Shown: positions 1 through 64,000 of the stretch, one piece after another
How the letters are laid out: each line of letters starts with the position of its first letter
Position numbering within the stretch: the first letter of the stretch is position 1
DNA from: Methanogenium cariaci JCM 10550
Lineage (GTDB): Archaea; Halobacteriota; Methanomicrobia; Methanomicrobiales; Methanomicrobiaceae
Reading direction: 5' to 3'
NCBI RefSeq assembly: GCF_001315945.1
Contig: NZ_BBBG01000001.1
Location: 248,001-312,000, forward strand
Length of the DNA: 64,000 bases
The notes under the pieces: model-generated
What the model saw: the letters and a program-made list of their open reading frames with translations, nothing else
The model's database searches: none
Told to the model about the DNA's origin: nothing
Translations under genes and position numbers: made by a program

Positions 1-447
1 GCAGGCGGTTCGTGCAATCCGCTCGCTCCCCTTGCGGGTGATGACCCGCAGGGTGGAGGCCCGGTCTTCCTCCTGCCATTCAATCCCGGAGTAGAGGCCT
101 TCGGTGTTCTCCCGCACGACCATGATGTCCACTCTGTTTCCCTGAATGGGCCGGAGGTTGGCATAGAGATCCAGTTCCTTTCGGATCTGCAACACGACAC
201 TGCGGTAATCGGATGCCGGGGGAGTGGTCACCGCCCCCCCAAAGAGGATGGCATCCGCATCCCGGAGGAGGGAGATGGCATCTGCCCCCCCGCATGCCTC
301 CCCCCCGGTTCTCTGCCATGTCGCGTAGCCGACTTCCACCGGATAGAACTCATACTCCGGGTGGAGGAGGGCAAGGACGTCACGAGCCACCGGGATGACT
401 TCCCGTCCGATGCCGTCCCCCCCTTCCACGACTGCAATGGCGGTCAT
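1..447 (-). CDS. aksF: Homoisocitrate / 3-isopropylmalate dehydrogenase family, N-terminal part (probable AksF)
   Basis: NAD-dependent beta-decarboxylating dehydrogenase. The N-terminus reads VVEGGDGIGREVIPVARD, the Rossmann-like start of the IPMDH/homoisocitrate family, and further on VVRENTEGLYSGIE is the family's substrate-binding stretch. About 149 residues are visible; the C-terminal half lies outside the window. The frame is open throughout, but three G/C runs each add one Gly compared with the family (EGGDGIG, TGGEACGG, FGGAVTT). The start ATG overlaps the stop of the upstream gene (ATGA). The partners aksA, aksD and aksE in the same operon suggest the coenzyme B chain-elongation dehydrogenase (homoisocitrate type). 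LeuB of leucine synthesis is the alternative and cannot be excluded from sequence alone. Confidence 0.85.
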   Translation of the reverse strand, partial: MTAIAVVEGGDGIGREVIPVARDVLALLHPEYEFYPVEVGYATWQRTGGEACGGADAISLLRDADAILFGGAVTTPPASDYRSVVLQIRKELDLYANLRPIQGNRVDIMVVRENTEGLYSGIEWQEEDRASTLRVITRKGSERIARTAC

Positions 448-1315
448 TTCTGATCCCCCCCTTTTCTCCCCCCCTTTCTTCCTTTTCGTTCGATTTTCTT
501 TCTTCCCAACCTGCACAGATGGCAAAGACTGCCTCGGCGATGGTTCGGGGGGGGTGGCCCCCCCCAGTGGACGACTGCCCCGTAGTATCCATCATGGACA
601 CCAATGCCGGCCCGTTCCGACCGGCAGCAGCGGGCGATGAATGGTTCTGCTGTTACCTGGTTTGCGGGGGGGCAGATGTCGGTGACCGAGAACGCGGCCT
701 CCGCTCCGTAGCATTCGGCAAGCACCTGGCGTGCGGTCAGGCACCCTGCGACCGTTTCATCACCCCCCCGCAGACGGTCATTGTCAATCGTCCGGGAGAA
801 TCCTGCCGCCCGGCAGGGGGGTAGGCCTCTGCGTCAGTCTTCCGGATGTCTGCGATATGGTAGCAGAACTGCACCGTGCATTCCCCCCCGAAGAGGCCGG
901 TCTGTTCCAGGTCACGGATGTTGTGGGCGAGATTCGGCCGGGGCGGTTCTGCGTCATAGACATGGATCGTAAAGAGTTCCTCTTCTGACGGGTCACAGAC
1001 AAAGGTCCTGTGCTCATCCAGCCCCCCCGTAAAGACGGTGCAGCGTTTTCCTGTCGCGAGTGCCCGCCGGATGAGGTCGGTGCGGTTGTGGAGGTTCACC
1101 TTTTCCGGGTACATGCAGACATCTGCAGCGCCCGCCAGCAGGCGGGATGATTTTATCGCACGGAGCATTGTCGTGCCTGCTTCCGGTTCAACCGCCCATA
1201 CTTCATGGCCGGTATCCGTGCGGCGGACAAGGTAGCGGGAGAGGAAGTATACTCGCTCTCCGGCGGGCTTCTCATCTGCCGATCCGACGGTCTTGCACTC
1301 TTCCGGGAAGATCAT
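444..1315 (-). CDS. Uncharacterised methanogen protein embedded in the aks operon
   Basis: About 290 residues after repair of frameshifts near the G/C runs at 770-830, 550-575 and 460-475. It begins [17 protein letters not shown] and has no signal peptide or obvious transmembrane segment. Several Cys and His residues occur in the middle ([32 protein letters not shown]), but no classic cofactor motif is visible. It overlaps aksE upstream and aksF downstream by ATGA junctions, so it is translationally coupled to coenzyme B biosynthesis. I vaguely associate it with a conserved DUF of Methanomicrobiales but cannot name the family with certainty. The function is unknown; position alone suggests a role linked to 2-oxo acid chain elongation or to coenzyme B or methanofuran side chains. 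Confidence 0.7.
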
Positions 1316-1783
1316 TTGTTTCTCCAGTAGGGAACGAGCCCGCCTGCCGCAAGAATCTCCTGCATCCGCTCTGAGAGGGGGGGCGGATCGGGTGGCGCAC
1401 CCCGCCCGTCTCCACCCAGCCCTCCTCCAGTGATATAATGACGCTGCTGCCTTCAGAGCAGGTCAGCCCTTCGCACTCAATGACCGGCAGACCGACATTG
1501 ATCGCATTCCGAAAGAAGATCCGGGCAAAGGAGGGGGCGATGACGGCGACGGCACCCGCCTCCCGTATGGCGACCGGTGCCTGTTCGCGGGATGACCCAC
1601 AGCCCATATTATTGCCTGCCACAAGAACGGCGCCCTTCAGCGGGGAGCAAGCGTCGGGTCGAGGTCTTCGAAGACATGTTCGGCCCAGACGGAGGTGTCC
1701 TTTGTCCGGAGGTAGCGACCGGCGATGACAAGGTCGGTGTCGATGTCGGTTCCGATGCAGACGGCAGGGCCGGAGAGGGTCAT
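1312..1783 (-). CDS. aksE: Homoaconitase / isopropylmalate isomerase small subunit (probable AksE)
   Basis: Small (swivel) subunit of an aconitase-family hydro-lyase. It starts [20 protein letters not shown] (DIDTD motif), continues GRYLRTKD, and has the diagnostic [13 protein letters not shown] loop, then [17 protein letters not shown]. It ends LVPYWRNK. About 157 residues, normal for the archaeal LeuD/HacB family. One apparent frameshift lies near 1640 (DPTLAP then the next frame) and another near 1380. The start overlaps the stop of the large subunit (ATGA). The G/C run at 1788-1793 makes the two subunits look like one continuous polypeptide in this sequence; I treat that as an artefact. 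With AksD it should interconvert homocitrate-type and homoisocitrate-type acids. Confidence 0.85.
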
Positions 1784-3006
1784 AATACCCCCCTCCGGTG
1801 AGGTTATTTCGCCTTTCAGCGCACTTGCCGCGGCCGTTGCCACCGAGCCGAGATAATACTCCGCCCCCCCGACGCCCATCCGGTTTTTGAAGTTGCGGTT
1901 GGCAGTCGAGAGGGCAACCTCCCCTTCACCGAGGACACCCATGTGCATGCCGAGGCAGGGGCCGCATCCCGGCGGGCCGACCATACACCCGGCGGCGATG
2001 ATCTCTGCGAGGACACCGCTCTCCGCCGCCTTTTGCATGATCGCACGGGACGCCGGGATAACGATGGTGCGGCATGCGACCTCTTTGCCGCGGACGATAT
2101 GGGCGAAGCGTTCCAGATCCTCGTAGCGCCCGTTGGTGCAGGTGCCGACGAAGACCTGATCGAGGGGGGGGTGCCCGCATACTCGGTGACCGGGGGGGCC
2201 ACGGTATCCACGGTGCGGGACTGAGAGGACCGGCTCCATGTCGGAGAGATCAACCGGGAGCTCACGGCAGTAGGTGGCATCCTCCGGGTCCTGTCGTTCG
2301 ATGCGGTGACCGTATTGGGCGAGATATTCCTGTGTGGTTTTGTCGGCGTAGAAGAGACCGGTTTTTGCACCGCATTCAATGGCCATGTTGCAGAGGGTGA
2401 GGCGGCCTGCCATCGAGAGTGCGGCGGCGCCGTCGCCGGTGTATTCCAGTGCACGGTAGGTGCCGCCGTCCATGCCGATTTCGCCGGTGACCGTGAGGAC
2501 GATATCCTTTGCCTCGCAGCACGCAGGCAGACGGCCGGTGAGCTCGATATTGATTGTTTCCGGGACGCGGAACCACGTGCTCCCCTCCGCCCAGATGGCC
2601 GCCATGTCGGTCGCACCCACGCCGGTTGAGAAGGCGCCGAAGGCACCCATCGTGCAGGAATGGGAGTCTGCCCCAACGACCACCTCACCGGGCAATGCCC
2701 GCCCTTCGCTCATCAGCTGGTGGCAGATGCCACGCCGACGTCGGTGAGAACAAAACCTGCGGCAGCGGCGAATGCCCGCAGCTCCTTCTGGAGCGAGGCG
2801 GTATGGGAGGTGTTCGCCGGTGCGATATGGTCGTAGATGATCGAGACCGTTTCCGGGCGGGCCGGTTTCGGGTTCCCCCCCATCTTTCGGTAGGCCTCCA
2901 TGGCAAGCACCCCCCCGGTGCCGTCGTGGGCAAAGGCCCGATCCACGTCGCGATCCACATAGCTGCCCGCAGGGCCGCCGAGGATACGTTCGGAAAGCGT
3001 GCTCAT
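1780..3006 (-). CDS. aksD: Homoaconitase / isopropylmalate isomerase large subunit (probable AksD)
   Basis: Large subunit of an aconitase-type [4Fe-4S] hydro-lyase. Visible markers: [14 protein letters not shown] at the N-terminus, [35 protein letters not shown] (first cluster Cys), [16 protein letters not shown] (the other two cluster cysteines, CxxC) and [12 protein letters not shown]. Total about 408 residues, the usual archaeal LeuC/HacA length. A frameshift near 2750 joins VLTDVGVA to the continuation [10 protein letters not shown], and another near 2180-2220 lies at two G runs. It overlaps aksA upstream and aksE downstream by ATGA. Context with a short homocitrate-synthase-like AksA favours coenzyme B biosynthesis over leucine synthesis, though archaeal isomerases can be bifunctional. 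Confidence 0.87.
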
Positions 3007-4146
3007 GCCTCACCCCCCCGGTTTTGTGCCTCACGCAGGAGGTTCATCAGGACCTCATCGGTGACATTGCATTTCCCTTCCGAGATCTCCTTGACCCGAC
3101 AGAGCACCCAGTGCACCTGTGCGGGGGAGAGGGTGCATCCCTTCGAGGCGATTACATGCTCGATGGCCTTTTTGCCGGTATGTTTGCCGAGGATATACCG
3201 CCGATGCTACCCACTGTCTCCGGGTGGAGGTTTTCGTAGGTCTCCGGGTCATCGAGCATCGCTGCGATATGGATGCCGCTTTCGTGGGAGAAGGCATTCT
3301 TCCCGACCACCGGTTTGGTATCCATCATCCGGATGCCGCTGTAGTTCTCCACCATCGCCGAGAGCGCGGGCAGGCGGGTGAGGTCATAGCGGTCCACGCC
3401 CCCCCGTTCAGTTGCAGGAGGGTGAGCACCTCTTCGAGCCGGGCATTGCCGGTCCGTTCCCCGATGCCGTTTACCGTGGTGTGCAGCTGAAATGCCCCGC
3501 ATGCTGCTGCGGTGATCGTGTTTGCGGTGGCGCACCCAAGGTCATTGTGGCAGTGGATGGCAAGCTTGTTTGAGATGGTACTGCCGGTCTTTTCCATGAA
3601 CTGCATCATATCAACCGGTGTCAGGCAGCCGAGGGTATCGGCAAATCCAGAGTATTCGGCACCATGCTCTGCCCCCCCTGCCGCATACATCTTCTGCAGA
3701 AAGACAGGGTCGCTGCGGGATGCGTCCTCTGCGGCGAAACGAACCGCAATCCCGTGATCATGGGCATAGTCAACCATGGCAAGACCCCCCCGTTCCAGCA
3801 TCTCATCCGGTGTGCACCGGTATTTTATTCGCATGTGCAGGTCGGATGTCGCAATAAAGATGCTCACCAGATCCACTTCGCAGCCGATGGCCGCGTCAAT
3901 ATCGCCGGGGGGGACGGCACGTGCGAGGCAGCAGATGCGGGCGTCCAGTCCCATTCTGCAGATCTCCTGTACGCATCGGTATTCATTTTCTGATACTACC
4001 GGAAAACCGGCCTCAATGACCTCCACTCCGGTCTCATCCAGGAGCGAGGCGATTGCCATTTTCTCTTTGCAGGTGAAGGACACGCCCGGTGTTTGTTCAC
4101 CGTCACGGAGTGTCACATCACAGATCTCAACATTCCACGGTTTCAT
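3003..4146 (-). CDS. aksA: Homocitrate synthase family (probable AksA)
   Basis: Acyl-CoA-dependent aldol synthase of the IPMS/homocitrate/citramalate family: condenses acetyl-CoA with a 2-oxo acid (2-oxoglutarate and its homologues in coenzyme B synthesis). It begins MKPWNVEICDVTLRDGEQTP (metal and substrate RDGEQ motif), then EVIEAGFP, HCHNDLGCATANT (metal-binding HxH) and NGIGERTGNA. About 380 residues. It stops shortly after the catalytic core and a short HTGKKAIEH helical region and lacks the long C-terminal LeuA allosteric domain of true isopropylmalate synthases, which favours AksA. Frameshifts lie at the runs near 3405 and around 3190-3240. The upstream gene reads into it in frame in this sequence, but a one-base correction in a CCCC run near 4160 restores a TGA overlapping the ATG. 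Confidence 0.83.
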
Positions 4147-5339
4147 GGTATTCTCCCTCGGGGCATCTGCCCTGATAATTATGCATTTCAGTCGGTCTTC
4201 CGGCACTAGTGCGGCCCGGATGGCCTCACGGTCTGCGGCATCCACCAGCACCGGTGTTGCCCAGCTGATGTAGGGCAGGATATCCGGTGCCGCCTGTTTT
4301 CCGGTCATCCCCCCCAGAACACCGTTTTCCACAATCACGACAAGGACGGGCAGCCCTTTTTCGTGTATGTCTGCAAGGGCGCTCAGCCGGAGTGCATCAG
4401 TGCATAGTCGCCCATCAGCGCCACCCCCCCGGTGCTTGTCGCAGCAACCGCAGGGCTGATCCCAGCCCATATCCGGCAGTGCCAATTTCCCATGGCGGGT
4501 TTTTGGAGAGAAGGCCACAACCGATGTCCAGGATCGGGTGCAGGTTCTTCTCCCGCATGACCTCCAGGAGGGGGATATACGGACAGCCCCCCCGGCAGAA
4601 GGTGCGGGCCGAGCCGCGTGACTGCATCGTTTCCGGCGCACCGGCCGGGGGTGAGACGGTTGAACAGGAGGGCACGCTGCCTGATGCGGCGGAAAAACGA
4701 GTGCGGGATGGTGTTTTCCTGTGCCCACCTGACCATCTCTCTGCGCCGGTTCTCCGCTGCCTCGGACCGCCCCCCCCGCATGGTCAGTGACGCATCTGCG
4801 ATGGTTCCCGCTCGCTGGTTTCGCGCCGGAGGGTGGCCGTTTGTCTCTGCGGTAAGGACTGCGGGGGGGGTCACCCGCACCAGTGCGATGCGGGAGAACT
4901 GTTCCGAGGCCCGGAATGCCGTCTCGACAACGGTGGCAAGTTCGTCTGCCGCCGGGGCGAATACGGGTATCTCTGCGACTCTCCCGATACAGCGGGAGTC
5001 CTGTGCATTCTGTGAGCCTTTGACTTCGGTATCATCGCCGACAACGATCACAAGGCCTCCGGAAAGTCCCTGCACGGCAGCATTCATCAGGGGATCCATG
5101 CAGGCGTTCAGACCGACATTTTTCAGGATGACACAGGCACGCCGCCCGGAGACAGCGTCCCCCCCGAGTGCGTACTCAAGCGCCACCTTTTCGTTAACGG
5201 TGCAGACTGCCCCCCCGCAGCTCTCTCCCAGCGTGGTCATGGGGTATCCCGGCACGGTGTAGAAACGGTCTGCCGCCGTCCGGAGTGCGGTGGCAAGGCA
5301 CGCTTCGCCGGTTTCACCGGGCCGATCGGGGGGGTTCAT
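4143..5339 (-). CDS. IorA-like thiamine diphosphate enzyme in the aks operon (candidate 2-oxo acid decarboxylase)
   Basis: About 395 residues. The N-terminal half resembles the pyrimidine-binding domain of indolepyruvate oxidoreductase alpha: CTVNEKVALEYALG, VILKNVGLNACMDPL, GDDTEVKGSQNAQDSR. The C-terminal half resembles the pyrophosphate-binding domain: FCRGCPYIPLLEVM, DIGCGLLS, the GDYALMHSG metal-binding motif, and IVENGVLGMTGKQ. The C-terminal ferredoxin domain of genuine IorA is missing, as is a separate gamma/beta subunit gene next to it. Compare the full iorAB pair at 56991-59359. It starts with ATG overlapping the radical SAM stop codon. Frameshifts lie at the runs near 4785, 4590 and 4430. 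A TPP enzyme without electron-transfer domains, co-transcribed with aksADEF, could decarboxylate a long-chain 2-oxo diacid; that is inference. Confidence 0.75.
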
Positions 5340-6320
5340 ATGTCCCTCCCGGCGACAAGGTCGCATCCGCCGCAGAGCGTGCACATCGTCTTTGCTTGTG
5401 TGGGGGTCAAGGCCCGCTTTCGCGAGTGCGTTTTTGGCAAACTCTGCCATCCGGAGCATGCGGTCTGCCGTCGGGCGGAGAAGCCCCCCCGGCAGGCCGG
5501 GGGGGGGGGGGGGGCAAGGGGGGGTCGGATGACCGGGATCACGCCGATCTCCGTGAGACGGCGGATGCAGGTCTCCATCTCGCATCGGTCTCTCCCAGTC
5601 CGAGAATGACATTGGAAAATACCCGGTTTCTGCCGAATATGCGAACCGAATCCTCCAGTATCTCCCAAGTGGCTGCATAGTCCAGACCGGGGCACATCTC
5701 ATGGAAGAGGGTCGGTGTCGCTGCCTCGATATTGAACTTCACCTCGCAGGCACCGGCGTCTTTGAGCCGCTGCGGGGGGGTGCCGGGCAGGGGGGGATAG
5801 ATGGAGACGCCCACCGGAATACCGAAGTCTGCCACCGCCTGCACCACGGCAACGGCTCTTTTCTCATCCTCCTCCACAGATCCGATCACTCCGCTCGTAA
5901 GTGATATTGCATCAATGTCATCTTTCACCGCTGTGATCATTGCGCAGACCTCATCTCTCGTCTTGATATATTTTGGAAGAGAGGGCACCGCACAGTAGCG
6001 GCAGGAGAAGATGCACCCCCCCTCCGAGAGGGTGATGAATGCTGCCGGGGACAGTGGTATACCGCCTCTTCAATGTGGCCGCAGATATCAATGTCCGGAC
6101 CGGTGAGGCGGGCGCTGCCGTCTGCATCTGCGGTCAGTGTCAGAAGAGAATAATCATCAAGGGCAAGCCGGATGCGACCCTGTGATGTCGCAAAAAAGAT
6201 GGAACCCCTGCCGCCTGCCCCCGGGCCTGCGGTAGACTGTTCCGGATGGAACCGGTAGGTGCCTGTCAGGCGCACGCTGCCGTGCGCGAGAATCCGAGCC
6301 TTCAGGGTTCCCCAGTGCAT
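5336..6320 (-). CDS. Biotin-synthase-related radical SAM protein
   Basis: Radical SAM enzyme: the cluster motif reads GGCIFSCRYC (CxxxCxxC), followed by AVPSLPKYIKTRDEV; then SLTSGVIGSVEEDEK and the C-terminal glycyl/strand motifs VSIYPPLPG, VKFNIEAATP and NVILGLGETD of the biotin synthase-like (COG2516-type) fold. A second Cys group, SKTMCTLCGGCDLVAG, ends the protein and may bind an auxiliary cluster. About 328 residues. A single-base deletion outside any long run occurs near 6050, just before the cluster motif, and a 16-G tract at 5499-5514 breaks the C-terminal third. The gene overlaps mmp11 upstream and the TPP-enzyme gene downstream. Not Mmp10, whose N-terminal motifs are absent. Substrate unknown; the operon suggests methanogenesis cofactor chemistry. 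Confidence 0.8.
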
Positions 6321-7210
6321 ATGGACAGCGCCTCATGGTAGCGGGTTGCAAACGGGATGGCCGCTGCAGCACCGATGATGCCCCCCCGCCCGTTCAGGCG
6401 GCATTCAATATGCTCACTAATGGCGTCAAGGTCATCGCGGGTCACCTCGCCGTGTTTCACCTTCCACCCATAATCCATGAGAGGTGCCGGGGGGGAGAAG
6501 CCGCGGAAGACTGCCATGCCGGTCTCATCCGAGAGGGTATATTTCCGGAGCAGTTCCTCGAATGCGGCCACCAGCCGTTCCGGTTCTGATGTGGCAAACT
6601 CGCATGCCACACCCACGCAGTTCTTTGTCCGGTAGGGCACCGGGAAGAGCTGGACAATGGTATGGGAGAGGTAGCGGGTCTCCGGGGGGGTCTGAACGGC
6701 TTCAGCGATGTTGTGTGCCAGGGTCCATGTGGCCCCCCTCCTCCGGGGGGGTATCGGTGTCGTCCACGCCGATGATCACCCGTTCCCGCCGGGGGGGCAG
6801 CCAGATTTGGGCACCAGCCTCACGCCCGCCGCCGCAGGGGGGGTCGCTCTTTGACCGGATGACGCCTTTTGCCTCTGCCCGGCAGACCGTGGCGCCCACG
6901 CCACCGCCGCCCACGCCGCGGTAGGTGATGCCGATCTCTCATCGGTGACAACGACGGCGGCAATCCCTGCCGGGAAGTAGGATCCCTCCAGCGGGAGTGT
7001 GGTCTTTCCTGCTGAGAGCAGGAAACGCTGGGTGTTGCCGATCACCCGGACAGACTGCACCAGAGGGCTTTTCTGATAATTGTGTCCGGCCCACATCGCC
7101 CCGCCGGTGCAGGCAAACTCTTCGATGAGTTCTACGGTTTTGCCGTCAACATCTGCGACCGCGCAGATCTCCGGGTAGCGGATGGAATAGGGGTCAGAGA
7201 TGTTCGCCAT
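6302..7210 (-). CDS. Methanogenesis marker protein 11
   Basis: Matches the methanogenesis marker 11 family as I know it. It begins [20 protein letters not shown], with VELIEEFACTGGAMWAGHNY, then GVGGGGVGATVCRAEAKGV, the nucleotide-binding-like motif IGVDDTDTPEEG, VQLFPVPYRTKNCVGVACEF, LSDETGMAVFRGF and the end NGRGGIIGAAAAIPF. About 300 residues, as usual. Frameshifts sit at the runs near 6930, 6840, 6745 and 6690. Its start overlaps the end of a paralog immediately upstream by 17 bases, and its stop overlaps the radical SAM start. The DDTDT motif resembles that of the tRNA-Ile2 agmatinylcytidine synthetase family, but the biochemical role of the marker protein is unknown to me. Confidence 0.82.
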
Positions 7211-8159
7211 ATAACCCGGCCGCTTCAATGCCTGCATTTGCCCAGAGCACTGCACCGAGTGCCCCCCCTATTCTGCCCTTCCCTGCGCAGGTGTCGATAT
7301 AGGTGATGCCCAGACGTTTTGCCTCTGCTTCACATTCCTGCTGGTTTAAGACCTCGGTCTTTACTTTTGTCTTGTAGGCTGACTCTTCCGGCAGGTCAAT
7401 GCCGCGGTAGACGGCAATGCCGGTGTCATCACTGACCGCATTTTTCTGGATGAAGTCACGCACATAAATGAGCAGTTCATCAATTTTATCCGGGCGCACT
7501 GCGAAGTTCAGGGCCGAACCGACGCAGTTTGTTGTCTTGTTCGGGACCTTCGGGTTCAGCTGAATGAGGCGCATATTCAGGTATTCCACGCCTTCAATCG
7601 GGCATGCTCGGCACACTGGCTTGCAAGCACCCAGGTGGCCCCCCCTTCCTCTTTGGTATCCGTGTCATCGATACCGATGGTCACCTTCTCATAGCGGGGG
7701 GGTGAAAATCCGTGACCGGCTGAGGCGGGCACCGCCGATCTTCAGTTCATCTTCAGATTCAAACTCGGTCCGTATGACGCCGGGTGCCTGCGGGAGGCAT
7801 GCGGCGACACCGACGCCGGCGCCGGCAATGCCTGCCCATGACGTGACGACCTCATCACCGCAGATCTCCACACCTTCCAGTGCCTGACCGCCCAGTTCCT
7901 GATCCGCCGGGCCAAAGCGGGCGGGGGGGTAGAGGCCGATCTTCGCCTGCATGGTCATCGATGTACCCTCGACCGTGATGCCCGTAACAGCACCACCGGC
8001 ACGCTTCCGGTTCATGACATCCCATTCAATGGAACCGCGGCACCGGCACTCCTCCAGAATCTCTGCACGTCCTGCGTTTTCGTCAACCATTACCAACAGG
8101 CGCTGGGAAAAGAGGCGCCCGAAGCGTTTCTGTATCTCGTCAGGTGTGAATACTATCAT
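7194..8159 (-). CDS. Second methanogenesis marker 11-like protein (paralog)
   Basis: Same architecture as the neighbour at 6302-7210 but clearly divergent. It starts [20 protein letters not shown], then [41 protein letters not shown] (equivalent of the GVGGGGVGAT block), [46 protein letters not shown] and [15 protein letters not shown]. About 320 residues. A frameshift pair lies at the run near 7640 and near 7615. The N-terminal 60 residues do not resemble those of the canonical protein, so the two may form a heteromer or act on different substrates. It is the first gene of the long minus-strand operon and has its own TATA-like box 48 bases upstream. Confidence 0.75.
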
Positions 8160-8206
8160 ATGTGTTTGTCACCGAAAATTTCGTTAACAGAATTATCGGC
8201 AACAAA

Positions 8207-8216
8207 GGTATTTAAG
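8207..8216 (-). promoter_or_regulatory. TATA-like box of the marker 11/aks operon
   Basis: On the minus strand the sequence reads cttaaatacc, preceded by an A/T-rich stretch, inside the 91-base gap between ftr and the first operon gene. With the usual archaeal spacing, transcription would begin about 8180, giving a leader of roughly 20 bases. Read-through from ftr is also possible. Confidence 0.5.
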
Positions 8217-8250
8217 GGATGCGCAGTGCACCGGGGGGGAAAAAAGAGTG

Positions 8251-9138
8251 TTAGAGTATTTCTGAGAGTGAAAACTTGTACGGACCGAGGGTGCCGCCAA
8301 AGTTTCCTGAGGTGATCCGCTTGATGCCGGGCACGGTGACTGCTGCCTCAACGCCTGCCTTGGTGGCTGCCTTGATAGCTGCTTCGTCAACACCGTCGAT
8401 GACAATCTCGTAGATACATGCAACGTCCTCGGGGGGGACATTGGAGTCTTCCACCTGGTCACGGATGGTGGGACAGTATTTCTCATTGGTGGTGGCCGCC
8501 ATGAACTTGTAGGCCTTTGAGCCGACCTTGGAACCGGATGCGACAACCGGGAATGAGGTGATGGAGCCTGGACAGGTCTTAATAGCCTCGACTGCTTTCT
8601 CTGCAGATTCGAGTGCAGCTTCAACGGACTCTCCCATGATAAAGAAGTTGCCGCCTGCAATGCCTTTGACAATGCCGAACTCTTCCTCACCGATGTATTC
8701 GCCGTTCATGATGGGGGGGATGGCCCAGCATTTGCGTCCGCCGACTTCCACTTTGTGCTCAAATTTGTCGCCAAAGAAGTGGAGTTTGACATCGATGCGT
8801 TCCTCTGCCTCGGGCATGCCGTCAAAGACTGCTGCGGTGGGTGAGGTAAGCACACACTCTGCAAGGCGCTCGACAACCTGTTCCTTGAGTTTCTTTTTGC
8901 CGCCGGTAAAGATCAGGATGGCAACGCCGGGCCGTCCGTCCGGTGTCTCTTCGGCAGAGAGAATCCGTTCGATGCCTGCTTCACAGGGACAGCCGATGGC
9001 TGATGTGGCAAAACCGGTTGCTTCTGTTGCTGCGTTCACTGCCCATTTCTCATTGATTGCGGTGATAATGACCCGGCATGCCCAGTTGGGGAATGCCTCT
9101 GCATACTCATCTTCGATAAAAACGCCGTTTAATTCCAT
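8251..9138 (-). CDS. ftr: Formylmethanofuran:tetrahydromethanopterin formyltransferase
   Basis: Transfers the formyl group from formylmethanofuran to tetrahydromethanopterin in the cytoplasm, the second step of CO2 reduction. The protein begins MELNGVFIEDEYAEAFPNWA, a very conserved Ftr start, and has GFATSAIGCPCEAGIE, MGESVEAALESAEKAV, CPGSITSFPVVASGSKVGSKAY and the end SGNFGGTLGPYKFSLSEIL. 295 residues, the family length. I chose the ATG at 9138 because it fits homologues and has a GAGG ribosome site 6-7 bases upstream; a longer upstream reading is not conserved. Two C/G runs each add one residue (IPPIM, NVPPED) without breaking the frame. Confidence 0.96.
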   Translation of the reverse strand: MELNGVFIEDEYAEAFPNWACRVIITAINEKWAVNAATEATGFATSAIGCPCEAGIERILSAEETPDGRPGVAILIFTGGKKKLKEQVVERLAECVLTSPTAAVFDGMPEAEERIDVKLHFFGDKFEHKVEVGGRKCWAIPPIMNGEYIGEEEFGIVKGIAGGNFFIMGESVEAALESAEKAVEAIKTCPGSITSFPVVASGSKVGSKAYKFMAATTNEKYCPTIRDQVEDSNVPPEDVACIYEIVIDGVDEAAIKAATKAGVEAAVTVPGIKRITSGNFGGTLGPYKFSLSEIL

Positions 9139-9182
9139 TATTAAACCTCTCGATACTAATCCAATATGTGGTGCACCCCCAT

Positions 9183-9192
9183 TACTATAAGC
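9183..9192 (-). promoter_or_regulatory. TATA-like box of ftr
   Basis: On the minus strand gcttatagta preceded by a purine-rich stretch (gaaaaagaaa), a B recognition-like element. The predicted start of transcription about 25 bases downstream leaves a leader of some 20 bases carrying the GAGG site before the ftr ATG. Confidence 0.55.
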
Positions 9193-9348
9193 TTTCTTTT
9201 TCGCTGTTATTTGCAGCAGATGAGGGCGGTCGAAGGAGGTGCTGATTGTATGGGTGATGCTGAGCATTTCGTTATATTTCAGGTTATTTCCCGAAATAAT
9301 CAGTAATTGTCCATTTTTTTATGAATATGTCGATCCAACAAATGAGAT

Positions 9349-9361
9349 AAGTTTAAATTTA
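9349..9361 (+). promoter_or_regulatory. TATA-like box of the gene at 9399
   Basis: The sequence gtttaaatttagt lies about 40 bases before the ATG at 9399, and a strong gaggag ribosome site sits at 9386-9391. It forms, with the ftr promoter, a divergent 260-base regulatory region (9139-9398). Confidence 0.5.
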
Positions 9362-9398
9362 GTAAGATGAAATCTCATATTATAGAGGAGATTGGAAC

Positions 9399-9797
9399 AT
9401 GGGCGATTCCAGAGATGTAATGAATTCATATGTTACCCGCGACCTGAGAAAGATGTTCTCACCGGGTGAGGGATGGAATATTGACAGAGACCCTGAGTGC
9501 GGCGGTGCATCATTTGCATACGTTGTCTCACGGAAACGCTTCGGCAAAACGTTACGCTATCCTGTGGAAGTTTGCATGGAAGCAGGTGTGTCTGCAGAGA
9601 AGGCATGTACGATACAGCAGCATTACGATGCGGCCCGTGAGGCAGGGGGGGTGGCACTTGAACCACTGATGCTCTTTGTGCCAACCGATGCAGATGTATC
9701 TGCAGTGCCTGCTGATGTAATGATCAATTACCTGAAAGTGCTCAAGGTTGAGGACGGACAGGTCATCTGGTGGAAGAAGGTTCTTCCCGCAGAATAA
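9399..9797 (+). CDS. Small conserved-looking protein of unknown function
   Basis: 132 residues starting MGDSRDVMNSYVTRDLRKMF, preceded by a good ribosome site (gaggag, 7 bases upstream) and a TATA-like box, and followed by an A/T-rich end. It is acidic, without signal peptide or membrane segments, with three Cys residues (DPECGG, VCMEAG, ACTIQQHY) and a C-terminal stretch VEDGQVIWWKKVLPAE. The frame is intact. It stands alone between the divergent ftr and the convergent molybdopterin gene. I do not recognise the family. Confidence 0.75.
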   Translation: MGDSRDVMNSYVTRDLRKMFSPGEGWNIDRDPECGGASFAYVVSRKRFGKTLRYPVEVCMEAGVSAEKACTIQQHYDAAREAGGVALEPLMLFVPTDADVSAVPADVMINYLKVLKVEDGQVIWWKKVLPAE

Positions 9798-9820
9798 TTT
9801 TTTTTAAAAATTAAAAGATA

Positions 9821-11697
9821 TCAGGGAATTCTTCTTACGATCCCTGTTTCTTCGGTACGGTAACCGCCAAGACGGTGGAGTATCTCTTTGAACGTATCTG
9901 AAGCCACGTTCTCAAAGAGTTGCCTGACTTCAGGCATGGCATCTAAGGTCGCAGTTCGTGTTACCAGTTCATAGCGTTCTGTCCCGATGGGAGTGAACGA
10001 AAGACCCAGGGCCTTTGCCGCACTGTATACGCCGATACCTGCCTCTGCCTCGCCTGAACGGACCGCAAGGGCTACGGCAAGATGGGTGGTGGCCTCCCGT
10101 TCGTATCCGGTGATCTCTGCGGGGTTCACTCCCTTCTCCTTCAGGAGATGGTCGAAGAGGATGCGGGTTCCCGAGCCCTTCTGGCGGTTGATGATCCGTT
10201 TGTCTAGCAACTCATCAAACGTGATCGGCTCAGGAGCGATGATGCCCTGTTCCCGTTCTGCCACGCAGAGGAGAGTGAGCGGTGTCTCCGGCAGATATTT
10301 TTCCAGGTAGTGGATGTTGTAGCTGCCGTCATCTGAGAGAAGATGCATCGGTGCCACATGGCAGGTATCCTGTTTTAGGGAGAGGACACCACCCATGCTG
10401 CCGGCATGGGTGGGATGGAGAGTGACTGCGTGTTTCCGGAGCATGTCGCCGAGGTAATCGATGCACGGGTCATGGCTGCCGGTGATAAGGAGGGATTCCG
10501 CTGCAACGGACTGGGGGGGAACCATCAGCGTCGCCTGCACTTCCTCACTGGTCATCACTCCCTCTTTTCGTGCGGGAATTTTCATATAGGCATTGGCACG
10601 GACGGCACTCATCTGCACCCCCCCGGCACCGCGGGACTGGGGGACGGCCACCCACCGGTCGCTGACTCTGCCCACAGAGAGCAAAACAAATTCGTCTGTT
10701 CCCCCCCTGCTGAATCCAGACGTGTGGACAGAACGGCAGGGATGGTCTCCGGCACGGGTGGCTGCAGGCCATATGCTCCCATCATCGGAGTGATGAATTC
10801 ACGGATGATGGTGTAGGCGGCGAGCGGATATCCAGGCGTGCCGATGACCGGTTTGCCTTCAATAGCGCCGATGATGACCGGACGTGCCGGTTTGATAGCA
10901 ACACCATGGATGAACACCTCGCCCAGCTCTTCGATGATGGATGCCGTGTAGTCACGGGTTCCTTTGGAAGAACCGGCAGAGATGATGAGCATGTCATTCT
11001 CTTTGATGCCACGGATGACGGCCTCGCGAATCTGTTCCGGTTCATCCGGCACGATGCCATAGTGGGTGGGCGTGGCACCGAGGTCACGGAGCATGCCACA
11101 GCCATCTGCATATTGCTCTCGATGACCTGCCCTACTTTTGGCCGGGTGCCGGGGGGGGCACCAGTTCACTGCCGGTGGCAATGAGCCCGGTCCGTACGGT
11201 TCGCACCGGGACGGTTGTCACCCCGTAGGCCGCCAGTGCCCCGATTTCATGGGGGGACGGATACGGTGGGATGAAGGGACGATCATCTCGGATTCGCCGA
11301 TGTCTTCTCCCACTGGCCGGATGTGCTGCCACGGGGGGGCGGCGGCCCTGCGGATGAGATAGTGTCCTGCCTCATCCTCCTCCACATCCTCGATCATGAT
11401 CACCGCATCATACTCTGAGGGTACCACATTGCCGGTGTTGACTCGCAGGAAGTCCTGCAAAATCACCGGACGCTGTTCACCGGCACCGTGCGTATCCTTG
11501 CTTTTCACTGCAATCCCGTCCATCGCCGATAGGTGTACCTGCGGAACAGACTGCCGGGTAAAGACCGGTGCGGCCGTCACCCTGCCTGCCGCGTCGGATA
11601 ATGATACCTCTTCCTCGGTGGGTGTGTAGGAAAATGATGAGAGTGTTTTTCTGAGGGCTTCCTCAAGGGAGACCAGTTCTAGAAATCGTGTTACCAC
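9821..11697 (-). CDS. moeA: MoeA-type molybdopterin molybdenumtransferase fused to a PBP-like C-terminal domain
   Basis: N-terminal two thirds is MoeA: VTLSLSDAAGRV-like start, VHLSAMDGIAVKSKDT, IRPVGEDIGESEMIVP, LIATGSELVPP, IISAGSSKGTRDYTAS and IGTPGYPLAAYTI. MoeA inserts molybdate or tungstate into adenylylated molybdopterin. The last 260 residues form a periplasmic-binding-protein-like domain with LLITGSHDPCIDYLGDML, INRQKGSGTRILFDHLL and AEAGIGVYSAAKALG; this fusion is known in archaea and some bacteria and may bind the oxyanion or a precursor. Starts with GTG at 11697, overlapping the previous moeA. Frameshifts occur at runs near 11325, 11255, 11155, 10705 and 10620. About 620 residues in total. 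Confidence 0.85.
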
Positions 11698-12904
11698 AGG
11701 ATCACCTCAACTTCTGCACCCTTCTCGTAGCCTTCCCTGCCATCCGGGACACGGAGGAGACCATCGCTTTCGATGAGGGTATTGGTGAGGCCGGACTTCC
11801 CGAAGAGCGGGTATGCGTCCCGGCCCTCAAGCCTGACCCGTACATAGTCTTCGCGTCCACGTGCGGACGGAACCGGGGGGGCGGCGCATCGGGCAGGCAC
11901 GGTTATTCGTGTGACATTGCTTCCCGTCATGGCAGCGATGAGCACATCGCCAAGTGCCACCAGCACCACATATGCAGATGCCGGGTGGCCGGGAAGGCCG
12001 AGGACAGGGACATCATCAATGGTGCCGATGATGGTCGGTTTGCCGGGTGCAAGTGCAATCCCGTGTGCATGCACGGTGCCGAGGTCTGCAAGAATGGCCG
12101 CACACATGTCCCGTTCCCCCTTTGGAGCTGCCACCGGAGATGCAGACCAGATCACACTCGGCGACCGCCTGTCGGATGGCCTCCTCAAGGGGGGGCCGCG
12201 TTCGTCAGGGATGATGCCATAGATGCGGGGGGGATGGTGCCCCCGTGTCTGTGCATATCCGTCGCAGAGATAGGTGTTGACGTCCCGTATCTCCCGGGTC
12301 CGGGTGTCTGTTCCGGGCTGATGAGTTCATTGCCGGTGCTGATGATTCCAAGAACCGGCTGCCTGCAGACCGGCACCGTGGTGATGCCGAGTGCACCCAT
12401 AACCCCGAGGTCACGGGGGGGTGACAGGCACCTGCCCGCCGGAAATACTCGATCTCCTTTTTGGAAATCATCTCCCGGAGGGTGAGGTTTTCCCCCGGTG
12501 CGACCGCCCGGTAGACGAGCACATCGTCCCCTGATTCCTCTGCATACTCGATCATGGCAGCGGCATCGGCACTCCGGGATGACGGCGCCTGTCGGGACAT
12601 ACCGGCATTCGTTTGGTGCGACCTCTCCGGCATCCCCCCCGTCTCCCATCCCGACGCGGCCGGTGATGGTGAGCATCGCAGGCAGTGCTTCACCCGCACC
12701 GACCGTATCCGTTGCACGGACGGCATATCCGTCCACCACGCTGCGGGTGAAGCCGGGAATGTCTTCTCCTGCGGTGGCCGGACGAAAGAGCACTCTGTTG
12801 TATGCTTCAGAGAGAGCTACTGTTTCCTCTCCCATGAGCGGTGCGATCTTTCGGAGTACCTCCTCTGCCTCAGAGACCGGAATAAGATCAAGAAAAATGC
12901 TCAT
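11691..12904 (-). CDS. moeA: MoeA-type molybdopterin molybdenumtransferase
   Basis: About 400 residues, the standard MoeA length, without the extra C-terminal domain of its neighbour. Markers: MSIFLDLIPVSEAEEVLRK, FTRSVVDGYAVRATDT, LGIISTGNELISPEQ, the molybdopterin motif CISGGSSKGERDMCA and VLGLPGHPASAYV. Frameshifts lie at runs near 12635, 12420, 12225 and 12190. It starts at an ATG overlapping the stop of a small HTH gene and ends four bases past the start of the second moeA. Having two MoeA types next to the fwd operon suggests that they supply the metal-bis-pterin cofactor to FwdB; this is inference. Confidence 0.87.
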
Positions 12905-13085
12905 TTGAAACAGCCCAGCTGGCAGCCCCCCTGATCTTGACCCGGGGGTCCCGGCTGTTGCAGTAGCGGGCAATGGCGGTCTTTGATACCGCATATTTCT
13001 CAGAGATCTCAAATGCCTGTATACAGGTGATCTCATTTTCAATTCCATAGTCTTCGAATATTTTTGCAAGGTCGTCTGTTGTCAT
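12901..13085 (-). CDS. Small helix-turn-helix-like protein ending in CQLGCFK
   Basis: About 61 residues: MTTDDLAKIFEDYGIENEIT, then CIQAFEISEKYAVSKTAIARYC, which looks like a helix-turn-helix, and VKIRGCQLGCFK at the end when the six-base C run at 12925-12930 is shortened by two. In that frame the TGA overlaps the moeA ATG exactly (ATGA), which supports the repair. The three Cys residues could bind a metal or a cluster. I recall similar short archaeal proteins with a terminal CQLGCF next to molybdenum or tungsten genes, but cannot name the family. First gene of the mo-cofactor operon, hence a candidate metal-responsive regulator. Confidence 0.65.
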
Positions 13086-13526
13086 GCTAACATATGGTGG
13101 TCTTTGATTGAAATTAGGTTTACTGTGTGAAGATGTCAGCGTGCGGATATTATTTTTCTGCTACGGGAATACCTGTTGATATTGAGGCAAAGTTGCCTGA
13201 ATCCAACAGTGCTGTTCCCAAAATGAGGAATAATATTGGGGGGGTATTGCATTTTAAAAAGGGGGGGATTTTTGGGTGGGAGGTGAAACCATCATTAAAA
13301 TGCAGAATACAAGAAAATCCCGAAGAATTATTTTTGATTATTATCGGTGGATATCGATCTCAGAAATCAATGGAATGCTATTAATTTTTTCCGATAGTAA
13401 ATGTTTTTTATCAGAAAATACGGATAATACTCTCTTCTTTTGAAAGCACCTCACTTCAATACCTTTATCTATTCTTTTCAACAACTTTTCCTGTAATCGA
13501 TTTGATCGATACTGGTGCGTGAAACC
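13086..13526. other. Divergent intergenic region before the fwd operon
   Basis: A/T-rich 440-base gap between the minus-strand HTH/moeA operon and the plus-strand fwd operon. I see no supported gene: the longest open frame (about 13127-13384) has two long G runs and no family resemblance. A ctttatct element near 13460-13467 may be part of the fwd promoter, and an A/T-rich tract near 13100-13130 could serve the minus operon. A shared regulatory region for cofactor insertion and the enzyme that needs it is plausible. Confidence 0.5.
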
Positions 13527-13802
13527 ATGGCATTTGCATTGCATATTAACATGGAGCGGTGTACCGGTTGTAACGCATGTGTGGTTGCATGTCCTGTCGA
13601 TGCACTGGAGCTATTTACCATAGATCCGGTGACCGACGAGAAGATCTACCAGGTGAAGAATGGCAAGGCCATTGTTCTCGATGTAGATCACGAACTCTGC
13701 GCCGGGTGTGGCGTATGTGTTGAGGCATGTCCATTTAATGTGATACGGCTGGCAGGACCGTGGGATACGAAATCCAAATCCCTGGCAGAAGGTATGGAGT
13801 GA
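13527..13802 (+). CDS. fwdG: Two-cluster ferredoxin subunit of formylmethanofuran dehydrogenase (FwdG-like)
   Basis: 91 residues starting MAFALHINMERCTGC. Two [4Fe-4S] ferredoxin motifs are visible: CTGCNACVVACP and CAGCGVCVEACP. I chose the ATG at 13527 over one four codons upstream because the ferredoxin fold begins directly after it. It lies ten bases before the polyferredoxin gene. By family and position it is the small electron-carrying subunit that links the Fwd core to the polyferredoxin; the assignment as FwdG rather than FwdH is by size and context. Confidence 0.82.
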   Translation: MAFALHINMERCTGCNACVVACPVDALELFTIDPVTDEKIYQVKNGKAIVLDVDHELCAGCGVCVEACPFNVIRLAGPWDTKSKSLAEGME

Positions 13803-13811
13803 GGTTTAAAC

Positions 13812-14978
13812 ATGGATACATTCTTCCCGAAATTCTCCAAAAAGAGAGAAGGCGTTAACGTAATTATGGAGCAGAAGCTCCTCACGAGCGTTAGCAACCT
13901 GATCCTGAACGGACAGACATGTACCGGATGCGGAATCTGTGCAGAATCCTGTCCGGAGGAAGCAATCAGTCTTGGACTGGTAGGTGCTGTTCGTCGTGGT
14001 GTAGTTGACTATGCAGAACCCGTGAACATTGATGAAAAGAAGTGCTCATATTGTGGTGTCTGTGTAGTGATGTGCCCGTTCAACTCCCTGACTCTCAAAG
14101 TTGACGGCGAGGAAGCTCTTCCGATTGTCGAACGTGAAGGGTTCCCTGAATATGATATGGTCACAAAGATTGACCAGGACAAGTGCGTAAAATGTACTAT
14201 CTGTGAGGACGTCTGTCCCCCCGAGATGCCATCAGCCGTGAAGTCCCTGCATTTGAGGGTACGGTCGAGGGAGCACTTGAGAAGCAGACAGTAATCGCAG
14301 GAAAGACCACTTTCACTGTTGATGATGAAAAGTGCACTCGCTGTGGTATCTGTTCAGAGCTCTGTCCGGCAATCGATGTAAAGCGCAAACCATTCTCCGC
14401 AGAGTTCGGAGCAATTGTGGGCGATGTCGTCTGGGACGAGAAACAGTGTGACGCTTGCCAGGTCTGTGTCGAAGCATGCCCTGAAGAGGCAATCACCGTC
14501 GAGAGGGCAGTTGAATCAGCAAAACTCAGTGGCAAGGTCGAAATCCTTGAAGAGAACTGCTGCACCTGTACCTGGTGTGAAATCAACTGTCCGGCCGAGG
14601 CAATCACTGTTGAGAAGATCTTTGAAGGTGACATTGAATTCAATGCAGATAAATGCTGCCGGGTGTTCCACCTGTGTTGAGGTCTGTCCCGCAAATGCAA
14701 TCTACCTCCCTACCCCCCCGAAGGCTGCAAAAGACCTGAAGGGCGAAAATGAACCGGTAATTGCAGTCAATAAAGACTTCTGTATTCTCTGTGGTGCGTG
14801 TGTGAACGCATGTCCTGGTGAGGATATCATTACACTGACGCGGACTAATATCCGTGTGAAGGGTAAGGAGACGGATCTCTTCCTGAAAATCAAGGACAAA
14901 CTCTGCACTCCGCGCACCTCTATGGTAAAAGAGGCCGCAAAGGACGAGGTTGAACTCAAGATGATGGAAACCGCGTGA
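13812..14978 (+). CDS. fwdF: Polyferredoxin subunit of formylmethanofuran dehydrogenase
   Basis: About 388 residues with eight CxxCxxCxxxCP ferredoxin motifs, from CTGCGICAESCP and CSYCGVCVVMCP to CDACQVCVEACP, CTCTWCEINCP and CILCGACVNACP. It is the electron wire that connects the Hdr/hydrogenase side with the W/Mo centre of FwdB. Two frameshifts are visible: a six-C run at 14217-14222 (expected four: CPRDAIS) and a one-base insertion near 14656 (KCAGCSTCVE expected), the latter not in a long run. The start at 13812 (MDTFFPKF) has a ggtttaa upstream; an internal ATG at 13866 is an alternative start. The next gene, hdrC, follows after ten bases. Confidence 0.9.
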
Positions 14979-14988
14979 GGAAAAGGAA

Positions 14989-15576
14989 ATGGCAAGAGTA
15001 AAAGAATACGGCAATGCCGAACTGGAAGAGAAACTCAGAGATACGAATTATTATACAACTGATTCCAACCCTCAGTTTCTCGAAGATGTGAAGAAACTCA
15101 GTCGTACAGCTGCCAATATGTGCTACCAGTGCGGAACATGCACAGGTTCATGTCCGTCAGCACCCCCCCGCAGTTCATATCGGATTCGTCTCTTCATGAG
15201 GAAGGGAGTACTTGGTCTCGAGCAGGAAGCACTCAACGATCCTGATCTGTGGCTCTGTACCACCTGTTATTCATGTACAGACCGCTGTCCACGTGACCTT
15301 GCACCGACCGATGTAATCATGGCAATGAGGAACCTTGCGTTCAAAGTTGATATTGTGCCACGCAACTTCCTCAAGACCGTGCAGCTGATCTATAACACCG
15401 GACATGGTGTGCCCAATAATGATGTCAACAGAGCAGCCCGGGTAAAACTCGGTCTGCCGGCAGATCCGCCAACGACACACAGTTATCCTGAATTTATTCC
15501 GGGAATTCAGAAGATCATGGATTTCTATAAGATGAAAGAGAATGCAGACCGGATTCTCGCTGAGGAGAGTAAGTAA
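14989..15576 (+). CDS. hdrC: CoB-CoM heterodisulfide reductase subunit C
   Basis: 195 residues. Two [4Fe-4S] motifs: CYQCGTCTGSCPSAPP and CTTCYSCTDRCPRD, the canonical HdrC pattern, followed by a helical C-terminal part (FLKTVQLIYNTGHGVPNN). HdrC passes electrons from HdrA to the HdrB active site. A C run adds one Pro (SAPPRSS). Preceded by a gaggaaaagg ribosome site and joined without a gap to hdrB (TAA directly followed by ATG). Its place inside a fwd operon fits the Hdr-Fwd supercomplex known from hydrogenotrophic methanogens. Confidence 0.95.
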   Translation: MARVKEYGNAELEEKLRDTNYYTTDSNPQFLEDVKKLSRTAANMCYQCGTCTGSCPSAPPRSSYRIRLFMRKGVLGLEQEALNDPDLWLCTTCYSCTDRCPRDLAPTDVIMAMRNLAFKVDIVPRNFLKTVQLIYNTGHGVPNNDVNRAARVKLGLPADPPTTHSYPEFIPGIQKIMDFYKMKENADRILAEESK

Positions 15577-16482
15577 ATGTCTGGAAATATGAAACAGTAT
15601 GCATTCTTCCTTGGCTGTATTGCACCAAACCGCTACCCTGGATGTGAGGCAGCAGCAATTAAAACAAGTGAAAAACTGGGTATTGAACTTCTGCCGCTGA
15701 AGGGTGCAAGCTGCTGTCCTGCACCTGGTGCATTTGGCGCCATTGACCTGAAGGTCTGGTACGCACTTGCAGCACGTAACCTCGTGCTTGCAGAAGAGAT
15801 GAACATGGATATCACACTCATCTGTAATGGGTGTTACAAGTCTATCTGGGAAGTTAACCACATCCTTAAGCACAACGATGAACTCCGTGATGGTGTGAAC
15901 GAAGTGCTTGCGGAAGTTGATATGGAATTCAAGGGTTCCATTGATGTCTGGCACCTGATTGAACTCTATTATGATGAGAAAATCTGCGGTGTTGAGAAGG
16001 TTCGTGCGAGTGTTACCCGTCCGCTTTCCGGAACAAAGATTGCACCACACTATGGGTGCCACCTGCTTAAGCCAAAGAAAGAACGCCACTTCGGTGACAC
16101 AGAGAACCCCCCCATGTGGTTTGAGGAGCTCATCGATGCACTGGGAGCAGAATCCGTTCAGTACCGCAACAAAATGCAGTGCTGTGGTGCCGGTGGTGGT
16201 GTCCGTGGATTTGATCTGACTCACTCACTGGATATCACCAATGAGAAGCTGATCAATGTACAGGAAGTCGGAGCTGACGCAATCACTGAATTCTGTCCGT
16301 TCTGCCAGCTTCAGTACGACCGGGGTCAGGTTGAAATTCAGGAGAAATTCGGTCAGGCATATAACCTTCCGGTTCTTCACTACAACGAACTCCTTGGTCT
16401 TGCACAAGGTATGACTCCACAGGAGCTTGCTCTTGATCTACACGCTGTTGACTGTAAACCATTCCTGGAGAAGATTCTTTGA
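15577..16482 (+). CDS. hdrB: CoB-CoM heterodisulfide reductase subunit B
   Basis: 301 residues. Carries the two CCG-type Cys-rich motifs that bind the non-cubane [4Fe-4S] clusters of the active site: ASCCPAPGAFGA with CNGCYKS, and MQCCGAGGGVRG with FCPFCQLQYDRG, plus the earlier CIAPNRYPGCE and HYGCHLLKP. This is where the CoM-S-S-CoB heterodisulfide is reduced. One C run adds a Pro (TENPPMW). The frame is intact. Twelve bases separate it from hdrA. Confidence 0.95.
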   Translation: MSGNMKQYAFFLGCIAPNRYPGCEAAAIKTSEKLGIELLPLKGASCCPAPGAFGAIDLKVWYALAARNLVLAEEMNMDITLICNGCYKSIWEVNHILKHNDELRDGVNEVLAEVDMEFKGSIDVWHLIELYYDEKICGVEKVRASVTRPLSGTKIAPHYGCHLLKPKKERHFGDTENPPMWFEELIDALGAESVQYRNKMQCCGAGGGVRGFDLTHSLDITNEKLINVQEVGADAITEFCPFCQLQYDRGQVEIQEKFGQAYNLPVLHYNELLGLAQGMTPQELALDLHAVDCKPFLEKIL

Positions 16483-16494
16483 GAGGTGAAATAA

Positions 16495-18531
16495 ATGGCT
16501 GAAACAAAAGAAGAATCACGAATAGGTGTGTTTATCTGTCACTGCGGTACAAACATCGCGGGTTCCCTCTCTATTGAAGAGGTCAAAAATTACGCAATGA
16601 CCCTTGATGGCGTCATTGTCGCAGATGAATACCAGTACATGTGTTCAACTCCGGGACAATCGAAGATCATCGACGCAATCAAAGAACACAACCTGAACGG
16701 TATTGTCGTTGCAGCGTGTTCACCACGTCTTCATGAGCCAACGTTCCGTACCGCAACAGAGGAAGGCGGACTGAATAAGTTCCGGTTCGAGATGGCAAAC
16801 ATCCGTGACCAGAACTCCTGGGTGCACATGCACGACTGGGAAGGCGCAACCGAAAAAGCAAAGGATCAGGTCCTCATTGCTGTGGCAAAGGCCCGGATGC
16901 TTGAAGACCTCCAGCCGAAGAGTGTGCCGGTAGAACATTCCGCACTTGTCCTTGGTGGCGGTGTCGGAGGTATGCAGGCTGCACTTGACCTTGCAAGCGC
17001 AGGCATTAAGACCTACCTTGTTGAGAAGGCCCCCCCCACCGTCGGTGGACGCATGTCCCAGCTGGACAAGACCTTCCCGACACTGGACTGCTCACAGTGC
17101 ATCCTGACACCAAAGATGGTGGATGTCGGTCGTCACCCCCCCAACATTGAACTCAAAACCTATACGGAAGTTGAGAAAGTAGAGGGCTACATCGGTAACT
17201 TTACGATCACGCTCCGCAAGAAAGGACGTGGTGTTCTTGACCCAACCGAAGCATTGGAACGCGGCATTGTCGGCGGCGGCTGTAACGGCTGTGGTGACTG
17301 TGCTGAAGTCTGTCCGGTCATTAAGCCAAACCCCCCCTTCGAGATGGGTATGGCACCAAGGAAGGCAATCTACATCTATCACCCGCAGGTAATGCCCCCC
17401 CTGCAGTACACCATTGACTTCGACTCATGCGTGAAGTGTGGTCTCTGTGTTGAGGCATGTGGGCCAGAGAAGCGTGCGATTGACCTTGACAGTGTCGACA
17501 CCTTTGAAGAGATCAGAGTCGGTACCTGTATTCTTGCTATCGGGTATGATTACATCCCGATCGAACAGAAGATGGAATGGGGATACAAGCAGTTTGACAA
17601 TGTCATCACCGGTCTTGAATTCGAGCGCCTGATCTGTGCATCCGGTCCAACCGGTGGTCACCTGATCCGTCCGTCTGACGGCCAGACCCCGATGAAAGTC
17701 GGATTTGTGCTTTGTGCAGGTTCCCGTGACAACACCGGCGGCGTGAACAAACCGTACTGTTCCCGTTTCTGCTGTATGTATTCACTCAAGCACGCCCACC
17801 AGATCATGGAAAAGATCCCCGGTGCAGTGCCTTACATCTTCTATATGGATATTCGTTCCTTTGGAAAGATGTACGAGGAGTTCTACTACCGTATCCAGAA
17901 CGAGGGTGCAAAGTTCATCCGCGGTCGTGTGGCAAACATTCTGGAAGATCCGATCACAAAGAACCTTATCGTCAACGCGGAAGATACCCTGCTTGGCAGA
18001 CCTGTCAGTATGGAAATGGACATGGTTGTCCTTGCTGCAGCAGTGCAGCCCAAACCTGAAGCTGAGAAGATTCGCCAGATGTTCGGTGTCTCCAAGTCAC
18101 AGGACGGCTGGTTGCTTGAAGCACACCCGAAACTCAACCCATGTGGCACCACCACTGCAGGTATCTACCTTGCCGGTGTCTGCCAGGGACCAAAGGATAT
18201 TCCTGACACCGTCGCACAGGCAGAGGGTGCCGCATCCGCAGCATCGATTCCCATCCACACCGGTGAAGTGCAGCTTGAGCCGTACTTTGCACAGTGCATG
18301 GACGAAATCTGTGCAGGCTGTGGTATGTGTCTTCAGCAGTGCCCATATGGTGCACTGGACCTTGTTGAGAAGAACGGCCGCACCGTGATGGAAGTGACCG
18401 AAGCAAAGTGTAAGGGTTGCGGTACCTGCGGAGGATTCTGTCCGGGTGGTGCAATTAAGATGCAGCACTTCACATCACCACAGATCTGTGCTCAGATAGA
18501 CGCATTCCTTTTGAAAGGAGAGGATAACTAA
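16495..18531 (+). CDS. hdrA: CoB-CoM heterodisulfide reductase subunit A
   Basis: 678 residues, iron-sulfur flavoprotein that bifurcates electrons in the Hdr complex. N-terminal FICHCGTNIAGSLSIEEV, the FAD-binding ALVLGGGVGGMQAALDLASAG, GGRMSQLDKTFPTLDCSQCI, two inserted ferredoxin motifs (CNGCGDCAEVCP; CVKCGLCVEACG) and two C-terminal ones (CAGCGMCLQQCP; CKGCGTCGGFCP). The frame is intact, but four C runs each add one Pro relative to the family (KAPPTVGG, GRHPPNIE, NPPFEMG, MPPLQY), good internal evidence that the runs are over-long by three bases. TAATG junction with mvhD. Confidence 0.97.
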   Translation: MAETKEESRIGVFICHCGTNIAGSLSIEEVKNYAMTLDGVIVADEYQYMCSTPGQSKIIDAIKEHNLNGIVVAACSPRLHEPTFRTATEEGGLNKFRFEMANIRDQNSWVHMHDWEGATEKAKDQVLIAVAKARMLEDLQPKSVPVEHSALVLGGGVGGMQAALDLASAGIKTYLVEKAPPTVGGRMSQLDKTFPTLDCSQCILTPKMVDVGRHPPNIELKTYTEVEKVEGYIGNFTITLRKKGRGVLDPTEALERGIVGGGCNGCGDCAEVCPVIKPNPPFEMGMAPRKAIYIYHPQVMPPLQYTIDFDSCVKCGLCVEACGPEKRAIDLDSVDTFEEIRVGTCILAIGYDYIPIEQKMEWGYKQFDNVITGLEFERLICASGPTGGHLIRPSDGQTPMKVGFVLCAGSRDNTGGVNKPYCSRFCCMYSLKHAHQIMEKIPGAVPYIFYMDIRSFGKMYEEFYYRIQNEGAKFIRGRVANILEDPITKNLIVNAEDTLLGRPVSMEMDMVVLAAAVQPKPEAEKIRQMFGVSKSQDGWLLEAHPKLNPCGTTTAGIYLAGVCQGPKDIPDTVAQAEGAASAASIPIHTGEVQLEPYFAQCMDEICAGCGMCLQQCPYGALDLVEKNGRTVMEVTEAKCKGCGTCGGFCPGGAIKMQHFTSPQICAQIDAFLLKGEDN

Positions 18532-18956
18532 TGACAGATGAGACCTGGAACCCAAAAATTATTGCAATCATCTGTAACTGGTGTTCATACGCAGGTGCAG
18601 ACCTTGCTGGTGGTGCCCGTATTCAGTATCCACCTGATGTCCGTGCCATCCGTGTGATGTGCACCGGCCGTGTTGATCCGCTCTTCATTATGAAGGCGTT
18701 TCAGGATGGTGCCGATGGAATGCTGATCTCAGGGTGCCACTTCGGTGACTGCCACTACCTTGAGGGCAACTACAAGTGTGCAAAACGTATGTTCCTTGTA
18801 AAGAACCTCCTGAAGAATATCGGTCTTGATGACAACCGTCTGAGAATGACCTTCGTCTCTGCATCCGAGGGTGCAAAGTGGGGAGCAGTCATGGAAGATG
18901 TTGTCAAAACGGTCAAAGAACTTGGCCCAAGCCCGATCAAGAAGTACGAGAGATAA
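18531..18956 (+). CDS. mvhD: F420-non-reducing hydrogenase/Hdr iron-sulfur subunit D
   Basis: 141 residues. [2Fe-2S] subunit that hands electrons from hydrogenase or formate dehydrogenase to HdrA. Family markers: IAIICNWCSYAGADLAGG, VRAIRVMCTGRVDP, GADGMLISGCHFGDCHYLEGN and MTFVSASEGAKW. The frame is intact. No hydrogenase MvhA or MvhG genes are present in the window; the nearest possible input module is the FdhB-like gene at 23603-24841. Start overlaps the hdrA stop by one base. Confidence 0.94.
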   Translation: MTDETWNPKIIAIICNWCSYAGADLAGGARIQYPPDVRAIRVMCTGRVDPLFIMKAFQDGADGMLISGCHFGDCHYLEGNYKCAKRMFLVKNLLKNIGLDDNRLRMTFVSASEGAKWGAVMEDVVKTVKELGPSPIKKYER

Positions 18957-18975
18957 CTGAATCGGAGATGAAGGT

Positions 18976-19368
18976 GTGGCAGCTATTCAGATAAACCTGA
19001 TTTCAGGTAGGACGATCCAGCAGGGCGTCTCGATGGAAGGCGGCAAGGAAAAGCTTGCCTATCGAGATGCCTGTGGGATCCTTGAACTCGATGACGCCGA
19101 GTTTAAGCGTCTCGGGTGCTTTAAAAACACGAATGTTCGTGTTTCAAGTGAATTTGGGAGTGTTGTGGTCAAGGCAATTGGCGCAACCCAGGGTCCGCAC
19201 CCCGGACTTGGGTGGATCCCTATGGGACCATGGGCCAATGCAGTTGTTGACCCCAACACCTACTCCACCGGGATGCCAACGTTCAAGGGTACTCCAGTGA
19301 CCGTCGAGGTCGCTGAGGAAGAGACAGTCCTTGACGCCATCGCTCTGATCACAGAGGAGTGCTTATAG
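18976..19368 (+). CDS. fwdD: Formylmethanofuran dehydrogenase subunit D
   Basis: 130 residues; molybdopterin dinucleotide-binding domain that completes the active-site subunit FwdB. Sequence features are INLISGRTIQQGVSMEGGKE, LELDDAEFKRLGCF, GSVVVKAIGATQGPHPG and IPMGPWANAVV, all typical of FwdD/FmdD. GTG start at 18976, chosen because the ggagatgaagg ribosome site precedes it and the reading starts with the family's first strand. Twelve bases before fwdB. Confidence 0.93.
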   Translation: MAAIQINLISGRTIQQGVSMEGGKEKLAYRDACGILELDDAEFKRLGCFKNTNVRVSSEFGSVVVKAIGATQGPHPGLGWIPMGPWANAVVDPNTYSTGMPTFKGTPVTVEVAEEETVLDAIALITEECL

Positions 19369-19380
19369 GCGGTGTAAAAG

Positions 19381-20714
19381 ATGACAAAAATAATAACAGA
19401 TGTCGTCTGCCCGTTCTGCGGGACGCTCTGCGATGATCTTGAGGTCGCTGTCTCCGATGACGGAGAGGAGATCCTCGAGGTGTACAATGCCTGCGCTATC
19501 GGAGCAACAAAGTTTCTCCATTCCCAGGCAAAGGATCGTATCACCCGCCCACGGATGAAGCAGGAAGACGGCTCCTGGAAAGAAGTAACATATGATGATG
19601 CGGTTGACTATACCGCAAACCTGCTCGTAGATGCCAAAAAGCCGTTAATGTACGGCTGGTCATCTACCAGCTGTCCTGCACAGGGCGTTGGATCCGAGAT
19701 CGGTGAAGAAGTATGTGCATGCATGGACAACACTGCAACAGTATGTCACGGTTCAACCCTGATTGCTGTGCAGGATGTTGGTGTACCGTCAGCAACCCTT
19801 GGTGAGATTGCAAACCGTGCAGACCGTGTGGTCTTCTGGGGGGGATGCAACCCGGCACATGCTCACCCCCGTCACATGTCGCGGTACTCCATATTCCCTC
19901 GTGGTTTCTTTACCGGCAAGGGTTCAAAGTCAAGAAAGATGATCGTGGTTGATCCGCGTAAGACCGACACCGCCAAGATGGCAGATGTCCATCTGCAGCT
20001 TGAGCAGGGCCGTGACTATGAGCTCCTGAGCGCTATCCGGGTCGCCATCCGTGGCGAGGAACTTCCGGATTTCGTTGCAGGCATTCCCAAAGAAGAGATC
20101 TACGAGACTGCGGAGACGCTTAAGTCCGGTCGGTTTACGGTGATCTTCTTCGGTATGGGTGTGACCCATTCACTGGGAAAGAACCATAACATCGACATTG
20201 CAATCATGGTCACCCGTGATCTCAATGACTATACGAAAGCAGCCATCGTTGCGATGCGGGGGGGCCATTACAATGTGACCGGCTCCGGACAGGTCTGGGG
20301 GGGATGGCAGTTCGGGTTCCCGTTCTGTCTTGACCTGACCCGTGGGTTTGCCCGGTATAACCCCGGCGATTCGTCATCCAACGATCTGCTTGTCCGTGAC
20401 GAGGTGGATGCAGTCTTTGTACTTGGGTCTGACCCCCCCGGTGCACATTTCCCGGTTCGTTCCGTGAAGAAGATTGCACAGCTTCCGTCTGTCTGTATTG
20501 ACCCACATATCACCCCCCCGACATCTGCAGTCTCAAAGATGCATGTGCCGGTGGCATTTGTGGGTGTTGAAGTCGGCGGATGTGCATATCGTATGGACAA
20601 TGTCCCGATTGAGACCCGAAAGGTTGTTGAACCTCCGGAAGGAATGCTCACCGATGAGGAGTTCCTGCAGAAGGTCCTCGACCGTGTACGGGAACTGAAG
20701 GGGGGGCAGCATAA
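19381..20714 (+). CDS. fwdB: Formylmethanofuran dehydrogenase subunit B (active-site subunit)
   Basis: About 443 residues. [4Fe-4S] motif CPFCGTLCDDLEV at the N-terminus, the metal ligand Cys in NTATVCHGSTL (a Cys, not a Sec codon), then RVVFWGGCNPAHAHPRHMSR, FFGMGVTHSLGKNHNID and GSDPPGAHFPV. It catalyses CO2 reduction to formate before transfer to methanofuran in FwdA. The last run of six G at 20701-20706 shifts the frame; restoring it ends the protein at TAA 20712-20714, two bases before the fwdA ATG. Whether the metal is W or Mo cannot be read from the sequence; Fwd names are used for convenience. Confidence 0.94.
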
Positions 20715-20716
20715 TC

Positions 20717-22445
20717 ATGACAGAGTATCTCATCAAAAATGGTTTTGTCTTCGACTGTTCAGGGGGGGATTAACGGAGACAAAGTGGATGTCGCTATCAA
20801 AGACGGCAAGATCGTCGATGCAGGCGATGTCACAAAGCCGACCGTCATTGATGCCACTGGCATGACCGTAATGGCAGCAGGTGTTGACGTACACGCACAC
20901 GTCGCAGGTCCTAAGGTGAATACGGGCCGGAATTTCCGTCCGGAAGACAAGTTATTCAATACCACGGCAGGCAGCGGTCTAAAGCGCATGGAGGGCGGTT
21001 TTTCCGTCCCTACCGTTCTCAGGACGGCATACCTGTATGCACGTATGGGATTCGGTTTCTCCATGGAGGCAGCGATGCCGCCTCTGTATGCACGCCATAC
21101 TCATGAGGAAATCCGTGACACCCCCCCAATCATCGATCAGGGAGCGCTCCCGGTCTTTGGCAACAACTGGTTTGTCCTTGAGTATCTCAAGGAGAATGAG
21201 ATTGAGAACACCGCGGCATACATTGCCTGGCTTCTCAACCAGACCAAGGGATTCGGCATTAAGTGTGTGAATCCCGGTGGTACCGAGTCCTGGGGCTGGG
21301 GAATGAACTGTGAGACCGTCGATGACGTGGTCCCGTACTTTGACGTGACCCCCCCGCGGCAGATTGTCTCCGGCCTCATTGCCGCAAACGAGTACCTCGG
21401 CCTTCCGCACTGCATGCACGTGCATGGCAACAGTCTGGGTGAACCCGGCAACTACGAGATCACCCTTGACACGCTGAAGATTGCAGAGGACTTCAAGCCA
21501 CAGAACGACTTCGGTCGTGAAGTTGTGCTGCATAACACTCACCTGCAGTTCCACTGCTATGGCGGTGAGAGCTATGCGTCCAAGTCCTTTGAGTCCAAGT
21601 CCAAGGAAGTTGTTAACTACATCAACTCCGTTGACAACATCAGTTATGACCTTGGTGTCGTAACCCTTGACGAGACCACCACGATGACAGCAGACGGTCC
21701 GTTCGAGCACCACCTCTCCCACATGAACAACCTCAAGTGGGCAAATACCGATGTGGAGCTTGAGACCGGATCCGGTATTGTTCCGTTCATCTACAACCCG
21801 AAGACGTTCATCGCCGGTGCCCAGTGGGCAGTCGGTCTTGAATGCGGTCTCTTCATCAAGGACCCGATGCGTGCATACATCACCACCGATGCACCCAATG
21901 CAGGACCACTGTGCCGCTACCCACGTGTCTACAAGTGGCTCATGAGTGCAAAGGCACGTGATGACATGCTTGACAACACGCTCAAATACGGTGACAAGAT
22001 CCGTGAGCGGTGTTACATCGGTGAACTGGACCGCGAAATATCCCTCTACGAACTTGCCATGATGACCCGTGCAGGACCGGCAAAGACCCTCGGTCTTTCC
22101 CACATGTTCGGTTCACTCAAACCAGGTCTTGAGGGTGATGTCGCAGTTTATCCGTACAACCCCGAGACGGACACTGATGACCCTGAGAAGATTGAGTATG
22201 CATTCGGTAATGCAGCCTATCTCATCAAGGGTGGCAAATTGATCGTGAACGAGGGCGAGATCGTTGACATGGGCAACAAGCGTACCTTCTGGGTCAATGC
22301 CACGGTCAATGACAACCCGATGGTTGAGCGTGATATTTCAGAGAAGTTCCGCCGGTATTACACGGTGACACAGAACAACTATACGGTTGAGGGAGAGCAC
22401 TATGTCCGCAATCCGTATGTCATCGAGGTCGATGCAACAAAGTGA
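20717..22445 (+). CDS. fwdA: Formylmethanofuran dehydrogenase subunit A
   Basis: About 575 residues; amidohydrolase-like subunit with a binuclear zinc centre that condenses formate with methanofuran. Start MTEYLIKNGFVFDC at 20717 from the frame before the G run at 20761-20767; from there GINGDKVDVAIKDGKIVDAG, VDVHAHVAGPKVNTGR (zinc-binding HxH), MHVHGNSLGEPGN, HNTHLQFHCYGG and ITTDAPNAGPL. Two C runs add Pro (DTPPIID, VTPPRQI). fwdC follows after 12 bases. Confidence 0.95.
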
Positions 22446-22457
22446 GGTGAAGGAGAT

Positions 22458-23260
22458 ATGGCAAAAGTAATTCTTACCCAACCAGACCCCCCACACTCTT
22501 CCTTGAGGCAGAGAACATCACACCCGATGTTTTTGCAGGGAAGAATGCAGCGGAGATCGCAGCACTGCACGGATTTGTCGGCAAGACCACCGTCACCCTT
22601 GGTGACTACTTCACTGTCAAGGGTGAGGGTGGCGCAACTGCAGCCGACACCACGGTTGTCGTCAATGGTGACGTCAGTCGTGTGAAATACATTGGCATGA
22701 AAATGTCCGCAGGCGAGGTTATCGTCAACGGCAATGCAGACATGTATGTCGGCGGCTGGATGACCGGCGGCAAAATCACTGTTAACGGTGACATCGAAGC
22801 ATTCGCAGGGCTTGGCATGACCGGCGGAGAACTGATTGTCAACGGAAACGCAGGCAATTATCTCGGCGCAGCATACCGTGGCGACTGGCGTGGTATGCAG
22901 GGCGGAGAAATCCGTGTGAGCGGCAACGCTGGCAGTGATGTCGGTACGTTCATGCGTGGCGGTACCATTGTCGTCGGTGGCAACATCGATGTGCATGTCG
23001 GCACCCACATGGAAGGCGGCACGATCATCGTCAAGGGCGATGCAAAGAGTCGTGTCGGCGGACAGATGGTGAAAGGAACGATTTACGTTTATGGTGACAT
23101 TGACGTAATGATGCCAGGGTTCCAGTACCGCAATGACGCTGACCTTGAAGTAGATGGCGAGGAAGGCCACTTTGCTCTGTATGAGGGAGACATGGGCGAA
23201 CGTCACCCCCCCAAGCGCAAGGGTGTCGTCACCTACGGTCAGCTTTATATGAAATACTAA
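22458..23260 (+). CDS. fwdC: Formylmethanofuran dehydrogenase subunit C
   Basis: About 267 residues. Right-handed beta-helix subunit made of repeated short strands with NGN/NGD turns: AGEVIVNGNADMYVGG, GGKITVNGDIEAFAG, GGELIVNGNAGNYLG, GGTIVVGGNIDVHVG, as in the GXGXG domain of glutamate synthase. A six-C run at 22487-22492 (four expected) shifts the frame after TQPDP; the continuation is LFLEAENITPDVFAGKNAAE. Last gene of the fwd-hdr operon, followed by an eight-T terminator. Confidence 0.93.
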
Positions 23261-23263
23261 CTC

Positions 23264-23271
23264 TTTTTTTT
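23264..23271 (+). terminator. Oligo-T terminator after fwdC
   Basis: Eight T residues immediately after the fwdC stop codon, on the non-template strand, as used by archaeal RNA polymerase for intrinsic termination. No strong hairpin precedes it. Confidence 0.6.
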
Positions 23272-23602
23272 CCTGTGTTACTTTGGTGACACCGTTTCAC
23301 CGTGAATTTGTATGGTGTTCATCCCGAACCTGTGCCGCAGATGCATCTTCTGCCGGGGATTCGTGTGGAAACTGTCGGGTCAGGTGCTCTCATTGTCTTC
23401 GAGTTGATCTGAAATGATGAACCTGTTCACAACTCACGAGAATTGGAATTATTCAGTCTCATCATTTTGTAAAATATGATTTGCCCGCTTTATTTCCCGG
23501 GCGTTCAGGGTATCTGAAGAGTATTGTGTGTGGGGGGGATGGGGGGGTTCAGGAGGGACAGTCCCTCCTGATTGAGGGATTCTGCAGATCCAGACTCTTT
23601 TT
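23272..23602. other. Gap between convergent fwdC and fdhB
   Basis: About 330 bases without a supported gene, between two converging operons. It has one G7-like pair (near 23533-23546) and an inverted repeat around 23552-23576 (agggacag-tccct type, ggagggacagtccctcc), which could act as a terminator hairpin for the minus-strand fdhB operon. Confidence 0.45.
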
Positions 23603-24841
23603 TTATCCGAAAATATTGAAGATCTGATCATCTCCGGTATTGGAGAGGCGCTTTCGTTCTGTGGGTTCTTCAACGAGTGCGAGAATGGGTAAATCCATAT
23701 TGACGCCCGGTACAAATCCGAACATCCTTTCCATCTCCACCTGCATGGCATGCATGAAGAGTGAATTCGGGATGTCCATGGCGCAGAGTTCTTCGCACTG
23801 CCCACAGTTGATGCAGGAGTCGGATATGTGACTGAACCGGATGAGGTGGAACATAAAGGGTGGGTTCACTTCACCGGGTGTGACCAGGTGCGACTTTTTG
23901 GTGGAGCATTCCACGCAGTAGCAGATGGGGCAGTTGTCGATGCACTGGTAGCACTTGATGCAGCGTGAGGTCTTGTCGATAATATACTTCAGACGGTCTT
24001 CACTGTCACCGAGTTTTCCAAACTGTTCCGCACGGCATCTGTCACCGAGTTTGAGCATGGCATTCTCTACTTTTCCACGGATGACAAGTCCCTGGGGTAC
24101 AGGTGCACAGGTGCTAAGTGCACTGCTCTTCGCAGCGGCATCGAGGAGGGCAGCGCCTTTTTCACTGCATACTTCGACAAAGGTGGCTTTTCCTGCTTTT
24201 TCTCCGATGACTCCCCAGTTTCCGCATGCAAGGTCACACTGGCGAGGTATCTTTGTCTTGCAACGCTGGCAGTTTGGCCGACGGCCGTATCCCTCTTCTT
24301 CCAGTTCATCGATTTTGATGCCCGTGTGTTCGTGGTCTTCGGTGACGATGATGAACTGACCCTTGTCGATCTCTTCTTTGATGACCGCGTCAGGATCGGT
24401 CTCAAACTTCTCTGCAATCATCCTGCGTGCCTGTACCGGGCTCACGGAACCACCACAGTTGAGGCCGATCATGTAGATATTATCCAGATTGATCTGGTTT
24501 CTCTTGGCGAGCTCGTACATCGCTTTTGCATCACAGCCCTTCAGGGTCACGGCAATTTTTATGTCATTTGCACCATTGAAGTATTTTTTAATGAGTTTGG
24601 GAAGCAGCAGGGTGCCGCAGTGAAGCGATCCTGCCGTCTCGTCGATCTCTGCCGGGTCGGTGATGAATGCAGGTACGGCGTCATAGAGGTCAACTCCCTT
24701 CTTTACGGCAAGAACACCATCAACCATTCCGCTCTCCAGTGCATATTTCAGCAGTGCTGAGACAGCACCTCCGCACTCTCCTCTCTCCGCCATTCCGGCA
24801 TCAGATGCCCAGGCGTAGACAAAGTCTCCTTTTGCTGACAT
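23603..24841 (-). CDS. fdhB: Coenzyme F420-dependent formate dehydrogenase beta subunit family (FdhB)
   Basis: 412 residues. FrhB/FdhB F420- and FAD-binding domain (GECGGAVSALLKYALESG, KGCDAKAMYELAKR, MIGLNCGGSVSP, CDLACGNWGVIGE) plus two C-terminal ferredoxin motifs (CIKCYQCIDNCPICYCVEC; CINCGQCEELCAMDIP). The frame is intact, without runs longer than four. It accepts or donates a hydride to F420. Its partner upstream is an FdhA-like protein that appears to lack the formate active site, so the pair may pass electrons between F420 and the Hdr-Fwd complex rather than oxidise formate. Confidence 0.9.
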   Translation of the reverse strand: MSAKGDFVYAWASDAGMAERGECGGAVSALLKYALESGMVDGVLAVKKGVDLYDAVPAFITDPAEIDETAGSLHCGTLLLPKLIKKYFNGANDIKIAVTLKGCDAKAMYELAKRNQINLDNIYMIGLNCGGSVSPVQARRMIAEKFETDPDAVIKEEIDKGQFIIVTEDHEHTGIKIDELEEEGYGRRPNCQRCKTKIPRQCDLACGNWGVIGEKAGKATFVEVCSEKGAALLDAAAKSSALSTCAPVPQGLVIRGKVENAMLKLGDRCRAEQFGKLGDSEDRLKYIIDKTSRCIKCYQCIDNCPICYCVECSTKKSHLVTPGEVNPPFMFHLIRFSHISDSCINCGQCEELCAMDIPNSLFMHAMQVEMERMFGFVPGVNMDLPILALVEEPTERKRLSNTGDDQIFNIFG

Positions 24842-26433
24842 TCAGGCCACCTCCTCAATACGCACCGCACAGTTTTTTCGTCTGCCGGTTACCGTACAGG
24901 CACAGATATCACCCATCCGCATTGCAGGAATTATTGCGGTCCCTGAGGCAATGCCGTCCATTATTTTTACGGTTGCTGTCATGGTGCCGATACCTGAGGT
25001 GATGGAAATATTCCTGCCGTCCAATACCTCATATGTATGGGCATCTTCCCTGCTGATGCCGACCCATATGCCGGGGACTTCCTGCACCAGTGTCGGGCAG
25101 TTCTTTGAGAATGTGCCTGCAGTGCCAAACCCATGCCAGATGTCGGGGACCATCGAAAGGATAAGCGGGAATCCGTCGCTAATCTTCACTGTTGCAGGTC
25201 TGGGTCCGAGAGTAACAGAGGCCTTCCGGGGTGTGATGAGGAATCCGTCTTTTTCAAGCGCTGCATAGGTCAGGCCATCGTATCCTTTGACATTCGCTGT
25301 GATGTCGGTAAAGACTGCCGCGGGTGTTTCATATCCCAGACTGGTTCCCATGGCAGAAGCGATGTCTGCGACAATTCTCCAGTGGGGGGGTTTTGTGCCT
25401 TCCGGGGGGGTTCCTGTGCCCGGTGCAAACGCTGGACACGGCGTTCGGCATTGGTGACGGTGCCTTCGGTTTCGGCAAAGACTGCTGCCGGCAGGACAAC
25501 GTCGGCATTCTGTGCGGTTACGGTGAGGAAGGCATCCTGGACGACGACGAAGTCAGCCGCAACCGCTCCCATCTCCTCGCCCATGATATACCATGCCCTG
25601 ATCTTCTCGTTGGTGAGGACGGTGCTGATGGGTGTGGAGGCGCCGATATCGAGTGCGCCCCCGTCCATTGCTCTGTGCCGGGAATGCAAAGAATGTGGCT
25701 CCTTTTGCCTCGGCTATCTCCAGTGCGGCTGCAGCGATTGATGTCTCTGCATCTCCTGCAGTGATGCCGAAGAGGACGTAGGATTTCTCACCCTCAATGA
25801 ATTCAGCAGCTCTTGCAACAGCTTTACGCTCATTGCCCGGGACGGCCTGAATAAATTCGTTTGCCAGTCTGGCAGTCGGACTTAGATAGGTATCCACAAC
25901 TGTTACTTTGGCTCCATTGTCCCTTGCATTTGCAACCCTGCGTGCCGCAAGGGGATGGGAGAGTGCGAGGTTTCCGACTACAACGATGCAGTCCGCATCG
26001 GCAATGTCAGAGATACTCCCTGCAGAGGCATCAATGCCCACTGCTGCGGGGATGTGAAATTATCTGTTTCCAGTATTTCTGCAAGGCGTTTCAGGGCATA
26101 GATATCCTCATTGGTGGCATGTGCAGATGCAATAACCGCAATCTCCGGGCCTGCGTATTCTTTGTATTTCATGGTGATACAGGCACGTGCCTCTTCCCAG
26201 CTGCATTCGGTGAGTACTCCGTCTTTTCGGATAAGTGGGGGGGAGTATATGCGCTCTTTCCCTGACAGCATCTCGTATGCATAGTGCCCCCCCTTTGGGC
26301 ATGTCTTGCCGTCATTTACCGGTGACCGGTGATACGGCCCTTCTGCCATAACTGCTCCATCCCGGACTGCGAGATTGAATGAGCATCCGGTCGAACAGAA
26401 TGGGCATACTGTTGAAACGTAACTAAAATTCAT
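24842..26433 (-). CDS. Short FdhA/NuoG-like molybdopterin oxidoreductase lacking the Cys/Sec active-site segment
   Basis: About 530 residues against some 680 for methanogen FdhA. N-terminal [4Fe-4S] motif is present: [17 protein letters not shown] and [12 protein letters not shown]. Then [15 protein letters not shown] and [16 protein letters not shown]. Where FdhA has the Sec/Cys-Ala-Arg-Leu-Cys-His segment, this protein goes from ETDNFTSP straight to [22 protein letters not shown], so the metal-ligand residue and its His are missing. Later blocks are conserved: [36 protein letters not shown]. Frameshifts near 26050, 25655 and 25390-25410 do not lie at the active-site gap except for one base at 26047-26050. 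No in-frame TGA suggests selenocysteine. Confidence 0.78.
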
Positions 26434-26649
26434 ATCTTTCCATTAATTCAGTCAGAATGTCAACTATTTTAATTGGCCTCTCTGTTCTCTGATAATTGAC
26501 GATTATTGGTGGATATTGGCTGCATTGTCAATTAAATCAATATAACTCCAACATTCGGGCGCAGATATGCTGCCCGGAAATCCATTTTTCAGGGGGGCGT
26601 GAAAATTAATACGCTGGAGAAAGTATGGTACAGGTAATGAAGCACTCAT
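26434..26649. promoter_or_regulatory. Divergent promoter region of the FdhA-like and sulfite reductase-like genes
   Basis: 216 A/T-rich bases. On the plus strand a TATA-like caatataact lies at 26538-26547, about 100 bases before the sulfite reductase-like ATG. The inverted motif attgacgattatt...ttgtcaattaa (near 26494 and 26525) is a candidate operator, but it is too short to be sure. Confidence 0.4.
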
Positions 26650-27522
26650 ATGATCCAGATTCCCAGAGTGGGGGTAATCGTGGAGGAGGGGATGGAGGCA
26701 TATACCATCAGGCTCCGCATTCCGGCAGGCATTGTTACGCCCGATCAACTGCGGGGGATTGCTGACGCTGCACAGAAGTACGGCGGGGATGACGTGCATC
26801 TCACCACACGACAGACAATAGAAATTCCGCATGTAGCTGAAAAAAATCTTCCGGCACTTGGTGTTGCACTTACCAAGAACGGAACACCGTTTGGTGCAGA
26901 ATTTCAGAATGTGGTCAATGTGACGGCATGCCCGGGAAATGAACGCTGTCGGCTTGCAAATATTGATGCCATCCCGTTTGCCCTCAACATTGACCGGAAA
27001 TACTTTGGGCGTGAAATGCCGGTCAAAACGCGTATTGGCATCTCCGCCTGTCCGAATTCCTGTGTGAGTGAACGCCTCTGTGAAGTGGGGGTAACCGGTC
27101 ACTTAAAACCTCTTCGCCACCCGGAAAAATGCACCGGCTGTGGGACATGCGTTGATTTCTGCAATGAAGATGCTCTTGAAGTGATAAACGGTGTTATTGT
27201 CCTTAATGATGAACGCTGTATTCGCTGCGGTGCCTGTGTACATACCTGTCCGTATGGGGTGATAACCGCAGAAGATCCGGTCTATGAGATCACTTTCGGT
27301 GGCAGGCGTGGGCGTCACCCAAAGGTTGGTCGGCGTCTGGTGATCGTAAACTCTCTGGAAGCTGCAGAGCAGGCGGTTGATGAGGCGATGTATCGTATCT
27401 ATCGTCAGGCAGTGGGGGGGACCCGCCTTCTTGCAGACCAGCTGGATGAGATTGGGTTTGATCAGATTGTGAAATCTGTTCTGGCCAAACTTCCGGAAGA
27501 TTCGGTTGTGGAACATCTGTGA
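26650..27522 (+). CDS. Small siroheme sulfite/nitrite reductase-like protein with two ferredoxin clusters
   Basis: 290 residues. A half-sized sulfite reductase: RIPAGIVTPDQLRGIADAA, the DDVHLTTRQTIEIPHV siroheme-contact block, then the siroheme-[4Fe-4S] cysteines TACPGNERCR and SACPNSCVS, and an inserted ferredoxin pair CTGCGTCVDFCNED and CIRCGACVHTCPYG. It fits the group of small Dsr-like proteins widespread in methanogens, for which sulfite detoxification or sulfur assimilation has been proposed. The start at 26650 is the first in-frame ATG; the ribosome site upstream is weak, so the start is uncertain. One G run adds a Gly near the C-terminus. Confidence 0.85.
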   Translation: MIQIPRVGVIVEEGMEAYTIRLRIPAGIVTPDQLRGIADAAQKYGGDDVHLTTRQTIEIPHVAEKNLPALGVALTKNGTPFGAEFQNVVNVTACPGNERCRLANIDAIPFALNIDRKYFGREMPVKTRIGISACPNSCVSERLCEVGVTGHLKPLRHPEKCTGCGTCVDFCNEDALEVINGVIVLNDERCIRCGACVHTCPYGVITAEDPVYEITFGGRRGRHPKVGRRLVIVNSLEAAEQAVDEAMYRIYRQAVGGTRLLADQLDEIGFDQIVKSVLAKLPEDSVVEHL

Positions 27523-27951
27523 GTTCCTGTTCAGATGGGGGGGTTATTCTGAATTTTTTCCCCCCCATCTCTCTCTATTGTGTATATTTCCATCCAAAAT
27601 GCGCGTTAATTTTTAAAAAACAAGCTTAAAAGAAGCGCATCAATTAAATGATAAAAAAATTGGACCTTTGTCGCATCTTGTGTTACGGACATATGCATTG
27701 CGTAATACTCGATAATAATCTTTCCTGAACTAACGGTTGATTTGCCTGTTTCTCACAGTTTGGCTTTTATTTTTTAAAGATTATATTGCTTGGGATTAGG
27801 AATACTTATATCCTGACATTGTGTATATCTTTCTTGTCCCATGCGGGGGGGACGTGCAGTAGTTACTATCATCGATTTCTGTCAGGATTTATTCCTGTCT
27901 TTGTTCAGAAAATGAAATGCATTGCACAAAAGGGTAATTGGAGGAAAATAA
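27523..27951 (+). promoter_or_regulatory. Promoter and leader of the mcr operon
   Basis: 429-base A/T-rich gap. A TATA-like box (aatacttatatcc) at 27801-27813 would place transcription near 27832 and give a leader of about 120 bases. A strong ggagga ribosome site at 27941-27946 precedes the mcrB ATG. Upstream, 27615-27660 holds a very A/T-rich block with aaaaaattgg. A 24-codon frame starts at 27841 within the leader, but it contains a G7 run and no meaningful composition. A T4-rich tract follows the previous gene near 27555. Confidence 0.6.
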
Positions 27952-29262
27952 ATGGCAAAATATTCCGACACAATCGATCTCTATTCAGATGACGGTAAGC
28001 TTCTGAAGAGCGGCGTAACCATCGACAAGGTCAGCCCGCTCGTCAACCCGGCATCAAAGAAGATCGTTGACCTCACCAAGAGGTCCATCGCAGTCAACCT
28101 CGGCGGCATTGAGAAAGGCCTCAAAGCTGGTAAACTTGGCAAGGGTACCATTATGGGCCGTGAGCTTGACCTCCCGATTATGGACAACAAAGACGCAATC
28201 GTCGCTAAGATTAAAGAGATGGTTGACGTTGAGGGTGGCGACACCGTTGTCAACGAATTCAAGGGCGGCAGTCTTCTCCTCGTTGAGGTTCCAAAGGCAC
28301 GTCTCGATTCTGCAGCAACCTACGATGCAGCTATCTCAGCTGTTGCAGCAGCAACCACCTATGCGGTTGTTGACCAGTTTAACGTCGATGCATTCAACGC
28401 ATCCACTGTTAAGGCAGCATGCTGGGGGGGCGGATACCCCCACACAATGGACATGCCGGGCTCAGGTGTAACATCTGTCCTTAACATTCCACAGAACAAT
28501 GAGGGTATCGGCTTTGCACTGCGTAACATCGGTGTTAACCACTTCGTTATGATGACCGGAAGGAATGCAATGCAGGGTGCAGCACTCGCATCAACCCTCG
28601 AGACCGCAGGAGAGTTCGAGATGGGTGGCGCAATCGGCCCATTCGAGCGCCACATGCTTCTGCAGTACGCATACCAGGGTCTTAACGCAAACAACCTCGT
28701 ATACGAACTCGTCAAAGAGAACGGCCAGTCAGGTACCATCGGTACTGTTGTCCAGTCCCTCGTTGAGCGTGCAATCGAAGACAAGGTCATCGTTGCAGGC
28801 AAGAAGGGCGGCTACTTCCAGTTCTACGACACCAAGGACCCCCCCATGATGTGGAACGCATACGCAGCAGCAGGTACCATGGCAGCAACACTTGTCAACT
28901 GTGGTGCAGGACGTTTCGCACAGGGTGTCTCCTCGACTCTCCTGTACTTCAACGATCTGCTTGAACACGAGACCGGTCTCCCCCCCAGCACTGACTTCGG
29001 TCGTGTAATGGGAACTGCTGTTGGTTTCTCATTCTTCAGCCACTCCATCTATGGTGGCGGCGGTCCTGGTATCTTCAATGGTAACCACGTCGTAACACGT
29101 CACGCAAACGGCTGTGCAATTCCATGTGTCGTTGCAGCATGTGCACTCGATGCAGGTACACAGATGTTCACTCCTGAGGGCACTTCCGCTATCATGGGCG
29201 AAACATACGGTCAGATTGACGTATTCAAGAGACCGATCCAGAATATCGCAGACGGTATCTGA
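27952..29262 (+). CDS. mcrB: Methyl-coenzyme M reductase subunit beta
   Basis: 436 residues. Forms the hexameric Mcr with McrA and McrG and contributes to the F430 and coenzyme B sites. Markers: MAKYSDTIDLYSDDGKLL, SLVERAIEDKVIVAGKKGGYF, MWNAYAAAGTMAATLVNCGAG, RVMGTAVGFSFFSHSIYGGGG and GNHVVTRHANGCAIPCVVAA. The frame is intact, but runs of seven add one residue each (CWGGGYPHT, KDPPMMWN, GLPPSTD) compared with McrB in general. Strong ribosome site ggagg eight bases upstream. Confidence 0.97.
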   Translation: MAKYSDTIDLYSDDGKLLKSGVTIDKVSPLVNPASKKIVDLTKRSIAVNLGGIEKGLKAGKLGKGTIMGRELDLPIMDNKDAIVAKIKEMVDVEGGDTVVNEFKGGSLLLVEVPKARLDSAATYDAAISAVAAATTYAVVDQFNVDAFNASTVKAACWGGGYPHTMDMPGSGVTSVLNIPQNNEGIGFALRNIGVNHFVMMTGRNAMQGAALASTLETAGEFEMGGAIGPFERHMLLQYAYQGLNANNLVYELVKENGQSGTIGTVVQSLVERAIEDKVIVAGKKGGYFQFYDTKDPPMMWNAYAAAGTMAATLVNCGAGRFAQGVSSTLLYFNDLLEHETGLPPSTDFGRVMGTAVGFSFFSHSIYGGGGPGIFNGNHVVTRHANGCAIPCVVAACALDAGTQMFTPEGTSAIMGETYGQIDVFKRPIQNIADGI

Positions 29263-29279
29263 ACAGAGAACTGATTTGA

Positions 29280-29766
29280 ATGACTGAAGCTGTCGTTGAT
29301 TACCCCCCCAGTGCCGGATCACACCCCCCCTCCGCATGCTCAAACCGGACTCCGCGGAAGCACTCCTCAATGAGGTTGTGAAGATTCCCGGAATTCGCCG
29401 GATGATGATAAATGGTCCCAATCTTCCGCGCACGGTCCCGTACGGGCCTGCGCGGGGGGGAAACCCAACCCCCCCAATTCCAACCGTAAAGTCATTATGG
29501 TTGGCGGGTCGGAATTTGAACTCCGTGTTCAGGTCGGGACCATGATCTTTGAGGTGCTGGATGACAGTGTGACTGAAAAGATCCGTGCACTATGTGATCG
29601 GTTCTTCACGAAATTCCCGTATCAGCTCCAGACCGGGAAGAAGTACATGAGAACCCAGCCAACTGTTGCGGACTACGCGAAATATGGTCCCAACGTGGAT
29701 CCAGACCTGATCGGTCTCATGGATCCGCGGAATAAAGAAGGACCGGTAATTATTCAGGGAAGGTAA
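29280..29766 (+). CDS. mcrD: Methyl-coenzyme M reductase operon protein D
   Basis: About 160 residues. Accessory protein thought to take part in F430 loading or Mcr assembly. Starts MTEAVVDYP, then after two C runs PLRMLKPDSAEALLNEV, GIRRMMINGPNLPRTVPYGPARG, and after two more runs KVIMVGGSEFELRVQVG, ALCDRFFTKFPYQLQTGKKY and the end NKEGPVIIQGR. The four runs at 29305-29311, 29325-29331, 29453-29459 and 29470-29475 cut the gene into pieces; I join them. Position between mcrB and mcrC is canonical. Confidence 0.9.
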
Positions 29767-29773
29767 GATATTC

Positions 29774-30406
29774 ATGCCGATTGGTCGCATAACCCAGGTT
29801 GTTGACTGCCGCGAATCCATGGGGGGGATGGGTAAAGGCGGAGGCCTTGCCCAACGTGGCACTATTTCAGAGTGTCGCCATCCTGATGTGATTGTCGTCG
29901 GCATGTCTCCCGGAAGGCGTCATGTGACTAAACCGGTATGTGATATCACGTCTGCCCTGAGGAGAGAGGGCGTGGAATTCTCGGTGAGCACTCTTGTGCT
30001 CAACTCGGGAAGTGGCGTCCCTGCTGATGCTCCAAAACTGGCAGGTTCTGTCCTGGGGGCCTATTTTGGCCTTTCAGGAAAAGAGGTGTCACAAATTGAG
30101 CAGCATAAAGTTGCTGTTCTGCACCACGGGAATGTACGTTCCCATGTGGTGGAGAAGGTGCGTTTTATTCTCTCACAGGCAGATGTCCGCGCAGTTGTTG
30201 TCTCACAGGCACCAATTGACTATGAGGATCTCGCAAAAGTCGGTGTCAAAACCGCATATGTCATGCCGTCACCGGAGCACATCCGTACAAAGGGTGAGGT
30301 GGCAGCAATTGTCAGCGGTGTGACCAGAGGTCAGACCCCCCCGCCGCGGGATAAACTCGCCGAAGTTGTTCAGGCAGTATTGAACGTAATGAAAAATCCT
30401 AATTAA
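29774..30406 (+). CDS. mcrC: Methyl-coenzyme M reductase operon protein C
   Basis: 210 residues. McrC belongs to the ATP-dependent activation complex of Mcr. Family markers: MPIGRITQVVDCRESMGGMGKGGG (shown in part), AQRGTISECRHPDVIVVGMSPG, TLVLNSGSGVPADAP, SVLGAYFGLSGKE and HHGNVRSHVVEKVRFILSQA. The frame is intact; a G7 run adds a Gly (SMGGMGK) and a C7 run adds a Pro near the C-terminus (TPPPRDK). Twelve bases separate it from mcrG. Confidence 0.95.
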   Translation: MPIGRITQVVDCRESMGGMGKGGGLAQRGTISECRHPDVIVVGMSPGRRHVTKPVCDITSALRREGVEFSVSTLVLNSGSGVPADAPKLAGSVLGAYFGLSGKEVSQIEQHKVAVLHHGNVRSHVVEKVRFILSQADVRAVVVSQAPIDYEDLAKVGVKTAYVMPSPEHIRTKGEVAAIVSGVTRGQTPPPRDKLAEVVQAVLNVMKNPN

Positions 30407-30418
30407 GGTGAAATAATT

Positions 30419-31188
30419 ATGGCATACACACCACAGTATGGTCCGGGCACATCCGTCGTCGCTGAGAACAGGCGCCGCCAGATGAACCCGAACGTCGAAC
30501 TTGACAAAGTTCGAGATGTAACTGATGAAGATGTTGTGCTGGTTCTCGGTCACCGCGCACCGGGCTCCGCATATCCAACTGCACACCCCCCCCACTCGCA
30601 GAGCAGCAGGAACCTGACTGCCCAATCCGCAAGATTGTCGAGCCAACCGAGGGTGCAAAGGCAGGCGACCGCGTCCGCTACATACAGTTTGTTGACTCTA
30701 TGTACAACGGTCCGTCCCAGCCATACCAGCGTACCTACGCAGAATGTTACCGCTTCCGTGGTATTGACCCAGGTACACTCTCCGGTCGTCAGATCGTCGA
30801 GTGCCGTGAGCGTGACCTTGAGTCCTACTCCAAGTGGCTCCTCGAGACCGAAATGTTCGAGCCCGCTCTTACCAGCATCCGTGGCGCAACTGTGCACGGA
30901 CACTCACTCCGTCTTGCAGAAGATGGCCTGATGTTCGACATGCTCCAGAGGTGTATTGTTGGTGACGAAGGTATCGTTACCTACGTGAAAGACCAGATTG
31001 GAGAGCCCCCCCTCGACCGTGCAGTCGCAGTCGGCAAGCCACTCGATGACGCATGGGCAAAAGCCCACTCGACCATCTTCCACTCACTCGTCGGTTCAGC
31101 ATACCGTGATGACGAGGAGTACATTGAATACATCGTCCGCATCCACTCGCTGAGAACAAAATACGGCTTCATGCCGGTTGAGGAGTGA
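30419..31188 (+). CDS. mcrG: Methyl-coenzyme M reductase subunit gamma
   Basis: About 256 residues. Starts [20 protein letters not shown], then [20 protein letters not shown]; an eight-C run at 30586-30593 shifts the frame, with the continuation [58 protein letters not shown] and [16 protein letters not shown]. The protein ends [11 protein letters not shown]. Together with McrA and McrB it forms the active-site funnel. Five bases before the mcrA ATG. Confidence 0.96.
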
Positions 31189-31193
31189 TTTTA

Positions 31194-32912
31194 ATGGCAA
31201 AAATAGAGAGATCACAGAAGCTTTTCCTTGACGCACTCAAAGAGAAGTTCCAGGGCCAGGATCCTGAGTCCGTAAAGACCACGTTCTACAACTTCAATGG
31301 TGTCCGCCAGTCTCCGCGTAAGCGCGAATTTATGGCTGCAGCAAAGGGCATTGAAATGGAACGTGGAATCTCCATGTATGATCCAGAGCACTGCCACCTT
31401 GGTGGACTGCCAATGGGTCAGAGACAGCTCATGACCTACGAAGTCTCCCAGTCCGGTGTCTTCGTAGAGGGTGATGACCTTCACTTCGTCAACAACGCTG
31501 CAATGCAGCAGATGTGGGATGACATCCGCCGTACTGTCGTTGTCGGCATGGATCTTGCACACGCAACACTCCAGAAACGTCTCGGTAAGGAAGTTACCCC
31601 TGAGACGATCAACGAATACCTCCACATCCTCAACCACGCAATGCCCGGTGCAGCAGTGGTTCAGGAACACATGGTCGAGACCCACCCGGGCCTTGTCGAT
31701 GACTGTTACGTGAAGGTCTTCACTGGCGACGACGCAATGGCAGATGACATTGAGCCACAGTTCCTGATCAACATCGACAAGCTCTTCACCTCCGAACAGG
31801 CAGAAGTCCTGAAAGAACAGGTCGGCAAGTCGATGTACCAGGCAATCCACATCCCGACCATTGTCTCCCGTACCTGTGACGGTGGAACCACCTCCAGATG
31901 GTCTGCTATGCAGATCGGTATGTCCTTCATCGCAGCATACAGAATGTGCGCTGGTGAAGCAGCAGTCGCTGACCTTTCGTTCGCCGCAAAGCACGCCGGT
32001 GTCTCACAGATGGCATCCATCCTTCCGGCACGCCGTGCCCGTGGTCCAAACGAACCCGGTGGAATCAAATTCGGTGTATTCTCCGATATTATTCAGGCAA
32101 ACCGGAAATACCCGAACGACCCCCCCGCACGTGCATCCCTTGAGGTTGTCGGTGCAGGTACCATGCTCTTCGACCAGATCTGGCTTGGTTCCTACATGTC
32201 CGGTGGTGTCGGTTTCACCCAGTATGCAACCGCAGCATACACCGATAACATCCTTGATGAGTACACCTACTACGGTATGGACTACCTGAAGGACAAGTAC
32301 GGCTTCGACTACTCCAACCCGGACCCCCCCGCAGCAACCATCACTCCAACTCAGGATGTCGTCAACGACCTTGCAACTGAGGTTAACCTCAATGCAATGG
32401 AACAGTACGAACAGTACCCAACCATGATGGAAGACCACTTCGGCGGGTCACAGCGTGCTGGTGTTATGGCAGCAGCCTGTGGTCTGACCTGTTCCATTGG
32501 TACCGGAAACTCCAATGCCGGTCTGAACGGATGGTATCTTTCCATGCTCATGCACAAGGAAGGATGGTCACGTCTTGGTTTCTTCGGATACGATCTTCAG
32601 GACCAGTGTGGTTCAGCAAACTCCCTCTCCATGGAGCCTGACCGCGGTCTGATGGGCGAACTCCGTGGACCAAACTATCCAAACTACGCAATGAATGTCG
32701 GTCACCAGGGAGAATACGCAGCTATCGTCGGTGGTGCGCACTACGGACGCGGCGACGCATTCTGCTTCGACCCACTTGTGAAGATCTGTTTCGCAGACCC
32801 CCCCTCACTTACATTCGACTTCTCCGAACCCCCCCGCCGCGAATTTGCGAAGGGTGCAATACGCGAGTTCAAGCCAGCAGGCGAGCGCTCACTGATCATA
32901 CCTGCAAGGTAA
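31194..32912 (+). CDS. mcrA: Methyl-coenzyme M reductase subunit alpha
   Basis: 572 residues. Carries the F430 axial Gln region and all sites of known modification: [10 protein letters not shown] (methyl-His), [13 protein letters not shown] (methyl-Arg), [10 protein letters not shown] (methyl-Gln site) and [17 protein letters not shown] (thioglycine and methyl-Cys). [20 protein letters not shown] is the standard diagnostic block. I chose ATG 31194 ([11 protein letters not shown]), which fits homologues, over one three codons upstream. Four C runs of seven insert an extra Pro each (NDPPAR, DPPAAT, ADPPSL, EPPRRE) without breaking the frame; since McrA is so conserved, these are the best calibrators of the run-length error. 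Confidence 0.98.
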
Positions 32913-32923
32913 GATCAACCCAA

Positions 32924-32931
32924 TTTTTTTT
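32924..32931 (+). terminator. Oligo-T terminator after mcrA
   Basis: Eight T residues 12 bases after the mcrA stop, followed by further A/T-rich sequence; typical archaeal intrinsic termination signal between mcr and mtr operons. Confidence 0.6.
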
Positions 32932-33020
32932 CATTAACAAAAACAAATCAATGGTTATTTTTTAACGTAGCCTGCATTCCGTTTCGAATGTAAAATAGTG
33001 ATTCTCTTTTTTTCGAAACC

Positions 33021-33030
33021 TTTAATAAAA
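33021..33030 (+). promoter_or_regulatory. TATA-like box of the mtr operon
   Basis: tttaataaaa preceded by cgaaacc (BRE-like), about 90 bases before mtrE. Predicted start near 33050, leader of about 60 bases ending in a strong aggagg ribosome site (33100-33105). Confidence 0.55.
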
Positions 33031-33111
33031 TCCCTATCGAGGTTTAATTGAACCAAAAAGGGTTTGTGTAACGTGTTACTCTGGTGCTTTGACACACAGG
33101 AGGATGCCTGA

Positions 33112-34034
33112 ATGGAAGAAATACTATTTGGCATCGGTATTAGCGCTCTGGCTGGCGCTCTTGCCACTGTAGCTGGCGCTGCGGAGGACACTGAATCTGA
33201 TATCGGATCACAGGGTGACCCGAACTCACAGGTTCAGCTGGCTCCGCAGATGGGGTATATTCACAGGATCTACAATAAAGCAGTATCCGGTGAACCCCCC
33301 CTGCGTACGGTCTATGGGTGGCATTAGCTGCCGGAATTGCCTGGGCGTTGATGGCGATTCAGTACAATGCGATTCTTGCTCTCATCATTGGTTCTGCGGT
33401 CGCAGTCTTTGTGCAGGGCGTGTACGCAACGACTGCATATCTCGGTCGTACTGCAAGTCTCGCAAAATTTGAACAGCCGGTGTATATCGATATTTTAAAA
33501 TCGGTTACAACTGTGACTATGGCCCACGCATTCGTGGCGGTCTTCACTACTGTTACTATGTGTTTCCTTATCATCGAGGCTCTGGGACATCCGTTCCCGC
33601 TGCCACTGATGGGTATTGTATGGGGGGGAATCGCACTGGGAGCAGCAGGATCTGCAACTGGTAACCCGTTCTACGGGAAAGAACGCCAGTATCAGAAGTA
33701 CCCCCCCTTCGGTGCAGGGTTACCTATCTCCGCATCCGGTGACATCGTCCGGTATGCAGAGGCAGGACAGAGAAGTTCACTTGACAACGGATGGTTCACA
33801 TCCAAGGGAGCAGGTCCCGCATCCGGTATCTGTTTCGGTCTTATCGTGTTCTTCGAATTATGGCGTACCATTCTCTTCGAGCCATTCGCAGCAGGCTGGG
33901 GGGGAGCAGTGATCGCCGGTGCCGTAATCATCATCGTCTTCATGGTCATCGACCGCATGGTTGAGTCATGGGCACGTAAGACCTACGGTCCATATACTAC
34001 AGAAACAGCAACAGAAGAGGAGGCAACAGCATGA
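33112..34034 (+). CDS. mtrE: Tetrahydromethanopterin S-methyltransferase subunit E
   Basis: About 307 residues, multi-pass membrane subunit of the sodium-pumping Mtr complex. N-terminal MEEILFGIGISALAGALATV, SQVQLAPQMGYIHRIYNKAV; a C7 run at 33295-33301 shifts the frame, and with five C the reading continues AYGLWVALAAGIAWALMAIQ. Several hydrophobic helices follow, with GNPFYGKERQYQKYPPFGAG as a cytoplasmic loop. Overlaps mtrD by ATGA. Confidence 0.95.
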
Positions 34035-34863
34035 GTGCATTAGGTGGCGGTTCAGCTGGTGGAGAAGGTATTAACCCGGCTGCATCAGTGATCGCACTGG
34101 TTATCGTACTTGCATCAGTTGGTATTGCCTATGTAGTCTACCCAGTAGCACTCATTCCTCTCATCGGCGTCATCATCGGCGGCGTGCTCATCTCCTTTGG
34201 TGTGCACTTCGTGCCGGTCGGTGGTGCACCCGCAGCAATGGGTCAGGCACCCGGTATCGCTACCGGTGTGGCAATGCTCGCTGCCGGTGGTGGCCTTGCA
34301 GGTCTCTTCGGAGGCGCATGGGCTGCTGAGATGGGCCTCTGGGTCGCACTCGGCGCAGGCGCAATCGGCGGCGGTCTCCTGATGGCAATTACCTGTCTGA
34401 TGGTGAACGTTGTCTACGTGTATGCAATGGGTATCCCCCCCGCTGCATCCGGAAAGGTCGAGAAAGACCCCATTACCGGTGACACGTACGATGGATACAG
34501 ATCTCAGGGAACTGAGGGTCACGGACTTCCGTTCATCTCCTATGTTGGTGGTGTAATTGGTGGTATCCTCGCCGGTCTCGGCGGTACGCTCATCTACCTT
34601 GAACTTCTCGAAGTCTACCAGCAGGCACTTCCAAATGTCCTCGGCATGACTCCTGAAGCATGGCTACGCTTGCCGTATCCCTTGCAGGTATCTTTGCAGT
34701 CGGTATGTTCCTTGTAGCAGCAGTACTTACCGCGTACAACATTACCGGTACCATCGAAGGTCCTCACGACCCGAAGTTCAAGAGATGGCCCCGCGCAGTA
34801 ATCGGATCGTCTGCAGCATGTGCAGCCTGCGGTCTTGTTGCTATTCTTCTGGTGGTAATCTGA
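34031..34863 (+). CDS. mtrD: Tetrahydromethanopterin S-methyltransferase subunit D
   Basis: About 277 residues with six or more hydrophobic helices; very Gly/Ala rich (SALGGGSAGGEGINPAAS, GVAMLAAGGGLAGLFGG). Loop VEKDPITGDTYDGYRSQGTE and C-terminal helix AVSLAGIFAVGMFLVAAVL are typical MtrD. An apparent one- or two-base indel near 34660-34668, outside any long run, moves the last 65 residues to another frame. One C run adds a Pro (GIPPAAS). Note the CCCC in the KDPITG loop, which is not extended. Confidence 0.93.
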
Positions 34864-34874
34864 GGTGTTAGAGA

Positions 34875-35749
34875 ATGTCAGTTAAAATTGAAGCATCAGA
34901 AGGCGGAATGGACCACAATGCCATGCTTGGCATCGGCTCATTGGCGCACTGGTCTGTATCTATCTGGTCTACCTCAACACCCTGATGTCAACCGAAGTCT
35001 TCGCCTTCTTTGGCGGGATTGCGGCTATCATCGCACTCTGGTGGGGGGGTACTGACTCAATCAAGAACCTCTGCAGCTACGGTCTCGGTACCGGTGTACC
35101 GTCCGCAGGTATGATCGCGCTTGGTTCCGGTGTTGTTGCCATGCTCTTTGCAACAAAACTCGCAGGAATCAGTCCGCTTCTTGTACCTGTCGGCTGTGTT
35201 GTTGTTGCAGCAATCCTCGGAGCAATCCTCGGATTCATTTCAGACAAGGTTCTCAACATGAACATCCCGGTGATGACCCGCATGATTGCAGAGCTTACCG
35301 TTGTCGGTTCACTGACAATGCTCGGCTTCACTGCAATGGTTGCAGGTACCTTCTCGTTCGGAGATCTCATCACCAGCACAACATCCGTTCTTGGTGTTGA
35401 ACTTGCAAGCTACGCATCATCCGTTATTGGCGGATGTGTGCTCGCAACAATCTTCATGCTCGGTGCAATCGCAATCCAGCACCCCCCCTTCAATGCATGT
35501 CTCGGCCCCCCCAACGAATCATGGGACCGCACACAGATGTGCGCAATTGAATGCGGTGCTTTGAGCATGATCGGCGTTGCAATCATGTCACTTGCATTCC
35601 TTTCGCTTCCGGCAGTCGTCATCTCATTTGTTATTTCCATCATCCTCTGGGGGGGATGGTCCTACAGTGAGTTGATCAAGCTCTCGAAGCGTGATGCATT
35701 TGCATGGCTTGACTCGCAGCCTATCCGTGAAGTCGGAGGTGAACAGTAA
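34875..35749 (+). CDS. mtrC: Tetrahydromethanopterin S-methyltransferase subunit C
   Basis: About 291 residues, multi-pass membrane subunit that with MtrD and MtrE forms the ion-conducting globule. ATG at 34875 (MSVKIEASEGGMDHNAMLGI) is read in one frame to about 34935, where a single missing base shifts it; the continuation is LIGALVCIYLVYLNTLM, then GLGTGVPSAGMIALGSG, NMNIPVMTRMIAELTVVGS and NESWDRTQMCAIECGALSM. Two C runs add Pro (HPPFNACLGPPNES). TAATG overlap with mtrB. Confidence 0.93.
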
Positions 35750-36038
35750 TGGGATATATCCAGGTACTGCCTGAGTATGGTCTCGTCGCTGACCCTATGG
35801 TTGGACTCGTAACCACCGCAGGGGGGGCATCCCTCGGTCAGGTTGTTGAGCGTGTCGATAAACTCGACAAGGTTGCTGATGACATTGTTAACATGCTCTC
35901 GGGAGAAGGAGACTTTATGGTGTCGTTCCCCCCCGGGAGAGGCGAAGCCTGCTTTATGCGGGTGGTGTCACAGCAATGTGGTATGGTCTTGCGGTCGGAC
36001 TTTTCATCGCGGGGATAGTCGCGTTTGGATTCTTATGA
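35749..36038 (+). CDS. mtrB: Tetrahydromethanopterin S-methyltransferase subunit B
   Basis: About 96 residues. GYIQVLPEYGLVADPMVG is the conserved N-terminus, a helical stretch VVERVDKLDKVADDIVNML follows, and the C-terminal membrane anchor LLYAGGVTAMWYGLAVGLF with AGIVAFGFL is found after correction of a C7 run at 35930-35936 and an indel near 35950. Ends at TGA 36036-36038, 11 bases before mtrA. Confidence 0.88.
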
Positions 36039-36049
36039 GGTGATAAGAT

Positions 36050-36775
36050 ATGGCAAATAAGAAATCACCGGCCTCAGGCTGGCCAGTTATCCAGGGCGAT
36101 TACATCTCCGGCAGTGGAGAGAGCTGTGTTGCAGTCTGTTCATTTGGTTCTCACCTTGATGAACAGGGTATCTGTGACGCAGGCGCTGGTATCTGTGGTT
36201 CCTGTAAGACAGAGAACCTCGGTCTTGAGAAGCTGATTGCAAACACCATCTCAAATCCGAACATCCGTTTCATCATCTTCTGCGGAACTGAAGTGAAAGG
36301 GCACCTTTCTGCCCAGTCACTTAAGGCCCTGCACGAGAATGGTGTCGAGGGCGGTAAGATCGTCGGTTCCAATGGTGCTATTGCATTCATCGAGAACCTT
36401 GACGCAGCCGCCATCGAGCGCTTCCAGCAGCAGGTCGAGATCATCGACATCATGGAAAGCGAAGACATGGGTGCGATCACCGCAAAAATCAACGAATGTG
36501 CAGGGAAAGACCCCCGGCGCATTTGACGCAGACCCGATGGTCATCGAGGTCAGCGATGATGAAGGCGGTGCAGGAGAAGGTGCAGAGGCGTCGAAGCTGA
36601 GATGTCCGCTGAACTTGCTCTGATTCACGCCCGGATGAAGACCATCCAGATGATGGTCACCGATATGGGATACCGCAACCGCTACGCAGCGGGTGTGTAT
36701 TCCGGTAAAGTTGAGGGAGTAATGATCGGACTGATCATATCGTTTGTCCTTTTGGGCTTCCTTCTGATGGGGTGA
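36050..36775 (+). CDS. mtrA: Tetrahydromethanopterin S-methyltransferase subunit A (complete, membrane anchored)
   Basis: About 242 residues. Carries the corrinoid (factor III) that takes the methyl group from methyl-tetrahydromethanopterin and gives it to coenzyme M. Soluble domain: [58 protein letters not shown]. After AGKDP a fifth C (36510-36514) shifts the frame; the almost identical copy at 36988 reads DPGAF without a shift and serves as control. A second indel near 36590 lies outside a long run. The C-terminal part [16 protein letters not shown] then [20 protein letters not shown] is the usual MtrA membrane anchor. Confidence 0.94.
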
Positions 36776-36780
36776 TATAA

Positions 36781-36986
36781 ATGACAGATGAAAAACAACC
36801 CACAACAATCCGTACTGCAGCGATTGATGGCATGATGTCTGATATCACGTACAAAGGCAGATTCTTGCACGTACCAACAAGCTTGACTCTGCAATTAGTG
36901 CCAGCGGTATCATCGGATTTTCTATCGGTCTGGTCATTTCTATCGTCCTTGTGATGGTACCTGTATTATTAATGGGAGGTATCTGA
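36781..36986 (+). CDS. mtrF: Tetrahydromethanopterin S-methyltransferase subunit F
   Basis: About 68 residues. Starts [20 protein letters not shown]; an indel near 36858, outside any long run, shifts the frame, and the continuation [19 protein letters not shown] then [20 protein letters not shown] ends with a single membrane helix. This is the typical MtrF shape, related to the C-terminus of MtrA. It is flanked by the two mtrA copies. Confidence 0.87.
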
Positions 36987-36987
36987 A

Positions 36988-37728
36988 ATGGCAGATAAGA
37001 AATCCCCGGCCTCAGGCTGGCCAGTTATCCAGGGCGATTACATCTCCGGCAGTGGAGAGAGCTGTGTTGCAGTCTGTTCATTTGGTTCCCACCTTGACGA
37101 ACAGGGTATCTGTGACGCAGGCGCTGGTATCTGTGGTTCCTGTAAGACAGAGAACCTCGGTCTTGAGAAGCTGATTGCAAACACCATCTCAAATCCGAAC
37201 ATCCGTTTCATCATCTTCTGCGGAACTGAAGTGAAAGGGCATCTTTCTGCCCAGTCACTGAAGGCCCTGCACGAGAATGGTGTCGAGGGCGGTAAGATCG
37301 TCGGTTCCAATGGTGCTATCGCATTTATCGAGAACCTTGACGCAGCCGCCATCGAGCGCTTCCAGCAGCAGGTCGAGATCATCGACATCATGGAAAGCGA
37401 AGACATGGGCGCGATCACCGCAAAGATCAACGAATGTGCAGGGAAAGATCCCGGTGCATTCGGCGCAGACCCGATGGTCATCGAGGTCAGCGATGATGAA
37501 GGCGGTGCCGGCGGTGAAGTGGCTGCCACAGCAAACCCCCAGTTCCTCGAAGTTGAGGCAAAACTCAATGCTATCGAGACAAAACTGGAGTTTGCTGATG
37601 CAGAACTTGCTCAGCGCTATGGCCGTAAGGTCGGCCGTGACATAGGTATTCTCTATGGCCTTGTCGCTGGTCTGATTGTATTCATGATGTTATTGGTATT
37701 ACTCCCCAAGTTAGGCGGATTTATCTGA
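36988..37728 (+). CDS. MtrA-MtrG fusion: second corrinoid domain joined to subunit G
   Basis: 246 residues, frame intact. Residues 1 to about 178 repeat MtrA of 36050-36775 with only about two visible differences (N3D and one D to G near 164); the DNA is also nearly identical. The MtrA anchor is replaced by [20 protein letters not shown], then [20 protein letters not shown] and a membrane helix [18 protein letters not shown], which is subunit MtrG. No separate mtrG exists in the operon (E-D-C-B-A-F-AG-H), so the fusion must supply MtrG. Each complex could therefore carry extra corrinoid domains. Confidence 0.9.
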
Positions 37729-37741
37729 GGAGGGAGAAAAA

Positions 37742-38779
37742 ATGTTCAAATTTGAGAAAGAACAGACGGTACACGACTTCAACGGTACCAAGATAGGCGG
37801 GCAGCCCGGAGAATATCCACGGGTTCTCGGTGCATCCATCTTCTATAACAAGCACGAGACTGTTATTGATGATGAGAAGGGCATAATTGACAAGGATCGC
37901 GCAGAGGCGCTCTGGAACAGGTGTCAGGAACTTTCTGACCAGACAGGTGTAAAACACTTTATCCAGATCATCTCTGAATCAGGAGAGGCATTTGAGAACT
38001 ACTTCTCATGGTTTGACTCCATTGACAGCAAGACAGCATTCCTGATGGACTCGTCCATGCCACCGGCACTTGCTCACGCATGTGAGTATGTGACCGAGGT
38101 CGGACTGGCAGACCGTGCTATCTACAACTCTATCAATGGTTCAATCCTCCCGGAGAACATTGAGGCACTCAAGAACAGTGACGTTAACGCAGCTATTGTG
38201 CTTGCATTCAACCCTGGCGACCCAACCGTAAAGGGCCGTGAGGCAGTGCTCGCAGAGGGTGGCGTCGCTGGTCAGGAGAAGTCCATGCTTGCAATTGCAG
38301 AAGAGTGCGGCATTACCCGCCCTATCCTCGATACCGCAGCAACACCGCTCGGTCTCGGGTCAGGCGGTTCATTCCGTGAGATTCTTGCATGCAAGGCAAT
38401 TCATGGTCTCCCAACCGGTGGTGCATACCACAACATGACTGTCTCCTGGACATGGCTCAAACGCTGGAGAGGAACCAAAAAGAATCCATCAGTGCTTGCA
38501 AAGCAGTATGAGGGTAAGAAAGTTCTCCTTGAGCAGATGGGACATCACCACTTTGGTGGTATGGAAGGTATCAAGCAGGCCGCATGGTCAGCGCCTGATA
38601 TCGGCTGTAACATCATGGCAGCAACCCTTGGTGCAGACCTTATCATGTACGGACCTATCGAGAACTGTGAAGCAGCATCCACTGCTATCGCATTCACCGA
38701 TGTTGTCCTTGCAGAAGCAGCAAAAGAACTTGGTGTGGATGTCGCAACCGATGACCACCCGCTCTTCAAGCTGGTCTAA
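37742..38779 (+). CDS. mtrH: Tetrahydromethanopterin S-methyltransferase subunit H
   Basis: 345 residues. Catalyses methyl transfer from methyl-tetrahydromethanopterin to the corrinoid of MtrA; TIM-barrel related to MetH-type methyltransferases. MFKFEKEQTVHDFNGTKIGG, FLMDSSMPPALAHACEYVTE, NAAIVLAFNPGDPTVKGRE, DTAATPLGLGSGGSFREI and MAATLGADLIMYGPIENCE are typical. The frame is intact and the gene contains no long G/C run. Good ribosome site gaggaggg. Last gene of the operon; an eight-T tract follows. Confidence 0.96.
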   Translation: MFKFEKEQTVHDFNGTKIGGQPGEYPRVLGASIFYNKHETVIDDEKGIIDKDRAEALWNRCQELSDQTGVKHFIQIISESGEAFENYFSWFDSIDSKTAFLMDSSMPPALAHACEYVTEVGLADRAIYNSINGSILPENIEALKNSDVNAAIVLAFNPGDPTVKGREAVLAEGGVAGQEKSMLAIAEECGITRPILDTAATPLGLGSGGSFREILACKAIHGLPTGGAYHNMTVSWTWLKRWRGTKKNPSVLAKQYEGKKVLLEQMGHHHFGGMEGIKQAAWSAPDIGCNIMAATLGADLIMYGPIENCEAASTAIAFTDVVLAEAAKELGVDVATDDHPLFKLV

Positions 38780-38787
38780 TCCCAATA

Positions 38788-38795
38788 TTTTTTTT
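38788..38795 (+). terminator. Oligo-T terminator after mtrH
   Basis: Eight T residues 9 bases after the mtrH stop codon; A/T-rich surroundings, no obvious hairpin. Confidence 0.55.
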
Positions 38796-39109
38796 GATTC
38801 CTTTCCGGGTATGTTGTCCTAAGGTTGCAGCGTGAAGCCCGGACCTATTGTTCGGTGAACGGTATCTCTTCAGGAAAGGAGAAGACTGTTTTCCTGATTG
38901 CGGAGATGTTCATCTCTAAAATGAGTGTATCTATTTTTGACATGAACCAAAGTCTTGTCAATGTCTTCGCAATGGTATCCTCTTTTGGTTCTGACGACGA
39001 AGACCCTCCCCAAGTGTGATGGGTCATACCGGAGTGTCAGTCGCCCGGAGGATTAGGATACTGGCTGCTGCAATCGTTGCAAAAAAATAGAATCTCGGGA
39101 GGATAATCT
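38796..39109. other. Gap between convergent mtrH and nadC
   Basis: About 310 bases. One 64-codon frame on the plus strand (38825-39019) has no ribosome site, promoter or recognisable composition, so I do not annotate it. No repeats or RNA genes seen. Confidence 0.5.
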
Positions 39110-39971
39110 TCAGAATATCTTTACGGTGCTCACCGCGGCCATCACGTCAAGGGAAATGTCGATATTTTTCACCGTGTGGGTGAGGCTGCCCATGCTGATG
39201 GTATCGATTCCCAGCACCGCATAGGACTCGAGTGTCTTTGGTGTGATGTTGCCGGAGACTTCGATGACGACCTGTTCCCTGACGCCCTGCTGGGTGAGTA
39301 GGTCGAGTGTTCCCTGCACGTCTCTGGGGGGGACATATTGTCGAGAAGAATAATGTCCGCTCCGGAACGGGCGGCGGTGAGTGCATCCTTTGCCGTCTCC
39401 ACTTCCACCTCCACGTTGACATACCGGCTGTATGCCCGCGCCTTTTGTACGGCCTCTTCGAGGGGGGGAACGAGGGTCAGGTGGTTATCCTTGATGAGGA
39501 TCATGTCCGAGAGGTTCATGCGGTGCGGATCAGCGCCACCGGTTACCAGTGCCTGCTTGTCACAGAGACGCAGTCCGGGTGCGGTCTTACGGGTGCCTGC
39601 AATACGCACCTTTGGGTTTGCCGCTTTTGCTGCCTCTACCACCCGGCGGGTCGTGGTTGCTATGCCGCTCATCCTGCTCATCAGATTGAGCATCGTGCGC
39701 TCCACCATCAGGATCTCTGCTGCGCTGCCTTCGAGTTCTGCAATCACCGTCCCCCCCGGCTGAATTTCCGCACCTTCCGCCACTTTCCGGGTGAAGGTGA
39801 TGTTGCAGTGGCTGCAGAGCGCCTCTGCCTCGCAAGGCCGGATATGATTGCACGCTCTTTTCCGGTGATACGGGCCGCACACCTGCGGTCAGGGATCATT
39901 GCCCGTGAGGTGACGTCACCTGACGGAATGTCTTCATTCAGGTAACGGAGGAGGTCTTCCCGAAGTGCCAT
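39110..39971 (-). CDS. nadC: Nicotinate-nucleotide pyrophosphorylase (carboxylating)
   Basis: About 287 residues. Converts quinolinate and PRPP to nicotinate mononucleotide. Starts MALREDLLRYLNEDIPSGDV, ERTMLNLMSRMSGIATTTR, AGTRKTAPGLRLCDKQAL, ILIKDNHLTLV and EVEVETAKDALTA are conserved quinolinate phosphoribosyltransferase blocks; the end VIEVSGNITPKTLESYAVLG and DTISMGSLTHTVKNIDIS as well. Frameshifts near 39830 and at the G7 run 39327-39332. Start ATG lies eight bases after the nadA stop. Confidence 0.94.
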
Positions 39972-39978
39972 GGTTTCC

Positions 39979-40899
39979 TTATTCCCGCCGGAGTGCCATC
40001 ATCCTTTCGATGGGGGCCACGTGCCCGCTCCATCAGGTCGGCGGAGAGTTCTACGGCATACTCTCCGGTGATGAGTGACTGTTCCAGCATGTCGAGGGTT
40101 ATTTTCTTCATATCTTTGCAGATGGCGTCTTCCCGGACGTGGAATTCCTTGTCCGGGAAGAGTTTCCCAAGTCGGTATGCAATGCCTTTCTCGGTGAGCA
40201 GCATCCAAGAATCGGCGTTCTTTGCCATCTTTACCATGCCGCCGGTCGAAGCCACCACATCGGCGCCTTTCCTGACCTCACGGGGGGGACATTCCGGGTG
40301 ACATATCGTGGTGCAACCCTTCTCTGCCGCTGTGATGACATCATCACAGGTGAACATTGCGTGAACATAGCAGTGTCCTTCCGGTGGCAGGGGGGGGATG
40401 ATTCGTTTCTCTGGTACCCGGTGTGCGACATAGTCTGCGAGGTTTGAGTCCGGGCCGAAGAGAACCGTCGTCTCTTCGAGTGAGCGCACCACGTCGACGG
40501 CGTTTGCTGAGGTGCAGACGATATCCGCTTCTGCCTTTGCCGCCGTGTCACTGTTCACGTAGAGAACCACTGCCGCATCCGGGTGGGCCTTGCGTGCCTC
40601 CCGGACCATCTCCGGGGGGGTGAGAAAGTCTGCAAGGGGGGGGCATCCGGCATCCTTTGCCGGGAGGATCACGGTCTTTGTCGGATTGAGCACCTTTGCC
40701 GTCTCCGCCATGAACCGGACCCCCCGCAGAGGACGATGATGTCCTCAGTGACGCTTTGGGCCTTCACGGCGAGTTCAAGGCTGTCGCCGATGATGTCTGC
40801 AGCGTCCTGTATTTCCGGAGGCTCGTAGTTATGGGCAAGAATGATCGCGTTTTTTTCCTTTTTGAGTTGTGCGATTCGTTTTAATTGTTTGGTATTCAT
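39979..40899 (-). CDS. nadA: Quinolinate synthase A
   Basis: About 307 residues; [4Fe-4S] enzyme that condenses iminoaspartate and dihydroxyacetone phosphate. [34 protein letters not shown] then [37 protein letters not shown] (shown in part), CHPECPP and [11 protein letters not shown] carry the three cluster cysteines. A six-C run at 40719-40724 (four expected) shifts the frame directly after the first Cys, and a run near 40012 shifts the C-terminus, which should read [13 protein letters not shown] overlap with nadX upstream. Confidence 0.94.
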
Positions 40900-41670
40900 G
40901 GTTTTAGGTCCCTATCTGGATGGGGGTTATCGAGATTCCGTAACAATGTCAGGATGGAGAGGGCGGCAAGATAACTGGTCGCCGGGTTCTCCGGGCTGGG
41001 GCGGTTGCTTACGGTGATGTTAATGTCTCCGAATTCCCCCCCTTCGACAATCAGTTCGTGGGTATTGCGGTCTGTGCCGGGGTCTGCCCAGAGTTCAACC
41101 TCTACCTCATGGCCCGATGCCAGTTCAATTGCAACGGCGACATTTATATTCTTCGGGTAGCGGAGGATACAGTCACGTGCGGTTCCCTTGAAGAGGAGCA
41201 GGGGTTTATCCACTTCAATGCCCAGTGAACGAGGATTTTTTGTCGTCCGCAGCATCACCTTGCTGACCTCGGCAATCTGACATACCTTCAGGTTGTCAAG
41301 GCCGGTGATGGCACCGCTCGGGATGTATATTTTTTTGCCCTTCTCTACGGCACACGCCTTCAGGTGGTCCCGGAATGTCTCATCTGTAAGGCCCCCCCAC
41401 ACTGAGGATCACCATGTCCTTTCCGGAAAGAAGTACTGCTTCTGCATGGGCCTGCACGGCAGAAACGGACGCAGCTTCCACAACGATATCCAGGTCCTGT
41501 GCAAGGAATTCGTCAAATGATTCGTATGCCGGTGCCCCCCCGCATTCATCCTCTACAGCCTGTGCCCTGGCATAGACTGCGTCGTGGAGGGCTGCAATAA
41601 TAAATCCCTCCTGTTTGTGTGCGATGATCTCGCCGACATTCCCGCACCCCAATAATCCAATCCTGCGCAT
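40896..41670 (-). CDS. nadX: L-aspartate dehydrogenase
   Basis: About 257 residues. Makes iminoaspartate for NadA, the archaeal substitute for NadB. Rossmann start [74 protein letters not shown] and [19 protein letters not shown] are all typical. A C7 run at 41392-41398 shifts the frame after ILSVGG; the continuation is [15 protein letters not shown]. First gene of the nadX-nadA-nadC operon. Confidence 0.93.
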
Positions 41671-41765
41671 TTGTATTCAGAAAATAGGTTTTAATTGTTT
41701 TTATCATCTTTGTCGGGACGTTGGTGTAATGGATCCGGTTTATCGTTTTCTTTTCCGGTATCACA

Positions 41766-41778
41766 AATATTTATATCC
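41766..41778 (+). promoter_or_regulatory. TATA box of the aromatic amino acid operon
   Basis: aatatttatatcc, a near-ideal archaeal TATA box preceded by atcac. The usual 25-base spacing puts the transcription start at about 41797-41802, that is directly at the leader ATG (41803), so the leader ORF would be translated from a nearly leaderless transcript. Confidence 0.65.
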
Positions 41779-41802
41779 GAGATATTCCTAATACTCAGAC
41801 CA

Positions 41803-41946
41803 ATGTGTGGTGAACGCGTATTGCCCGTGATGGTCTCCGACCCTAGCACAGGCTTTCTTCTGCATTCATCATATCGTTATTATCAGTTTTTTTGGACCTA
41901 CTTCGAAGTGAGCGCAATCTTTAACCGGTTTGCGTTTACTCTCTGA
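41803..41946 (+). CDS. Aromatic-rich leader peptide of the aro operon (candidate attenuator)
   Basis: 47-codon frame starting MCGERVLPVMVSDPSTGF. Residues 24-34 read YRYYQFFWTYF, eight aromatic residues in eleven, and 12 of all 47 residues are Phe, Tyr or Trp, with Phe 40, 43 and 45 near the end. The ATG lies at the expected transcription start, and the stop is 50 bases before the first aro gene. No G/C run occurs here, so the frame is trustworthy. The composition copies bacterial trp/phe leader peptides and matches the products of the downstream operon. Seven T residues at 41887-41893 within the Phe-Phe-Trp codons could also act as an archaeal termination signal. Confidence 0.72.
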   Translation: MCGERVLPVMVSDPSTGFLLHSSYRYYQFFWTYFEVSAIFNRFAFTL

Positions 41947-41996
41947 AGGTAGGTGCGTTTTATTCTGTTCGGCAGCTGCTGCGGGAGAGACTTACC
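41896..41996 (+). promoter_or_regulatory. Alternative RNA pairings between the leader ORF and the first aro ribosome site
   Basis: Segment 1, acctactt (41896-41903, codons Thr32-Phe34), can pair over eight bases with segment 2, aggtaggt (41947-41954, just after the leader stop). Segment 2 can instead pair over seven bases with segment 3, acttacc (41990-41996), which touches the start ATG at 41997 and closes a loop that contains the ribosome site gggagag (41983-41989). Each pairing includes one G-U. The two are mutually exclusive. A ribosome stalled at the Tyr codons 24-27 would leave segment 1 free and so release the ribosome site; a ribosome that passes would cover segment 1 and allow the closed form. 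Seen: the complementarities. Inferred: the mechanism. Confidence 0.55.
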
Positions 41997-42809
41997 ATGA
42001 GAGGAAAACAAATCCGACTGGAAAGAATCATGAACCGTGACACGGGCGCAACCGTAATTGTTCCCATGGACCACGGGGTGTCGAGCGGACCGATTGCCGG
42101 TGTCATCGACCTGGATGAGAGTGTGAACCTAGTGGCGCAGGGCGGTGCGAATGCGGTGATCGGCCATATCGGGCTTGCCATGCACGGCCACCGGAAAGGC
42201 GGGCCTGACATCGGCCTGATTCTCCATCTCTCGGCAAGCACGGATATGGGACCTGACCCGAATAACAAGGTGCTGGTAAACACGGTCACCAATGCCCTGA
42301 AGATGGGGGCGGACGGTGTCTCGGTGCATTGCAATATCGGTGCCGACTCTGAGGCCCGTATGCTTGAGGACCTCGGCCGTATCGCAGTGGAGTGTATGGA
42401 GTGGGGTATGCCGCTTCTGGCGATGATGTACCCGCGCGGCCCGAATATTATCAATGAGAAGGGGGGGGTAGACGAGGTCAAACACGCGGCACGGGTGGCC
42501 TCTGAACTGGGCGCCGATATCGTGAAGACGCCCTACACCGGTGACCCGGACTCGTTCCGCGAGGTCACTGCCGGATGCCATGTCCCGGTGGTGGTCGCAG
42601 GTGGTGCACGCGGGGATGATCTCGCGACCCTGCAGATGATCGAAGGGGGGGCGATGGCAGGCGGCGCTGCGGGGGGGATATCCATCGGCAGGAATGCCTT
42701 CCAGCACCCGCACCCGGACTTGTTTGTCCGTGCGATGGCGCAGGTGGTGCATGAACACCGCAGCGCAGAGGAGGCGGCAGAGATGCTCCGGGCAGGTGGG
42801 CGCGTATGA
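41997..42809 (+). CDS. 2-amino-3,7-dideoxy-D-threo-hept-6-ulosonate (ADH) synthase
   Basis: 270 residues, class I aldolase-like. First step of the archaeal DKFP route to dehydroquinate. [71 protein letters not shown] (Schiff-base Lys), [19 protein letters not shown] and [18 protein letters not shown] match the MJ0400-type family. The frame is intact, with Gly additions at G runs (KGGVDE, EGGAMAG). First structural gene after the leader; ATGA overlap with a tandem paralog. Confidence 0.92.
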
Positions 42810-43603
42810 TCGGAAAGGCCATCCGTCTGGAACGGATCATGAATCGGAATACCGGTCGGTCGGTTATCATACCGATGGATCATGGCTTCTCGCTCGGACA
42901 GATCTACGGGCTGCATGACATGCCAAAGGTCATATCGGCGGTGAGTGAGGGCGGTGCGAACGCGATCGTCCTTCATAAGGGGGGGATGGTGCGCCACGGC
43001 CACCGGAAGGCGGGACCTGACATCGGGCTCATTGTCCATCTCTCGGCGAGCACGTCCCTGAACCCGGATCCGAATGACAAGGTCTCGGTCTGTTCGGTGG
43101 AGGAGGCCATCTCCCTCGGTGCCGACTGTGTCTCCATCCATATCAACCTGGGCCCCCCCGAACGAGTCAAAGATGATCGAGGAGGCAGGCGTCATATCCC
43201 GGCAGTGCACCCGTTGGGGCATGCCGCTGCTCGTCATGATCTACCCCCCCCGTGGTGAGGGTGTTGACCCCACCGATCCGGCGGCCATCGGGCTCTGTGT
43301 GCGGGTGGCAGAAGAACTGGGCGCGGATATCATCAAGACCAGTTACACCGGTGATCCGGAGAGCTTTGCGGCCATTACCCGTGCCTGTGCGGTACCGGTT
43401 TTGGTCGCAGGCGGCGAGAAGGGCGGCGATCGCGAGAGCCTGCAGATGATCCGGGAGGCAGTGGGCGCCGGTGCGGCGGGCGTTGCGATGGGCAGGAATG
43501 CCTTCCAGCGTGACGACCCCCCCGTCCGGTTCATCCATGCCATCACCCGCGTGGTGCAGCAGGACGCCACCCCTGAGGATGCACTGGGGGGGGCAATGTA
43601 TGA
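42806..43603 (+). CDS. Second, tandem ADH synthase-family protein
   Basis: About 265 residues, same family as the gene before it: [76 protein letters not shown] with the Lys retained, [19 protein letters not shown] and [14 protein letters not shown]7 run at 43153-43159 shifts the frame after HINLG; the continuation is [17 protein letters not shown]. Roughly half of the positions are identical to the neighbour. It may be a second ADH synthase or the related enzyme that makes the precursor sugar phosphate. Stop overlaps the DHQ synthase start. Confidence 0.88.
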
Positions 43604-44595
43604 AGACGTTCTGGGTGGATGTCCGCACCTGCGGCAAGGAGTGTGCGACGACTGCGATAGAGCAGGGGGGGCGGATGCACTCGTTGCAACAGAGGCCGCC
43701 CCGCTGCAGGCACTCGGACGGGTGACGGTGATCGCACCGGACGGCGATTTGATCCTCGGGACGGATGTGCATGAAGTCTGTATCGACGGCAAGGAGGGTG
43801 AAGAAAAGGCACTCTCTCTGGCACAAACAGCACCGGTGATCGTGACCACCACGGACTGGTCGGTGATACCATTGGAGAATCTCGTCTCACAGTCCGACCG
43901 TATCATCGCTGCGGTGCACAGCGCAGCGGAGGCAGAGACGGCCCTGACCGTTCTCGAGCGCGGCACGGCAGGCATCTGTCTTGTGACCGACGACCCGGCA
44001 GAGATCATCGCGACTGCCGCTCTTGTCCGTGCCATCACCCCCCCAGTATGATCTGGTGCCCTTCACGGTGACGGCCATATCACCCGGCATCATGGGCGAC
44101 CGGGTCTGTGTCGATACCTGTTCTTTGATGCAGGAAGGAGAAGGGATGCTCATCGGCAATACCTCGTCCGCCTTCCTGTTGGTGCAGGCTGAGACCTTGG
44201 AGAACCCGTATGTCGCACCCCCCCGGCCGTTCCGGGTGAACGCGGGGGCGGTGCATGCCTACGCACTGATGGCGGACGGGAAGACCAAATATCTCTCTGA
44301 AGTGACGGCAGGTGACCGCGTGCTGGTGGCCCGTGAGGACGGCTCTACCACTGTTGCCATGGTCGGCAGGGTGAAGACCGAACGGCGGCCGATGGTGCTT
44401 GTCGAAGTGGAGCATGCCGGGATGAAATCGTCCCTTGTGCTCCAGAATGCCGAGACCGTCCGTCTGGTGGGCGCCGAAGGCAGGGCCATATCGGTTGTCG
44501 CCCTGCGACCGGGTGACACCGTCCTCGGCCACCGGCAGCAGGGAGGCCGCCATTTCGGGGGGGTGGCGGTCCTGGAGACGATCCGTGAAACCTGA
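43600..44595 (+). CDS. 3-dehydroquinate synthase II (archaeal type)
   Basis: About 331 residues. NAD-dependent oxidative deamination and cyclisation of ADH to 3-dehydroquinate. Start [20 protein letters not shown] at 43600 in the frame that avoids the G7 run at 43586-43592; then ADALVATEAAPLQALGRV, SLAQTAPVIVTTTDWSVIPL, and after a C7 run at 44038-44044 QYDLVPFTVTAISPGIMGDR, GMLIGNTSSAFLLVQAET, RPFRVNAGAVHAYAL. MJ1249-type family. The product is the substrate for dehydroquinate dehydratase, which is not in this operon. Confidence 0.92.
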
Positions 44596-45440
44596 CGCCA
44601 ATACGGTGGGCATCATCGGCGGCCGGGGGGGGAGATGGGGGGGCGGTTCTTCCGGGATGTTTTTGAAAAGGAAGGCTACCGGGTCATTGTCTCCGGGCGC
44701 ACCACGCCGCTTTCCAATCGTGACCTCGCACAGCAGGCACGTATCGTGGTAGTCTCGGTTCCCATACGGGATACGGTGGCGGTCATTGATGATATTGCCC
44801 CCCCGTTTCTCTCCGGCGGCCAGATTCTCTGTGATTTCACCTCGATAAAGCAGGGGGCGATGGAGGCGATGCTTGCAACACCTGCGCAGGTCATCGGCCT
44901 GCACCCGATGTTCGGACCGGGAGTCTCGTCCCTGGAGGGCCAGACCGTGGTTGCGGTGCCCGCCCGGTGCCTGCCTGCCGCAGGGGGGGATGAACTAATG
45001 GGCATGCTCTCCCGGCAGGGGCGCGGGTGACGGTGGCAACGGCCGCAGAGCATGACCGTATGATGGCCGTTATTCAGGGTCTGATGCATTTCTCTACGCT
45101 CGTTGTCGCAGAGACGATGCGGGATATCGGTGCCGCACCCAAAGACCTGCTCCGCTACCAGAGCCCGATATACCAGATTGAGACCGGGATTATCGGACGG
45201 ATCCTCGGACAGGATGCAGCGCTCTATGGCCCGATTCTTCAGGACAACCCGGAGGTGCGTGAGGTGGTGACGGCGTTCTCTGCTGCCGCAGCACGTCTGC
45301 AGGATATTGTCTGCACCCACGATACGGACGGATTTGCCGCGTTCTTCGAGGAGAATGCGGCATTCTTTGCACCGGTCATCCCCCCCGGTTCCATGGAGAC
45401 AACGAACCGGCTCATTCAGGGGGGGCTGGTAAAGAAATGA
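44585..45440 (+). CDS. tyrA: Prephenate dehydrogenase
   Basis: About 283 residues. NAD(P)-dependent oxidative decarboxylation of prephenate in tyrosine synthesis. GTG start at 44585 overlapping the DHQ synthase stop; VGIIGGRG-GEMGGRFFRDVF is the nucleotide-binding loop broken by two G7 runs, then VVVSVPIRDTVAVIDDI, ILCDFTSIKQGAMEAML, VIGLHPMFGPGVSSLEGQT and VIQGLMHFSTLVVAETM. A frameshift near 45020. An ATG at 44635 would be too far inside the fold. ATGA overlap with pheA. Confidence 0.9.
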
Positions 45441-46240
45441 CCCTCTGCTGTCTGGGGGCCGGAAGGCACGTTCAGCCATGAGATGGCTCGTCTTCTCAGC
45501 GATGATCACGATGATCTCCTCCTCTTTCCGACGGTTACCGATGTCTTTCTGGCGGTAACGGAACGAAAGTGCGACGGTATCGTGCCGGTGGAAAACAGTG
45601 ACGCCGGTGCGGTCGGGCCGGTGATGGACGGCCTGTCCCGCACCCCCGTGGTGATCACCGGGGAGGCCTATCTCGTGGTTGCCCATCATTTTGCCGCAGC
45701 CGTGCCTGCAGGAGAGATCACCGTGCTCTACGCCCACCCGCAGGCGCATGACCAGTGCCTGAACTTTATTGAGATGCTTGGGGTGCCGGTCATCCACACC
45801 GAGAGCAACAGTGCAAGCGCTGCGCAGGCGGCCACCCATCCCGGCGCCGGTGCGATCACCACCGAGACTGCTGCCGGTATGGCCGGGCTGCCCCCCCTGC
45901 AGCAGCGCAGTGTGCAGAACACAAAGAACAATACCACGCGGTTTCTGCGCATATCGGCAGACCGTCCCGAGACCCGGCCCGCGACCGGCAAGTGTTCTCT
46001 GATCATCGACCCCGACGCGGACCGGCCGGGTCTGCTGTATGAACTGCTGGGGGTGTTTGACCGGCACCACCTGAACCTCACCCGCATCGAGTCACGGCCG
46101 TCCAAACGGGGTATGGGGAACTACATCTTCTTTATCGATGTGGAGATCGCTCCGGGTCTTCCAGATGCGCTGGAGGCAGTCAAAAGACTGGCGTCTGTCA
46201 AGGATCTCGCTGGTACGGCCGGCTGGAGGGTGACATATGA
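45437..46240 (+). CDS. pheA: Prephenate dehydratase
   Basis: About 266 residues. Makes phenylpyruvate. Start MTLCCLGPEGTFSHEMARLL when one G is removed from the G5 run at 45457-45461; VTDVFLAVTERKCDGIVPVENS, NNTTRFLRISAD (catalytic TRF motif) and a C-terminal ACT domain with IDPDADRPGLLYELLGVF and LTRIESRPSKRGMGNYIFF, the phenylalanine-sensing ESRP motif, so feedback inhibition is likely. An indel near 46210 is needed to end the gene at TGA 46238-46240, overlapping aroA. In this sequence it runs on into aroA, which I reject as a fusion. Confidence 0.9.
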
Positions 46241-47511
46241 GTGTGCATCTGCCGAAAGTCTCTGGTATCCGGTTCCGTATCACCGCCCCCCGCCCTCAAA
46301 GAGCTACACCCACCGGGCACTCATCGCGGCCGCGTGTGCGGACGGCAGGTCGGTGCTCCGCAACCCGCTGCAGTCAGAGGATACGGAGGTGACCATCACT
46401 GCCCTCCGGCAGCTCGGCGCAGAGATCACCGGTACCGGAGACCTCGTGGTGGAGGGCACCGGAGGACAGTTTTCTGCTTCGCCGGGATGCACAATCAACT
46501 GCCACAGTTCCGGCACGTCCATGCGGATGCTGCTCTCTCTTGCCCTGCTTGCAGACCGGCCGGTCTGTCTGACCGGCAGTCAGCAGTTGCAGAAGCGGCC
46601 GGTGGCGCCCCCCCTCGTGGATGCGCTGAACACCGCCGGGGGGAAGATTTGCTACCTGAAGGAATCCGGGTTTCCGCCGCTACGGGTGGACGGGGCATTC
46701 CGGGGCGGGTCTATGGAAGTTGATGCCTCGGCAAGCAGCCAGTTCCTGTCGTCTGCCCTGATGGCAGCACCATGCGGTGCAAAACAGACCCGGATCACCA
46801 CGCCCGGTGAACCGGCATCGCGGGCGTATCTGGATATCACCACCGATGTGATGGCCAGCTTCGGGGGGGCGCCAGTGACGAGGGACGGCTACCGCCGCTT
46901 CTCAGTCTCTCCCGGTGGGTATACTCCGGCGGCGTATGCGGTGGAGGGGGACTACTCCTCTGCCTCCTACTTCTTTGCTATCGCTGCGGTCTGCGCCGGG
47001 ACGGTGGAGGTGACGCACCTAAATCCTGTCTCCTGTCAGGGTGACCGGATGTTTCTGTCTCTGCTGGCAGCGATGGGCTGCCAGGTCACGGAGGGCAGTG
47101 ATTCTGTCACGGTCGCATCGGATGGCAGGCTCAGAGGCATCGCCGCTGCGATGGGGGGATATGCCTGACGTGGTGCTGACGCTTGCCGCTGTGGCAGCCT
47201 TTGCCGAAGGGCCGACGACTCTTACCGGCATCCGTAACCTGCGGGCCAAGGAGAGTGACCGGATTGCTGCGATGGTCAGGATTGCCGTCCTCGGCGGGGC
47301 GGATGCGGTGGTCTCCGGTGATACGATCACCATCATCCCCGGCAGGCTGCCGGGCGGTGGTATCATTGACCCGGAGGACGACCACCGAACCGCGATGAGT
47401 GCGGCGGTGGTCGCCCTGAAGCGGGGCGATGTGGAGATCCTGCACCCGGAATGCGTGCAGAAATCCTATCCCGGATTCTGGGACGCACTCCGGAAAGGAG
47501 GCATGCTGTGA
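46237..47511 (+). CDS. aroA: 3-phosphoshikimate 1-carboxyvinyltransferase (EPSP synthase)
   Basis: About 425 residues. Start MSVHLPKVSGIRFRITAP at 46237, then PSKSYTHRALIAAACADG (conserved PSKS-R active-site loop), NCHSSGTSMRMLLSLAL, KRPVAPPLVDAL, DASASSQFLSSALMAAP, VEGDYSSASYFFAIAAV and NLRAKESDRIAAMVRI. Frameshifts at the C6 run 46286-46291 and at the G6 run 47153-47158, after which the protein continues MPDVVLTLAAVAAFAEG. Ends GGML with TGA overlapping the GTG of the next gene. Confidence 0.94.
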
Positions 47512-48912
47512 GAATCGTTCTCATCGGTCCCCCGTGGCAGTGGGAAGACGACCATCGGGCACCTTCTCGCGGAGAATCTGGGTTACCCGTTCATCGACAC
47601 CGACCGAATGGTGGAAGCGGCTGAGGGTATGGCCATCCCTGCGATCTTTGCCGAGCGGGGGGGCGAACTTGCATTCCGGGCCGCAGAGTCCGCAGCCATT
47701 CGTGCGCTGCCGCAGGATCGAGGGGGGGTGGTGGCAACGGGCGGCGGTGCCGTTCTGTTAAGTGATAATGTGCAGGCACTCCGCTCCGGCAGTCTCACGA
47801 TGTTTCTAGATGCCGATGCCACCGTCCTTGCGGCGCGAACCGCAGGCAGCACCCGCCCGCCGTTAACGGCTCTCTCCCCCGGAGGCCGAGGCGGCCGCCG
47901 TCCGTAAGGAACGGTTGCCGCTCTACCGGGGGGGGCCGCCGACTTCTGTATTGATACCGGCGTGCTCTCTCCTGCCGAGGCTGTTGCCCGCATCAAGGCG
48001 TTCGTAGAGGAGCGCCGTTCGCCTGAACCCCGCATGGAGCAGTTCACACTTCTGCGGCGGACATGGAGGATAAAAAACCGTGATGAGTGGCAGGCGATTG
48101 GAGGCGATCCCCACATGGTGGAGGGCAAGCCTCTGCACGGTCTCTTTGCTGTCATTGGCAACCCTTGCCTGCACAGCCGGAGTCCCGAACTCTTCACTGC
48201 CCTCTTTGCCGCCTGCGGAGTGGACGGTGTTTATACCCGTATCGAGTGGCCTGACCTTGATGCCATCATGGCGCTGGTTCAGTCGGTCGGGTGCAAGGGG
48301 CTTTCGGTGACCATTCCGTTCAAGTCGGATGTGATGTCATACTGTGATGAAATAACCGCAGACGCACAGGCGATTGGTGCGGTGAATACGGTGGTCCGAT
48401 GCGGTGACCGGTGTGTCGGCACAAATACCGACTGGACGGGTATCCGCCAACCGCTCTCGGGCACCCCCCCGCCCGGTCATGCGGTGGTCTTCGGGGCGGG
48501 AGGTGCTGCCCGTGCGGCGGTCTACGCCCTGCAGGATCTGGGGATGGAGGTGACGGTGCTGAACCGGACGGAGGAACGGGCCGGTGTCATTGCCCGTCAC
48601 TTCGGGTGCGAATACGGCACTCCGGCCGCCTATGATCCGGAAAAAACCGACCTGATCGTGAACGCAACACCGGTGGGCATGGAAGGACGCGGCGGCAGTG
48701 TGCTGGAGAAAGGTGACCTCCGGGCGCACCAGACTGTCTTTGACCTCGTTTATACCCCGCCGGAGACGGAACTGCTCCAACAGGCAAATGCTGCAGGCTG
48801 CCGGTGTATCCGGGGGGGCACCGAGATGTTTGTGTACCAAGCGCAGGAACAGATGCGCCTTTTCACCGGCATTGCCGCAGACGCCGCACTCATACGGGAG
48901 ATACTGGGATGA
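47508..48912 (+). CDS. Shikimate kinase-shikimate dehydrogenase fusion
   Basis: About 467 residues. N-terminal bacterial-type P-loop shikimate kinase: [20 protein letters not shown] (Walker A; a fifth C at 47528-47532 shifts the frame), [41 protein letters not shown] linker of about 50 residues ([20 protein letters not shown] and onwards) leads without a stop codon into Aro[69 protein letters not shown] and VNATPVGME. Most archaea use a GHMP-type shikimate kinase instead. Further runs near 47880 and 47930 break the kinase part. GTG start overlapping aroA stop. Confidence 0.87.
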
Positions 48913-49923
48913 ATACCTTTGGACGATATTTTCGTTGTACGATGTTTGGCGAGAGCCACGGACCGGCGCTGGGGGGGGTGGTCGTTGACGGCTGCCCTCC
49001 GCAGATACCCTTTTCCCCGGCACACCTGACTCCTCTGATGGAGCGGCGGCGGCCGGGCCAAAGCCTCTGTCCTCGCCCCCCCGCAAGGAGTTGGATGAGG
49101 TGGAGATCTTGTCGGGGGTCTTTGAAGGAGAGACGACCGGTATGCCGGTGGCGATGATCACCCGGAACTGGGACGCACAGAGCAGTGCGTATGACACGCT
49201 CCGTGACACCGCCCGGCCGGGTCATGCCGACCTTGCCTATCACCAGAAGTACGGCTGCCGGGATCACCGGGGCGGTGGCCGGAGTTCGGGCCGCGAGACC
49301 GTCTCACGGGTCATGGCCGGAGCCCTTGCGATGCAGGTGCTTGTCGCCCGTGGCATCCGTATCGAGAGCAGAGTCTGTGAAATCGGCGGCGAGTCCGACC
49401 CGGACCGCTTTGCCGCGACCGTCCTCCGGGCGAAGGAGGCGCATGACTCCGTGGGCGGGATTCTCGAAGTGACCGCTACCGGGTGTCCACCGGGGGGGCT
49501 GGGTGCCCCCCCTGCGGCCGAAAAACTGGACGCCGAGATCGCCCAGGCGATGTTCTCCATCGGTGCGGTGAAGGGTGTGGAGATAGGCTCCGGGTTTGCG
49601 GCGGCCCGGATGCGGGGTTCCGTCCATAATGATCCCATCACCTCCGCGGGGTATGCATCCAACAACGCAGGCGGTATTCTCGGCGGCATATCGACCGGTG
49701 CGCCGGTCGTGATGCGAATTGCGGTGAAGCCGACCCCATCCATCGCACAACCACAGCAGACGGTGACGATGGAGAACAAAGATACTACGGTCACGGTAGA
49801 GGGCCGCCATGACCCTGTATCGTGCCGCGGATAGGGGGGGTGGTCGCAGAGAGTATGCTGGCGCTTGTCCTTGTAGACGCCCTCTGTGAACAGGAGATCA
49901 TACGGGCCTTCCGGTCACGCTGA
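48909..49923 (+). CDS. aroC: Chorismate synthase
   Basis: About 338 residues. Flavin-dependent elimination giving chorismate. [47 protein letters not shown], then after a C run at 49077-49083 [53 protein letters not shown] and [21 protein letters not shown]7 run at 49834-49840 shifts the last 30 residues; the protein ends [14 protein letters not shown]. Last clear gene of the aro operon. Confidence 0.94.
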
Positions 49924-49952
49924 GAGGGAGAGAGGTGAACGAAGTGGCTGAA

Positions 49953-50433
49953 ATGATGATCCGGCGGTATACGGACGACGACTTTGCCGCCGTCTGTGCT
50001 GAACGGGGAGGGGCAGAATGAGCTATGCAGGGGGCGGTATTTGTCCGGCAGGCGGGAGTTCTCTATCGCTCAACGTTTCTCTGCGCCGTTTGTGACGGTG
50101 TGGTCTGCGGGTATACCATCGGTGCGCCGGTCATTGGCGGGAGTGAAGCGGCATGGGTCATCCGCCTCGGGGGTTGTGCCATCCTGCGTGGTAGGGGGAA
50201 TTGGCCGCGCTCTGATGCGGGCCCTTGAAGAGCGGTTTGAGGCCATGGAGATACAGGAACTCTACCTCTCCGTAGACCCGGAAAACCACCCGGCCCGATC
50301 CCTCTATGATTCTTTAGGGTATCGGATCACCGAGACCATCTGCGAATATTTTGGTGAGGGGGGGGAGGATCGTCTGATCATGAAAAAGGTCCTGCACACG
50401 GCCCAATCCTCATCATTATCTCCCTGCCGGTGA
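49953..50433 (+). CDS. GNAT-family N-acetyltransferase (RimI-like)
   Basis: About 155 residues. Begins MMIRRYTDDDFAAVC; middle YAGAVFVRQAGVLYRSTFLC and the acetyl-CoA-binding part VVPSCVVGGIGRALMRALEE, then ELYLSVDPENHPARSLYDSL with GYRITETICEYFGEGGEDR, typical of RimI-like protein N-terminal acetyltransferases. Frameshifts near 50015, 50168 and 50195. A GTG at 49935 is an alternative start. It follows aroC by 29 bases and may be in the same transcript. Confidence 0.8.
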
Positions 50434-50462
50434 AACGATATTCCTGCGAAACGGAGCCATAT

Positions 50463-51693
50463 ATGGATACCCTGCGAAATAAGACCATCCACGTCGAGTC
50501 ATACGGCTGTACGTTCAATCATGCCGATACCGAGAAGATCATCGCTCTTGCAGAACGGCAGGGATGCGTGCAGGTGCCCGCGGAGGAGGCGGAGTGCATC
50601 ATCATCAATACCTGCACGGTGGTGGGGGCGACTGAACGAACGATGCTGCGCCGTATAAGGCTTATGCCGGAAAGGAGATTGTCGTCACCGGGTGCATGCC
50701 CGTGGTGCAGCGGGACCTTCTTTTGGAAACTGACCCCCCCGGCCTGCACATCATTCTGCCGGAGACAATGTATGCCACATGCCCGGAAGTGGGGGCGATG
50801 ACCGACCCCCACACCGGGGGGGTTGTCCAGATTGGCACCGGCTGTCTTGGCTCATGCGGTTACTGTGTCACCCGGCTGGCCCGCGGTCCGCTGAAGAGTT
50901 TCTCCGCAGACGCGATCGTTGCCGAGGTGGAACGACTGGCCGCTCTCGGTGCGTATGAAATTCAGCTCACCGGGCAGGATGTGAGTGCCTGGGGCATGGA
51001 CATCGGCAGGACCTTGCCTATCTGCTGGAGCGGATTGCCCATGCGAAGGGGGGGGATTTCTGTCTCCGCGTCGGCATGATGAACCCCCCCGCGACCGCCG
51101 GACGTATCATCAGTCGCCTTGCGCCCGCATTTGCGCATGAAAAAATATTCGGGTTTGTGCATCTGCCGGTGCAGTCGGGGGGGTCTGACGCGGTCCTTGC
51201 ATCCATGAACCGTGGATATACGGCGGCCACCTTTGAAGAGATCGTGGCGGCGTTCCGTGCCGAGATCCCGGATGTGCGGGTCTCCACAGATATCATCGCA
51301 GGCTTTCCCACCGAGGGGTGCCGCGAGTTTGACGAGACCCTTGAGATGATCGGCCGGGTGCGCCCGACCAAGGTGAACATCACCCGGTTCTCGGTGCGGG
51401 AGGGGGGGACGCCTGCCGCTCTTTACCACGACCACCCCCCCGACTGGGTGAAAAAGGAACGCTCCCCGTGCCCTTACCCATCTCACGGAACGCATCTATG
51501 ATGAGGAGAACCTCCGTTGGATCGGGCGCAGACTGCCGGTTTTAGTCACCGAACAGAAAAAAACGGGACGGTCATTGCACGGGATGCCACCTACCAGAAT
51601 ATTGTGATCAAAGAAGACATCCCGCTGGGCACCCGTCTTTGGGTGACGGTGACCGGGCACCACCGCCATTACCTGCTGGCCGCACCCGTCTGA
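50463..51693 (+). CDS. Archaeal tRNA N6-threonylcarbamoyladenosine methylthiotransferase (e-MtaB type)
   Basis: About 410 residues. UPF0004 domain IHVESYGCTFNHADTEKIIA, ECIIINTCTVVGATERTML and VTGCMPVVQRDLL with three cluster cysteines; radical SAM motif GTGCLGSCGYCVTRLARGP; EIQLTGQDVSAWGMDIG; VHLPVQSGGSDAVLASMNRG; and a C-terminal TRAM domain VLVTEQKKTGTVIARDATYQ. Adds the methylthio group to t6A37 in tRNA. Frameshifts near 50660, 51010, 51085, 51460 and 51560. The start at 50463 is chosen because ESYGC follows at the normal distance; a start 33 bases upstream is possible. Confidence 0.9.
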
Positions 51694-51797
51694 TCTCCTC
51701 TCTCATTTTTAAAATCCCCCCTTTTGTTGTCTGTCACCTTCTGGGATCGGTTCAATCTTTGCGAAGGATTAATGCCTCTTTTGTATAACGATTCAGT

Positions 51798-52366
51798 ATG
51801 CAGGGTTCATGCGATCTGGACAAGATTGAAGAAGGATTTAAGACAGCCGTTGCCTGTGCAAAGAAGGGCACGGAAGGGGGGTTGAGGCCCTTTCCCCCCC
51901 GGAGATTCATGCGTCACTGGTGCCTCTGATATCCCGTCTTGCAGCGGATGCGGCAACGATTGTTCCCACCGCCGGTCTTTTGATGATGCTCAGGGGGGGA
52001 AAGCAGGACGGCAAGGGCGAACTGTATGATACGGTATACTTTGACCAGAAGATGCTGATTCTGGGAAAGACCGACCCCATGCCCTACCGGCCGGATGACA
52101 CCACCAAGAAGGTGGATAACCAGTATCTGGTGCTGGGCGAAGACGGTGTCTTCTCGGAACTGATGTACAGCAGTGACGGGTTTTTAATCGACGTCTACAA
52201 GAAAGACCTCTCGGCAGAGGATGCTATCTCCCTCTACGGACTGGAGGCAGTGGTGATGCTCTATAAGGCCGTGCAGCAGTTTGCTCTCAATGAATCCGGC
52301 CTTCATGAGGCAATGGGCAGGGTCCTTGATTTTCTGCTTGCAGAAGAGCTTGACGCCACAGACTGA
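51798..52366 (+). CDS. Uncharacterised protein, about 190 residues
   Basis: Starts MQGSCDLDKIEEGFKTAVAC, then AKKGTEGG and, after two runs at 51875-51882 and 51893-51900, PPEIHASLVPLISRLAADAA, LLMMLRGGKQDGKGELYDTV, KMLILGKTDPMPYRPDDTTK and VDNQYLVLGEDGVFSELMYS; the end is helical (FLLAEELDATD). Soluble, no Cys cluster, mixed alpha/beta predicted by eye. I do not recognise a family. A ttgtataacg element lies just before the start. Confidence 0.7.
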
Positions 52367-52418
52367 TTTTCCATGAACAGCAGTACTCTGCTGTTTTGTC
52401 TTTTTTTGCAGGGGGCGG

Positions 52419-52439
52419 ATGTATGGAACCATCCGGTTC
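52419..52439. repeat. 21-base hairpin repeat, copy 1
   Basis: Contains ggaacc-atcc-ggttcc, a perfect six-base stem with a four-base loop. The same 21 bases occur at 54864-54884. The two copies flank the HTH-FHA/kinase operon. Confidence 0.6.
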
Positions 52440-52602
52440 CCTGACGGGACGTTCCCTGTAGTATAGTTTTATTGGGTGTCCGGGAGCAGATCTTTTTTCA
52501 TATGCATCTTTCCGTAGCAACAGCAGTCTGTCACGGGGAGATGCCGGAATATTTTGTTTGCTCAGATACGGATTGACAGGGAGGGAAAAGACGGGTGATA
52601 CG

Positions 52603-53480
52603 ATGCAGAACGAAGATGTGATGAGTGAGACGGTGGTGGCGGCAGATGATCCGGAGTATTATGCAGACCTCTCCGAATACCTGAACGCGCTCTCCAGTCC
52701 CACACGCCTGAAGATCCTGAAGGTGCTGGAGGCAGGGCCAAAGGATATCCGGGAGGTTGCCGGGGGGGATATTGGCACAAGTTACGAGAACACCAAAAAG
52801 CATATGGCCAAACTTCTGAATGCGGGTGTGGTGAAAAAAGAGGCAGGTATCGGACGTTCTACCTCCGGGGGGGGTGCCCTTCCCGTCTGGAAATATTCTG
52901 TTGCCTCAGGGGGGGTATGGAGACGGTGATCCGAAATCTTGGTATCTTCAGCAACATTGATGTGAGAATCGCAGGCGGCGCCTTTGCCGGGATGGTGGAG
53001 GAGACACGCCGAATGGTGGCGACCGAGTATGCCGGGGGGGATGTTCCTCTCCTCGTGATGCCGGAGGAGACAAAAGAGACGGTCGTCTTTCCTCTGACCG
53101 ATACGAGCATTCATCTCGGACGGGCCGATGCGGCGGGCAGGGCGGGTGCAGATGAACCGATATCACCCACCGCTATATTCCCGCCTCGTCTGGTCGTCCG
53201 GATGCAGCGATTGTCCTCTCCCGACGGTATGAGGGGGGGGTGACCCGTGTTTCAAAACCTCACGGGATCATCCGGAAGACCGCGTCCGGGTGGACGTATG
53301 AGGACTGCAGAAGCACCAGCGTTCGTATATCAATGAGATGCCGGTCTCTGTGGGTGTGGAGCATCCGCTGAAAGACGGGGGGGATCTGCTCGAACTTGCA
53401 CGGGGGGGTCTGAAGGGGGGGCGAGGTTTCTCTTCATTCTGGGAGACACAGAGACGAGAGGGGGGGCACCAGACCAGTGA
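52603..53480 (+). CDS. ArsR-type HTH protein with C-terminal FHA domain
   Basis: About 285 residues. N-terminal winged helix: DDPEYYADLSEYLNALSSPT, RLKILKVLEAGPKDIREVAG, GTSYENTKKHMAKLLNAGVV. The C-terminal part looks like an FHA domain: FPLTDTSIHLGRADAAGR, VTRVSKPHGIIRKTASGWTY with ED, then, in shifted frames, SYINEMPVSVGVEHPLKDGD and LLELARGG. FHA domains bind phospho-threonine, and a Ser/Thr kinase gene follows with an overlapping stop/start, so the two probably form a phospho-signalling pair that acts on transcription. Many G runs (52763, 52867, 52910, 53033, 53229, 53380-53420) break the frame. Confidence 0.75.
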
Positions 53481-54822
53481 CCGCAACGGGTGGACGAAGT
53501 AACGCGTATTGGTTCGGTTTGGGGGGGTGTGTGATCCTCCTCGCCGCAGTGTGCTGCATTGTTACCGGAGCGGCAGCCGCAGGCGGTCTGCCCTCCGGTG
53601 CGGACGACCGGATGGAAGGGCCTGGGGGGGTGCCGGGCAGCATGGGTTCATACCCGAAAACACTACTGTCCTGCATGATAAGGAAGTATACCTGCCAGAG
53701 ATGCAGGCACCATCCGGGGGGGAATCTCATGGCTACGGGGGGGGTCAGGAATCGTTTCTGTCCCTGAACCATTACGGGATTGACCCGGTGCTACTGTTCG
53801 TCGTCGTGGGTGTGCTCGCGGCTGCGGGCGGTGCCCTGCTCTATCGGTATGTTACCGGGAAACGGCGCAGAACGGCAGTCCCCCGTGATGAAGCGGCGGT
53901 TCCTTTTGACGAGACGGTGGCCGTGACCTCGTCTCTGGGTGGCCCGTCGTTTCCCGACGAGGCAGCCGTGATGGACGGGTCACCGGGCTCGACGTATTTC
54001 CCGCTGCCGCTCACCGAACGCTACCAGGATGTCCGGTTTGTCGGGAAGGGGGGGGTATTGCACGTGTCTTCTGTGCAAAAAGACGTTCGGATGGGGAGGA
54101 GGTGGCAGTGAAGGTTCCCATCAGTTTTGATGAAGTGACCGGGAAGATGTTTTTGAAGGAGATGCGTATCTGGGAACAGCTCTCCCACCCTAATATCGTG
54201 ACTCTCTTCTCGGTGAACATCCTGCCGGTTCCCTTTGTCGAGATGGAGTATCTGCCGGGATCGCTTGCAGAGAAGTCCCTTCCGCTAAACCCTGCAGAGG
54301 CAGTGGAAATTGTCCTAGGCATCGCGGCAGGTATTGCGTATGCTCATGCACACGGCATCATCCACCGAGATATCAAACCGCAGAATATTCTCATCACGGA
54401 TGATGGTCTGCCGAAGCTTACCGACTGGGGGGGCTGGGTTCCATCCTCGCCGACGGGCACGAGACGACCCCATTGGGGGGGTTCTCCCTGAACTACGCGG
54501 CACCGGAACAGGTTGCCCCCACCCGGTTCGGGTCACCAAACGAACGCACCGACATCTATGGGGGGGTCGGGGGGGTGGTATTCTACGAATGCGTGACCGG
54601 TGTCCGTCCGTTCTCTGCAACTGGTGTGGCCGAGATGACAACTGCTATCCTGACGGATATTCCGCAGGCACCTTCTGTCTATTATCCGTTCTTGAGCCGT
54701 TGGACGGGGGGGTCATTCTCCGGTGTCTGGAGAAGAGACCGAATGACCGGTTTGCATCGGCGGATGACCTGCGGGAGGCACTGGAGACGGCGGGGGGGAA
54801 CACATTCCCGCCGGGTGCCTGA
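53477..54822 (+). CDS. Membrane-anchored Hanks-type Ser/Thr protein kinase
   Basis: About 440 residues. An N-terminal membrane segment (FGLGGCVILLAAVCCIVTGA) and a second one (VLLFVVVGVLAAAGGALLYR) enclose about 70 outside residues; the kinase domain follows inside: FVGKGG (Gly loop), EEVAVKVPISFDEVTGK (ATP Lys), PFVEMEYLPGSLAEK, IIHRDIKPQNILIT (catalytic loop), LPKLTDWG (DWG replaces DFG), NYAAPEQV (APE) and NERTDIYG. The C-terminus is RPNDRFASADDLREALE. GTG start overlapping the FHA gene stop. Frameshifts at runs near 53524, 53625, 53715, 53740, 54050, 54425, 54475, 54560 and 54705. A eukaryotic-like kinase in an archaeon. Confidence 0.82.
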
Positions 54823-54863
54823 GTCGTCGCCTGATGCTTTCCTGGTATCTGGGTTCTGTTGTC

Positions 54864-54884
54864 ATGTATGGAACCATCCGGTTC
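54864..54884. repeat. 21-base hairpin repeat, copy 2
   Basis: Identical 21 bases to 52419-52439, with a five-base gaacc/ggttc stem in this copy. Lies 42 bases after the kinase stop codon, so it may act as a terminator or RNA processing site. Confidence 0.6.
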
Positions 54885-55011
54885 TCCAATGGGAACTGCC
54901 CCCATTTTGTTCATTTATCTGACCGGGTGGATGTATGTACCGGGGGGGTGGGGGGGCACGCCTCAGGCAATCTGTCCCGCACCCGCGATACCAACACAGG
55001 AGTGATACCAG

Positions 55012-55464
55012 ATGAACATACATTCAAAGAGACTATGGGCAGGCCTTGCAGGGGGGGCTCTCTGCCTCGTTGCATTCGTCATCGCCCCGGTGAGTGCCGG
55101 AATGGGTATGGGTGCGGGCAACGGCTGTGCCGCAGGTGGCAGCGGTATGGGTGACCAGATCCGTGACCGAACCTGTGACCCCATCTGCGACCAGATACGC
55201 GACCAGAACCGTGATCAGACCTGCGATCCAGGCTGCGACCAGCCGATGGAGAACCGTCTTGCAGTGCTTGAGGAACAGGGCGTTGATGTGACCGATGTCC
55301 GCACGGCCTTTGCATCAGGAGACCGGGAGACTATCCGGGGGCATGCTGGGAGAGCTGCGTGGCGTGTGCGTGCAGGAAAAAGCTTTGAACTGCTTTCAGG
55401 ATGGGTTGGGCCCTCGTCTGGGGGTCCGGATTCGGCTTTTCCTGTGGCACTCTCGCCTGAGTGA
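55012..55464 (+). CDS. Small secreted protein with Asp/Arg/Cys repeats
   Basis: About 150 residues. Signal peptide: MNIHSKRLWAGLAGGALCLV, AFVIAPVSAG. The mature part begins Gly/Met rich (MGMGAGNGCAAGGSGMG), followed by a repeat of about 10 residues with Cys: DQIRDRTCDP, ICDQIRDQNR, DQTCDPGCDQ. A helical part ENRLAVLEEQGVDVTDVRTA follows. A G5 near 55337 may shift the last 40 residues. The Cys/Asp repeats suggest metal binding outside the cell; I know no family. Own promoter not evident. Confidence 0.7.
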   Translation: MNIHSKRLWAGLAGGALCLVAFVIAPVSAGMGMGAGNGCAAGGSGMGDQIRDRTCDPICDQIRDQNRDQTCDPGCDQPMENRLAVLEEQGVDVTDVRTAFASGDRETIRGHAGRAAWRVRAGKSFELLSGWVGPSSGGPDSAFPVALSPE

Positions 55465-56209
55465 ACGATAACGACAATCAGGGCATGCTGAAAACAAAAA
55501 ACCGTTGAATGCCCTGATCATTTCTTACCCCGGAAACGATCACAGCGACCGTCCCCCCACCAATAGCAGGGCGACGTTGGCGGAATGGCGGTAGCTTTGC
55601 AGCAGGATGCGGCACTTTCCGCCATAATAAAAACGGGGGGGCATTCCAACCGAATGGTAGAGATTTAAGAGAGAATAGAGAGACGCTTCTTCAAGAGAAG
55701 AGGATATTGCGGAAGAATGAGACCCCCCAGCACGGGGGGGACGTCTCTCATACCAGTGCGGGTTCGGGTGAGTGTGCTCTGGCAGATTCCGCCAGCCAAA
55801 TTGCTTCCGGTGCGATTCTGGCCGGAGAGGTCGAACAAAGCGCCATAATCTCTCGGTATGATGGCGGCACCTTCCGCCATCTGCTGCATTCTGCTGTACA
55901 TGCCGCCAACGTGGGCGCATCCCATGTCTGTGACATAGGGAGTGTCCGGCATCATTTCCCTGCCGGGCTCTGACGCCATACGGGTTTTTCGGACGGTAAA
56001 GCCAGGTTACACACACCTTGTCAACCTCCTTCCTTTTATTATACAACAGAAGTATCTTCCCGCGGATCAGGGTGAGTATGCGCAGATATCTGTCATGTTA
56101 TCCATGATGCGGGAATATCCGGATCCGTTTTTAGAAGTCGTTCGATGGGAAACCCGTCCGAAAATATTTGGAAACCGGTTGAAAAAATCCGCAGATTGTA
56201 TCTGCCGGA
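55465..56209. other. Gene-poor stretch with an imperfect repeated hairpin
   Basis: 745 bases. Overlapping frames exist on both strands at 55665-55979, but none has a supported start or composition, so I annotate no gene. A 17-base element gcggcac(t/c)ttccgccat occurs at 55609-55625 and 55864-55880 with one mismatch; each can fold as a short gcgg/ccgc hairpin. G/C runs at 55554 and 55726-55740. It could be a decayed gene. Confidence 0.4.
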
Positions 56210-56683
56210 TCACTTTTTGATGTCAAACATCGGGAACATGGGTTTGAGCAGGTCGTCCTCCCCCCCTTTGCCCAGTGCGGAGATGGCGCTCTCGTGGCTA
56301 AACAAATTGCCCTTCATGTCTTTCCAGGTGATGACCACCTTTGCTTCGCTGATCATGGCATCAAGGGAATGGGTATGTTCCTCTTCTGCAGGGATCTCCG
56401 GGACATCGTACTCGATATCAAGCGGAACGACTGCGGCATGAATATGTACTGCGCTGGTGTTGCCTGAGTTCCTGATGATGATGGCCTTTGCGTCCTGGCT
56501 GAGTTTTGCGGTCAGCTCCGGGATCTCACTGATGGTTTTTCCCAGCACGGTCAGGTAGGCAGTCATACCGATGATCAGTATCACCATAACAACGATGCTT
56601 GCCGCAAACTGGCCGATGAATGAGAGATATGCGAAGATTGCGATGCCTGCGATGAAGACAGCTGCGACCTGTCGTTTGTCCAT
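56210..56683 (-). CDS. Small membrane protein of unknown function
   Basis: 157 residues from ATG 56683 (MDKRQVAAVFIAGIAIFAYL). Two membrane helices at residues about 6-22 and 27-50 (FIGQFAASIVVMVILIIG), then a soluble domain of beta character: TISEIPELTAKLSQDAKAII, IIRNSGNTSAVHIHAAVVPL, DVPEIPAEEEHTHSLDAMIS. The acidic/His loop may bind metal. The frame is intact except for a possible extra Gly near the end (GKGGEDD). A start 25 codons further upstream lacks a ribosome site. No known family. Confidence 0.72.
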   Translation of the reverse strand: MDKRQVAAVFIAGIAIFAYLSFIGQFAASIVVMVILIIGMTAYLTVLGKTISEIPELTAKLSQDAKAIIIRNSGNTSAVHIHAAVVPLDIEYDVPEIPAEEEHTHSLDAMISEAKVVITWKDMKGNLFSHESAISALGKGGEDDLLKPMFPMFDIKK

Positions 56684-56764
56684 ACACTGTATTGGTGAGG
56701 CGTTCCTTATTAAGGAAATGAAATGAAACGGATGACTCTCTGCATTAAAAAAATACAAAAATAG

Positions 56765-56837
56765 TGGGCCCGGTGCGACTCGAACGCACGACCTCCCGGT
56801 TATCAGCCGGGTGCACCACCGACTATGCTACGGGCCC
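56765..56837 (-). tRNA. tRNA-Ile (anticodon GAT)
   Basis: Cloverleaf on the minus strand: acceptor gggcccg/cgggccc with discriminator A, anticodon stem cccgg/ccggg with loop ctgataa (anticodon GAT), T arm gtgcg-ttcgagt-cgcac. No intron and no encoded CCA. A C run extends beyond its 5' acceptor end. Confidence 0.93.
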
Positions 56838-56953
56838 CCCCCTTCGGATTACCTAATAAGATGGGATTCATGAGTAATTAATGGTTTTGATTTGTTTCCC
56901 GGGCGTTGTTTCTGTCCGTCTGAGGGGGGGGTGGAGACGCGGCGGATCAGAAT

Positions 56954-56962
56954 AGTATAAAC
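56954..56962 (+). promoter_or_regulatory. TATA-like box of iorAB
   Basis: gtataaacc 29 bases before the iorA ATG; the transcript would start almost at the coding sequence (nearly leaderless). Confidence 0.5.
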
Positions 56963-56990
56963 CCATTCTTACTCATACGTTCTGTCAGGT

Positions 56991-58774
56991 ATGAATACTC
57001 GATATATGCTGGGAAACGAGGTGATTGCCCATGCGTGCCTGGAAGCAGAGATTGACTTTGCCAGCGGCTACCCGGGGGGGACTCCCTCATCAGAAGTGAT
57101 TGATTACCTTCGCCACCAGAAAGACCGTGATTTCTACGTTGAATGGTCGGTTAATGAGAAGGTTGCCTTTGAAAATGCCCTTGCTGCGGCGTGGACCGGC
57201 ATCCGTTCTCTTGTCACCATGAAGCATGTCGGGCTCAATGTGGCAGCAGACCCGCTTCTCACCAGTGCCTATACTGGTGTCACCGGTGGGTTTGTGATTC
57301 TGTCCGCCGATGACCCGTATGCCCACAGTTCACAGAATGAACAGGACAGCAGACGCTATGCCCTCTTTGCCAAGATTCCGTGTCTGGACCCCGCGACAGT
57401 TCAGGAAGCGCATTCGATGATGAAGGCTGCCTTTGCCGTTTCCGAAGAGGTGGGCCTGCCGGTGCTTTTCCGCCCGACGACACGCATTTGCCATTCCAAA
57501 AGTGACGTTGAACCCGGTGACATCGGCACCGGACACCGGACCGGTGAGTTTGTCCGGAACCCGCAGCAGTATGTGGTCATCCCTGTTCATACGCGGATGC
57601 TGCACAAAAAACTCAACGATAAACAGGCGGGCCTTGCGAAGATGTTCGTCGAAGGCGGGTTCAACACCGCAGAGGTGCGCGGAACGACCGCCGTCATCAC
57701 CGGTGGTATTGCCGCGGCCTATGCGGAAGAACTGGTTCCGGAAGGCGTCTCGTTTGCCAAGATCGGTGCCTACCCGATCGACCCCCCCGAATGGCTCAAA
57801 ACGTTTGTGGACCAGCACGAGACGGTGCTTGTCATTGAGGAACTCTCGCCGGTCATCGAGGAGGCAGTCCGCATGGCAGCGACAACGACGCTGGTGCACG
57901 GAAAGATGGATGGTCATCTGCCGCTGGAAGGCGAACTCTCCCCCCCTGCCGCGGTGGCAGAGGCGATGGTATCGGCCGGGTTTACTCCCACGAAGACCTA
58001 TCCGGTGGTGGCGCCCGAGGCGGGCATTCCGGCCCGGCCACCGCTCTTATGCGCCGGATGTGGCCATCGCGCGGTCTTCTATGCAATGAAGAAGGTGTTT
58101 CGCGACGGTATCTTCCCGAGTGACATCGGCTGTTACACTTTGGGCATCCAGCTCGGCACGGTGGATACCACCATCTGTATGGGGGGGCGTCCATTACGGT
58201 CGGCAGCGGTATCGCGCAGTCCGGTGAGAGCCGACCGGTGGTCTGCACCATCGGTGACTCGACCTTTCTGCACACCGGCATTCAGGGTCTTCTGAATGCG
58301 GTCTACAATGGTGCCAATATGACTGTCGTCATTCTCGATAACCGTATCACGGCGATGACCGGCCACCAGCCCAATCCGAATACGGGGGTGACGGCAACGG
58401 GTGTCGCCTCTCCGCCGGTTGCCCTGGAAGCGATATGCCGGTCTGTCGGTGCGCCCTGGGTCGAGACGGTCAGTTCCTATGATCTCACCGGTCTTCTTCA
58501 GGCACTGAAAACGGCAAAAGACCGTGACGGGGGGGTGAAGGTGATCGTCGCCCGGCAGCCGTGTGTGATTGCCGCACGCCGTGAGGGCATCCGCCGGAAA
58601 CCGTATGTGGTTGACCCGGAGATCTGCACCGGCTGTGGTCTTTGCATAAAGTTCGGGTGCCCGGCCATTGAATTCCACGATGAAAAGGCAGTGATAACCA
58701 GCCTCTGCAGCGGCTGTTCGGTCTGTGCCGATATCTGTCCTGCGGGTGCCATTCACAAGGGAGGTGCGAAATGA
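56991..58774 (+). CDS. iorA: Indolepyruvate ferredoxin oxidoreductase alpha subunit
   Basis: About 594 residues. TPP enzyme that oxidatively decarboxylates aryl pyruvates with ferredoxin. Domains in order: pyrimidine-binding (ASGYPGGTPSSEVIDYL, VEWSVNEKVAFENALAAAW, MKHVGLNVAADPLLTSAY, SSQNEQDSRRYALFA), C-terminal-like II domain (AKIGAYPIDPPEWLKTF), TPP-binding (LLCAGCGHRAVFYAMKKVF, TIGDSTFLHTGIQGLLNAVY, DNRITAMTGHQPNP) and a two-cluster ferredoxin (CTGCGLCIKFGCP; CSGCSVCADICP). A G7 run at 58183-58189 shifts the frame after TTICMG; the continuation is ASITVGSGIAQSGE. ATGA overlap with iorB. Confidence 0.95.
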
Positions 58775-59359
58775 ACGAATCCTTTGATGTGCTTATTGTC
58801 GGTGTCGGCGGACAGGGCACGATTCTTGCCTCAAACATACTGGGCGCGGCATGTCTGATTGCGGATCTCCCCCCCGTCCGCGGTGCTGAGACCCATGGCA
58901 TGGCGCAGCGCGGGGGGGGATCGGTAGAGACCCATATCCGGATCGGCGGAGTATACGGCCCCCCTCATCTCACCAGGGACAGCCGATCTGATCATATCGT
59001 TTGATCTCCTGGAGTCGCTCCGCTACCGTCATTTCCTGAAACCCGGTGGCACAATTGTCACCAGCGATGTGGTCATTATGCCCACATCTGCCTTCGCCGC
59101 CGGTGCAGAGGTGCCGACGCCGACTGAGATTCAGGAACGTCTGGCAGATGTCACCTGCACCGCCATCGATGCGGCAGGCCTCGCGGTAGAGGCGGGTACA
59201 GTTCTCGCACAGAATGTGGTGATGCTGGGTGCGGCATCACACGCGCTGCCGCTAAGTGTTGAGGCACTCCGGGAGGCCATCACCCGGTGCGTGCCACCGA
59301 AGACGGTGGAGACCAATATCCGGGCCTTTGAACTGGGCCGGGCGTGTCTGGAACCGTAA
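58771..59359 (+). CDS. iorB: Indolepyruvate ferredoxin oxidoreductase beta subunit
   Basis: About 194 residues, the gamma-type domain of 2-oxoacid:ferredoxin oxidoreductases. NESFDVLIVGVGGQGTILAS, VRGAETHGMAQRGG, SVETHIRIGG, LIISFDLLESLRYRHFLKP and the end KTVETNIRAFELGRACLEP. Frameshifts at runs 58869-58875, 58911-58917 and 58960. Functions with IorA in aromatic amino acid turnover or, in reverse, in synthesis of aryl pyruvates. Confidence 0.93.
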
Positions 59360-59795
59360 TCCCGCACTCTCTCTTTTTCCGTATCCGGAAATTGAATCTC
59401 ACCTTTTTGTCTCCCTGTACGGGGGAATCGGGGATCGGAACGGACGTATTTTCGGTTTCCATTTTCTGCCGGAAAAATACGGTTTTAATATCGTTTATTT
59501 GCTAAAATAATGATTTTTTGTGGGCCATTGCGGGGTCGTGTTTGTCGGATATTTTGGGAGGATGTATGGATTGTCTTTGGTGGAGAAAGGGTCGCTCCGG
59601 GCTTCTGTGTGGACGCGTTTTTCCGGGGGCTCGGGCCATTTTTGGTGTATGTAAACGTTGCTTAACCAGAATTTGGGATTCATTCATCATGACCTGTATC
59701 GTGGGCTACAGGTGCCGGAGTGAACGAAGGTGTGAACCCGCGTCTGTCCGGTTTCACCACTACATATTTATTGTCCGGGTGTGATTCAGGGGCAT
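59360..59795. other. Intergenic region before the META lipoprotein
   Basis: 436 bases, no supported gene on either strand; short frames near 59518-59784 lack a ribosome site and resemble nothing. catatttatt at 59763-59772 is a TATA-like box for the lipoprotein, whose ATG is 25-30 bases downstream. Confidence 0.5.
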
Positions 59796-61319
59796 ATGAG
59801 CAGAGTTGTACTGACCGGGGGGGGATAATTCTCATCATCCTTGCTGTCTCCTTCTCTTGTGGATGCACACAGGAGCCGGTGACCGAGGAAAGGAAACTGA
59901 CCGAGACCGTCTGGATGCTGGAGAAGTATATGGATGCTGATGGGTCTATGGCAGAAACGCTTGCCACAGCACCGGTAACGGCAGAGTTTGCAGAGGATAC
60001 TGTGGGTGGCACGTCCGGCTGCAACACCTACAATGCGCCGTATGTCGCAGACGGGCAGTCGCTTACGGTGGGTATGCCGATTGTGACGATGATGTACTGC
60101 GGAGAGCCAGGTGTGATGGATCAGGAGTCACGCTACCTGTCCCTTCTCCAGACAGCGGCGGAATACACGGTATCGGGTGACCTGCTCACCATAACCAATT
60201 CGGCCGGACAGGAGATTCTCATTTTCCATGCCGTGGATCAGAACCTGGACGGAACCGAGTGGCTGCTTACTGGCTACAATAACGGAGCGGGTGGATTTGT
60301 CTCTGTTGTCCCAGGGACTACTGTCACAGCCGCGTTCAGTGAAGATGGACAGATGTCCGGGGATGCGGGATGCAACAGTTATTCCGGTGCATATACCGTG
60401 ACCGGCAGTGCCATCTCCATCGGGCCTCTCGTGATGACCGAGATGTACTGCGCATCTCCTGAGGGTGTGATGGCGCAGGAGAGTGCGTATCTGGCAGCCG
60501 TGCAGGCAGCCGCTTCCTACCGTGTCGGTCCCGGTGACCTGACCTTCATGGATGCGGACGGCAAACGGATGGCGGTGTATGAACGGTATACTCCCACCCC
60601 CCAGGGGGGGGAGACATGGGAGCTGACCGGGTATTACAACGGAAAGGGTGTGGTCTCGCCTCTGGCAAACACCACCATCACTGCGAAATTCGGTGCAGAC
60701 GGCAGGTGACCGGCAGTGTCGGGTGCAACAATTATTTTGCATCCTATGCGGTGAGCGAAACGGAGATGACCATCGGTCCGGCGGGTTCCACGAAAATGTA
60801 CTGTGCATCCCCCCCTGAGGGGGGGGTGATGGAGCAGGAGTTACGCTACCTGAATCTCCTCGGGGGGGATGTGGCTACATTTGAGCGGGCACCGAAGACG
60901 CTCACTCTGCGGGATGCAGGCGGTAGTATTCTTCTGACCTACACGGTGGCACAGCCGAAACTTACCACCGGGGGGGAATGGCATATGGTCTCGTACCGGG
61001 ACGCAGAAGGGAAGACGGTATCTGCACTGGAGGGTAGCAAGGTGACCGCAGTCTTCGGGACGGACGGACAGGTGACCGGAAATTCCGGGTGCAACACCTA
61101 TTTCGGCTCATATACCACAGACAAACCGAGTATCTCGGTCGGTCCGCTGGGCCTTACCCTGATGTACTGTGAAACCCTGCAGGGGGGGTGATGGAACAGG
61201 AGACCGGCTACCTGGCGGCACTGGAGGCGGCGGTCACCTATCAGCTCAGCGGGGGGGAAGATCTGACCCTGCAGACCAAAGACGGCAGTGTCTCTGTCCG
61301 GTTTATGCAGGCGTCCTGA
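59796..61319 (+). CDS. Lipoprotein with four tandem META domains
   Basis: About 500 residues. Signal peptide and lipobox: MSRVVLTG, IILIILAVSFSCGCTQ (Cys acylation likely). Then four repeats of about 115-120 residues, each with a core such as SGCNTYNAPYVADG, AGCNSYSGAYTVTG, VGCNNYFASYAVSE and SGCNTYFGSYTTDK, and a second block MMYCGEPGVMDQESRYLSLL, MYCASPEGVMAQESAYLAAV and so on. This is the META (HslJ-like) domain. Single META lipoproteins are common in methanogens; four copies in line are less so. Frameshifts at runs near 59817, 60605, 60705, 60810-60825 and 61182. Confidence 0.85.
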
Positions 61320-61373
61320 TCTCTCATTTTTTACCCACCTGCCCCCCCCGGAGGGGGGGGAATCTGTCTGTAT
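61320..61373. other. Convergent gap with C/G hairpin
   Basis: Eight C and seven G separated by two or three bases (61342-61360) can form a strong hairpin between the convergent lipoprotein and znuB genes. Run lengths are not reliable here, so its strength is uncertain. Confidence 0.35.
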
Positions 61374-62205
61374 TCAGATAGGTTCCCTGCGGCAGAGTAT
61401 CCGGTGCTGCAGGGGGGGGAGTGCTCCGAAGTAGACACATGCACTCACGATGACGATGGTCGCACCGGAGGGGATGTCAAAGGCATAGGAGAGCCAGATC
61501 CCTGCGGTGGTGAATACCATGCCCAGCAGGGACGCACCAACGATCAGCTCTTTCATACTGCGGGAGAAGAGCCGGGCGGTGGCGGCAGGGAGGGTCAGGA
61601 GGGCGATCACAAGGATGATACCCACGATCTGGATGAGCATCACCACCGTGAGGCCGGTTAAGAGCAGGAGGATCACCATGATCCGGTCCGGGTGCAGGCC
61701 CATCACGGAGCATACTCCTCGTCAAAGGTGACGGCAACGAGGCGGGGGGGTAAAGGATGGCCACGATGCCGCAGATCCCTGCGGTAAGAAGGGCCATCAC
61801 CAACAGGGTCTCGCGGGGGGGGACGAGGAGAATGTTGCCGAAGAGGTAACTGAAGAGGTCGGGTGCAAAGCCGGGGGGGGTGATGTAGATGAAGAGGATA
61901 CCTGCCGCCATGCCGGTGGCCCAGATTGCACCCACGAGTGTGTCGAGGTGCTGGTCCGCCTTCATGCGTATCCACGCGGTGGCAGCGGAAGTGCCGAGTG
62001 CGACTGCCGCAGCACCGGCAAGCGGACTGATGCCCAGAAAATATCCGAGGCCGATACCTCCGAATGCCGCGTGGGAGATGCCACCGGCAAGGGACGCCAT
62101 ACGTTTGACGACCACAAAACTGCCGATGACACCGCAGGCGATGCTGGCAAGGAACCCTGCGATGAGTGCGTTGCGGAAGAACTCAAATCCCAGTGCCTCG
62201 ATCAT
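61374..62205 (-). CDS. znuB: Zinc/manganese ABC transporter permease (ZnuB family)
   Basis: About 276 residues with about eight membrane helices. MIEALGFEFFRNALIAGFLA, GSFVVVKRMASLAGGISHAA (typical ABC-3 block with FGGIGLGYFLG), LDTLVGAIWATGMAAGILF, LFSYLFGNILLVPPRETLLV; after frameshifts near 61745-61755 and 61705, HPDRIMVILLLLTGLTVVML and GIILVIALLTLPAATARLFS. ATGA overlap with znuC. Confidence 0.9.
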
Positions 62206-62998
62206 CTTCTGCCCCCGAATATCCGGTTATCGTGGTCGGTGATGACCCGGTGCGGCACGCCGTGGGCGATGATATCCACCGGGCATGGGTAGGCACCGGC
62301 AATCATATCGTCGGTGATCTGATTATCGTGATGGGTGAAGAGGCGCCGGTTGACACAGGAGATATGGGTGACATCCGGTGAGAGGGCACTGATGTCATGG
62401 GTGACAAGCACGATGGTCATCGTCTCCCGCAACTGGCTGAGGATGTCGTAGAACCGCACCGCGGTCGGGCTGTCCACGTAGACGGTGGGTTCATCGAGGA
62501 GCAAAATAGAGGGTTTTCCGGCAAGAGCACGGGCAATGATCGCCCGCTGGCGTTCCCCGCCGGATATGTCATGGATGGGACGGTCTTTCAGGTGGGTAAT
62601 CTGCATCGTCTCCATGGCCTCTGCCGCCGCGTCCGTGTCTTCACGGGAGAAGCGCCGGAACGGACTCGTGAGGTGACCGAGGCGACCGGATGTGACCATG
62701 TCCTGCACCGATATCGGAAACTGAAAGTCAAATGTCCGGAACTGGGGGGGTACATAGCCGAGATGCGCCCGCATCTCATGGGGGGTGCCGCCCATCACCC
62801 GGACCGTGCCGGAGTCCGGGCGGATGAGCCCGAGGATCACTTTCAAAAGTGTGGTCTTCCCGCCACCGTTGGGCCCGATGATCGCGTGAAATTCGTGTTC
62901 ATTGATGGTCAGGCTGATATCCTCGAGCACCGGCTGGGCCCCCCCCTGTCCGAGGTTTACGTGATCCACTTCGATGACCGGCGAGGGGGGGTGTTCAT
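62202..62998 (-). CDS. znuC: Zinc/manganese ABC transporter ATP-binding protein (ZnuC family)
   Basis: About 264 residues. Walker A HAIIGPNGGGKTTLLKVILG, Q-loop VPPQFRTFDFQFPIS, signature ISGGERQRAIIARAL, Walker B ILLLDEPTVYVDS, switch His VLVTHDISALSPD. Starts MNTPSPVIEVDHVNL when the G7 run at 62985-62991 is shortened. The C-terminal extension ITDDMIAGAYPCPVDIIAHG with HRVITDH is His-rich and may sense or hold metal. Overlaps znuA and znuB. Confidence 0.92.
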
Positions 62999-63977
62999 AC
63001 CGCCCACGTCCTGAAGGCATCGGTGACCTGCACCAGATTTTCCGTGTAGTTCTCTGCAAGGGGGCTGATATAGACAACACTGCCGCCTATCTCATCTGCG
63101 ATGGCTTCGGCGTTGCGGGTCGGTGACTCCGGTGAGGTAAATATCGCCGGTATACCTGCCTCATCGGCTGAAGCGATGATCGTCTGGAGCGAGGCAGGCG
63201 AGGGCTCCTTTCCGTCCTCTTCAACGGACGTCAGGACAAGCCCGTAGCGGTCGGCATAATACCTCCATGCCGGGTGATAGACCAGCACGGTCTTTTTATC
63301 GGTTTCTGAGAAGGTCTCTGTGATCTCTTCATCAAGACGGGCGAGTTTCTGATCGTATGCAACAAACTGGGCCTCAAAATATGCGGCGTCGTTTGGTGCA
63401 TATGCGATGTAGGCATCGGCGATATTGCGTGCGATGATGCGGGCGTTTGCCGGTGACAGCCAGACATGGGGGTCATCGCGAATCGTTTCATCCGCGGTGG
63501 CGGTGTCCATGTCTGTACGTAACAGAGTGATGCCCGCGGATGTATCCACGACCTGCATATCGGGGGGGTTGACCGGGGGGGTGAGCCTCTTCATCCAGGC
63601 ATCCTCGAATTCGATGCCTGAACCAACAGCAAGATACAGCGGGGGGGTTTTTGCAAGCGCCCGCATCTGGCCGGGCGTGGGCTCGTAGGTGTGCGGGCTG
63701 GCACCGGGCGGTACCATGACCATGACCTCTACACGGTCACCTCCGACTGCTTCGGCAAACTCCCGGTAGGGGGGGGTATGGTGACCGCGACAGACAGGGG
63801 GGGTGAGGAGTGGTTTATCTCTTCTGCAGGTGCAGCGGGTGCGGTGTTGTTGATGCATCCGCAGCCGAAAACGGCAGATGCCATGATGATCACAAGGATA
63901 AGAATGGTTCTCTGCCGCAGGCCTGATGGCCGGGTGGCATTGACTGGTATTTTTGTATATGATTTCTGCGTGGGAAT
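62995..63977 (-). CDS. znuA: Zinc/manganese-binding lipoprotein (ZnuA family), 5' end unresolved
   Basis: About 320 residues. Hydrophobic signal TILILVIIMASAVFGCGC, with a lipobox Cys, then SVAVTIPP, YREFAEAVGGDRVEVMVMVP, the metal ligands PHTYEPTPGQMRALA, DDPHVWLSPANARIIARN, VYHPAWRYYADRYGLVLTSV and FTSPESPTRNAEAIADEIGG. Frameshifts at runs near 63771 and 63798. No ATG or GTG is found in frame at the right distance from the gggagg site at 63980-63985; the 5' boundary given is only the first codon after it. The extracellular receptor for the ZnuBC transporter. Confidence 0.85.
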
Positions 63978-64000
63978 GGCCTCCCTTTTTTCTATTCCTG

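Follow-up and report, generated by a model that had tools for sequence, protein, structure and literature searches.

How many corrinoid domains does the Mtr complex carry when its operon encodes two? Mtr is the N5-methyl-H4MPT:coenzyme M methyltransferase and carries out the sodium-pumping step of CO2-reducing methanogenesis. In the window (the whole 64-kb stretch of Methanogenium cariaci JCM 10550 DNA analysed here), the initial annotation described an operon of the order mtrE-D-C-B-A-F-(A-G)-H, in which a second copy of mtrA is fused to mtrG. Pfam matches confirm this order for MtrE, D, C, B and H, and reading frames do so for mtrF. Matches and frames together place the fusion gene downstream of mtrA-1 and mtrF and ahead of mtrH. 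The fusion gene is almost certainly mtrA-2b, which encodes the MtrA-MtrG fusion subunit of Mtr found throughout the order Methanomicrobiales. The features of the operon, all on the forward (+) strand, are:

33112-36036, +: mtrE, mtrD, mtrC and mtrB, partly broken by assembly indels (Pfam)
36050-36775, +: mtrA-1, a normal MtrA with its own C-terminal membrane helix (MtrA match; reading frames)
36781-36986, +: mtrF, 68 aa, frameshifted in the assembly at about 36858 (reading frames; same-genus relative)
36988-37728, +: mtrA-2b, the MtrA-MtrG fusion gene, 246 aa (intact ORF; Pfam PF04208 and PF04210; NCBIfam TIGR01111 and TIGR01149)
36988-37491, +: MtrA corrinoid domain of the fusion, residues 1-168, homogenised with mtrA-1 (DNA and codon identity)
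37492-37533, +: linker rich in D, E, G and A, about residues 169-182 (span across genomes; low-confidence model)
37534-37725, +: MtrG part with a long stalk and membrane helix, residues 183-246 (Pfam; alignment with stand-alone MtrG)
37742-38779, +: mtrH, the methyl-H4MPT methyltransferase subunit (Pfam MtrH, 7e-98)

The mcrA gene (methyl-CoM reductase alpha, 31185-32912) adjoins the mtr operon on its upstream side, which puts genes for the final two methanogenesis steps next to each other.

Domain structure of the fusion protein

Are both halves of the fusion complete? The frame is intact over its 246 codons. Pfam recognises MtrA at residues 4-172 (2.8e-80, 268 bits) and MtrG at residues 183-237 (7.3e-22, 78 bits; profile positions 9-63), and the NCBIfam models for MtrA and MtrG both score above their cut-offs on this one protein. 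An alignment with stand-alone MtrG shows that the first 20 or so residues of the latter coincide with the linker of the fusion, and that MtrG is essentially whole. The corrinoid domain and the membrane part of MtrG are complete, as had been claimed from the open reading frame. An AlphaFold single-chain model of the fusion, based on 12 sequences, is of low confidence (mean pLDDT 54) and is only consistent with a Rossmann-like domain, a loose linker, and a long helix.

The assembled genome contains exactly two MtrA matches, both in the mtr operon. The initial annotation had also noted the absence of a separate mtrG, and this holds for the assembled genome, which may be incomplete: its sole MtrG match is the fusion.

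Could the two halves nevertheless be separated in the cell? Cleavage of the fusion, or translation from an internal start, would yield free MtrG and a soluble corrinoid domain and would leave the stoichiometry normal; the loose, low-complexity linker is in keeping with such a process. However, across the 83 genomes compared, the frame stays fused in every one and the linker spans 16-19 residues. In-frame ATG, GTG or TTG codons occur in the linker region of only 12 of these genomes, at scattered positions, and a conserved internal start from which free MtrG could be made was not found among them. The lack of conservation argues against an internal start as the source of free MtrG, and cleavage or internal translation taken together is very improbable.

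Errors in the assembly

The neighbouring gene mtrA-1 is not intact in the assembly. One C too many at about 36515 and one base too few at about 36587 disrupt its frame, which stops at 36526; the C-terminal membrane helix can be read in another frame, ending at 36775. Relative to a same-genus relative, mtrF lacks a G at about 36858, and there are further indels in mtrB at 35950 and in segments near 34659 and 34937. These frameshifts of mtrA-1, mtrF, and other genes had been missed in the initial annotation.

Is mtrA-1 a pseudogene, or is the assembly at fault? The assembly has a systematic defect: G or C runs with a length of exactly seven number 188 in the window. In five further samples of the genome there are 24-36 such runs per 10 kb, and two same-genus genomes have 0-1.5 per 10 kb. 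Runs of four G or C are depleted in the assembly, and runs of A or T show nothing unusual. Within the mtr operon, all of the seven-long runs line up with three or four bases of the same kind in a relative (G037); they always represent three additional bases and so remain in frame. Examples are found at 33902, 34439, 35047, 35486, 35510, 35653, 35825, and 35932, and single-base indels in other short runs accompany them. The completeness of the genome is estimated at 59%, which fits the presence of many broken genes.

Since the genes are intact in same-genus relatives, the frameshifts in mtrA-1 and mtrF are attributed to sequencing or assembly errors. The indels are of the homopolymer type and lie in an error-rich assembly, and on these grounds a pseudogene is rejected; mtrA-1 is most likely intact in the organism itself. 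Claims of frameshifts, pseudogenes, or extra residues that are based on the assembly of Methanogenium cariaci JCM 10550 need care.

Distribution across Methanomicrobiales

The host belongs to the Methanomicrobiales and its closest named relative is Methanogenium marinum (95%). MtrA is present in 170 of 199 genomes of this order, mostly as two matches, and these lie about 940 bases apart among the pairs listed. From 90 extracted stretches, 82 had both copies fully covered and, with the window, gave 83 operons. The MtrA-MtrG arrangement was found in all 83, which represent six families of Methanomicrobiales; an N-terminal MtrA domain on MtrG is thus general among the fully covered operons, and the fusion is not the peculiarity of a single operon that it had been taken for. 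In the 82 genomes and the window, MtrA-1 has 239-246 aa and the fusion 240-248 aa, both starting with ATG (the MtrA-1 of the window being cut by the frameshift). The mtrA-1 gene is intact in 82/82 of the other genomes.

The 90 stretches were picked mostly because both MtrA copies matched, and a search for MtrG across the whole phylum is a less biased test. Among the matches listed in that search, MtrG frames are 233-319 aa long within the order and 73-143 aa outside it. Six MtrG frames within the order are short (G039, G059, G073, G076, G063, and G002), and all of them end at a contig end inside the gene; a further genome, G135, has a gap of Ns within mtrA-1. Contig breaks inside the gene are what short reads should produce at a near-identical repeat of 500 bases. 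For these genomes, a loss or reversal of the fusion is thereby rejected. A few genomes (e.g., G105 and G145) have no MtrG match among those listed. Outside the order, G233, G397, and G505 have two MtrG matches each.

This distribution also bears on whether a normal mtrG was wrongly joined to a copy of mtrA, a collapsed or misassembled repeat having been named at the outset as the finding that would overturn the fusion. The two copies in the window are 97.6% identical and the assembly has many homopolymer errors, which are circumstances that invite such a mistake. However, the same junction is present in the 82 other genomes, several of them assembled as single contigs, and in the eight genomes of an earlier study (PMC4632066). 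An assembly artefact is ruled out by these genomes, and its probability is negligible.

Gene conversion and selection

How have the two MtrA domains remained so similar? Both mtrA-1 and mtrA-2 of Methanomicrobiales were described by Wang et al. (2015, PMC4632066), who reported long-lasting gene conversion that homogenises mtrA-2 with mtrA-1. In 2018, mtrA came up once more when whole genomes were screened for concerted evolution (PMC6053082). In the genomes compared here, the MtrA-domain DNA of the two copies within a genome is 95.1% identical on average (97.6% in the window; five pairs are identical), and mtrA-1 has a mean DNA identity of 75.1% between genomes. The similarity has sharp boundaries: codon identity between the copies is about 0.8 at residues 163-168 and 0.09 at residues 175-180, collapsing after residue 168-170 or so, and ahead of the start codon most of the identity disappears within a few bases. 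In a tree of 42 genomes, the two copies of a genome are sisters in 34, those of the window among them, and a single clade of fused copies is rejected (p-AU 3.6e-48). These tests of identity, boundary, and tree topology reproduce the results of PMC4632066 on ten times more genomes.

Is the fused domain kept only because it is copied? In 13 of the 83 copy pairs dS exceeds 0.5, indicating no recent conversion, and the dN/dS of these pairs is about 0.05-0.12. The fused domain is therefore maintained by selection and not by copying alone, as judged from these substitution rates. The low dN/dS of pairs in which conversion has lapsed appears to be an addition to the picture given in PMC4632066. In L081, L085, L089, L088, L078, L109, and L071, the MtrA domains have diverged (dS 0.8-1.2; 84-89% amino-acid identity); these lineages are candidates for lapsed gene conversion, perhaps with a division of labour between the carriers. 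Diverged pairs differ at up to 16% of domain residues.

The axial histidine (His85), its glutamate partner (Glu55), and the GAI-F-EN motif do not vary in any of the 166 MtrA domains; their counterparts have been described as His84, Glu54, and a meander motif (PMC4915002). The low dN/dS, the invariant cobalt-ligand residues, and the lack of a conserved internal start, all added here to the published description, make it probable that both corrinoid domains are functional.

A proposed role in the Mtr complex

Where might a second corrinoid domain sit? In the solved complexes, MtrA, B, F, and G each contribute one helix to a stalk of threefold symmetry whose N-termini lie in the cytoplasm; within the membrane, the axis is lined by the helices of MtrG (PMC10998594). 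The MtrA domain is held on a flexible linker (PMC12774963); it is mobile and only partly resolved in the known structures (PMC10998594, PMC12774963). Three MtrH dimers dock on a sheet formed by the N-termini of the stalk subunits, and the N-termini of MtrG lie close to it (PMC10998594, PMC12774963). For M. mazei, binding of MtrA at the distal MtrH site is considered improbable from the structure (PMC12774963).

The fusion most likely had a single origin in an ancestor of the order, where a second MtrA corrinoid domain would have been joined to mtrG; gene conversion would then have kept the fused domain nearly identical to that of mtrA-1. The fusion would fill every MtrG position of the stalk, and each position would carry an extra corrinoid domain, given that no other MtrG is encoded and no internal start is conserved. 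Because the linker coincides with the N-terminus of MtrG, the extra domain would emerge at the level of the stalk where MtrH docks, tethered flexibly in the cytoplasm beside the MtrA-1 domain. It is plausible that a trimeric complex would contain three corrinoid domains from MtrA-1 and three from MtrA-G, a total equal to the six MtrH monomers of M. mazei Mtr. Both domains would accept methyl groups from MtrH and pass them to the CoM/Na+ site, giving more carriers per pump with unchanged chemistry. A doubling of corrinoid domains per complex, as anticipated in the initial annotation, is a reasonable proposal that is consistent with the sequence constraints.

This explanation of mtrA-2b as a whole is given a probability of about 75%. 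The part of it in which both domains carry methyl within one complex stands at somewhat better than even odds, and six MtrA domains might fail to all fit or to be loaded with cobamide. Alternatively, the fused domain could have a standby or structural role, with MtrA-1 alone shuttling methyl and the fused copy stabilising the stalk, reserving cobamide, or regulating MtrH. The mobility of the soluble MtrA domain, and the sterically awkward position of one MtrH site out of two in each dimer, would agree with such a role. However, the corrinoid-ligand residues are invariant, selection on both copies is strong, and homogenisation implies interchangeable function, making a standby role unlikely.

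A further point against the main explanation is that residue divergence of up to 16% makes some division of labour between the domains possible. It is tempting to go further and regard Methanomicrobiales Mtr as a machine with six corrinoids: MtrA-1 and MtrA-G would attend to different MtrH sites or take turns in the methyl relay, turnover or Na+ coupling would be altered, and conversion would keep the carriers interchangeable. This extension is tentative and rather less likely than not. A literature search found no protein-level data on any Methanomicrobiales Mtr, proteomics papers on the fused protein being judged by title. An entire methanogen order has mtr operons that code for two corrinoid domains each; the published structures used for comparison come from organisms that do not have the fusion.

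Comparison with known systems

The fusion is already known, having been published in 2015 as mtrA-2b from eight genomes (PMC4632066). The gene of Methanogenium cariaci shares with it the host order, the fusion itself, the placement between mtrF and mtrH, the partner mtrA-1, and the homogenisation of the MtrA domain. There is no difference in kind, and Methanogenium cariaci is one further genome.

A related arrangement is mtrA-2a, the MtrA-MtrF fusion of Methanococcales, also found in Methanocella arvoryzae (PMC4632066). It too places a second MtrA domain, homogenised with mtrA-1, on a membrane subunit. However, the partner is MtrF instead of MtrG, the gene lies between mtrA-1 and mtrG, and its origin is independent according to the same study.

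The canonical Mtr complexes of M. marburgensis (8q3v) and M. mazei (9qtq) are built from the same subunit families, and the parts of the fusion match their MtrA and MtrG chains. In these complexes, by contrast, MtrA and MtrG are separate chains and there is one corrinoid domain per protomer.
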